The notes under the pieces were generated by a model. That model saw only the letters and a program-made list of their open reading frames with translations, did no database searches and was not told the origin of the DNA. Below, in pieces: positions 1-43,763 of a stretch of 43,763 nucleotides of DNA; position 1 is the first letter of the stretch, and the number at the start of each line of letters is the position of its first letter. Made by a program: the position numbers and the translations under genes. The DNA is taken from contig DWZZ01000189.1 in NCBI GenBank assembly GCA_019117305.1, forward strand, positions 1 to 43,763, given 5' to 3'. Source of the DNA: Candidatus Mediterraneibacter merdigallinarum (GTDB lineage: Bacteria; Bacillota; Clostridia; Lachnospirales; Lachnospiraceae).

Positions 1-1
1 C

Positions 2-721
2 CCCAATCTGATTTTGCAGCTGCATCGGGATTTGTATTCTTACTCTCAGAAAGCTGCTGGTGGAAGTTATAAAAACACTGATAATGTCATTGCTGAAACA
101 GATGCAGAAGAAAATCAAAAGGTACGGTTTATTCCGGTTCCGGCATTTCAGACCGCAGAAGCGATGGAGGAACTTTGCAGAGATTTTTGGGAAGCCTGGG
201 AAGCTGATCATATTGATAAACTTCTTCTGATTCCCATGTTTATTTTGGATTTTCTCTGTATCCATCCTTTTAATGACGGGAATGGACGAATGAGCCGCCT
301 GCTGACTCTTCTGCTCTTCTATAAAGCCGGATATATTGTCGGGAAGTACGTCAGTATGGAAATGCTGATTGAAAAAACCAAAGAAACCTATTATGAAGCA
401 TTGCAGGCAAGTTCAACCGGTTGGCATGAAAATGAGAACAGCTACGAACCTTTTGTAAAATATTATCTTGGTATTACGCTGAAAGCATACAATGAATTTG
501 AAAGCCGTGTGGAGCATTTGAAAAACCGCACACTTTCCAAGCCGGAGCGAATCCGATCCATGATTGACCAGAAGGTCGGAAAAATCACGAAAAAGGAAAT
601 CCTGGATGCCTGCCCTGACATCAGTAAAACAACGGTAGAACGTACTTTGACGGAGTTGGTAAAGAGTGGTTACATCGCCAAAGTCGGTTCGGGACCGGCT
701 ACCGGTTATGTCAGAATCTAA
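2..721 (+). CDS. Fic family protein, 5' end outside window
   Basis: Fic motif HPFNDGNGRMSR; frame is open to the window edge upstream of the track start (PNLILQLHRDLYSYS...); C-terminal HTH-like segment. Confidence 0.9.
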   Translation, partial: PNLILQLHRDLYSYSQKAAGGSYKNTDNVIAETDAEENQKVRFIPVPAFQTAEAMEELCRDFWEAWEADHIDKLLLIPMFILDFLCIHPFNDGNGRMSRLLTLLLFYKAGYIVGKYVSMEMLIEKTKETYYEALQASSTGWHENENSYEPFVKYYLGITLKAYNEFESRVEHLKNRTLSKPERIRSMIDQKVGKITKKEILDACPDISKTTVERTLTELVKSGYIAKVGSGPATGYVRI

Positions 722-736
722 GTTATAGAAATATTT

Positions 737-775
737 ATCTCCGTCATTGATTGATAAAATGACGGAGATATTTTA
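737..775 (+). terminator. intrinsic terminator after fic
   Basis: ATCTCCGTCATT / AATGACGGAGAT perfect 12-bp stem followed by ATTTTATAT. Confidence 0.7.
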
Positions 776-889
776 TATATGAGGCAGATACCTCTGTTAC
801 ATAGCAGTTGTAGATTTTGGAATATAGATATTTTTACATAGTTTTCAGATTAAATAAGCGTGTAGTAAGATTACAAAATTTAAAAAATG

Positions 890-918
890 TTGAAGCCGAT
901 ATCGGCTAATAATATTCT
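890..918 (+). promoter_or_regulatory. putative promoter with 14-bp palindrome in the spacer
   Basis: TTGAAG (890-895), 17-nt spacer, TATTCT (913-918); perfect palindrome AGCCGATATCGGCT 894-907. Confidence 0.4.
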
Positions 919-941
919 GTTAAGTAGAGAAGGTGAATGGA

Positions 942-1124
942 GTGAAGCGTTTATATACAATAGATCAGGTTTCAGAATTAACAGGAATCAACAAGCGAAC
1001 GCTTAAGTATTATATTGAACGGGATATGATCAGTCCTTCTGACAAAAAAGGAGAAGGTGGCAAACTTCAAAAAAGAATAAATGACCGGTATTATGAAGTT
1101 AAGCCGCAGGGCTTGGCTTCATAA
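942..1124 (+). pseudogene. MerR-family regulator N-terminal fragment
   Basis: KRLYTIDQVSELTGINKRTLKYYIERDMISPSDKKGEG is a MerR HTH start; stops after about 60 aa with no effector domain; RBS GAAGGTGA before GTG at 942. Confidence 0.5.
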
Positions 1125-1289
1125 TTACATAGGAAAAGGAGTGGTTCGATGGAACGAAAAACCGACTGTTCTTTTTCTATGCCCGCAGCCTGAAAGGATC
1201 AGAACGGTACAGAAATTTTCAAAAACTTTTCCTGATTTTTACAAATAGAAGTGCATAGTTTTAATATTCTCCATGTATGATGAAGAAAA

Positions 1290-1306
1290 TTCCAGGGGCC
1301 CTGGAA
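1290..1306. repeat. 17-nt perfect palindrome TTCCAGGGGCCCTGGAA
   Basis: TTCCAGGG-G-CCCTGGAA, about 45 nt upstream of the 1351 start codon. Confidence 0.6.
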
Positions 1307-1350
1307 AAAAGATAGCAAAACACTAATTCATCAGAAAAGAGGAATATATT

Positions 1351-1878
1351 ATGAAGAAGAAAATTTTAGCTGCATTTCTTGCTGCTGTATCCTGTATGGC
1401 AATGTCTGTTACTGCTATGGCGGCAGAGAGCACTCAGGAAATTTCAGCAGTGCTGACAGCAGATCCGACTTATACTGTGACAATTCCGGCTACTGTTAAC
1501 ATGGGAAATGACGGAACAACAGTAGATGTAACAGCATCTGATGTTGAAAACCTTGCAGACGGACAGAAGATTTCCGTAACGATTGCCGGAACAAATTATT
1601 ACAGAAATCAGCTGGTTCTGGAAGCAGACAGGGACCTTGTTGACGTCAACCATGCCCGTACTCTTCGTTACCAGATCATTTCCGAAGATGGTGAAGTGAT
1701 TGAGACAACAGGCCAGGATACTGCTACCGGAAGTGAAGTTGTTTCTTTTACCGGAAATGAGACGAAACAGTATCAGATCAAACCGGTTATTGTGGATGCA
1801 AATAAGGACAGACTTGTAACCGGTGTTCCTTACACAGGAAGCATTACTTTTGGAATCGAACTCGCAGATGCAGAGTAA
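1351..1878 (+). CDS. exported protein, beta-rich (WxL/pilin-like composition), function unknown
   Basis: Signal peptide MKKKILAAFLAAVSCMAMSVTAMAA; RBS AGAGGA upstream. Confidence 0.75.
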   Translation: MKKKILAAFLAAVSCMAMSVTAMAAESTQEISAVLTADPTYTVTIPATVNMGNDGTTVDVTASDVENLADGQKISVTIAGTNYYRNQLVLEADRDLVDVNHARTLRYQIISEDGEVIETTGQDTATGSEVVSFTGNETKQYQIKPVIVDANKDRLVTGVPYTGSITFGIELADAE

Positions 1879-2084
1879 TTCAGAGTAAGCGGATTACAGT
1901 GATTGGAAAGAATCAGTATATAAGCATTTCAGCATCCAGTCTGTCGCTCCCTGCTGTCGTTTTACGGCCGAAGAGAGCGTCAGGCTGGAACTGTATGTAC
2001 AGGCGGAGAGAGAAAAACATATCCCTGCAGGTGTTGGTATATCAGGAACCAAAGAAAATATTAGGAAAGAAGAGAATGTAATTT

Positions 2085-2585
2085 ATGCAGAAACAGACAG
2101 GAATGAAAAAAATTCTGGTGATCTTAATCATAGCATTGATCCTACTTGCGGCGGCAGTGATCCTGTGGATGGTTTTGAGGGATAAAGACAATGGAAGAAA
2201 CTCTGCGGGAATCGTAGTATCCGATGAAGCCGTGGAATGGAATAAAGACCTTGAAGATACTTCAGGGGGACAGCCGGGAATTAAAATCCCCGGTTATGGG
2301 GACATTACCGTGAACAGCGGTTCTACAACATGGGAGATCACACTTCTGAATCCTGAAGGAAATGACTGCTATTTCCAGTATGCCATTACGATTGATGATT
2401 CGGATACCCCGATTTATGAATCCGATCTGATCGAGCCGGGGAAAGCAATCACTGAATTTGAGGTGTCAGAACCTCTGGAAGCAGGAGATTATGAGATCCA
2501 TCTGAATATTTCCGCATTCACCATGGATGAAAGTCTGACTGCTTTAAACGGAGCGGATGTGAAGGCTGTTCTGCATGTGATCTGA
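2085..2585 (+). CDS. membrane-anchored extracellular protein
   Basis: N-terminal TM ILVILIIALILLAAAVILWMVL then acidic beta-rich ectodomain. Confidence 0.7.
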   Translation: MQKQTGMKKILVILIIALILLAAAVILWMVLRDKDNGRNSAGIVVSDEAVEWNKDLEDTSGGQPGIKIPGYGDITVNSGSTTWEITLLNPEGNDCYFQYAITIDDSDTPIYESDLIEPGKAITEFEVSEPLEAGDYEIHLNISAFTMDESLTALNGADVKAVLHVI

Positions 2586-2648
2586 AAAGAGTTCGATGAA
2601 GGATGAACGTTATTGTTCTTAGAAGAAAAATGAATATCAATTATAGTG

Positions 2649-2684
2649 AATTACTCCAACTCGCAAAGGGCTGGAGTAATTTTA
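2649..2684 (+). terminator. intrinsic terminator
   Basis: AATTACTCCA ... TGGAGTAATT perfect stem followed by TT-rich tail. Confidence 0.6.
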
Positions 2685-2861
2685 ATTATGTGAAATTTAT
2701 GATATTTTTCATTTTTCAATATTTTTTGAAAAAACTTGACATTCAGTTATTATATAAGTACAATAACATGATTTAGTTCTTCTAAATGGGCGGATGGGGA
2801 AAAGAGAAAGAAGATATATATTATTTATTACCTGGATGATGAAGATACAAATGCAGGTTAT

Positions 2862-3155
2862 ATGTACTTAAAAAGGAGAAAAAATAACGGGTATTCATTC
2901 GAAGAAAGAAAACTATCACAGAACGTGGATGATAAACTTGAAGAAATACTTGAATACGAACAAGGATGGAATATGATTAAAGATGAATATCTTAAAATAA
3001 AGAACAGGAATAAAGATCCTCATAAAAAATCATTTATTCTTTATCTGGAAAGCATTCATAATGTGTATAATCATATAAACCAATACAAAGAAAAAGAACG
3101 ACTGAGACGGGCATTTATCCCGTCAAACAGTTGGTATGGATTAATAATAAGATAA
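2862..3155 (+). CDS. hypothetical protein
   Basis: Open frame of 97 aa, charged composition; no recognised family. Confidence 0.35.
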   Translation: MYLKRRKNNGYSFEERKLSQNVDDKLEEILEYEQGWNMIKDEYLKIKNRNKDPHKKSFILYLESIHNVYNHINQYKEKERLRRAFIPSNSWYGLIIR

Positions 3156-3232
3156 TTATCGTATTAATGATATATTTACTCAGAAGTTCTTTTACACCCG
3201 AAATAGAAAATCAATTGGAGAGGGAAAATCTT

Positions 3233-3655
3233 ATGAAAAAGTCAACAATTCTTTTATTAACAGCCATCCTTATACTGTCTTTCTCAGCCTGCGCCGGACC
3301 GGATTCCCCGGCGGAATCTGCCTCCGGAACAGCCGATACCGTTTCGTCCGATGATCCGGAGGAGGAAACAACAGAGCGTGTAAAGATAACGATGGACTAT
3401 AAGGGCGAGGATCAGTTAGAGGAGCGGGATGTACTGGCGTTTACAGAATTAGATCAGCGGGCGGTTATGGGGATTGCTACGTCCAACAGTGATGTTAGGA
3501 CTCTGAACATTCCGCCGGGAAATTATGTTCTTCTTTCAAGTACTTTAGGTGCGCTGGAATTCAAAATCGAAGAGGATGATCAGCAAATAATCGTACACGC
3601 AGATTATGAATCCGGAAAATTAAGTATAGAAAAGAAAAACGAAGAAAATAACTGA
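3233..3655 (+). CDS. small lipoprotein
   Basis: MKKSTILLLTAILILSFSACAG lipobox; RBS GGAGAGG before ATG 3233 (track start at 3131 is too far upstream). Confidence 0.75.
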   Translation: MKKSTILLLTAILILSFSACAGPDSPAESASGTADTVSSDDPEEETTERVKITMDYKGEDQLEERDVLAFTELDQRAVMGIATSNSDVRTLNIPPGNYVLLSSTLGALEFKIEEDDQQIIVHADYESGKLSIEKKNEENN

Positions 3656-3675
3656 TACTTTATCCAGTGTTAAAT

Positions 3676-3693
3676 TTGTGATAATTTTCACAA
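3676..3693. promoter_or_regulatory. Rex-like operator
   Basis: TTGTGATAATTTTCACAA; one mismatch to Rex consensus TTGTGAAWWWWTTCACAA. Confidence 0.4.
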
Positions 3694-3698
3694 AAAGA

Positions 3699-3727
3699 TT
3701 GAAACAACTGGAATAATATGGTAGTAT
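3699..3727 (+). promoter_or_regulatory. putative promoter
   Basis: TTGAAA (3699-3704), 17-nt spacer, TAGTAT (3722-3727). Confidence 0.4.
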
Positions 3728-3755
3728 TTCCAATGGACTTATTGAGACATCAAAG

Positions 3756-3785
3756 GGGCTGACTGGTTACCGGTTGGCCCTTTTT
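3756..3785 (+). terminator. intrinsic terminator
   Basis: GGGCTGACTGG-TTA-CCGGTTGGCCC, 11 pairs allowing G-U, then TTTTT. Confidence 0.7.
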
Positions 3786-3904
3786 CTGTTGTCAGAAGTG
3801 GTTTTTATTCTATCGGCATCAATCAGGGTTTTACTTCATATTTTGAATGAAAAATGCTCCGGCAGCAGAAAGGGAAGCATTTGTAAGTTCAAAGGAGTGA
3901 AAGA

Positions 3905-6900
3905 ATGAAACGATTGAAAAGAAATCAGATGAAAAAACCGTTCCGGTTTCTGGCGGGGCTGCTTTCTCTGATCCTGGTTGTGTCATTATTCCCGCAGGGA
4001 TTAAGGACAGTACAGGCAGCAGGAAATGTTCTGGAAACCGACGGCGGGAAAATCACATGGGATTTTGGGGACGGAAGTTCTCCTATCTACACCGACGGAC
4101 AGGATGGATCCCTGAGTGCAGAAGGAATGCTGGCTCTTAACAGCGGCGGGCACGGAGCGGATATCGGAAATGATACAGTATTTACCCTTACAGTGCCCGC
4201 GGGCCGGACGACAGTATCGTTTGGCATCTGCGCCTACGGGTCTTCTATGGCTGTAGTAAAAGCAAACGGGCAGATTATTGCGGAAGATCTGCCTCTGAAC
4301 GGAGCTCTTGAAGACGGAGCGGAAACTTCTGTCAGTTATACATCTGACGCAGAGGCGGTTATTACTGTTGAGGTAACCGGAAACGGTTATATTCATCATA
4401 TTTCGGCAGAAACAATTACGCCGCCCCGGACAGCGGTGGTCAGTGGAAGTGTTTCCGCGGCTTCAGGATCAGAAGATCCGGCAGACAGGCAGACCCTTCT
4501 GTTTACGGATGAGTCAGGTTCAGAAGTTGAGACGGTGATCAATGAAGGCGCGTACAGCGTATCTCTTCCTGTAGGTCATGCATATACCGTATCATTTGAA
4601 AATTCTGATGTTTATGAGGTGACAGAGGGAAGCACAGTTGATCTGACAGATGCAGAAAACGGAGATGAAGCGGTAAATGATATTACCTACCGTATTATCT
4701 GGGATCTGTCAAAAGATTTTCATTTTACAATCGGCAATACCGTGTTCACCGTATCACCGGGGGAGTCCTCTTCCGCTGATTTTACGGTGACGGCAGAAGG
4801 CGGAGACGGGCGGACAGAACTGGCAACGCCGGAGACAGCCATCATATGGGCGGATCTGGAAGGCGGAGGACTGGGAACGCTTATGCAGGATACCCTGGAA
4901 GATGTAAGTGAAAATGTCTCCTATACCATTGACGGCAACACTGTCACATTTACATATAACGATGCAGATACGTCTCCCCTCTCTTACACCGTACAGGTAA
5001 AAGACAACAGCGCATTGGGAAATCCCCATGCCAACGGCCGGACCATTACCTATGATTTCGGTGACGGCAGCATTGTATCTGAGCTTTATACAGGCAATTA
5101 CTCTATTACAGGAGGAGACTCTGTCAGCTCACCGGACGGCCTGGTTACTCTTACAGGAAATAACCGGATCCGGTACAACGGATCACACGGCATTATGATC
5201 GGAAACGGCGATCAGGTCAGCGTAAAAGTCGCGGGAAATGCAGAAATTGTAATGGAACTCTGCGCATACACGGCTGATGGAAGTATGCTGAATGCTGAGG
5301 TGACAGACGGAAACGGAGCAGTCACTCCGGAATCTGTTTCCGCGAAAGCGGCGGCAGACGGGAATACAGAAGTATTCACCTATACCGGAGAGGCGGCGAC
5401 TCTGACCTTTACCTATGAAGGAAGCGGGTCCGGATATCTTCACACCATGTCAGTAACAAATGAGATGGAAGAGACGGAAGTCAATCCCCAGGATGCAATG
5501 CCGGAGATAAAGGACTTTGGTACGCCGGACAGCATGACAGTTTCAGCTGCAGGGCAGCGTCTTACTCTTACACAGACAGGCGGAAGCCTGCCGACCGGAG
5601 GCGCGCTTTCGGAAAATGTGGGATATTATGGATTTGATCTGACCTCTGACAGAAACCGGCTGGAGGCGGATGTAACAGTAAATTCCTGCGGCTCATCTTC
5701 CTCAAAGGGTGTGTTTTTCGGTGCGTTTGACGGAACCAATATTGAGACGGCGGCAATCCGCAACACCACAAATCTGAGAGGCGTATATTCCGATGAAACC
5801 GGGGAAATCGGCGCAGGGCGGATGAATGATACAATTGCGGCAGGAAGTACGGTTCATTTTACTGCGGAGAGAACGGAGGACGGACTGACCATTACAGCAG
5901 TGCCCGAGACCGGACAGCGTTTTGTTATGCTCAGTTCTGACAGTGACGCGCTCTTTGCCGAAAATGGAGAGGAGACGGAGATTTCCTTCGGATTTATTCT
6001 GGCCGACGCATCGGTTACTGTTACAAATATGAAATATTATGATGCAGACGGCACGCTTTTATACGATCAGAATGACTGCTATGAACCCATCGGAACAGAA
6101 CCGGTTGTTTCATCTGTACAGGCAGTCGTGGCAGATACAAGGGACGCCATCAATGTTACCTGGAACAGCAGAGAACCGGCTGACGGGGACGGAAGGTATG
6201 TGATTCAGGTAAGAAAAGATGGTGGAGAGTGGGAAGATGCTGCGGAAACAACAGCCACATCCTGGCTGTACCGGACAGATGAGGCCGGGCAGTATCAGTT
6301 CCGTGTAGGAGGAAAACTTGGAAATGAAGGAGAAGTCACATACTGTGATGAACTTTCGGAAATTGTAGATTTTCTTCCGGCGCTTCCCACTCCGGTGCTC
6401 AGTTTGACCGCAGGTGAGAATTCCATTGATCTTTCCTGGACAGATTCGGAAGGAGCGACCGCGTATGAAGTGTACAGATATTCTTCTGATGAGGGCGCAG
6501 AGAATTCGAAGCTGATTTACAGTACAGAAGCGGCTACCGGTACAGCTTATACGGATACAGACGTAACACCGGAAGTGCCCTATTACTATTATGTCATTGC
6601 CCGTGCGTATGCAGACGGTCAGGAGGTTAATTCCAGCAATCCGTCCCGGACCGTATGGGCCATGGCGTCTGCAGGCCACACAGGGGATTATGTATATGAG
6701 GATGAGGCAGCAGAGATTACAGTTACCGATTGTCCCCAGGGGACAATATTCCGGGAGACAGCAGTTCTGGCAGGAACAGTTGACCGCGCAGGCGTAATCA
6801 GAGCGTCTGTAAACGGAGGAACGGCTTCGGAGCAGGCAGTAAATGCAGGCGGAAACTTCCGTTTCAGTCTGACAGCGGCGGAAGGCAGAAATAATGCAGA

Positions 6901-8296
6901 GCTGATCTTTACCGATGAAAACGGGAAAGAGACCCGTCTTGTCTATACATTTGTATATCTGACAAATTACGATATGGTTGTAGACGCTTCCTACACCGGG
7001 GAAGACGGAGCGCTGATAAACGGTCTTCCTACCTACAGTACGGTTCAGGCGGCGGTGGATGCCGTTCCGGCAGACAATGCCGAAAGACAGGTTATTTATA
7101 TAAAATCCGGTGATTACAAGGAACGCCTTGTCGTGAATACGCCCTATATTTCACTGATCGGCGAGGACAGCGACAGCGTACGCATCCACTGCTATCCGGC
7201 AGAACTGTATCCGGAAGATGCAGGATACGAGGCTGGAGGAGACATGTCCAAACGGTGCGCAACCTATATTATGAGCGGAGCGACAGGATTTTCGGCGGAG
7301 AATCTTACATTCGCAAATGATTACGATTATTCCACACCGGACGGAAAGAGCAACAAATCCGCGGACGCGCTCCGGTGTGACGCGGACGGCGCATCCTTTG
7401 TAAATGTAACCATTTCAGGCGTGCAGGATACTCTTTACATGCATGCCGGTAACCAGTATTACAGGAATTGCCGGATTGAGGGTCTGATTGACTTTATTTA
7501 TTCCGGTGATGACGCCAGAGCGCTGTTCGAGGACTGCGAACTTGTATTTGTCTATGAAGAGACGCACCCGGAGGGCGGATATGTATGTGCGCCGAGAACA
7601 GCGGCAGACGCTCCTTACGGACTGATTTTTAATGACTGCGTAATCACGTCGGAAGAGGGATGTGTGGACGGCACATACCGTCTGGCAAGGCCGTGGGGAC
7701 CGGACGCATGTATCTACTGGATCGGCTGCTATATGGGCAGCGCCATAGATAAAGATGAGCCATATGCGGATATGAGCGGCAATCTGCATACAGAAGCCAG
7801 ATTCTATGAATGCGGTTCCTATGGTCCGGGATATGCGGTCAATGCTGACAGAAGACAGATATCACCGTCTGCAGCCGAAGCGCTGCTGGCAGATCTGGGA
7901 TGGAATCCCTGTGAGGCATCCCAGGCAATCAGCAAGTCCTATGTTGGCGATATTGTGACAGAAGTGCCGGAAGAACCGGAAGAGCCGCCGACAGAGGAAC
8001 CGGACGAACCGGTTACGCCTCCCGCAGAGGATCCTTCTCAGGAGCCTTCCGATCCGTCAGGAGAAGGCGGCGGAACTGATACGGAAGTCAGGCCGGGAGA
8101 TAACGGCGTGTCCGGGGATAAGGAAACAGAAGGATCTGCCGGCAGCGACGGACAGAAATCAGAGGAACTGACGGCTGATCCTGTAGATACCGGAGACCAT
8201 ACCAATATAGCGCTGTGGAGTACAGTACTGGTTTTTGCAGGCGCTGCCGGAGCGTCGGCCGTTGTTATCAGGAGAAGAGGACGTCAGTCCAGATAA
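3905..8296 (+). CDS. cell-surface pectinesterase (CE8-like) with duplicated N-terminal modules, FN3-like domains and C-terminal anchor
   Basis: Signal peptide; pectinesterase motifs GVQDTLYMHAG, DFIYSGDDA, YRLARPWGP; FN3-like PTPVLSLTAGENSIDLSW; Pro/Glu-rich linker, VDTGD, TM and RRRGRQSR tail. Confidence 0.9.
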   Translation: MKRLKRNQMKKPFRFLAGLLSLILVVSLFPQGLRTVQAAGNVLETDGGKITWDFGDGSSPIYTDGQDGSLSAEGMLALNSGGHGADIGNDTVFTLTVPAGRTTVSFGICAYGSSMAVVKANGQIIAEDLPLNGALEDGAETSVSYTSDAEAVITVEVTGNGYIHHISAETITPPRTAVVSGSVSAASGSEDPADRQTLLFTDESGSEVETVINEGAYSVSLPVGHAYTVSFENSDVYEVTEGSTVDLTDAENGDEAVNDITYRIIWDLSKDFHFTIGNTVFTVSPGESSSADFTVTAEGGDGRTELATPETAIIWADLEGGGLGTLMQDTLEDVSENVSYTIDGNTVTFTYNDADTSPLSYTVQVKDNSALGNPHANGRTITYDFGDGSIVSELYTGNYSITGGDSVSSPDGLVTLTGNNRIRYNGSHGIMIGNGDQVSVKVAGNAEIVMELCAYTADGSMLNAEVTDGNGAVTPESVSAKAAADGNTEVFTYTGEAATLTFTYEGSGSGYLHTMSVTNEMEETEVNPQDAMPEIKDFGTPDSMTVSAAGQRLTLTQTGGSLPTGGALSENVGYYGFDLTSDRNRLEADVTVNSCGSSSSKGVFFGAFDGTNIETAAIRNTTNLRGVYSDETGEIGAGRMNDTIAAGSTVHFTAERTEDGLTITAVPETGQRFVMLSSDSDALFAENGEETEISFGFILADASVTVTNMKYYDADGTLLYDQNDCYEPIGTEPVVSSVQAVVADTRDAINVTWNSREPADGDGRYVIQVRKDGGEWEDAAETTATSWLYRTDEAGQYQFRVGGKLGNEGEVTYCDELSEIVDFLPALPTPVLSLTAGENSIDLSWTDSEGATAYEVYRYSSDEGAENSKLIYSTEAATGTAYTDTDVTPEVPYYYYVIARAYADGQEVNSSNPSRTVWAMASAGHTGDYVYEDEAAEITVTDCPQGTIFRETAVLAGTVDRAGVIRASVNGGTASEQAVNAGGNFRFSLTAAEGRNNAELIFTDENGKETRLVYTFVYLTNYDMVVDASYTGEDGALINGLPTYSTVQAAVDAVPADNAERQVIYIKSGDYKERLVVNTPYISLIGEDSDSVRIHCYPAELYPEDAGYEAGGDMSKRCATYIMSGATGFSAENLTFANDYDYSTPDGKSNKSADALRCDADGASFVNVTISGVQDTLYMHAGNQYYRNCRIEGLIDFIYSGDDARALFEDCELVFVYEETHPEGGYVCAPRTAADAPYGLIFNDCVITSEEGCVDGTYRLARPWGPDACIYWIGCYMGSAIDKDEPYADMSGNLHTEARFYECGSYGPGYAVNADRRQISPSAAEALLADLGWNPCEASQAISKSYVGDIVTEVPEEPEEPPTEEPDEPVTPPAEDPSQEPSDPSGEGGGTDTEVRPGDNGVSGDKETEGSAGSDGQKSEELTADPVDTGDHTNIALWSTVLVFAGAAGASAVVIRRRGRQSR

Positions 8297-8343
8297 AAGA
8301 ATAAAACCGATTGAAACAGCTGCGGACTGTGACCGGTTATTTG

Positions 8344-8374
8344 AAAAGGTGTCCTTTTTATGGGACACCTTTTT
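8344..8374. terminator. bidirectional-type intrinsic terminator
   Basis: AAAAGGTGTCC ... GGACACCTTTTT. Confidence 0.8.
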
Positions 8375-8434
8375 GTCATAAATGCCGTCATCTGTGTTAT
8401 ACTGACATTATCGTACAGGGAGAGGAAACAGGTT

Positions 8435-9424
8435 ATGGCAAAAGGCGCGAACCAGAAATTCAAATTATACTGTCTGGCGCAGATTATGCTGGAGAATACA
8501 GACGATGAACACTATCTTACCATGCCGGAGATTCTGTCCGCGCTTGAGCGGCAGGGAATCAGCGCTGCCCGCAAAAGTGTTTATGAAGATCTGAGAGATC
8601 TGGAGCATCTTGGAATCGAGGTGGAAGGGGAGACTGTGGGAAAAGGGTATCATTACCATGTTGTAAACCGTCCTTTTGAACTGCCGGAGCTGAAGCTGCT
8701 GGTGGACGCCATCCAGTCTTCCAGATTTATTACAGAGAGAAAGACAAACGCTCTGATCAGAAAGCTGGAAAAGCTGGTCAGCAGATATGAGGCTACAAAA
8801 CTGCAGCGCCAGGTCTATGTGTCCGGAAGAATCAAAACCATGAACGAGAGCATTTATTACACGATTGACGCCATCCACAATGCAATTGCGGAAAACCGGA
8901 AAATAAAATTTCAGTATTTTCAGTGGAATGTGAAAAAGGAGATGGAGCTCCGGCATAACGGCGCGTATTATCATATCAGTCCCTGGGGACTTTCCTGGGA
9001 CAATGAAAATTATTATCTGGTGGGATATGATTCCGATGCGGGAATGATCAAACATTACCGGGTTGACAAGATGCTGCACATCCGCATGTCGGATGAGTCC
9101 AGGGAGGGAAAAGAATATTTTCAAAAGCCGGATATGGCGGATTATACAAAGAAAAGTTTCGGCATGTTCGGAGGCAGAGAGCGGCAGGTGAAACTTTTCG
9201 TGGAAAACCGCCTGGCCGGGGTGATTATCGACCGGTTCGGAAAAGATGTGCTGCTGATTCCCGCGGATGGGGAACATTTTACGGTAAATGTAAATGTCCG
9301 TGTCAGCAGTCAGTTTCTTGGCTGGATCTTTTCTCTTGGCGAAGGCGTAAAGATTACCGGGCCGGAGGATGTTGTGGAGCAGATGCGTGAAGAAACAGAA
9401 CGGCTGATCCGGCAGTATAAGTAA
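8435..9424 (+). CDS. WYL-domain transcriptional regulator with N-terminal HTH
   Basis: MAKGANQKFKLYCLAQIML...MPEILSALERQGISAARKSVYEDLRDLEHLGIEV HTH; WYL-type SPWGLSWDNENYYLVGYD; track start at 8360 lies inside the terminator hairpin. Confidence 0.88.
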   Translation: MAKGANQKFKLYCLAQIMLENTDDEHYLTMPEILSALERQGISAARKSVYEDLRDLEHLGIEVEGETVGKGYHYHVVNRPFELPELKLLVDAIQSSRFITERKTNALIRKLEKLVSRYEATKLQRQVYVSGRIKTMNESIYYTIDAIHNAIAENRKIKFQYFQWNVKKEMELRHNGAYYHISPWGLSWDNENYYLVGYDSDAGMIKHYRVDKMLHIRMSDESREGKEYFQKPDMADYTKKSFGMFGGRERQVKLFVENRLAGVIIDRFGKDVLLIPADGEHFTVNVNVRVSSQFLGWIFSLGEGVKITGPEDVVEQMREETERLIRQYK

Positions 9425-9453
9425 GAGAATAAACGTGTAAGGAGGAATGCATC

Positions 9454-9939
9454 ATGAGACTTTTCATAGCGATTCAGCTGTCTCCGGAGATGAAAAAGGC
9501 TCTGGTGGGCTGTATGCATGATCTGAAGAAGCAGGGAGTAGAAGGAAATTACGTTCCGGCTCAGAATCTGCATATGACTCTGGCCTTTATCGGAGAGTAT
9601 GACGACCCTGGCAAAGTAAAAGAAGTTATGGGAAAAGTTCCGCTTCCGGAATTCCGTCTGACTCTGGCGGATAAAGGAAATTTCGGCAATATTCTGTGGG
9701 CAGGCGTCAAGGGCAACCAGAAACTGAAAACATATGTCAGAGACCTGAGAGCCGCCCTGGCAGCGGCGGGAATTCCCTGCGAGAAGGATAAATTTGTCCC
9801 CCATATTACGTTGATCCGGAAATTTTCCGCGAAGAAACCGTATCAGTTTCACATGCCAAAGGCAGAGATGACTGTAAAAAAAGCTTCCCTTATGAAGTCA
9901 GAACAGAAGAACGGGAAAGTTATGTACAAAGAACTGTAA
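9454..9939 (+). CDS. thpR: RNA 2',3'-cyclic phosphodiesterase (2H family)
   Basis: Two HxT motifs: NLHMTLAFIGE and VPHITLIRKF; RBS AAGGAGG. Confidence 0.9.
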   Translation: MRLFIAIQLSPEMKKALVGCMHDLKKQGVEGNYVPAQNLHMTLAFIGEYDDPGKVKEVMGKVPLPEFRLTLADKGNFGNILWAGVKGNQKLKTYVRDLRAALAAAGIPCEKDKFVPHITLIRKFSAKKPYQFHMPKAEMTVKKASLMKSEQKNGKVMYKEL

Positions 9940-9974
9940 GAAAAGAAGTTTTTAAATTAATCCTGTTAGTATCG

Positions 9975-11192
9975 TTATATCTCAATCTCCGTCCCCTCCG
10001 CGATCCGCATCTCTGTATACAGTATTACCATATCCCCTTCTCTGAGAATCAGATTCCCGTTGGGGATCATGATCTTATCCCTTCGTTTTACAAGGACAAT
10101 AACAGAATGCCTGGAAATGTCCAGATCCCGTATGCGGTGCCCGTTCCAGGGATTATTTTTCTGCAGAGTAATCTCTTTTAGCCGGATATGATCTTTATCC
10201 TGGAAGGATTCCGCCGCCAGGACCATTACATCGTCCTCTTGGAGGACAAGATTGCCCCGGGGAACAAGAATCCGCTGGTTCCTCTGCACCACGGCAACAA
10301 TGACTCTTTCAGGCAGGTGAAGCTGGGCGATGCTCTTATTGATCCAGGGATCCCGGGATGTAAGGTGGATTTTGATAAAATGCACGTCTTCTTCCCGCCC
10401 GTATTCGGTCATCCGCTTGATGCGGGAGTACTGATCCACAAATCCCGCGGATATAATACCGGTAGGGATCGCCACCATGCCCACTCCCAGGAATGTGATA
10501 AAAATACCGAACAGTTTTCCAAGAGTGGTTATGGGATAGATATCCCCGTATCCGACGGTAAGCAGAGTGGATGCGGCCCACCAGATGCCGGAAAATGCGT
10601 TGGTAAATACTTCCGGCTGCGCTTCGTGTTCCAGGCTGTACATGCACAGGCTGGACGCAACCATGAGAATCAGTATGGTAAATACAGAGGAGAAGAGCTG
10701 CTGCCGTTTGCTGTTCAGTACTTCTGTAATCAGCCGGAAGGAATCATAGTAGGAATTGATCCGGAACAGCCGGAATACCCGCATGATTCTCAGCATCCGG
10801 AAAGCTACCGCTCCGGACGGGAAGAAGATCGGCAGATAATAGGGGAGAAAGGAAAGCATGTCCACGATTCCGGTAAAGGACAGGATATATTTGCGGACAG
10901 CCTTCAGACTGCCGGATTCCGGATGGGCATATTTTGCCGTCCATATCCGGAGCAGGTAGTCCAGGCAGAACATGACTACGGTAATATTTTCCAGAACAAG
11001 AAACAGACTGCCGTACCGCATCCGGTATTTTTCATATGTATAAAGAACACTGACAGCCAGGTTCAGGATAATCGTAATCAGATATACGAAATCATACACG
11101 CGGGCAGCCGGATCCGGCCTGCTTCTCACTTCAAGTATTTCGTAGACACGATATCTGATCTGTTCTTTTTTCCTGCTGTTCATATCGATCAA
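9975..11192 (-). CDS. voltage-gated-type potassium channel with C-terminal TrkA-C/RCK domains
   Basis: Selectivity filter TVGYGD; S4-like FRMLRIMRVFRLFRI; two TrkA-C-like repeats (LVLQEDDVMVLAAE / LILREGDMVILYTE). Confidence 0.9.
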   Translation of the reverse strand: MIDMNSRKKEQIRYRVYEILEVRSRPDPAARVYDFVYLITIILNLAVSVLYTYEKYRMRYGSLFLVLENITVVMFCLDYLLRIWTAKYAHPESGSLKAVRKYILSFTGIVDMLSFLPYYLPIFFPSGAVAFRMLRIMRVFRLFRINSYYDSFRLITEVLNSKRQQLFSSVFTILILMVASSLCMYSLEHEAQPEVFTNAFSGIWWAASTLLTVGYGDIYPITTLGKLFGIFITFLGVGMVAIPTGIISAGFVDQYSRIKRMTEYGREEDVHFIKIHLTSRDPWINKSIAQLHLPERVIVAVVQRNQRILVPRGNLVLQEDDVMVLAAESFQDKDHIRLKEITLQKNNPWNGHRIRDLDISRHSVIVLVKRRDKIMIPNGNLILREGDMVILYTEMRIAEGTEIEI

Positions 11193-11392
11193 TCCCCCAC
11201 AATTAATCCGAAATAAATGATTTCAGGTCTTACTAATAGAGTAGACAAACCCAGGCGAAAAAACAAGTGATAATTGAACCTTTTCAGGCAAAACAGCAGC
11301 GGTTTATTCCGAATGCCAGGCTATGCGGTTCAGTCTCACTGAAGGAAGTCTGCCGCAGAGAAAAAAAGAGAAAAATAGTCGCACAAGAATGA

Positions 11393-11421
11393 TTGCCGTC
11401 TGTCCCTAAACATGGTATAGT
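11393..11421 (+). promoter_or_regulatory. promoter of phosphohexomutase gene
   Basis: TTGCCG, 17-nt spacer, TATAGT. Confidence 0.6.
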
Positions 11422-11432
11422 GTTAGTAAGTA

Positions 11433-11449
11433 TTGTGATTTTTTCACAA
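11433..11449. promoter_or_regulatory. palindrome TTGTGA-N5-TCACAA just downstream of the promoter
   Basis: TTGTGATTTTTTCACAA. Confidence 0.45.
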
Positions 11450-11483
11450 AAAAATTATAAGAAAAGTAATAGGAGTGGTAAAA

Positions 11484-13166
11484 ATGTATCAGGAAGAGTA
11501 TAAGCGCTGGATGGAAGCCGACCTGGAAGACCCGGATCTGAAACCGGAATTATCCAGAATTGAAGGAAATGACGATGAGATCAAAGAACGTTTTGCAGTT
11601 GCACTGAAGTTCGGTACAGCAGGTCTGAGAGGCGTACTCGGCGCAGGAACAAACCGTATGAATATTTACGTAGTCCGTCAGGCTACACAGGGACTTGCCA
11701 ACTGGGTAAAGACACAGGGAGGAACCCAGACGGTGGCGATCAGTTACGACAGCCGTATCAAGAGTGACGTATTCGCAAAGAACGCGGCAGGCGTTCTGGC
11801 GGCAAATGGCATTAAAGTAAGAATCTATGACGCGCTGATGCCCGTGCCGGCCCTTTCATTCGCGACACGCTACTATAACTGCAATGCAGGCATTATGGTG
11901 ACAGCTTCCCACAATCCCGCAAAATACAATGGATACAAGGCTTACGGGCCGGATGGATGCCAGATGACAGATGATGCGGCAGCCATTGTATACGACGAGA
12001 TCCTGAAGACAGATATCCTGACAGGCGCGAAATACATGTCCTTTGCGGAAGGCGTTGAGGAAGGACTGATCCGCTTCGTAGGAGACGACTGCAAGCGGGC
12101 TCTTTATGATGCTATTGAGTCAAGACAGGTTCGTCCGGGCCTTTGTAAAACAGCAGGCCTGAAGCTGGTATACAGCCCGCTGAACGGTTCCGGACTTGTA
12201 CCGGTAACTCAGGTGTTAAAAGATATTGGTGTTACAGATATTACCATCGTACCGGATCAGGAGTATCCGAACGGTTACTTTACCACATGCAGCTATCCGA
12301 ATCCGGAGATCTTTGAGGCTCTGGAGCAGGGACTTAACCTGGCAAAAGAGACAGGCGCGGATCTGATGCTTGCAACTGATCCGGACGCGGACCGTGTAGG
12401 CATTGCCATGAAGTGTCCGGACGGTTCCTATGAACTGGTAAGCGGAAATGAAGTAGGCGTTCTTCTTCTTGATTATATCTGCGCGGGACGTATTGAGAAG
12501 GGCACTATGCCGGAGAAAGCCGTTGCGGTAAAATCCATTGTATCCACACCGCTGGCTGACGCCATTGCGGAGCACTATGGAGTAGAGCTTCGGAGCGTTC
12601 TGACCGGATTCAAGTGGATCGGCGATCAGATCGCGCAGCTGGAAGAGGCAGGAGAAGTGGACCGCTTTATCTTCGGTTTTGAAGAGAGCTACGGATATCT
12701 GGCAGGACCGTATGTACGTGATAAAGATGCGGTTATCGGTTCCATGCTGATCTGCGAGATGGCTGCTTACTATAGAAGCATCGGCAGCTCACTGAAGCAG
12801 AGAATGGAAGAAATCTACGCGCAGTACGGACGTTACCTCAACAAGGTTGACAGCTTCGAATTCCCGGGATTAAGCGGAATGGACAAGATGGCAGGAATCA
12901 TGCAGGGACTTCGTGAGAACCCGCTTACAGAGGTTGCGGGATACAAAGTAGTAAGTGTAACAGATTATACGAAACCGGAGGAGACAGGCCTTCCGTCAGC
13001 AAATGTACTGATCTACAAGTTGGAGAACAACGAGACTGTTATCGTTCGTCCTTCCGGAACAGAGCCGAAGATTAAGATCTATTACACAACACTGGGTAAA
13101 GATCTGGCAGAGGCACAGGCAGAGAAAGACAAGCTTGCGGAAGCACTGAAGCCGGTTATGGCGTAA
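11484..13166 (+). CDS. phosphoglucomutase/phosphomannomutase (alpha-D-phosphohexomutase)
   Basis: TASHNPAKYNGYK active-site loop, DPDADR metal loop, GFEES sugar loop, RPSGTEPKIK; RBS AGGAG 8 nt before ATG 11484. Confidence 0.93.
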   Translation: MYQEEYKRWMEADLEDPDLKPELSRIEGNDDEIKERFAVALKFGTAGLRGVLGAGTNRMNIYVVRQATQGLANWVKTQGGTQTVAISYDSRIKSDVFAKNAAGVLAANGIKVRIYDALMPVPALSFATRYYNCNAGIMVTASHNPAKYNGYKAYGPDGCQMTDDAAAIVYDEILKTDILTGAKYMSFAEGVEEGLIRFVGDDCKRALYDAIESRQVRPGLCKTAGLKLVYSPLNGSGLVPVTQVLKDIGVTDITIVPDQEYPNGYFTTCSYPNPEIFEALEQGLNLAKETGADLMLATDPDADRVGIAMKCPDGSYELVSGNEVGVLLLDYICAGRIEKGTMPEKAVAVKSIVSTPLADAIAEHYGVELRSVLTGFKWIGDQIAQLEEAGEVDRFIFGFEESYGYLAGPYVRDKDAVIGSMLICEMAAYYRSIGSSLKQRMEEIYAQYGRYLNKVDSFEFPGLSGMDKMAGIMQGLRENPLTEVAGYKVVSVTDYTKPEETGLPSANVLIYKLENNETVIVRPSGTEPKIKIYYTTLGKDLAEAQAEKDKLAEALKPVMA

Positions 13167-13191
13167 CAGCGGATCAGCTGTTTATATAGGT

Positions 13192-13410
13192 GGTATTTTA
13201 ACTTTCCCTGCTGGGACGGACGGTCAGATCGGAGAATTTTTCATTACCGGCCGGTGCCGGGGCTGCGGTACCTGCGTCAGCAGATGTCCGCAGAAATGTA
13301 TTGATATGACAGGAATCCCTTTCACTATCCGGCAGGAGCACTGTCTGCACTGCGGAAACTGTATGGAAGCGTGTCCGTTTGACGCTGTGAAGAAAAGGAA
13401 TTCTATATGA
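13192..13410 (+). pseudogene. start-less 2[4Fe-4S] ferredoxin fragment
   Basis: Manual translation ...GEFFITGRCRGCGTCVSRCPQKCIDMTGIPFTIRQEHCLHCGNCMEACPFDAVKKRNSI*; two CxxCxxCxxxCP clusters; no ATG/GTG/TTG start near 13192. Confidence 0.65.
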
Positions 13411-13460
13411 CAGCGAAAGCCATAATGAAAGATGGCCTCCGTTTTTAAACCGATAAAAAG

Positions 13461-13510
13461 AAACGTGTATGTCACACTATATGATCCATAGTGCGGCATA
13501 CACGTTTTTT
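13461..13510 (+). terminator. strong intrinsic terminator
   Basis: AAACGTGTATG..CACTAT / ATAGTG..CATACACGTTTTTT. Confidence 0.85.
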
Positions 13511-13638
13511 AATTTCAAAAGAAAATTTCAATTAATATTTCAGAAACAAAACAGAAATATTTCTTCAACGCTGCGGCGGTATCTTTATATCGTCGAAAGG
13601 AAATACAGGAAAACAAAAAGAGAAAGGAAGCATGAAAA

Positions 13639-13905
13639 ATGGCAAAATCAAAGCTTGTAAAAGCAAACGAAAAGATCGCCGATGCAGTTGTCGGCGGCTA
13701 TAAGAAAATCGAGGAAGGAGTAGTCGGGGGCTACAAAAAGATTGAGAACGGCGCGGTCAGCGGATTTACAAAAATCTCAGATTCTTTTGTAGATCAGTTT
13801 CTGACAAAAGACGGCGAAACGGTAGAAGAAGCAAAGACGAGACTCGCAGCGGAGCAGCAGGAAAGAGAGGCGGAAAGAAAAGCAAAACAGGAGGGAAAAA
13901 GATAA
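13639..13905 (+). CDS. small soluble protein with VVGGYKKIEEG repeats
   Basis: MAKSKLVKANEKIADAVVGGYKKIEEGVVGGYKKIENGAVSGFTKI; RBS GAAAGGAAG. Confidence 0.75.
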   Translation: MAKSKLVKANEKIADAVVGGYKKIEEGVVGGYKKIENGAVSGFTKISDSFVDQFLTKDGETVEEAKTRLAAEQQEREAERKAKQEGKR

Positions 13906-14102
13906 TGAAAAAGAGCAGTTTTGTAGCAATGATTTTAAGCACGATCGGAGGTATTTTATTCGCGCTGGGTATGTGCATGGCACTGATTCCCGAGTGGAAC
14001 GCATTCCGGCCGGGAGTTGTTATGGGAGTGATCGGTGTGGTTGTTCTCCTGATCATGGTGCTTGTGTGGAGAAAGGTTCCGGTTGGAACGGTGCGCCGCT
14101 AA
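13905..14102 (+). CDS. small two-TM membrane protein
   Basis: 1-nt TAATG overlap with preceding stop; two hydrophobic helices. Confidence 0.75.
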   Translation: MKKSSFVAMILSTIGGILFALGMCMALIPEWNAFRPGVVMGVIGVVVLLIMVLVWRKVPVGTVRR

Positions 14103-14113
14103 AGATGATATAT

Positions 14114-14149
14114 AAGCGCAAAATGGATTTCCCCAATTTTGCGCTTTTT
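14114..14149 (+). terminator. intrinsic terminator
   Basis: AAGCGCAAAAT ... ATTTTGCGCTTTTTG. Confidence 0.8.
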
Positions 14150-14312
14150 GTTTTCCCTTCAAGTGCATTTTCGCCTCGTGTTCCGACCATTTACACAATA
14201 TGACTTGCAATTTGATTTGACTGTTGCTATAGTATACTTTGTAAACTCCGATATAGAAGCGATAGTATAATTACAAAACTTCGTTGGAAACATAGTATTA
14301 TGGAGGTGTATT

Positions 14313-15773
14313 ATGGCGATTGTAAATGATGAACAGGTCATGAAAGTATTGCGGCAGTATAACCCTTGGTGGCGCACACCTTCTGCCATCAAGGATGAAA
14401 GCAAGCCGCAAAAGAGACTGGCCTATTACGAGGCTTTGAAAACGCTCACCCACAAGAGCATCCGAAGGTTTGCCGTTTTATCCGGCATGAGGCGCGTGGG
14501 CAAGACGACGATTCTGTATCAGATCATCGACCACCTGATTGACGAAGGCATAAATCCCAGAAACATCCTGTACGCCACCTTTGATAATCCGATTCTGAAA
14601 CTCGTCAATGCGGAAAATGTTCTGTCCATTTATGAGACGATGTACCCCATTGAAGGCACAAGGTATATCCTTTTTGATGAAGTGCAGTACACCGAAAACT
14701 GGGAACTCTGGATGAAGGTGATTTATGACAGCCGGAAGGATATTCGGCTGATTGCCACGGGATCCGCCAGCCCTGTCTTAGAAAAGGGTTCCGCAGACAG
14801 TGGTACGGGGCGGTGGAGCGTTCTCAAAATTCCTACCATGTCTTTTTATGAGTATTGCAGGCTGCTTGATCTGGATTTGCCGCTCCTGCCGGATGATTTA
14901 CGCTTATCCGAGCTTAAAAGTATGAGTCCGGCGCAGCTTGGCGATTTGATGGATCAATTCACTCCGCTGCAAAATCATTTTAACCGTTATCTTATGATCG
15001 GCGGTTTTCCAGAGCTGGTGTTATCGGACGATGACGCCTACGCACAAAGAATGCTGCGGGAAGATGTGGTGGATAAGGTAATCAAGCGGGATGTGCTGTC
15101 CCTCTTTAATATCCGAAGCCCGCTGTTGATGGAAAAACTGTTTCTCTATCTGTGTATGAACTCCACGGAGATTTTTAACGCAACGACGGCGGCAAAAGAA
15201 CTGGAGAATACCTCTATCACAACGATTGACAGCTACATCAAGGCGCTGGAGATGTCCAATCTCATTTATCTGGCAAAGCCGATGGATGTGGGCAGCAAAG
15301 GCGCTCTAAAAGGGAAGCCGAAAATTTTTATTGCAGATGCAGCTATCCGCAATGCAGTGCTGATGATTGACGATGTGCTTTCGGACGAAAAGGAACTGGG
15401 CGCAATGGTGGAAACCACCGTCTACAAGCATATGGTTTCCTTCTATCAGGGCAGCACGGCAAGCCTCGGCTATTTCAGAAAGGCAAAGGACAATCAGAAA
15501 GAGGTCGATGTGGTGGTAGAGCTTCCCCGCCAGAAGATTCTCTGCGAAGTGAAATACCGTAACAATTCTCACATTGCGGCAACGGATGCCATTGTCGAGC
15601 TATGCCAGGACGAAAAATCCAAAGTCACTGACGCTTTTTTAATCACAAAACGGCTTGACGATTTTGGCGTCACCAAACATGAAACAAAAGTACCCATTCT
15701 GCGCGTCCCTGCCACCGCTTTCCTCTATATCTTAGGAAAGACAGAAGCAGAGGGACAAAACGGAAAACTATAA
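14313..15773 (+). CDS. AAA-type ATPase with DUF4143-like C-terminal region
   Basis: Walker A GMRRVGKTTIL, Walker B YILFDEVQ, C-terminal VDVVVELPRQKILCEVKYRN; RBS GGAGG. Confidence 0.88.
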   Translation: MAIVNDEQVMKVLRQYNPWWRTPSAIKDESKPQKRLAYYEALKTLTHKSIRRFAVLSGMRRVGKTTILYQIIDHLIDEGINPRNILYATFDNPILKLVNAENVLSIYETMYPIEGTRYILFDEVQYTENWELWMKVIYDSRKDIRLIATGSASPVLEKGSADSGTGRWSVLKIPTMSFYEYCRLLDLDLPLLPDDLRLSELKSMSPAQLGDLMDQFTPLQNHFNRYLMIGGFPELVLSDDDAYAQRMLREDVVDKVIKRDVLSLFNIRSPLLMEKLFLYLCMNSTEIFNATTAAKELENTSITTIDSYIKALEMSNLIYLAKPMDVGSKGALKGKPKIFIADAAIRNAVLMIDDVLSDEKELGAMVETTVYKHMVSFYQGSTASLGYFRKAKDNQKEVDVVVELPRQKILCEVKYRNNSHIAATDAIVELCQDEKSKVTDAFLITKRLDDFGVTKHETKVPILRVPATAFLYILGKTEAEGQNGKL

Positions 15774-15852
15774 GACTCACAGAAAAAATAACGCTCACTG
15801 AAATGGTGGGCGTTATTTTTTATCCCAAAATTCAAAGAAAGCGAGGTAAGCA

Positions 15853-16085
15853 ATGGAGCAATACCAACTTGTAATTGCAGAAAAGCCCAGCGTTGCACAG
15901 GCTTTGGCCGCAGTGCTGGGTGCGAAAAAGAAGCAAGATGGCTATCTGGAAGGTAACGGCTGGCTTGTATCGTGGTGCGTCGGCCATTTGGTAGAACTGG
16001 CGCAGCCGGAAGCCTATGATGAAAAATACGCAAAATGGAGATATGACGATCTGCCGATTCTCCCTGCAAGCTGGAAATATCAAGT
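15853..16085 (+). pseudogene. DNA topoisomerase III N-terminal (TOPRIM) fragment
   Basis: QLVIAEKPSVAQALAAVLGAKKK...VGHLVELAQPEAYDEKYAKWRYDDLPILPASWKYQV, then the frame ends at once. Confidence 0.8.
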
Positions 16086-16562
16086 AAGGCCATCAGCTAT
16101 CTAAAAGAACATGACGATATGAGCTATGAGACATTGCAGGCTAAAACCGCCGCGGCTACTTCCAGATTCAACGAATTATCGAAGCAGATCAAAGCAATGG
16201 AAACACGCCTCACGGATAACGGCGAACTGCAAAAACAGATTATCAACTATTCCAAAACACGCGCCGTTTACACTGCATATCGCAAAGCAGGCTACAGCAA
16301 AAAATTTCGCGCCGAACATGAAGCGGACATTCTAATCCATCAGGCAGCGAAAAAATATTTCGACGGGTTGGGCGTACAAAAGCTGCCTACCGTTAAGGCG
16401 CTGCGGGAAGAATATGCCGAAGTGCTGGAGGCAAAAAGAAAAGCCTATGCCGAGTATAAACAGGCACGGGCTGAAATGCGGGAACTGCAAAATGTGCAGG
16501 CCAATATTGACTATCTGCTCGGGCATTCTACCGGCAGAGAAAACGCCAGAGAGCGGCAATAA
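16086..16562 (+). pseudogene. relaxase/mobilisation protein C-terminal fragment
   Basis: Frame open upstream of track start: KAISYLKEHDDMSYETLQAKTAAATSRFNELSKQIKAMETRL...; no catalytic His motif present. Confidence 0.65.
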
Positions 16563-16673
16563 GATACGAAAAGGAGGCATATCTGTGCTTATGGTTTTTC
16601 AGCGTCCGCAGGACGCGCAGCCGTCACCGAAGGGGACGATCTTGGGGGCTTGGGGGTTATCCCTCAACAAGCG

Positions 16674-16722
16674 TTTTGGCGGGTTTTCTACCCGCCAAAA
16701 TCGCAAACATGTACATGTTTGC
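16674..16722. repeat. two adjacent perfect inverted repeats in mobile-element remnant
   Basis: TTTTGGCGGGT-TTTCT-ACCCGCCAAAA (16674-16700) and GCAAACATGTACATGTTTGC (16703-16722). Confidence 0.75.
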
Positions 16723-17021
16723 ATTGCTTGTCGGTATTGTCCCGCGGGATAAAAGCGGTTATACCAAAAGTCAGATTATCCCGAATTATATGAACTATTG
16801 TAGCCCTTTCCTCGTTCTCCCCTCTAATACTACAATTTTCAAGGAAACAAATGGCTATGGATAAGGAAATGAGATAGGTTTTTCCTTCTAAGTATGCGAA
16901 CAGTTTTTGGATCATACGAAATGACGCAACTCTTTTTTGATTGGCGAATGTGGCAATCACATTTTGCTCTAACAGTGAAAAATTCAAACAAGAAGTTCAA
17001 GAAAAATTACGGTTTATGCAC

Positions 17022-17050
17022 TTGTAAAACTACGGATATTCGCATATAAT
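17022..17050 (+). promoter_or_regulatory. sigma-A-type promoter
   Basis: TTGTAA, 17-nt spacer, TATAAT. Confidence 0.6.
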
Positions 17051-17090
17051 ATAGCTTGTATTGTTGTATCAACCAAAAGGGAGGCGGCGT

Positions 17091-17282
17091 ATGAAAGGAT
17101 ATCTTTCCATCCGGGAAATTTCCTATAAATGGGGCGTATCGGAGCGCCGTGTTAATCAATATTGCACACAGGGACGCATTCCAGGTGCAGAGCGTTTTGG
17201 ACGCTCTTGGGCAATCCCGGAAAATGCCGTAAAACCGGCGGATCCCCGGAAAGCAAACCGCACAAAAGAGAAAGACGTATGA
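17091..17282 (+). CDS. small HTH DNA-binding protein (excisionase/MerR-like)
   Basis: MKGYLSIREISYKWGVSERRVNQYCTQGRIPGAERFGRSWAIPENAVKP; RBS GGGAGG before ATG 17091. Confidence 0.75.
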   Translation: MKGYLSIREISYKWGVSERRVNQYCTQGRIPGAERFGRSWAIPENAVKPADPRKANRTKEKDV

Positions 17283-17346
17283 TGTGCCGTTTGCAGCAGG
17301 AACCGAATACAGGTAAATTCCAACCAAATACAGAGGAGGTTTCGCC

Positions 17347-18633
17347 TTGAAGTCGTTTTTTAAGAAATTACATATCCGGTTTTTCGACTGGCCTCTGGAT
17401 TTTCGTGTTCGACTGTTTCACATACTGGCCTTTGGCGGCATCGCCATCAGTTTTTTTACAGTGATTATCAGTCTAATCATGGGCATGTGGGAAACCGCAG
17501 GACTGGCTGCCGTTCTGATTGCCTTTTCCCTGGGGCTAATCCTGTTCACCCAGAGGACAGGCAAGTACCAGGCAGCTTACTTCCTCACCGTCACGGTCAT
17601 TTTTATGGTGGTTTTGCCAATGATGTTCTTCACTTCGGGCGGTCACCGCAGCGGCATGCCATCGATTTTCCTTCTGGCTGTACTCTTTACAGTGCTGATG
17701 ATAAAGGGAAAGGCGGCGCTCCTGATTTCCCTGCTGGAAATCGCGGAATATTCCGCCGTGTGCGTTTTTGCCTATTATCATCCGGAATTTGTAACCCATT
17801 ATGAAACAGAAGGCCAAATATTGGTAGACATTATTTTTGCTTTCACCTGTGTCAGCCTGATTTGCGGCGTGGTGCTCTTCTTTCATTTAAGGGAGTATGA
17901 CCGCCAGCGTGAGCTGCTGTATGAGCAGAACGAAAAACTGCGGCGTTACGATGCCTCCCGTTCTGTCTTTCTGACTACCGTATCCCACGAGGTGAAAAAT
18001 CCTCTGAATGCCATCAATCTCTACGCCCGCGACACTTTGGAACTGATGGGCGAGGAAGATCCGGACGCTTTGATGATCCAGAGTAACCAGCAGGTCATCG
18101 AAAAAATGGTGGTGCGCATCGACCGCATTCTGACCGACCTAAAAGATACCGTGGCCATAGAGCAGGGGCGTCTGGCGTTGAACCTTGCGCCCATGCGGCT
18201 TAGTAAACTGTTGAAGGAAGTCTCGGGCACCTACTTCGGCAAAGATGCTTCCGGCGGCAACGAGCTTGTATTGGATATAGACGAAAGCCTACTTCCGATC
18301 AGCGCAGATTACGCAAGGATCGTACAAGTGGTTACAAACCTGTTGTCCAATGCCATACAACATACAAAAGCCGGCAGAATCAGGATTTCCCTCTATAAGC
18401 AGGACGGTGAGCAGATCGTCGTTATTGCCGATAATGGCGAAGGAATGAAGGAGGAGCTGCAGGAGCAGGTATTTAAAGGGTACATATCCTCGGACAAAGA
18501 ATACTGGCGCCACGGCATCGGCCTGTATGTATCCCACCAGATTGTAGAAGCCCATGGTGGCAGGATCTGGATTGAAAGTAAACTGGGGGAAGGCACTACG
18601 GTAACCTTTACCCTGCCTGATGAGGAGAAATAA
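17347..18633 (+). CDS. membrane sensor histidine kinase
   Basis: Multiple N-terminal TMs; HisKA TTVSHEVKNPLNAI; HATPase DNGEGM and GIGLYVSHQIV. Confidence 0.9.
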   Translation: MKSFFKKLHIRFFDWPLDFRVRLFHILAFGGIAISFFTVIISLIMGMWETAGLAAVLIAFSLGLILFTQRTGKYQAAYFLTVTVIFMVVLPMMFFTSGGHRSGMPSIFLLAVLFTVLMIKGKAALLISLLEIAEYSAVCVFAYYHPEFVTHYETEGQILVDIIFAFTCVSLICGVVLFFHLREYDRQRELLYEQNEKLRRYDASRSVFLTTVSHEVKNPLNAINLYARDTLELMGEEDPDALMIQSNQQVIEKMVVRIDRILTDLKDTVAIEQGRLALNLAPMRLSKLLKEVSGTYFGKDASGGNELVLDIDESLLPISADYARIVQVVTNLLSNAIQHTKAGRIRISLYKQDGEQIVVIADNGEGMKEELQEQVFKGYISSDKEYWRHGIGLYVSHQIVEAHGGRIWIESKLGEGTTVTFTLPDEEK

Positions 18634-18636
18634 GCT

Positions 18637-19341
18637 ATGAAAGAGGAAAAACCGATTATTCTTGTGGTGGAGGACGAAACGGATGTGCTGCGAATCAACG
18701 CCAGGATGCTGATACGCCGGGGATATACCGTGTACACAGCGGAAAACTGCCGTCAGGCATACGAGCGGATGGAGGCTCCAACACCCGATCTTCTGATTCT
18801 GGATATCATGCTGCCCGATGGAAGCGGCTATGATATCTGCGAAAGGTTTCGCAGCACGAGCGACCACCCGGTGATCTTCCTAACCGGCAAAGGCGAGACC
18901 TGCGATAAGGTCGAAGGTCTTGGGCACGGAGGCGATTATTATCTAACCAAGCCCTATGATCCGGACGAACTGCTGGCCGTGGCTGATATGCTCATCAAGC
19001 GCCACCTGCAGACAAAGAAAAAGCGCGAACAACTGACGAGAATCGTGAAAGGTTCCCTTGTTCTGGATATCCCAAAATTTAAAGCAACGGTGAACGGTAC
19101 AGATGCTGAACTTACCGCAAAGGAATTTGCGCTGCTTCTGCTTCTGGTGCAAAGCGAGGATAAGGAGGTGCCTCCCCATGAGCTGTATGAAAAAGTATGG
19201 GGTACGCCCTCTGGAGAGGATATCCGCACCATACGGTTTCATATCAAGAATCTACGCAGGAAAATCCACGCGGATGATGCGAATGATTATGATATCGTTT
19301 CCGTATACGGGAAGGGGTATATGTTCACCACGGTGTGCTGA
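18637..19341 (+). CDS. OmpR-type response regulator
   Basis: Receiver PDLLILDIMLPDGSGYDI, LTGKGE, KPYDPDEL; winged-helix IRTIRFHIKNLRRKI. Confidence 0.92.
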   Translation: MKEEKPIILVVEDETDVLRINARMLIRRGYTVYTAENCRQAYERMEAPTPDLLILDIMLPDGSGYDICERFRSTSDHPVIFLTGKGETCDKVEGLGHGGDYYLTKPYDPDELLAVADMLIKRHLQTKKKREQLTRIVKGSLVLDIPKFKATVNGTDAELTAKEFALLLLLVQSEDKEVPPHELYEKVWGTPSGEDIRTIRFHIKNLRRKIHADDANDYDIVSVYGKGYMFTTVC

Positions 19342-19359
19342 AACGAAATCATCCGAAAC

Positions 19360-19407
19360 ATGAGTTTTTCCTAACAATTCAAAAAAAGGAGCTTTTTCTG
19401 CTATGTT
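19360..19407 (+). promoter_or_regulatory. promoter/leader module, copy A
   Basis: ATGAGTTTTTCCTAACAATTC, T-rich block, extended -10 TGCTATGTT; no good -35. Confidence 0.6.
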
Positions 19408-19430
19408 TAATATGGTAGCAGAAAGAATGC

Positions 19431-19470
19431 GCAAAGGCTCAGGGCGGCATCTGCTGCCCTGAGCCTTTGC
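19431..19470 (+). promoter_or_regulatory. 5'-leader hairpin directly upstream of RBS
   Basis: GCAAAGGCTCAGGGCGGCA-TC-TGCTGCCCTGAGCCTTTGC, 19 pairs with one G-U, followed by AAGGAGG. Confidence 0.75.
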
Positions 19471-19486
19471 ATATTAAGGAGGAAGC

Positions 19487-20527
19487 ATGAAAATGAAACA
19501 TCTCAGAGTCTTTACAATTTTGCTCTGCCTGCCCCTTTCCATAACAATTCTTAGTGCCTGCGGCGATAAGGAACCGAACGCAAATTCCAATCCATCGTCT
19601 GCTTCTGGCGGCAGTACGCAGTCTGAAAATGCACAGAATAGCGATGCCCCAGAAGAGGACGCTCCCAGCATAGAGTTTGCAGACATGGCCTGGAGCATTG
19701 ACGGCATAACCTATTCCTTTTACACTGACGGAACACTGGAGGTGACAGACGGCACCGACAGCGTATTTGGCGGGTATGAGTGGGACGGACAGGCCGGGCT
19801 GATCACGATGGACGGTTTCGCCGTGGAGCTGCTATTGGATGGAGAAGGCGATTTGTACATGGAGGGTGAGGACGGCGAATATTACCTCATGACCTATGCT
19901 GGATTTGCCGGCGGAGGAGACCACGAGAGCGGTGGAATGCCGAATCCAGACGATACTCCGGACTATGATCTGGACTATAATCTGGACTATGATACAGATG
20001 ATGACGGCAGCATAGGCTATGAAGCCTTAGACAATGGAAAAATCCGCTTCTATGACTACGATAATAATGTATCAATTACTTACCCTGAATGGATGTTGTG
20101 CATGGAGGATGCGAACCCCGGCACCGTGACTATAACCGACGGCAACGGCGGATATGTAGTAGGCGAAAATATTACCGACATGTATTGGAATTACAGCGGA
20201 AGTGACGATGAAATGATCGCCGCTTATATGAACGAACTTGTTACGGTATATTTTGAGGAATTGTATGGCGATGGCTGGGAAGTCTTTTATCTAAATAATA
20301 TGAGTTCCGACGAAAGCAATCGGATCGCCACAGCCGAGATGAATTTGTACAATGACGACTATGATATCTATATCCGGACTTTGATCTATCATACTGTGCA
20401 GAATGGAGAAAATACGGGCACCGTCATGGCAAAGACTTTCTTTGCTTCCTTTGATGACTATAATGACGGCGGCTCTCAATTTCAGACTCTTTACGACGAG
20501 GTCAGAAACCTGGTTCCTGTACAATGA
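19487..20527 (+). CDS. lipoprotein with Asp/Tyr-rich linker
   Basis: Lipobox LSITILSACGD; linker YDLDYNLDYDTDDDGS. Confidence 0.8.
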   Translation: MKMKHLRVFTILLCLPLSITILSACGDKEPNANSNPSSASGGSTQSENAQNSDAPEEDAPSIEFADMAWSIDGITYSFYTDGTLEVTDGTDSVFGGYEWDGQAGLITMDGFAVELLLDGEGDLYMEGEDGEYYLMTYAGFAGGGDHESGGMPNPDDTPDYDLDYNLDYDTDDDGSIGYEALDNGKIRFYDYDNNVSITYPEWMLCMEDANPGTVTITDGNGGYVVGENITDMYWNYSGSDDEMIAAYMNELVTVYFEELYGDGWEVFYLNNMSSDESNRIATAEMNLYNDDYDIYIRTLIYHTVQNGENTGTVMAKTFFASFDDYNDGGSQFQTLYDEVRNLVPVQ

Positions 20528-20563
20528 GGATGACAGTCCGAAAGCGGGCGAGGAATTCAAAAT

Positions 20564-20611
20564 ATGAGTTTTTCCTAACAATTCAAGAAACGATGTTTTT
20601 TCTGCTATGCT
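20564..20611 (+). promoter_or_regulatory. promoter/leader module, copy B
   Basis: First 21 nt identical to copy A; extended -10 TGCTATGCT at the same 42-nt offset. Confidence 0.6.
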
Positions 20612-20638
20612 GATTACAGTAGCAAAAGGAACGCACGA

Positions 20639-20668
20639 GGTCCGGAGCAGCGTTCACTGCGCCGGACC
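20639..20668 (+). promoter_or_regulatory. 5'-leader hairpin upstream of RBS
   Basis: GGTCCGG-A-GCAG-CGTTCA-CTGC-G-CCGGACC, then GTTGCTTTTTAAGGAGGTGA. Confidence 0.65.
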
Positions 20669-20692
20669 GTTGCTTTTTAAGGAGGTGACCTT

Positions 20693-21046
20693 TTGTCCAG
20701 GATATTGTATGTCGGCACAGATCGCACGATGACTGAGATGACCGGCAGGCTGCTGAAAAGAAACGGTTTTGATGTCCAATGTGCGGTTGGTCAAGAGAAA
20801 GCTTTTGCCGCGATTTGTACACAACAGTTCGCCGTGGTAATCGCAGATTTAGAAGAAAGCGTGTATGACGGGATTCGATTTTGCCAGAAAGTAGCACAGT
20901 ATTCAACAGCAACGAAATTTCTGCTTATTTCAGGAAACGAGAAGGACGAAGAGGCTGCCCTGCTCGGTGGTGCGGACGACTGGCTCAAGAAGCCATACAG
21001 TATGAGGATATTGTACGCTAGGATCCGGGCATTGCTGCGGCTGTAA
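20693..21046 (+). CDS. stand-alone receiver-domain protein
   Basis: VVIADLEESVYDGIRF phospho-Asp region, LLISGN, LKKPYSMRIL; ends after receiver; TTG start after AAGGAGGTGA. Confidence 0.82.
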   Translation: MSRILYVGTDRTMTEMTGRLLKRNGFDVQCAVGQEKAFAAICTQQFAVVIADLEESVYDGIRFCQKVAQYSTATKFLLISGNEKDEEAALLGGADDWLKKPYSMRILYARIRALLRL

Positions 21047-21065
21047 CAGAGGAGAGATGGAGTAT

Positions 21066-21356
21066 ATGAAGACGGCAAGGAAGTTTATATGTGTGCTGCT
21101 GGCCGCCCTGCTGTCGGCGCTGCTTTTAAGTAGTTGTGGCGCCAGCGGCTATGTGGGTACCTGGCACTGTGAGGCCGGCGATGCGGATTTCCAGATGGAA
21201 CTGGAAAAGGACGGCCAGGTATTTTTCTATCAAACGCTTAACGACTTTGTCTACACCGGGACTTGGGATGAGACAGAAGGTTACGTTACCGGCGTGACAC
21301 TGGAAGAACGTACCGGGATTGACGAGGACAACGCCCTATTCTGCCGGATTTGGTAG
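21066..21356 (+). CDS. small lipoprotein, possibly truncated
   Basis: ARKFICVLLAALLSALLLSSCGASGYVGTWHCEAGDADFQMEL. Confidence 0.6.
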   Translation: MKTARKFICVLLAALLSALLLSSCGASGYVGTWHCEAGDADFQMELEKDGQVFFYQTLNDFVYTGTWDETEGYVTGVTLEERTGIDEDNALFCRIW

Positions 21357-21543
21357 GGTGCCGAACCCGAATAGGCTGCCGTCAACAAAAGTGTACGGAA
21401 AGGAGGTTATATAAACGCAGAAGATTTCTGTATAAAAATCCGTAAGAGAGGAGGACTATACGGTATACATCTCCCATTTGGGGGATATGGGTATCTACTA
21501 CTTTGAGTAAGCAAGTAAGAAACATGATTTTAAGGAGGTATTT

Positions 21544-22560
21544 ATGAAGGCAAAAGTTCTGAAACTGTGTTCCCTGCTCATGGCTCTGTTGGTCATGACA
21601 TCTCTGCTCGCAGCCTGTGGAGGCGGTGGCGACAATCCGTTTTTGGGCGCTTGGGACGACGATGAAAGCGAACAGAGCTTTATCTTTAACGAGGACGGCA
21701 CCGGCACCCAGGCCAGCTACAGCGGCGCCATTGAATTCACCTATACCTGGGACGGCGATACGGCTACTATTACCAGTGAAGAGTTGGGGATCAGCGCCGA
21801 AGTGACTTTGGAAGACGGGGTACTGTACACAGATTATTCCAGCTTTGTCAAGGTAGATGAGGCGGAATACGTTCCCGAGAACCTGGATGAGGACGACAGC
21901 GAAGAGGGATACGAGGACGGTTCGGAGGATACCGGGGACAGTGATACCGAGCTGGACTTCTGGCTCGGCGAGTATGCAAACGACAATGGCACCCTCACCA
22001 TTGACATTTCCAGCGGTATGCTTTATTACGCAATGGGCGTCAGCACCGAGGATGGTTTCTCGACCGCATCCGGCACGCTCACGGAGGACAGCAGTGACCC
22101 ATATGTGCTGGAGGAGTCGGATTTCATTTTCTCATATGATACATCGGACGACTCCATCGAGGTCTCGCTTCAGGAAGGCGTGACTGATATGGATCATTAT
22201 ACTGGCTGGTATTACTATGTCGGCCCGGTGGGGGGATCTGACTCTTCGGAAGGCGATGCAACGCTTGATGTGGAGGCTCCAGACAGTATCGAAGCATGGT
22301 ACGGCGAATATGCGGGTGACGCAGGCACGCTCACGATTACAGAATCCTTGGAGGACATGGTCGATTTCGAGTTGGTGACGAATGACGGCTGGATGTCCGG
22401 TACCTGGATGGTGAGCGATGCGGGTCTCGGCGTAATTGAGAGCGGCGAGCTGTACATTATCTATAATGTGGAGGACGGATCCATCGAGATTACAGGCAAG
22501 ACGGAGGCTGCCAACGAGAATAATGCTTCCTATATCGGTGTGTATTACCCGGTAGAATAA
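21544..22560 (+). CDS. acidic lipoprotein with repeated beta-rich modules
   Basis: Lipobox LLAACGGGG; FLGAWDDD, FWLGEYANDNGTLTI, AWYGEYAGDAGTLTI modules. Confidence 0.8.
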   Translation: MKAKVLKLCSLLMALLVMTSLLAACGGGGDNPFLGAWDDDESEQSFIFNEDGTGTQASYSGAIEFTYTWDGDTATITSEELGISAEVTLEDGVLYTDYSSFVKVDEAEYVPENLDEDDSEEGYEDGSEDTGDSDTELDFWLGEYANDNGTLTIDISSGMLYYAMGVSTEDGFSTASGTLTEDSSDPYVLEESDFIFSYDTSDDSIEVSLQEGVTDMDHYTGWYYYVGPVGGSDSSEGDATLDVEAPDSIEAWYGEYAGDAGTLTITESLEDMVDFELVTNDGWMSGTWMVSDAGLGVIESGELYIIYNVEDGSIEITGKTEAANENNASYIGVYYPVE

Positions 22561-22594
22561 ATCACAAGAGACAAATTGAAGGAGGACAACAGAT

Positions 22595-22939
22595 ATGAAA
22601 GAACGTAATCTTGCATTGTGTGTCATTTTTTCCATCATCACTTTCGGCATTTATGGAATTTACTGGTTTATCAAAATCAACAATGACGCGAACGAGCTGG
22701 CAAATCCGCCGAAAAGGACATCGGGCGGGGTAGCTTTCCTGCTCACGCTCATTACATGCGGCATTTACGGCATCTACTGGGCCTACAAAATGGGCAAACA
22801 GTTGGATTCGGCGCTTGAGCAGCGCGGTATGCCGGCAAAGAACGGCGCGGTACTGTACCTGATCCTCAGCGTGGTAGGACTCGGCTTTATCGGCTGGATC
22901 CTGATGCAGAATACCATCAATTCCATGATCTCTGATTAA
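22595..22939 (+). CDS. DUF4234-like membrane protein
   Basis: Repeated motif ITFGIYGIYWFIKINNDANE / ITCGIYGIYWAYKMGKQLD. Confidence 0.75.
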   Translation: MKERNLALCVIFSIITFGIYGIYWFIKINNDANELANPPKRTSGGVAFLLTLITCGIYGIYWAYKMGKQLDSALEQRGMPAKNGAVLYLILSVVGLGFIGWILMQNTINSMISD

Positions 22940-23045
22940 AACAATACATAAGCTGCCTGTACTTTGTTTTTCAAACTGCCTGATGTGTGGTCATTTCCAT
23001 CTGGCGGTCTAGGAGAATGAGAAAAAGGGATCGGGGCGGCAAGCT

Positions 23046-23091
23046 CAGCCTCTGCGCAAGGGCATCAGCCGTTACGCAGGGGCTGTCTTTT
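23046..23091 (+). terminator. terminator-like hairpin
   Basis: CAGCCTCTGCG ... CGCAGGGGCTG then TCTTTT. Confidence 0.5.
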
Positions 23092-23155
23092 CAAGCGGCG
23101 ATTTGAATGCAAACAACAATGCACCATTATATGAAAAACAAGGCGGTGAACAAAT

Positions 23156-24106
23156 ATGGACAATAATCTTCAAAACACACAGCTTGACGATCAGAAGATG
23201 GAAAACCTGCGAAAGCGCATAAAACTATCCAAATACATAATGATCGCCGGCGGCGTATGTTTCGGTATCATGGCGATCATATTCCTTGCCAGTGGGAAGA
23301 CTACACTGGGCACAGATAGTCCGGAGGGACTGGCTGCCATTTTGTTGGCGTTAGCCGGTTTTGTGCTGCTCGTTGCGGGATTGGTGGTTAAGCAAAAGGC
23401 CGGCGCGGCGCAGAAGCATATTGCGAACAACTATGCCCGGATTGTTCTTGATCGGCTGATGGATCGGCTGGATACATTTGACCACGGCAAGCATGTCGAC
23501 AAATATTACCTGAACCAGGATTTCGGCTTTCCGGAATACGACTGCACTGGCTTTTGCGGCGATTATGTCAGGGGCGTGCTTCGGGGAGTGCCTATGGAGT
23601 TTTGCGAGTTTGAGTTGCAGGAGGAGCATGTGACGGAAGACAGTGACGGGGACACGGACGTCTCTTACGAGACCGTATTCTACGGCGTTATCGTTGTCTG
23701 TCGCCACAATCTTGCGCTGAGTGATGCGGTTGTAGCAACACAGTTTAAAACTTACGAGAATGCCTACAATGCCGATTCGGAAAACTTTTACAATGCTTTT
23801 TCCGTCAGATGCACAAGTGAGCAGGATGCGGCGCTGGCGCTTACGCCCGATTACAGGCAAAAGCTGCTGGAATTGTCCGCAGAGAGAGGCAAACGGTTTG
23901 CCATCCGCTTTCTTCAGGACGGTACGCTGCTGCTTGTAATAAAGGATATGAATCTTTTCGAGATGGGCAATTCCGAAAACACGGTGCAGCTTGTAGAAAA
24001 GCTGGAAAAGGAAACGGAAGATTTTATCAACATCCTTGATACGCTCGCACTTCCAGCGCAGAAAGTGACCGATCATCCAAACGCAGAAAGGAGTGAATTA
24101 CGATGA
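23156..24106 (+). CDS. DUF3137-like membrane protein
   Basis: Two N-terminal TMs, soluble domain with FYGVIVVCRHNLALSDAVV and FNAFSVRCTSEQDAALALTPDYRQKLLEL. Confidence 0.7.
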   Translation: MDNNLQNTQLDDQKMENLRKRIKLSKYIMIAGGVCFGIMAIIFLASGKTTLGTDSPEGLAAILLALAGFVLLVAGLVVKQKAGAAQKHIANNYARIVLDRLMDRLDTFDHGKHVDKYYLNQDFGFPEYDCTGFCGDYVRGVLRGVPMEFCEFELQEEHVTEDSDGDTDVSYETVFYGVIVVCRHNLALSDAVVATQFKTYENAYNADSENFYNAFSVRCTSEQDAALALTPDYRQKLLELSAERGKRFAIRFLQDGTLLLVIKDMNLFEMGNSENTVQLVEKLEKETEDFINILDTLALPAQKVTDHPNAERSELR

Positions 24107-25020
24107 AGAAGCTGATAGCTGTTTTTCTGGCTGCAGTCATTACGCTGACTCTGGCCGCCTGTGCAAACGAACAACAGAATAGTGACGTATCAAACAACAC
24201 ACAAAGCGGGAACCCGGATTCCAGCAGTACGCAAAGCCTGGATCCAGTTCCCAGCGCGGATCCAGGCGAAAATGATACAGCCATATTCGCGGCAACCGAA
24301 GGCACATGGCGTTTAGACGGCGAAGAAGGCACAGCAAGTATTTATATGGATGGCGAAGGCGGATTTATCGCCTATTACGCCAGCGGCTCTGTAGAGGCTT
24401 CAGGGTATCTGGAATATGTGGACGAGTACGGAGACGGCAGTGGCCGATATGATCTGTATGACGGCGAGCTTGGCTTAATAAACAGCTTCTACTTCGATTC
24501 AGACACACAGATCCATATGGGAAATAACAATGGCAATATTTATATCAAGGAAGGCTCTGAAACTGATACTACGCCGGAAATCGGTGTTCTTGTACCCAAA
24601 ACAAGATTTACCGGGCTGGCTCAAATCGAGAACAACAATGATTTCCACGGCGGCTATTATTATGCCGATAGAACTGAGGACGGATTTACCACGATTATAA
24701 ACAGCGGCTTTACTAACGATTTTTCCGCTGCTGACGAGACGATAGAGGAATATATTGGCCGTTGCGTTGACCTGATTGGTGAATTTGAGTATCGGGATCT
24801 CGAAATTGAGGAAGCAACACTGGACTCCTGGCCGGCGTACTATCTCACCTGGCTGGAGGGAGAAAATGAGGATACCCGCCAATGGGATGCTTTACTGGTC
24901 ACGACCGATCTTTATACTTATATTTATGCTTTTGATACGAAGGCAGATTATGCAGAGGAAATGCTCGATACCTGGTATGAGGTCCTTGACGGTCTCACAC
25001 TCGATTTTCCCTCTGAGTGA
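24103..25020 (+). CDS. lipoprotein
   Basis: MKKLIAVFLAAVITLTLAACANEQ; ATGA overlap with preceding gene. Confidence 0.8.
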   Translation: MKKLIAVFLAAVITLTLAACANEQQNSDVSNNTQSGNPDSSSTQSLDPVPSADPGENDTAIFAATEGTWRLDGEEGTASIYMDGEGGFIAYYASGSVEASGYLEYVDEYGDGSGRYDLYDGELGLINSFYFDSDTQIHMGNNNGNIYIKEGSETDTTPEIGVLVPKTRFTGLAQIENNNDFHGGYYYADRTEDGFTTIINSGFTNDFSAADETIEEYIGRCVDLIGEFEYRDLEIEEATLDSWPAYYLTWLEGENEDTRQWDALLVTTDLYTYIYAFDTKADYAEEMLDTWYEVLDGLTLDFPSE

Positions 25021-25107
25021 GGCAGCTAAGATCTTTATGTTGTGAATCGCCATTTTAACGCGTTTCCAACGAATGGTAATCAATCAGAAAATACGGGAGG
25101 TGTTTTT

Positions 25108-25671
25108 ATGAACGGAATGATTATTGCAGCGGTCGTTGCCGTCCCTCTGCTGATCATCGGCATCTATATCGGCGCAACCTATAATGCGCTTGTGAAGCTG
25201 AAAAATTCAGTAGAGGAAGCGTTTTCCACGATGGACGTCTATCTGAAAAAGAGATGGGATTTGATCCCAAACATCGTGGAAAGCGTAAAGGGTTATGCAA
25301 AGCACGAGGCGCAGACGCTTCAAAATGTGATTTCTGCCCGCAATGTGCGCTACTCAGATATGACGGAGGAGCAGAAGCTGCAGGCCAATACGGAGCTTGC
25401 CAGAGGCCTTGCCGCCATTCATGTGCTTGCGGAGCAATACCCGGATTTGAAGGCGAACCAAAACTTTCTTGATCTGAACAATCAGCTTCAGAGAACGGAA
25501 GAGGATATTGCCAACGCAAGAAAGTATTATAACGCCGTTGTCCGGAATTACAACAATAAAACAGAGATGTTTCCGTCCTCTATTGTGGCAAACCTGTTCA
25601 AATTCGGTAAGCGCCAGATGTTTGTCATAGAAGATGAGACGGAAAAGGAAGCGGTAAGGGTGCAATTCTGA
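25108..25671 (+). CDS. LemA family protein
   Basis: YNALVKLKNSVEEAFSTMDVYLKKRWDLIPNIVESVKGYAKHEAQTL; RBS GGGAGG before ATG 25108. Confidence 0.92.
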   Translation: MNGMIIAAVVAVPLLIIGIYIGATYNALVKLKNSVEEAFSTMDVYLKKRWDLIPNIVESVKGYAKHEAQTLQNVISARNVRYSDMTEEQKLQANTELARGLAAIHVLAEQYPDLKANQNFLDLNNQLQRTEEDIANARKYYNAVVRNYNNKTEMFPSSIVANLFKFGKRQMFVIEDETEKEAVRVQF

Positions 25672-27380
25672 TGAAAAGGTGTAAAGTGATCTTTTCTTTT
25701 ATTATATTGCTTGTGATGATGTCGGTGGCGGTTTTTCCAGCGCAGGCGGCAGACTATTCCGAGGAACCTTATTATATCACCGCTTATTATGTGGATATTG
25801 ATGTATCCGAGGATAATGTGCTCAGCATTACGGAAGAAATAGACGTTTATTTCAATGAGGCGCGGCACGGCATTTACAGAACCATCCCGAAACGAAACGA
25901 GGTCGTGCGGGCCGACGGCTCCACGGCGGTCACGCGGGCGAAGATCCGTGATATATACTGCAGCGAGGACTATGAAAAATCCACGCAAAACAGCGACCTC
26001 ATTTTGCAGATTGGTGATGCTGATACTACCGTTACCGGAGATAAGCATTATACGATCTCCTATGACTATGTGCTTGGACAGGATGTGGCGGACGGCTACG
26101 ATGAGCTGTACTTCAACATCATTGGCACCGGGTGGGATACCTATATCAATAACGTTAGCTTTAGGATCACCATGCCGAAGGAGTTCGACAGCAGCCTGCT
26201 GGGATTTTCCACAGGCGGATATGGGTTTACCGGTTCAGATATCGTAGAGTATTATACCGATGGGATGGAGATTGAAGGATTTCTCTGGCAGGAACTGGAG
26301 CCCTACCAGGCTCTGACCGTAAGGCTTAAGCTTGAGGAGGGTTATTTCTACTTCAACCAGGTTCTGCATGTGATAAAGCTCAGCACTATGGTGATCATCC
26401 CTCTTATATGCTTGGTTTTTGTATTGTTCGTATGGATGAAATACGGCAGGGATAAGAAGGTTATCGAAACCGTTGAATTCTATCCGCCCGAGGGAATGAG
26501 CAGTGCAGACGTAGCGTATTGGTATAAAGGAAAGTTGCCCAAAAAGGATATTGTTGCCCTGCTCATTGAGCTGGCAAATGAGGGCTATATTGCCATCCAT
26601 GACGGCGATGGAACGGGCAAAGGGGCAGAATATACCATAGAGCGTATAAAGCCATATCCTCACGATTTGGACGAGGATAAAAGGCTGTTTTTTGAGGGAC
26701 TTTTTGAAAGCGGCAAGGACATCGTCACAGGGGACGACTTGAAAAACAAATTCTATCGCACCCTGAATCAGATTTCCTCCAATTACGGGCATTCCGGGAA
26801 GAAAGGCCGCATACATTCCCTGACCTCCGCGCGGTGGCAGCTCCTTTGTTGGTTGCTTGTAATTGCCTGCTTTGTTCTTGATGTTGTGATACTTGCCAAT
26901 ATCCTGGGCGGGAACGAGCGGTTTATTCCGTTTGTAATCGGACTGCCGATTCTTGCCGCAGCCTTTTGGCTTGCGCGGTATGTCAGCCAGCGCACAGACG
27001 AGAGCCACAGGAATCTGGAGAAGATAACAGGGTTCAAGAAGTTTTTGGAAACGGCGGAAAAAGATCGGCTGGAAATGCTTGTTCATGAAGATCCGAAATA
27101 TTTTTACAACATCCTGCCCTTTGCCTATGTGCTGGATGTGTCGGACAAATGGGTAAATCAGTTTGAAAACATTGCTATTGAACCACCCGAGTGGTACAGC
27201 GGACATGATGTATTTACGGCTGCTACCATGTGGCACGCCATGGATCGGACACTGAGCAGTGCGGCCAGCGCCATGACCTCTGCACCGCGGCAGAGCTCGT
27301 CTGGCGGCGGGTCCAGCAGCGGTGGCGGTGGCGGCGTTTCCGGCGGCGGATCCGGCGGTGGCGGCGGCGGAAGCTGGTAA
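25671..27380 (+). CDS. DUF2207 membrane protein with Gly/Ser-rich tail
   Basis: Signal peptide; DUF2207-type NEARHGIYRTIPKRNEV; TMs; GGGSSSGGGGGVSGGGSGGGGGGSW; overlaps LemA stop by 1 nt. Confidence 0.88.
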   Translation: MKRCKVIFSFIILLVMMSVAVFPAQAADYSEEPYYITAYYVDIDVSEDNVLSITEEIDVYFNEARHGIYRTIPKRNEVVRADGSTAVTRAKIRDIYCSEDYEKSTQNSDLILQIGDADTTVTGDKHYTISYDYVLGQDVADGYDELYFNIIGTGWDTYINNVSFRITMPKEFDSSLLGFSTGGYGFTGSDIVEYYTDGMEIEGFLWQELEPYQALTVRLKLEEGYFYFNQVLHVIKLSTMVIIPLICLVFVLFVWMKYGRDKKVIETVEFYPPEGMSSADVAYWYKGKLPKKDIVALLIELANEGYIAIHDGDGTGKGAEYTIERIKPYPHDLDEDKRLFFEGLFESGKDIVTGDDLKNKFYRTLNQISSNYGHSGKKGRIHSLTSARWQLLCWLLVIACFVLDVVILANILGGNERFIPFVIGLPILAAAFWLARYVSQRTDESHRNLEKITGFKKFLETAEKDRLEMLVHEDPKYFYNILPFAYVLDVSDKWVNQFENIAIEPPEWYSGHDVFTAATMWHAMDRTLSSAASAMTSAPRQSSSGGGSSSGGGGGVSGGGSGGGGGGSW

Positions 27381-27437
27381 AGCCCATGTTTTTGGCATCC
27401 GAAAATTTGAACTATTAAGAAAAAAGGGGGAACGCAT

Positions 27438-27638
27438 ATGGAGCTGTGGGCAGCAGGGATTGCCCTGCTTATCATAGCGGCGGGTATCCTGGTACTGATT
27501 TTGTGTGGAAAGAAAATCCATAAAGGCTTGCGAATCGCCGGAGTATGTGTACTTGGCGCACTATTTGCGGCGGTGCTGGGATATATTGCCCTTACATTCT
27601 TGTTTCTGGATTCACTGCATTTTTCTCCCCCTGGATGA
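27438..27638 (+). CDS. small membrane protein
   Basis: MELWAAGIALLIIAAGILVLILCGKK...two TMs; RBS AAGGGGG. Confidence 0.55.
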   Translation: MELWAAGIALLIIAAGILVLILCGKKIHKGLRIAGVCVLGALFAAVLGYIALTFLFLDSLHFSPPG

Positions 27639-27839
27639 GTCTACGGCTTCCGGGAAGGTGTTATCAGAGAAACAGGCCGGTTATCATTAAAATATCCGTT
27701 TTGGCAGATGACAGCGAGAAATCCGAAAGCTGTCTATGCCTGTATCAATAAAGGTGAAGCGGTTTGCCCAAAAGAAATCACAGTGCAGTCTATTTGCATA
27801 AACAGCAATATTAACCGTGTGATCGGAGACTTGGAGTAA
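27639..27839 (+). pseudogene. start-less ORF remnant
   Basis: In-frame after TGA: VYGFREGVIRETGRLSLKYPFWQMTARNPKAVYACINKGEAVCPKEITVQSICINSNINRVIGDLE*. Confidence 0.35.
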
Positions 27840-28209
27840 TAGTGTGTGTGACATATGCATGGTGAAATCATTATGCGGGTAGATATATATTATCGTTTCA
27901 TCGGCAAGGTTGGCGATGCAGAGGGAGAAGCATTGAAAGCACCAAAGATTCGCCGGAATACCAAACTGCTTATGGAAGCCGGTGTTACTTCGGAGGTCTA
28001 AATGACTTCATTTTGGGTGCGCAATAAACATAACACCCCTACGATTATCCGTTTCCCCTTTGAAAAGATGGTAAAGGAAAACGGCGGCTGGTCGCTGGTC
28101 CGTCTGAATCTCCGGGAGGCCATTGTACCGGAAAGTCTCGGAAAGCGGGCAGTGGGAATCAATGAAGACATTGCCAGAAGTATAGAAGATATCAGAAAAG
28201 AGGCAGAGA

Positions 28210-29052
28210 ATGATGGGAGCAGATAAAAAACAGGAAGAGCGGCTGGATTATCTTCTTCATGAATTCAAGGAAGATTCCGGCAGATACAGAGATCTGGAGA
28301 CAGGAAAGGATTACGGAGAGAAGAGAATGCTTCTGCGCTCTCTTATGAACATCCGGATGCCGGGGAAAATAAATGAAAACGTTGTGAAAGTGCAGGATGA
28401 ATTTCTGACCGAGGAGGCCAGAGAAAAAGGAATTGTTGAGCTTACGGATATTCCGACGGCGGCGGAGCAGTACGGGAGCAGCCATCCGTATGCGGATAAA
28501 ATTTCCGTCTGGCAGGGGGATATTACGAGACTGCGTGCGGGAGCTATTGTCAATGCGGCGAATTCGCAGATGCTGGGGTGTTTTGTGCCCTGCCATAAAT
28601 GTATAGACAATGCTATTCACAGCGCGGCCGGTATTGAGCTCAGGGAAGCATGCAGCCACTATATGAACCGCAGACGGATGCAGTACGGCGCCCGCTATGA
28701 GGAGCCCACGGGCCAGGCGGTTTTGACAAAGGGTTACAATCTGCCCGCGGATTATGTGATTCACACAGTTGGTCCCATTGTGGGAGGCAGCCTGAATCAG
28801 AAGCTGAAGGATGATCTGGAAAGCTGTTACCGGAATGTGCTGGAGTGCTGTGTGGAGCATGGGATCCGTTCCGTGGCGTTCTGCTGTATCAGCACAGGGG
28901 AATTTCATTTTCCGAACGATGAGGCGGCAAAGATCGCGGCTGATACCGTGACCGGCTTCCTTAAAGAGCATGATCCGGACTTTGACCGGATTATTTTCAA
29001 TGTGTTCAAAGATGTGGACCGGGAGTTGTATGAGGCGGAATTGAAGCGGTAA
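28210..29052 (+). CDS. Zn-type macrodomain protein, probable protein-ADP-ribose hydrolase
   Basis: VWQGDITRLRAGAIVNAANSQMLGCFVPCHKCIDNAIHSAAG; C/H residues typical of Zn-macrodomains. Confidence 0.88.
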   Translation: MMGADKKQEERLDYLLHEFKEDSGRYRDLETGKDYGEKRMLLRSLMNIRMPGKINENVVKVQDEFLTEEAREKGIVELTDIPTAAEQYGSSHPYADKISVWQGDITRLRAGAIVNAANSQMLGCFVPCHKCIDNAIHSAAGIELREACSHYMNRRRMQYGARYEEPTGQAVLTKGYNLPADYVIHTVGPIVGGSLNQKLKDDLESCYRNVLECCVEHGIRSVAFCCISTGEFHFPNDEAAKIAADTVTGFLKEHDPDFDRIIFNVFKDVDRELYEAELKR

Positions 29053-29180
29053 AGCCGGGGCGCCGGTGTCAGAATTGACACCGCAGGAAACAGCAGGTAA
29101 AATGAAGGTTATAAAACCAGAGGTCAATCCTGCGTGCCGCGGCAGACGCGGAAGCTCAGGAGAAAGGAGCAGAGTGTGTT

Positions 29181-29609
29181 ATGCAGATCTCAAGCAGATT
29201 TACGATTGCTGTCCATATGCTGACCTGTATGGAGACATTCAAAGAAGAATATAAGATTACCAGTGATTTTCTTGCTGCCAGTATTAATGTGAATCCGGTT
29301 ATTATCCGCCGGATCCTGTCCCAGTTAAAGGATGCGGGACTGATCGAGGTGAAGCGCGGGACCGGGGGCGCGGCGGTCATAAAGCCGTTGGAAGAGATTA
29401 CATTTCTGGACATATACCGTGCCGTGGAGTGCATAGAGGAGAACACGCTGTTTCATTTTCACGAGAATCCCAATCCGGACTGTCCGGTAGGAAGGAATAT
29501 TCACAATATTCTGGACGATAAGCTGCTCCGGGTGCAGGAAGCGATGGAGCGGGAACTGAAGGCTATCACCATGGCGGATGTAATGGCTGATCTGGGAAAA
29601 TATATCTGA
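29181..29609 (+). CDS. Rrf2-family transcriptional regulator
   Basis: MQISSRFTIAVHMLTCM...ITSDFLAASINVNPVIIRRILSQLKDAGLIEVKRGTGGA. Confidence 0.85.
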   Translation: MQISSRFTIAVHMLTCMETFKEEYKITSDFLAASINVNPVIIRRILSQLKDAGLIEVKRGTGGAAVIKPLEEITFLDIYRAVECIEENTLFHFHENPNPDCPVGRNIHNILDDKLLRVQEAMERELKAITMADVMADLGKYI

Positions 29610-29635
29610 ATGGATTCGTGTAAGGAGCAGAAAAG

Positions 29636-30700
29636 ATGACAATCAGAGAAATCGCACAGCTTGCCGGTGTATCAAACGCCGCGGTATCCAGATATCTGAA
29701 CGGAGGATATGTCAGCGGCGAGAAGAAGGAGCGGATTAAAAAAGTTATTCAGGAAACCGGATATCAGCCGTCCATGCAGGCCCGGACGCTCCGGACTAAG
29801 AAGGCCTGTCTCGTGGGCGTGGTGGTTCCGAAGATCAATTCCGAGTCCATCAGCCGGGTTACAGAAGGCGTAGGCCAGGTTCTTTCGGAGCGGGGTTATC
29901 ACATGCTTCTTGCCAGCACGGACAACCAGGCAGACAAAGAAGTGATGTACATGAAGATCTTTGAAAATTATCCGGTTGACGGGATTATTCTCATCGGTAC
30001 CATGATTACCGCTCAGCACAGAAAATTTCTGAAGGAATCCAGGGTTCCTGTAGTTGTAATCGGACAGTACACAAGACTGGCCAACTGCGTCTACCACGAT
30101 GACTACGGCGCGGGAAAGGCTATGGGCAGAGCGGTGGGCCGGGCGCTGGCCCTTTATCCGGAGGGCAGAGCGGCTTATATCGGTGTTACACGGGAAGACA
30201 AGGCGGCAGGCGCCGCAAGAGAGGACGGCTTCTGTGCCGGCCTGAAGGCAGAAGGGCAGGAACTGGAGGAAGAATACCGGCGGGTTTCCCGGTTCCGCAT
30301 GGAGGCCGGGTATGAGGCGGCTATGGATCTGCTGAAGAAAAAAGATGATATCGTTATCATATCCTGCGCCACAGATACCATCGCGGCCGGGGCCATGGAA
30401 GCCATTCTGGACTACAGGAAAGAGAACGGGCCGGAGAAAGAAAGTGATACGGATGGGTCAAAGAGGTATCGTTTCGGCAACTCGCCGGTAAAGGTGACCG
30501 GATTCGGCGACAACCAGTTTTTAAAGGCGGTTACGGGAGGAATCCCAACGGTTCATTTTGCATACAAAACAAGCGGAATCAAAGGGGCGGAGCTGCTTCT
30601 GGATGTAGTGGAGAAGGAAGAACGGATTCCGGTGGAGATGAAACTGGGATTTCAGTTTGTGGAAGCCCCGGGCTGGAGCGGCGGGCAGCAGGCAGAATGA
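29636..30700 (+). CDS. scrR: LacI-family repressor of the sucrose operon
   Basis: MTIREIAQLAGVSNAAVSRYLNGGYVSGEKKERI HTH; adjacent to scrA/scrB. Confidence 0.85.
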   Translation: MTIREIAQLAGVSNAAVSRYLNGGYVSGEKKERIKKVIQETGYQPSMQARTLRTKKACLVGVVVPKINSESISRVTEGVGQVLSERGYHMLLASTDNQADKEVMYMKIFENYPVDGIILIGTMITAQHRKFLKESRVPVVVIGQYTRLANCVYHDDYGAGKAMGRAVGRALALYPEGRAAYIGVTREDKAAGAAREDGFCAGLKAEGQELEEEYRRVSRFRMEAGYEAAMDLLKKKDDIVIISCATDTIAAGAMEAILDYRKENGPEKESDTDGSKRYRFGNSPVKVTGFGDNQFLKAVTGGIPTVHFAYKTSGIKGAELLLDVVEKEERIPVEMKLGFQFVEAPGWSGGQQAE

Positions 30701-30757
30701 AAATTGGCCGGATGATCCGAATGTCTGCAGAGCCTCTGCAAGTGAGAAGGTGTATGT

Positions 30758-30769
30758 GAAATCGTTTTC
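30758..30769. promoter_or_regulatory. LacI-type operator O1
   Basis: GAAATCGTTTTC. Confidence 0.5.
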
Positions 30770-30805
30770 GTGCACTATTTACAATTATAAACATGAAATA
30801 TCAGT

Positions 30806-30838
30806 AAAAATGCCATCTTTACAAATGGCATTTTTTTT
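30806..30838 (+). terminator. intrinsic terminator of scrR
   Basis: AAAAATGCCAT-CTTTACAA-ATGGCATTTTTTTT. Confidence 0.85.
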
Positions 30839-30861
30839 CATATTATTTTTACAGAAATAAT

Positions 30862-30877
30862 ATGAAAACGATTTCAT
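30862..30877. promoter_or_regulatory. LacI-type operator O2 / cre match
   Basis: ATGAAAACGATTTCAT fits cre consensus WTGNNARCGNWWWCAW at every position. Confidence 0.65.
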
Positions 30878-30899
30878 ATATAAGGGAAGGAGAATGAGG

Positions 30900-32846
30900 A
30901 TGGATTACCAGAAGACAGCCCGGGAGATTCTGAATCTTGTGGGCGGAAGCAAAAACATTGTCTCGGCAGCGCACTGCGCAACCCGGCTTCGTCTTGTTAT
31001 TGCCGACAACAGCAAAGCAGACAAAGAAGCGCTGGAAAATGTGGAAGGGGTAAAAGGTGTGTTCGAGGCCTCAGGCCAGCTCCAGATTATTCTGGGCACC
31101 GGAACCGTAAACAAGGTGTTTGACCAGTTTATAGCCATTGCAGGCATTACAGCCAGCTCCAAGGCAGAGGCCAAGGAGGCGGCGGCTCAGAAGCAGAATA
31201 TATTTATGCGGGCCATCAAACTGCTGGGAGATATTTTCGTGCCCATTATCCCGGCGATCGTTGCCAGCGGTTTCCTGATGGGAATTATGAACTCTCTGGA
31301 TTTCATGATCAATAACGGATTTATTTCCATGGATACCAGCAGTTCGATCTATGTATTCGCCAATCTGTTCAGCAACACGGCATATACATTCCTGCAGATC
31401 CTGATCGCCTTTTCCGCGGCAAAGGCATTCGGGGCAAACCCGTATCTGGGCGCGGTTATCGGTATGATTATGATTAACCCGGCGCTGCAGAACGCTTATA
31501 CAGTCGCAACAGAAGGCGTGCATCTGAAGCAGCCGGTGTTCTTCGGACTTTACGAGATTGATATGGTCGGTTATCAGGGCCATGTTATCCCGGTTGTAAT
31601 TGCTGTGTGGCTGCTGGCGTTTATTGAAAAACGGCTGCACAAAATTGTTCCGGAGGTGCTGGATCTGTTCGTAACTCCTCTGGTCAGCGTATTTGTGACA
31701 GGATACCTTACCCTGGCAGTGATTGGTCCGGTGTTTGTCTGGGCGGAAAATGCTGTTCTGTACGGCATCCAGTGGCTCTTAACGCTGCCTCTCGGACTGG
31801 GAAGTCTTGTCATGGGCGGTCTGTACGCGCCTACGGTTGTTACCGGTATCCACCAGATGTATACGGCCATTGATATCGGACAGCTGGCTGAGTACGGCGT
31901 TACATACTGGCTCCCGCTGGCAAGCGCGGCAAATGTGGCACAGGGAGCGGCCGCTCTTGCGGTAGCAGTGAAATCAAAAGATAAAAAAGTGAAATCCCTT
32001 GCTCTGCCGTCTTCCCTGAGCGCGTTCATGGGAATTACAGAGCCGGCAATCTTCGGTGTGAATCTGAGATTCTTCAAGCCGTTTATCGCGGGATGTATCG
32101 GCGGAGGCTGCGGAGCCCTCTATGCTTCGATTGTGCATCTGGGAGCCAGGGGAACCGGCGTGACCGGTATCTTCGGAATCCTGCTCTGCCTGGATCAGCC
32201 GGTTCAGTACCTGATCGAAATGGTAATTGCCGTGACAGTTGCATTTGCCATATCATTTGTCCTTTATAAAGATCAGAAGAAACCGGAGGCGGCCGCCGGC
32301 GCGGGAACAGAGGCTCCGGCACTGGAAACATCCGGAAATCCGGCAGAAACGCCGGAGACAACGGAAGGAACATCTTCAGCAGAAGAACTTACGGAAGAAA
32401 CCATCACAAGTCCTGTGGCAGGAACCGTAGTTCCGACAGATCAGATAAGTGATGAGACTTTCGCGTCAGAACTTCTGGGAACTACTGTCGCGGTAGAGCC
32501 TTCGGATGGAAAAATCACCGCGCCCTGCAGCGGTGAAGTAATGAATATATTTGACACGGGCCATGCTGTCTGCCTCACGACAGAATCCGGAGCGGAGCTG
32601 CTGATTCATGTGGGAATCGACACAGTGAAGCTGGATGGAAAAGGATTTACAAAGAAAGTATCCGACGGCGATAAAATCCACGCCGGGGACGTGCTTATCG
32701 AAGCGGATCTGGACCAGATCAGAGCAGCGGGATATCCGGCTACGACAATGGTTATCCTGACCAACGCAGATCAGTTCGGCACGGTTGAAAAGGCCGCTCC
32801 CGGAGAGACGGGAAAGGATCAGCCGATTCTGAAGCTGAAGAAATAG
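30900..32846 (+). CDS. scrA: PTS sucrose-type EIIBCA
   Basis: EIIB SAAHCATRLRLVI, EIIC membrane domain, C-terminal EIIA ITAPCSGEV...ELLIHVGIDTVKLDGKGF; ATG 30900 better spaced from RBS than 30894. Confidence 0.88.
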   Translation: MDYQKTAREILNLVGGSKNIVSAAHCATRLRLVIADNSKADKEALENVEGVKGVFEASGQLQIILGTGTVNKVFDQFIAIAGITASSKAEAKEAAAQKQNIFMRAIKLLGDIFVPIIPAIVASGFLMGIMNSLDFMINNGFISMDTSSSIYVFANLFSNTAYTFLQILIAFSAAKAFGANPYLGAVIGMIMINPALQNAYTVATEGVHLKQPVFFGLYEIDMVGYQGHVIPVVIAVWLLAFIEKRLHKIVPEVLDLFVTPLVSVFVTGYLTLAVIGPVFVWAENAVLYGIQWLLTLPLGLGSLVMGGLYAPTVVTGIHQMYTAIDIGQLAEYGVTYWLPLASAANVAQGAAALAVAVKSKDKKVKSLALPSSLSAFMGITEPAIFGVNLRFFKPFIAGCIGGGCGALYASIVHLGARGTGVTGIFGILLCLDQPVQYLIEMVIAVTVAFAISFVLYKDQKKPEAAAGAGTEAPALETSGNPAETPETTEGTSSAEELTEETITSPVAGTVVPTDQISDETFASELLGTTVAVEPSDGKITAPCSGEVMNIFDTGHAVCLTTESGAELLIHVGIDTVKLDGKGFTKKVSDGDKIHAGDVLIEADLDQIRAAGYPATTMVILTNADQFGTVEKAAPGETGKDQPILKLKK

Positions 32847-32857
32847 AAAAAGTATAA

Positions 32858-32895
32858 CACCCGGCCCGGCGGCGCGGAAGTTCTGCCGGGCGGTG
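32858..32895 (+). other. GC-rich intergenic hairpin between scrA and scrB
   Basis: CACC..CCCGGC ... GCCGGG..GGTG; no poly-T. Confidence 0.4.
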
Positions 32896-32924
32896 ATTTT
32901 CAGATATACAACAGGAGACAGAGT

Positions 32925-34334
32925 ATGAATGCATTGACAAAAGATCTGATGAATCTGACAGAAGCCGCGGAAAGAAACGCGGTATCGGACGGAAGATTCC
33001 GGCAGAAATTTCACCTTATGCCGCCGGTGGGGTGGCTCAATGACCCCAACGGACTCTGCCGGTACGGCGGAGTTTATCACGCCTTTTTTCAGTATTCTCC
33101 TTTTAATGCGGAAGGCGGCGTGAAAATGTGGGGACACTGTACAAGCGAAGATATGGTTGAATGGAAATATGAAGGAGTCAGCATGTATCCGGATCAGCCC
33201 TTTGACTGTCATGGGGTATATTCCGGGGCCGCCCTGATTGAAGACGGCGTTATGTACCTGTATTATACGGGAAATGTAAAGCTGGACGGAGAAAATTTTG
33301 ACTATATCAATACCGGCCGGGAAGCAAATACCTGCCTTGTAGTCAGCAGAGACGGAAAGCATTTCGGAAGAAAGGAAGAACTGATGCGGAACAGTGATTA
33401 TCCTTCTGATCTGACATGTCATGTCCGGGATCCGAAAGTCTGGAAAGAGAATGGATCCTACTATATGATACAGGGGGCACGCACGAAGAATGATGCGGGA
33501 ACGGCCATACTTTTCCGGTCTGAGGATAAAAGAAACTGGACGTACTGCGGACGGGTTGAGACAGAGGAACCCTTCGGATATATGTGGGAGTGCCCGGATT
33601 ATTTTACAGTGGATGGAGAGAAGATTCTGTCGGCTTCTGTCCAGGGGCTGACAGGTGGCATATGGGACAGCCGGAACGTATACCAGTCAGGCTGGTTTGC
33701 CGTGGAAGGGGACATTCTGGATAAATACAGTCTGTCCGGATACCGGCTTTGGGATTACGGGTTTGACTATTATGCGCCTCAGAGCTTTGAGACAGAGGAC
33801 GGCAGACGGATCCAGATCGGATGGATGGGAATGCCGGACTGTGAGGAATACACGAACCGGACGCTGGACGAGGGATGGCAGCACTGCTTTACTTTTCCAC
33901 GGGAGATCTTCGCCCGGGACGGACAGGTGTGCCAGCGTCCGGCGCGGGAACTGCAGGAACACCTTACGCCGGAAGAAAAGACTGCAAGCCGTTATGAACA
34001 GGATGCATGCCCGGCGTATCAGGCTTATATCAGCGGTATCCGGAAAAATCATTTCCGGGCGGTGCTGGCGGAAGAGCTGATCCTGGAGTGCCGGGAAGGC
34101 CGGTTCGAGATGCGCTTTACAGATCAGAACCGGAATTCGGTCTCTGCCGGGCGGGGACTTCGGTACGCGCAGATCGAATCTGTGGAAAATGTCCGGATTC
34201 TGACCGATGTATCTTCCGTGGAAGTATTCATCAATGACGGACAGTACGTGTTTACTACAAGATATTATCCTGATCGGTTCTGCTTCTCTATAGAAGCAGA
34301 GGGAGCGGAGATAGAGTTCAGCCGGATTGATTAA
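32925..34334 (+). CDS. scrB: sucrose-6-phosphate hydrolase (GH32)
   Basis: WLNDPNG, RDPKV, WECPD motifs. Confidence 0.93.
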   Translation: MNALTKDLMNLTEAAERNAVSDGRFRQKFHLMPPVGWLNDPNGLCRYGGVYHAFFQYSPFNAEGGVKMWGHCTSEDMVEWKYEGVSMYPDQPFDCHGVYSGAALIEDGVMYLYYTGNVKLDGENFDYINTGREANTCLVVSRDGKHFGRKEELMRNSDYPSDLTCHVRDPKVWKENGSYYMIQGARTKNDAGTAILFRSEDKRNWTYCGRVETEEPFGYMWECPDYFTVDGEKILSASVQGLTGGIWDSRNVYQSGWFAVEGDILDKYSLSGYRLWDYGFDYYAPQSFETEDGRRIQIGWMGMPDCEEYTNRTLDEGWQHCFTFPREIFARDGQVCQRPARELQEHLTPEEKTASRYEQDACPAYQAYISGIRKNHFRAVLAEELILECREGRFEMRFTDQNRNSVSAGRGLRYAQIESVENVRILTDVSSVEVFINDGQYVFTTRYYPDRFCFSIEAEGAEIEFSRID

Positions 34335-34343
34335 AATCCGGCT
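34320..34343 (+). terminator. hairpin at scrB stop
   Basis: AGCCGGATT-GATTA-AAATCCGGCT; weak T tract. Confidence 0.45.
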
Positions 34344-34471
34344 GAAGTTATTTCCCTCACAAATTCAAATTTTTGCAGAAACCGCTTTGTTTCTTGCAAC
34401 TTCTGTGTTGTGAGTCTATAATAAATAAAGCTCTGAATGGGCATGTTTGATATACGGAGGTTAAAACCGGA

Positions 34472-35896
34472 ATGAGAAAGTTGCAGAAATCTGTTCTGGC
34501 AGTGATACTGATGACAATAATTGTGCTTGGACTCCCCGCAGCGGTATATGCAGATGAGAATGACGCAGAGAAACTTAAGAAACAATCTTACGAGACACCG
34601 GCAGATACGGACAGTCTGACAGGATGGCCGGCGGGTCCGAAGGTTTACGCAAAAGCTGCTGTTATTATGGATATGGACAGCGGAGCCATATTATATGCAA
34701 AGAACGCAGACGAAAAACTTTATCCGGCCAGTATAACTAAACTGCTGACAGCGCTGGTGGCGGTGGAGAATTCCGATTTTACAGATGAAGTCTTATTTAC
34801 AGATGACAGTATTTCTTTTCTCCAGTATGACGATGCCCATATAGGAATGCGGCCGGGAGAGATTATAAATATGAAAGATGCGCTGCATGCGCTGCTGCTT
34901 GCTTCGGCAAATGAGGTGGCTTATGCAATAGCAGAAAATGTAGGCGGCAAACTGGGCGGCGGCTATACCGCATTTATTGATAAAATGAATGAGAGATCCA
35001 CGGAACTCGGGTGCACAGGTTCCCACTGGACAAACGCTAATGGCCTGCACAATGAAAATCACTATACAACGGCCCATGACATGGCGCTGATCGCCTCGGA
35101 AGTATCTAAGCATCAGGAACTTCTGGGCATTATGCAGACCATGAATTATACGATTGGAGCCACCAATCTGGTAGACGAGAACCGGACATTTCAGCAGCAT
35201 CACAAAATGCTCTGGGAGGGAAACAGCAATTATTATGAATATTGTATCGGAGGGAAAACCGGTTATACAGATGATGCGGGGACTACACTTGTTACAATGG
35301 CGGATAACGGACAGATGCGTCTTGCCGCAGTTGTTCTGTATGATTACGGAACTGATGCATATGTAGATACCCGGGCAATGTTTGATTATACCTACGGTAA
35401 TTTTTCGAAGATCAGCCTGATGAAAGAAGAAAAGCCAAAACAGATTGAGGAATTCACGGATCCTGAAGCATATGTGGTACTGCCTCCGGGGGTAGAATAT
35501 AAAGATCTGGAGATGGAGATTACCGTTCAGGATGAAAAAGAAGGAACCGGCAGAGTCACATATTTTTATCAGAATCAGAATGTGGGCAGTACGGATGTTA
35601 CACTCACTCCGGAATATATTGAGTCAGCTACCGGATATACTACCCGGCTTCAGATCAGCGGAGCGTCAGAAGCCGGTGATGATGTTCGGGAAAACGGAGG
35701 AATTCCCATGTGGGGAAAAGTACTTCTTTGCGCAGGGGCGGCATGTGTTATTCTGGCCGTTATCCTGACCCTGATTCTGGTGCGGATTCGGCGCCGCCGA
35801 AAACAGCGCAGGATGCGGAGAAGAAGACAGCAGATAAAAGAAATGCGCGGAAGAGGCGGCAAGCGGAGACGGTATACAGGCAGAAGGAGAGGATAA
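34472..35896 (+). CDS. D-alanyl-D-alanine carboxypeptidase (serine-type, DacF-like)
   Basis: SITK, SANEVA, KTGYT motifs; C-terminal TM and Arg-rich tail. Confidence 0.9.
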   Translation: MRKLQKSVLAVILMTIIVLGLPAAVYADENDAEKLKKQSYETPADTDSLTGWPAGPKVYAKAAVIMDMDSGAILYAKNADEKLYPASITKLLTALVAVENSDFTDEVLFTDDSISFLQYDDAHIGMRPGEIINMKDALHALLLASANEVAYAIAENVGGKLGGGYTAFIDKMNERSTELGCTGSHWTNANGLHNENHYTTAHDMALIASEVSKHQELLGIMQTMNYTIGATNLVDENRTFQQHHKMLWEGNSNYYEYCIGGKTGYTDDAGTTLVTMADNGQMRLAAVVLYDYGTDAYVDTRAMFDYTYGNFSKISLMKEEKPKQIEEFTDPEAYVVLPPGVEYKDLEMEITVQDEKEGTGRVTYFYQNQNVGSTDVTLTPEYIESATGYTTRLQISGASEAGDDVRENGGIPMWGKVLLCAGAACVILAVILTLILVRIRRRRKQRRMRRRRQQIKEMRGRGGKRRRYTGRRRG

Positions 35897-35901
35897 TATT
35901 T

Positions 35902-36693
35902 ATGAAAAGAAAGGTTGCATTGCTGCTGTGCGCCGCAATGACCGTCGTTATAACAGCAGGATGCGAATCATCTGATATCAGCGGCAGCAGCTTTGGCGGA
36001 AACAGTTCGCCTGATGAAAAAATATGGGTAATTGCAACAGACACGGCCTTCAGACCTTTTGAATATACAGATGAAAATGGTGAATTTGTCGGCATAGATG
36101 TAGATATTATTGAGGCTATTGCCGAAGATCAGGGTTTTGAATATGAATTTCAAAGCCTTGGCTGGGATACAGCAGTAACGGCGGTTCAGTCCGGGCAGGC
36201 TGACGCGGTTATGGCAGGCGCCACAATCAGTCAGGAGAGAATCGATAACGGGTGGATCTTTTCAGACGGCTACTATGAGAGCACTCAGACATTTGTTGTG
36301 CCGAAGGACAGTGCGGTTTCTTCTTTTGACGATTTGAACGGCAAAATAGTAGCAGTGAAAAACGGTACGGCAGGGGAGAAATTTGCAGACAGCCTGAAAG
36401 AAAAATATGACTTTACTATAATCGTATACGAAGATTCTCCTACAATGTATCAGGACGTTCTCCTTGGCAACAGCGCGGCGTGCGTGGAAGATAAAGCGGT
36501 TATTCAGGCTTCTGTCAGGGATGAGAACCTGGCGCTTCGGATTCCTGACGGTATGGAGAGTGAGCCGGCTCCTTATGGTATGGGAATAATGGAAGAAAAA
36601 AATCAGGAGCTTCTGGATATGTTTAATAAAGGCCTGGCAAATATAAAGGCGAGCGGTGAATATGATGAGATTTTAGCGAGATATCTGTTATAG
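35902..36693 (+). CDS. amino-acid-type ABC transporter substrate-binding lipoprotein
   Basis: Lipobox VITAGCES; TDTAFRPFEYTDENGEFVGIDVDIIEAIA. Confidence 0.9.
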   Translation: MKRKVALLLCAAMTVVITAGCESSDISGSSFGGNSSPDEKIWVIATDTAFRPFEYTDENGEFVGIDVDIIEAIAEDQGFEYEFQSLGWDTAVTAVQSGQADAVMAGATISQERIDNGWIFSDGYYESTQTFVVPKDSAVSSFDDLNGKIVAVKNGTAGEKFADSLKEKYDFTIIVYEDSPTMYQDVLLGNSAACVEDKAVIQASVRDENLALRIPDGMESEPAPYGMGIMEEKNQELLDMFNKGLANIKASGEYDEILARYLL

Positions 36694-36798
36694 TAAAGTT
36701 CGTCCGCAGACCGGCACTTTTGGAAAAACATGAGCATGGATTTTTCTTACGAACAGCCCGGCTGATGAAGGGTTATAAATTATAATGGAGAAAAAATC

Positions 36799-36827
36799 TT
36801 GACTAACTGCAGGTTTCTTTTTATAAT
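36799..36827 (+). promoter_or_regulatory. sigma-A promoter for ileS leader
   Basis: TTGACT, 17-nt spacer, TATAAT. Confidence 0.8.
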
Positions 36828-36833
36828 AACTCT

Positions 36834-37105
36834 GTATTGAATTTCAAAGGAAAAAGTGATAACGGAGAGAGTAGAGATCTGATGAACGTCACAGCGAGCC
36901 GGGATTGGTGGAAGCCCGGTATCAGTAGCAGATTATCGAAGATCACTCCCGAGCTGCAGTCCCTGAAATACATACAGAGTAAGGGCTGACGTAAGTCCCC
37001 GCGTTATGGGGACGCATATGAAAGGTGCGTGTGCCTGAGTATGTTGTAACAGGTGGTAAAAACGAGAGACAGCTTTCGTCCTATTACAGGACGGAAGCTT
37101 TTTTT
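36834..37105 (+). ncRNA. T-box riboswitch (isoleucine, ileS leader)
   Basis: Stem I with distal CCGGG..GGTGGAAG-CCCGG, AGATCACTC with candidate ATC specifier 36942-36944, stem III GTCCCC..GGGGAC, T-box AGGTGGTAAAAACGAGAG with TGGT, terminator AGCTTTCGTCC-TATTACA-GGACGGAAGCTTTTTTT. Confidence 0.88.
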
Positions 37106-37306
37106 CTTTCAGACAGGAGAAGGACCGTTTGAAAGGCGCCGGGCGGAGCATCTCTGTGCTGAAAGAAAAAGATCTTGCCGGGACAGGACCTGCAGTCGGA
37201 AGGCGGTCCCGGATCTTTCGGGTTTGATGAAAAGCTCTGTTTCATTCCAAAAAAATTGCGCCCGCAATGGACACAGGATACCGGCGGGCCGGCGAAAGAA
37301 AGGAAA

Positions 37307-40300
37307 ATGAACATGTATAAGAAAGTCCCAACAGATATGAATTTTGTCGGCAGGGAGAAGGAAGTGGAGAAGTTCTGGGAGGAGAACCACATCTTCGAGA
37401 AGAGTATCGAAGAGCGTGAGGGATGTCCGGAATATATTTTCTACGACGGCCCTCCGACTGCAAACGGAAAACCCCACATTGGTCATGTCCTGACCCGTGT
37501 TATCAAGGATATGATCCCCAGATACCGTACAATGAAAGGTTATATGGTTCCCAGAAAAGCGGGCTGGGATACCCACGGCCTGCCGGTAGAGCTGGAAGTT
37601 GAGAAGGCTCTCGGCCTGGACGGAAAGGATCAGATTGAGGAGTACGGTCTGGAGCCGTTTATTGACAAATGTAAGGAGAGCGTATGGAAGTACAAGGGAA
37701 TGTGGGAGGATTTCTCTTCCACTGTCGGCTTCTGGGCTGACATGGAACACCCTTATGTAACTTACCACAATACATTTATTGAGTCTGAGTGGTGGGCTTT
37801 AAAGCAGATCTGGGATAAAGGCCTGCTCTATAAAGGATTTAAGATCGTTCCTTACTGCCCGCGCTGCGGTACGCCGCTGTCCGCCCAGGAAGTAGCTCAG
37901 GGCTACAAAGATGTAAAAGAGCGTTCCGCGGTTGTGAGATTTAAGGTAAAAGACGAAGACGCCTATATCCTGGTATGGACCACCACACCGTGGACGCTGC
38001 CTTCCAACCTGGCTCTCTGTGTAAATCCGAATGAAGATTACGCAAAGGTAAAGGCAGCAGACGGATATATTTACTATATGGCATGCGCGCTTCTTGATAC
38101 CGTGCTTGGAAAGCTGGGTGAAGAAGGAAAGCCTGCATATGAGATCCTTGAGACATACAAGGGAACCGATCTTGAGGGCAAGGAATATGAGCCTCTTTAT
38201 CAGTGCGCGGCAGATGCGGCTGCGAAGCAGAACAAGAAAGCGTTTTATGTGACCTGCGACACATATGTTACACTGACAGACGGTACCGGTGTTGTTCACA
38301 TTGCGCCGGCATTCGGTGAAGATGATGCGAATGTAGGAAGAAAATACGGTCTTCCGTTCGTACAGCTTGTAGATGAAAAAGGAAACATGGCGGAGTCCAC
38401 GCCGTTTGCAGGACTGTTTGTAAAGAAAGCAGATCCGGAAGTGCTGAAGGATCTGGACAGCAGAGGACTGCTTTTCGACGCGCCGAAGTTTGAACACAGC
38501 TATCCGCACTGCTGGAGATGCGACACGCCGCTTATTTACTATGCGCGTGAATCCTGGTTCATCAAGATGACAGCGGTAAGGGACGACCTGATCGCGAACA
38601 ATAACACGATCAACTGGATTCCGGAGAGTATCGGAAAAGGCCGTTTCGGAGACTGGATCGAGAATGTTCAGGACTGGGGCATCAGCCGTAACCGCTACTG
38701 GGGTACACCGCTGAATATCTGGGAGTGCGAGTGCGGACACATGCATTCCATCGGCAGCATCGCAGAACTGAAGGAGATGTCCGATAACTGTCCGGACGAT
38801 ATTGAGCTGCACCGTCCGTATATCGACGCGGTGACCATCAGGTGTCCGAAGTGCGGCAAAGAGATGCATCGTGTGCCGGAAGTAATCGACTGCTGGTTCG
38901 ACAGCGGTTCCATGCCTTTTGCGCAGCATCATTATCCGTTTGAAAATCAGGAATTATTTGAAGAACAGTTCCCGGCGGACTTTATCTCCGAGGCGGTTGA
39001 CCAGACACGAGGATGGTTCTATTCCCTGCTGGCGATCTCTACGCTGATTTTCAACAAGGCGCCTTATAAAAATGTTATTGTTCTGGGCCATGTTCAGGAT
39101 GAAAACGGCCAGAAAATGAGTAAGTCCAAAGGAAATGCAGTGGATCCCTTTGACGCGCTGGAGAAATACGGCGCGGACGCGATCCGCTGGTACTTCTACA
39201 TCAACAGCGCGCCCTGGCTGCCGAACCGTTTCCACGGCAAAGCTGTTACCGAAGGACAGAGAAAGTTCATGGGAACTCTGTGGAACACATATGCATTTTT
39301 CGTTCTGTACGCGAATATTGATAATTTTGACGCTACAAAATATACACTGGAATACGACAAACTTTCAGTTATGGATAAATGGCTGCTGTCCAAAATGAAT
39401 ACTATGGTAAAAGCAGTGGACAATCATCTTGAAAATTACCGGATTCCTGAAGCAGCACGTGCTCTGCAGGAGTTTGTGGATGACATGAGCAACTGGTATG
39501 TAAGACGCAGCCGTGAGCGTTTCTGGGCAAAGGGTATGGAACAGGATAAGATCAATGCGTACATGACACTGTATACTGCTCTGGTTACGGTTTCCAAGGC
39601 CGGGGCGCCGATGATTCCTTTCATGACAGAAGAAATCTATCAGAATCTGGTCCGCAGTATTGATAATGACGCACCGGAAAGTATTCATCTGTGCCGCTTC
39701 CCTGAAGCGAAGGAAGAACAGATCGATTCTGAGCTGGAGAAGAACATGGATTATGTACTCAAGCTGGTTGTTATGGGACGCGCCTGCAGAAACGCGTCCA
39801 ACATAAAGAACCGCCAGCCTATCGGTCAGATGTTTGTAAAAGCCGGATTTGAGCTTCCGGAATTCTATCAGGAAATCGTAGCAGATGAACTGAATGTGAA
39901 GAATGTTAAATTTACGGAAGATGTAAGAGAATTTACTTCATACAGTTTTAAACCCCAGTTAAAGACTGTAGGCCCGAAATATGGTAAACTGTTAGGTGGC
40001 ATAAAAGCTGCTCTTGACAGCGTGGACGGCAACGCCGCGATGGATGAGATCAATGCGTCCGGCGCTTTGAAACTGGACGTAAACGGCCAGGAGGTTACTC
40101 TTTTCAAGGAAGATCTTCTGATTGATACAGCTCAGGTAGAAGGCTATGTGTCTGAGGATGACAATGGAATTACAGTTGTTCTGGACACCAATCTGACACC
40201 GGAACTTCTGGAGGAAGGCTTTGTCCGTGAGATCATCAGCAAGATCCAGACCATGAGAAAAGAAGCAGACTTTGAAGTTATGGACAGAATCCGCGTAACT

Positions 40301-40468
40301 TATGATGGAAGTGAAAAGGCAGAAGCCGTTTTTGAAAAGAACAGCACGGAAATCGCCGGCGAAGTTCTGGCCGACGAGGTTGTAAAAGCGCAGCCTGCAG
40401 GCTATGTGAAGGAGTGGAAGATCAACGGTGAAGCGGTTACAATGGGTGTTGAAAAGGAAGGAAAGTAA
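37307..40468 (+). CDS. ileS: isoleucyl-tRNA synthetase
   Basis: DGPPTANGKPHIGHVLTR (HIGH), KMSKSKGN, WYFYINSAPW; start 37307 or 37313 after GAAAGG. Confidence 0.96.
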   Translation: MNMYKKVPTDMNFVGREKEVEKFWEENHIFEKSIEEREGCPEYIFYDGPPTANGKPHIGHVLTRVIKDMIPRYRTMKGYMVPRKAGWDTHGLPVELEVEKALGLDGKDQIEEYGLEPFIDKCKESVWKYKGMWEDFSSTVGFWADMEHPYVTYHNTFIESEWWALKQIWDKGLLYKGFKIVPYCPRCGTPLSAQEVAQGYKDVKERSAVVRFKVKDEDAYILVWTTTPWTLPSNLALCVNPNEDYAKVKAADGYIYYMACALLDTVLGKLGEEGKPAYEILETYKGTDLEGKEYEPLYQCAADAAAKQNKKAFYVTCDTYVTLTDGTGVVHIAPAFGEDDANVGRKYGLPFVQLVDEKGNMAESTPFAGLFVKKADPEVLKDLDSRGLLFDAPKFEHSYPHCWRCDTPLIYYARESWFIKMTAVRDDLIANNNTINWIPESIGKGRFGDWIENVQDWGISRNRYWGTPLNIWECECGHMHSIGSIAELKEMSDNCPDDIELHRPYIDAVTIRCPKCGKEMHRVPEVIDCWFDSGSMPFAQHHYPFENQELFEEQFPADFISEAVDQTRGWFYSLLAISTLIFNKAPYKNVIVLGHVQDENGQKMSKSKGNAVDPFDALEKYGADAIRWYFYINSAPWLPNRFHGKAVTEGQRKFMGTLWNTYAFFVLYANIDNFDATKYTLEYDKLSVMDKWLLSKMNTMVKAVDNHLENYRIPEAARALQEFVDDMSNWYVRRSRERFWAKGMEQDKINAYMTLYTALVTVSKAGAPMIPFMTEEIYQNLVRSIDNDAPESIHLCRFPEAKEEQIDSELEKNMDYVLKLVVMGRACRNASNIKNRQPIGQMFVKAGFELPEFYQEIVADELNVKNVKFTEDVREFTSYSFKPQLKTVGPKYGKLLGGIKAALDSVDGNAAMDEINASGALKLDVNGQEVTLFKEDLLIDTAQVEGYVSEDDNGITVVLDTNLTPELLEEGFVREIISKIQTMRKEADFEVMDRIRVTYDGSEKAEAVFEKNSTEIAGEVLADEVVKAQPAGYVKEWKINGEAVTMGVEKEGK

Positions 40469-40472
40469 TACA

Positions 40473-42947
40473 ATGTTCAGCAAAAGATTTGAAAAAGAAA
40501 CATTTAAGCAGACGGTAAAGGACAATATCAGGACTTTATACAGAAAAACGATTGAGGAAGCAAACCCGCAGCAGGTATTTCAGGCTGTGTCCTACGCAGT
40601 AAAGGATGTCATCTTTGACGACTGGTTTGCTACACAGAAAGCATATGACAAAGCGGACGCGAAGACAGTCTACTATATGTCAATGGAATTCCTTATGGGC
40701 CGCGCTCTGGGAAATAACCTGATCAATATGACAGTGTATAAAGATGTAAAGGAAGCGCTGGATGAGATGGGAATTGACCTGAATGTCGTAGAGGATCAGG
40801 AGCCGGACGCGGCTCTTGGAAACGGAGGTCTGGGAAGACTGGCGGCATGTTTTCTTGATTCCCTTGCTACTCTGAACTATCCGGCGTACGGCTGCGGTAT
40901 CCGCTACCGTTACGGTATGTTCAAACAGGAGATCCGGGACGGCTACCAGGTCGAGGTGCCGGACAACTGGCTCAAAGAGGGCAACCCCTTTGAGCTCCGC
41001 AGAGAAGAGTATGCGAAGGAAGTCCGTTTCGGCGGAAATATCCGTTTTGAAAAAGATCCTGTAACAGGCAAGGATAAATTCATCCAGGAAAACTATGAAT
41101 CTGTTCTGGCTATTCCCTACGATATGCCTATCGTAGGATACGGCAACCATGTGGTAAATACCCTGCGTGTGTGGGACGCGAAGGCCATTACAGACTTCAA
41201 GCTGGATGAGTTTGACAGAGGAAATTATCATAAAGCAGTTGAACAGGAAAATCTGGCAAAACTGATCGTTGATGTTCTCTATCCGAATGACAATCACTAT
41301 TCCGGAAAAGAACTTCGTCTGAAACAGCAGTATTTCTTTATTTCAGCAAGCCTTCAGGCGCTGATTGCAAAGTACAAAAAGAAACACAGCGATGTGCGTA
41401 AGCTCTATGAAAAAGTAGTAATTCAGATGAACGACACGCATCCGACAGTTGCTGTTCCGGAACTGATGAGACTTCTCATCGATGAAGAGGGCTTAAACTG
41501 GGAAGAAGCATGGGATGTTACAACGAAGACATGTGCTTATACAAACCATACAATTATGGCGGAAGCCCTTGAGAAATGGCCTATCGACCTGTTCTCCAGA
41601 CTTCTTCCGCGTATTTATCAGATCGTACAGGAGATCGACCGCCGCTTCCTGATCAGAGTCCGTGAAATGTATCCGGGTAACGAGCAGAAGGTGAAGAAGA
41701 TGGCGATCCTTATGGATGGTCAGGTCCGCATGGCGAATATGGCTATTATCGCGGGATTTTCCGTAAACGGCGTGGCAAAACTCCATACAGAGATTCTGGA
41801 GAACCAGGAGCTGAAAGATTTCTATGAAATGATGCCTGAGAAATTCAACAACAAGACAAACGGCATTACCCAGAGAAGATTTCTGGCTCACGGCAATCCG
41901 CTGCTTGCAGACTGGATTACAGATAAGATCGGCGACAGCTGGATCACAGACCTGTCTCAGATCGCAAAGCTCAGACCATATGTGGAAGATGAGGACGCAA
42001 GACGTGAATTTATGCAGATCAAATACCAGAATAAAGTGCGTCTCGCTAAATACATTAAAGAACACAACGGCATTGACGTGGACCCGCGCTCCATTTTTGA
42101 CGTGCAGGTAAAACGTCTCCACGAATATAAACGCCAGTTCCTGAATATACTGCATATTATGTACCTGTACAATAAGATCAAGGAACATCCGGAAATATCC
42201 TTCTATCCGAGAACATTTATCTTCGGCGCGAAGGCGGCAGCCGGTTATCTCCGCGCGAAAGAGACGATCAAGCTGATCAACTCCGTGGCAGATGTTGTCA
42301 ATAATGACAGAAGTATCAACGGCAAGCTGAAAGTTGTCTTCATTGAGGACTACCGGGTATCCAACGCAGAAATAATTTTTGCCGCGGCGGATGTCAGCGA
42401 GCAGATTTCCACAGCGTCCAAGGAGGCTTCCGGTACAGGAAACATGAAGTTCATGCTCAACGGCGCGCCTACGCTGGGAACAATGGACGGAGCCAACGTG
42501 GAGATCGTTCAGGAAGTCGGAGAAGAGAATGCATTTATCTTCGGACTGAGTTCACAGGAAGTTATCAATTATGAGAATAACGGCGGCTATAATCCGCAGG
42601 AAATCTACTTCAACGACTGGGAACTGAAGCGTGTTGTAGATCAGCTTATGGACGGTACTTATTCTCATGGCGACCACAATATGTATAAGAATCTGTACAA
42701 CTCACTGCTGAATACGCAGAGCACAGATAAGCCGGATATGTACTTCATTCTGAAAGATTTCCGCTCTTACGCAGATGCGCAGAAGAGAGTGGAAGAGGCT
42801 TACAGAGACCAGCAGAGATGGTCCAGAATGGCTATGCTGCAGACTGCGTGCAGCGGAAAATTCTCCTCAGACAGAACCATCGAGGAGTATGTAAGAGATA
42901 TCTGGAAACTGGATAAGATAGAGGTTCCTTCCGGACAGGAAGCGTAA
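40473..42947 (+). CDS. glgP: glycogen/starch phosphorylase
   Basis: DAALGNGGLGRLAACFLDS, NDTHPTVAVPELMR, EASGTGNMKFMLNGAPTLGTMDGAN PLP region. Confidence 0.95.
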   Translation: MFSKRFEKETFKQTVKDNIRTLYRKTIEEANPQQVFQAVSYAVKDVIFDDWFATQKAYDKADAKTVYYMSMEFLMGRALGNNLINMTVYKDVKEALDEMGIDLNVVEDQEPDAALGNGGLGRLAACFLDSLATLNYPAYGCGIRYRYGMFKQEIRDGYQVEVPDNWLKEGNPFELRREEYAKEVRFGGNIRFEKDPVTGKDKFIQENYESVLAIPYDMPIVGYGNHVVNTLRVWDAKAITDFKLDEFDRGNYHKAVEQENLAKLIVDVLYPNDNHYSGKELRLKQQYFFISASLQALIAKYKKKHSDVRKLYEKVVIQMNDTHPTVAVPELMRLLIDEEGLNWEEAWDVTTKTCAYTNHTIMAEALEKWPIDLFSRLLPRIYQIVQEIDRRFLIRVREMYPGNEQKVKKMAILMDGQVRMANMAIIAGFSVNGVAKLHTEILENQELKDFYEMMPEKFNNKTNGITQRRFLAHGNPLLADWITDKIGDSWITDLSQIAKLRPYVEDEDARREFMQIKYQNKVRLAKYIKEHNGIDVDPRSIFDVQVKRLHEYKRQFLNILHIMYLYNKIKEHPEISFYPRTFIFGAKAAAGYLRAKETIKLINSVADVVNNDRSINGKLKVVFIEDYRVSNAEIIFAAADVSEQISTASKEASGTGNMKFMLNGAPTLGTMDGANVEIVQEVGEENAFIFGLSSQEVINYENNGGYNPQEIYFNDWELKRVVDQLMDGTYSHGDHNMYKNLYNSLLNTQSTDKPDMYFILKDFRSYADAQKRVEEAYRDQQRWSRMAMLQTACSGKFSSDRTIEEYVRDIWKLDKIEVPSGQEA

Positions 42948-42962
42948 AAGGAGGCGTTTGCA

Positions 42963-43763
42963 ATGCACACATCTTATCATTATTCATATAATTCAGCAGA
43001 TAATATGGCGATAGCAGTTTTATCGATCTGTCTGATCGTTCTGGTTCTGATTGGTGTTTTTGCACTGGCCGCTTATATCCTTCACTCAATCGGCCTATAT
43101 ACGATAGGGAAAAGGATCGGGTATTCAATTCCGTGGCTTGCTTTCATTCCGTTCGCCAGAGATTATATGCAGGGCGAGCTGGCGGGAGAGATTTCTCTGA
43201 AAACAAAGAAAATAAAAAATCCCGGGGTATGGAATCTGGTTATGCCGATTATATCCGGTGTAATTTTCTGGATATTTTATATGTTGTTTTTCCTGTTCAG
43301 CGGAGTGGGAATGATGATGGATTACCAGTCATACGGCAGATACAGCGGACTTAGCACAGGCACGATTACAGGGATGCTATTCTTCCTTATTATCTGGATT
43401 GTTGTCGCAGTTTTATACAGCGCTGTCTACCAGGTTCTTCGTATTCTGATCAACAAACAGATTTACGGCAGATTTACTACAGGAAATATGGCGATCACGC
43501 ATGCGGTGCTGTCTTCTCTGGTTCCCCTTTACGAGGCGATTTGTACCTTTGTTCTTCGCAACAAAGATTTTATGCCCGGAATGGAGCCGCCTGTACCGCC
43601 GCAGAGAATGACGCCGCCTGTTTCACCGGTAAATCCTGCAGATAATTTCCAACAGGAAGCAGGAATGAATTCCGCGCAGTATTATGCGCAGCAGGGAAAC
43701 GGAATGCCTCCGCAGCAGCAGTACTATGCGCAGCAGGAAACTGTGACGCCCCCGCAGCAGTAC
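42963..43763 (+). CDS. multi-TM membrane protein with Gln/Pro-rich C-terminus, 3' end outside window
   Basis: Manual translation MHTSYHYSYNSADNMAIAVLSICLIVLVL... open to edge; RBS AAAGGAGG; missing from track because no stop in window. Confidence 0.8.
   Translation, partial: MHTSYHYSYNSADNMAIAVLSICLIVLVLIGVFALAAYILHSIGLYTIGKRIGYSIPWLAFIPFARDYMQGELAGEISLKTKKIKNPGVWNLVMPIISGVIFWIFYMLFFLFSGVGMMMDYQSYGRYSGLSTGTITGMLFFLIIWIVVAVLYSAVYQVLRILINKQIYGRFTTGNMAITHAVLSSLVPLYEAICTFVLRNKDFMPGMEPPVPPQRMTPPVSPVNPADNFQQEAGMNSAQYYAQQGNGMPPQQQYYAQQETVTPPQQY

Follow-up and report, generated by a model that had tools for sequence, protein, structure and literature searches.

The window analyzed here, a 43,763-nucleotide stretch of DNA from Candidatus Mediterraneibacter merdigallinarum, carries a two-component cluster on its forward strand. 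A sensor histidine kinase gene (17347-18633) is followed by the gene for an OmpR/PhoB-type response regulator (18637-19341) with a receiver and a Trans_reg_C domain, both above the Pfam cut-off (PF00072 and PF00486), by a lipoprotein gene without a Pfam family (19487-20527), and by the gene for a receiver-only protein (20693-21046) with a TTG start that two of the related loci introduced below, L010 and L011, share. Further lipoproteins and DUF3137, LemA and DUF2207 proteins are encoded 3' of the receiver-only gene. By eye, the aspartate, serine and lysine of the receiver-only protein are kept at the expected positions, and the protein may accept phosphate. Upstream of the kinase lies an HTH_17-like gene that scores just under the Pfam cut-off, and a consensus-like sigma-70 promoter, TTGTAA-N17-TATAAT (17022-17050, forward strand), is located 5' of the HTH, kinase and regulator genes; the number of such consensus matches is at the level of shuffled sequence. 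A short open reading frame, located like the HTH_17-like gene within positions 15853-17282, appears to resemble the start of a type IA topoisomerase, and it has no Pfam match.

Two copies of an intergenic module are found within the cluster, both on the forward strand: copy 1 (19351-19482) precedes the lipoprotein gene and copy 2 (20555-20685) the receiver-only gene. A preliminary description had placed both copies just downstream of the OmpR-type regulator, which holds for copy 1, beginning 18 bp past the regulator stop codon, but not for copy 2, which comes after the lipoprotein gene, approximately 1.2 kb from the regulator gene. An ungapped comparison of block 19360-19432 with block 20564-20636 gives 59 identical positions out of 73, the same value on recounting as that first reported; 100 Markov shuffles of the region yield no ungapped 73-nt match better than 41/73. 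The initial run of identity, originally given as 21 nt, in fact reaches 23 nt, and the block alignment bears out the equal offset of the extended -10 elements, TGCTATGTT in copy 1 and TGCTATGCT in copy 2. With a repeat finder, the module emerges as the top direct-repeat family of the window, and the best ungapped copy pair (19351-19430 and 20555-20634) is 80% identical. The module length of 73 nt proposed earlier is too short, as a gapped alignment of the copies extends through a second hairpin to the Shine-Dalgarno sequence TTAAGGAGG, which is the same in both; the duplicated unit is the whole intergenic module of approximately 130 nt, which starts just past the stop codon of the gene upstream and ends at the Shine-Dalgarno sequence. 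A search of the organism's own assembly (2.41 Mb in 218 contigs, approximately 89% complete) with the first 21 nt, allowing up to three mismatches, returns the two module copies only.

Each copy has the same anatomy of a box, an extended -10, two hairpins and the Shine-Dalgarno sequence. The box, delineated by sequence comparison as the proposed response-regulator site, is GAGTTTTTCCTAACAATTCA in copy 1 (19362-19381) and identical in copy 2 (20566-20585), and the extended -10, recognized by its conservation, occupies 19399-19407 and 20603-20611. Hairpin 1 is predicted by folding at 19393-19426 in copy 1, where it overlaps the -10 and the expected start. Hairpin 2, supported by folding and covariation, has in copy 1 (19431-19470) an 18-bp stem and the tail CATATTAA and abuts the Shine-Dalgarno sequence; in copy 2 (20633-20673), the tail is TTTTTAA and terminator-like. 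The duplication reported initially is present, and the covarying hairpin before the Shine-Dalgarno sequence had been overlooked.

When the regulator is used as a query against 85,462 species genomes, four loci with the cluster are found: L009 in Mediterraneibacter catenae (regulator 99% identical), L010 in a Flemingibacterium MAG (97%), L012 in an Acetatifactor MAG (97%) and L011 in a Lachnospiraceae MAG (77%). A fifth match, in Pedobacter, is 29% identical and does not belong to the same cluster. A single module copy lies directly past the regulator stop in each of the four loci, and the gene that follows it is the receiver gene in L010 and L011 and the lipoprotein gene in L009 and L012.

Across the resulting six copies in five genomes, which amount to only about three independent lineages, two islands are conserved at constant spacing, the box GAGTTTTTCCTWACAWTTC and the extended -10 TGCTATRYY. 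Identity of the box ranges from 85 to 100% across copies. Comparison of L011 with the remaining copies gives an identity of 85% for the box (alignment columns 5-25), 30-38% for the 13 nt after it, 100% for TTTCTGCTAT, which comes after this spacer, and about 45-63% for the sequence past TTTCTGCTAT. The stretch from the box to the -10 contains no indels in 6/6 copies, whereas hairpin 2 does contain indels. Two conserved islands held at a fixed distance across a free spacer point to the architecture of a promoter with an activator site. The -10 itself is weak, with the hexamers TATGTT, TATGCT, TATGCC and TATACT among the copies; TATGCC, in L012, is without the usual last T, and TATACT, in L010, is also found in L044 and L074, two of the more distant relatives considered below. 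No good -35 sequence is present at the -35 position, which the second TTC of the box overlaps. By eye, TTTTC and ATTC (ATTTC in L011) are spaced 10 bp apart within the box, elements too short for statistics.

The distribution of the box follows that of the cluster. Among 58 genomes of the genus, the organism's own included, matches with zero or one mismatch are confined to G000 (two) and G415 (one), all at this cluster, and the other matches, with two to three mismatches, resemble background. A close kinase homologue occurs in these two genomes and in no other member of the genus; since the kinase coordinates of G415 coincide with those of L009, this genome appears to be M. catenae. A DNA search of 397 genomes of the family yields one extra match (G120, L007), which falls within the coding sequence for an unrelated protein and is ascribed to chance.

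The five regulators that accompany the window's box have the helix IR.[IV]RFHIKNLRRKI in common. Three relatives, L044, L070 and L074 (genomes G295, G556 and G476, respectively), encode regulators of 38-42% identity that share a second type of helix and wing, and in these loci the regulator gene is followed by a different, mutually similar box starting GGTYAAAATTYTGC and then by a lipoprotein gene. Their -10 elements (TATACT, TATACT and TACAAT) lie exactly 39 nt from the AATT start of the box. The order of kinase, regulator, box, -10 and lipoprotein gene is that of the window, and the distance from the box to the -10 is similar; these promoters differ from the module in the box (AAAATTYTGCRRCYNTTC, with a repeat period of 11 bp as opposed to 10 bp in the window box), in the recognition helix and in having one copy at the cluster. 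Relatives with still other helices, where they can be scored, have background-level matches only to this second box. In G295, the relatives' box occurs a second time (L088:1500-1780, G295:C41), 38 nt ahead of a perfect TATAAT and upstream of an unlinked lipoprotein gene that is possibly a member of the regulon. A loose search with the relatives' box gives matches in 24 of 392 genomes; beyond the known G476 locus, these look like chance because none has a well-placed -10 together with a lipoprotein gene. Box type appears to be tied to the type of recognition helix of the regulator, across few independent cases. The papers found do not describe the G295, G476 and G556 promoters. L074 likewise has a terminator-like hairpin after the -10: by eye, AAGGCTGTAAAC...GTTTACAGCCTTATTTTT is followed by a ribosome-binding site, an arrangement similar to that of hairpin 2. 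In L071 (about 1260-1310, G516), the regulator gene is followed by a long hairpin, AAAGCCCAAAATTGGCGAAGG / CCTTCGCCAATTTTGGGCTTT, whose loop contains a run of N, either an assembly gap or a withheld stretch.

Taken at a probability of roughly 0.7, our reading is that each module copy is a promoter activated by the cluster's own OmpR/PhoB-type regulator. Activation by this regulator had been suggested from the outset; the constant spacing, the restriction of the box to the cluster, the tracking of box type with helix type and the analogous promoters in relatives support it, with the corrections to extent and context given above. Most regulators of the OmpR/PhoB family bind direct repeats (PMC3960148). 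As in promoters activated by this family, a box with what may be a direct repeat lies upstream of and overlapping the -35 position, the -35 is poor, and the genes of a kinase and an OmpR/PhoB-type regulator lie next to it. Unlike the typical members of this class, the module has short apparent half-sites with a 10-bp period, an extended -10, a terminator-like hairpin between the promoter and the Shine-Dalgarno sequence, and two copies in one cluster; the promoter type would be a known one, here with a duplicated copy and a hairpin leader. From these comparisons we infer how binding, activation and the start site may be arranged: the regulator would bind the 20-bp box at two TTC-containing half-sites that are spaced by approximately 10 bp and the second of which overlaps the -35 position. 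RNA polymerase would use the extended -10 TGCTATRYY, approximately 22 nt further on. Transcription would start inside the 3' side of hairpin 1, and the transcript would then cross hairpin 2. A promoter that starts inside hairpin 1 leaves this hairpin unexplained, which counts against the promoter reading, as do the weak -10, the shortness of the repeat in the window's box and its departure from the period seen in the relatives, and the small number of independent lineages.

Hairpin 2 forms a strong stem in 6/6 copies, in which six pairs are changed on both sides, and the stem is kept by compensatory changes. The T-run that follows it is strong in L010 and L011 and weaker in copy 2, and the tail found in copy 1, which also occurs in L009 and L012, is without a U-tract. 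At the receiver-gene copies, hairpin 2 looks like an intrinsic terminator; a consensus terminator scan calls neither window copy. Since hairpin 2 sits only a few nucleotides 5' of the Shine-Dalgarno sequence, any transcript begun at the proposed promoter has to cross it. It is the only plausible end signal of the upstream gene, and within the leader of the following gene it may serve in addition as a partial terminator or as a stabilizing hairpin: at the receiver-gene copies, with their U-tract, it would act as a partial terminator, and at the lipoprotein-gene copies it would probably be read through. A more elaborate version, which we put forward as speculative, is that the two copies are subfunctionalized gates, each a regulator-activated promoter with a leader terminator. 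Read-through of the terminator would differ between the copies, with the U-tract kept before the receiver gene and lost before the lipoprotein gene, or would be actively controlled, such that one regulator would deliver the lipoprotein and the receiver protein in a set ratio, and the receiver might in turn act back on the kinase.

Hairpin 2 also gives weight to a different interpretation, in which the whole module is an RNA leader, that is, an attenuator transcribed from upstream. The conserved UUUUUCCU and both hairpins would then constitute a switch under the control of a ligand or protein, with hairpin 2 as the terminator and with UUUCCU able to pair with the Shine-Dalgarno sequence. The covariation of hairpin 2, its terminator-like form and its position after the proposed start and before the Shine-Dalgarno sequence, the U-tract in L010 and L011, and the folding of both window copies, which is better than that of all 200 shuffles, are in line with such a leader. 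Hairpin 1 is paired in 93% of cells; however, its 5' arm is invariant and no pairs are changed on both sides, so selection on RNA pairing lacks support there and the two-sided changes are confined to hairpin 2. Similarly, consensus folding predicts the helix between UUUCCU and the Shine-Dalgarno sequence in every copy, but this helix is almost invariant and therefore uninformative on covariation. Unlike leader attenuators, in which a promoter is followed by an intrinsic terminator and then the gene, the module has no alternative antiterminator hairpin that we could find, and its lipoprotein-gene copies are without a U-tract. Rfam 15 gives no match in the window at the gathering score; the low-threshold matches are to microRNA models that fit any long hairpin. 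A constant length from box to -10 across a spacer that is random-like also speaks against an attenuator, and the relatives L044 and L070 keep a box and a -10 without the hairpins. We consider the attenuator improbable.

Hairpin 2 may alternatively be the terminator of the upstream gene only. The lipoprotein gene would then have arrived through a recent tandem duplication, of which the repeat is a neutral by-product, and there would be no second regulated promoter. In L011, hairpin 2 is indeed a textbook terminator after the regulator gene, and the duplication is real and lineage-limited. Nevertheless, the islands are kept at 85-100% against 30-60% in the neighboring sequence, which indicates selection on the box and the -10 that extends to the divergence of L011 from the rest, and the terminator lies 3' of the islands rather than 5' of them; a by-product of this kind is quite unlikely. 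Another alternative, that the box is recognized by a different DNA-binding protein of the mobile element, such as the small HTH_17-like protein encoded 5' of the kinase, or serves as a recombination site, is in keeping with the presence of that HTH gene and with the mobilization genes that adjoin the cluster in L009 and is very unlikely, as box type tracks the regulator helix type and the L011 cluster has the box directly after a transporter-like gene, with no HTH gene just upstream.

The promoter reading provides a target-site hypothesis for an uncharacterized two-component system of gut Lachnospiraceae that is apparently subject to horizontal transfer, and the linkage of two recognition-helix types to two box types is directly testable. 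In a duplicated promoter-plus-terminator leader, copying the switch would place a gene under the control of the regulator, with terminator tails that differ. Near-identical regulators under three genus names, together with NikA/MobC-type mobilization genes beside the cluster in L009 (L009:173-553), suggest that the cluster moves between species, and it looks like the cargo of a mobile element. Plasmid and phage collections returned nothing relevant, a search of viral contigs with the receiver protein found none, and a pattern search of viral contigs hit nine, none encoding cluster proteins, which is approximately the chance expectation. No paper on this cluster was found in the literature.

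The simplest history is an old order of regulator, module and receiver gene, to which the lipoprotein gene and the second module copy would have been added later, between regulator and receiver gene and in the mobile lineage, a direction of gain that we infer from the single-copy loci; loss in L010 through recombination between copies is a possible alternative. In L009, a deletion (L009:3322-3573) begins at residue 29 of the lipoprotein and ends just short of the DUF3137 gene; had module copy 2 and the receiver gene once been present, it would have removed both. After approximately 198 residues, the lipoprotein gene of L012 (L012:1407-3347) is interrupted by an in-frame fusion with a tyrosine integrase reading frame, yielding a chimeric open reading frame of 646 codons.
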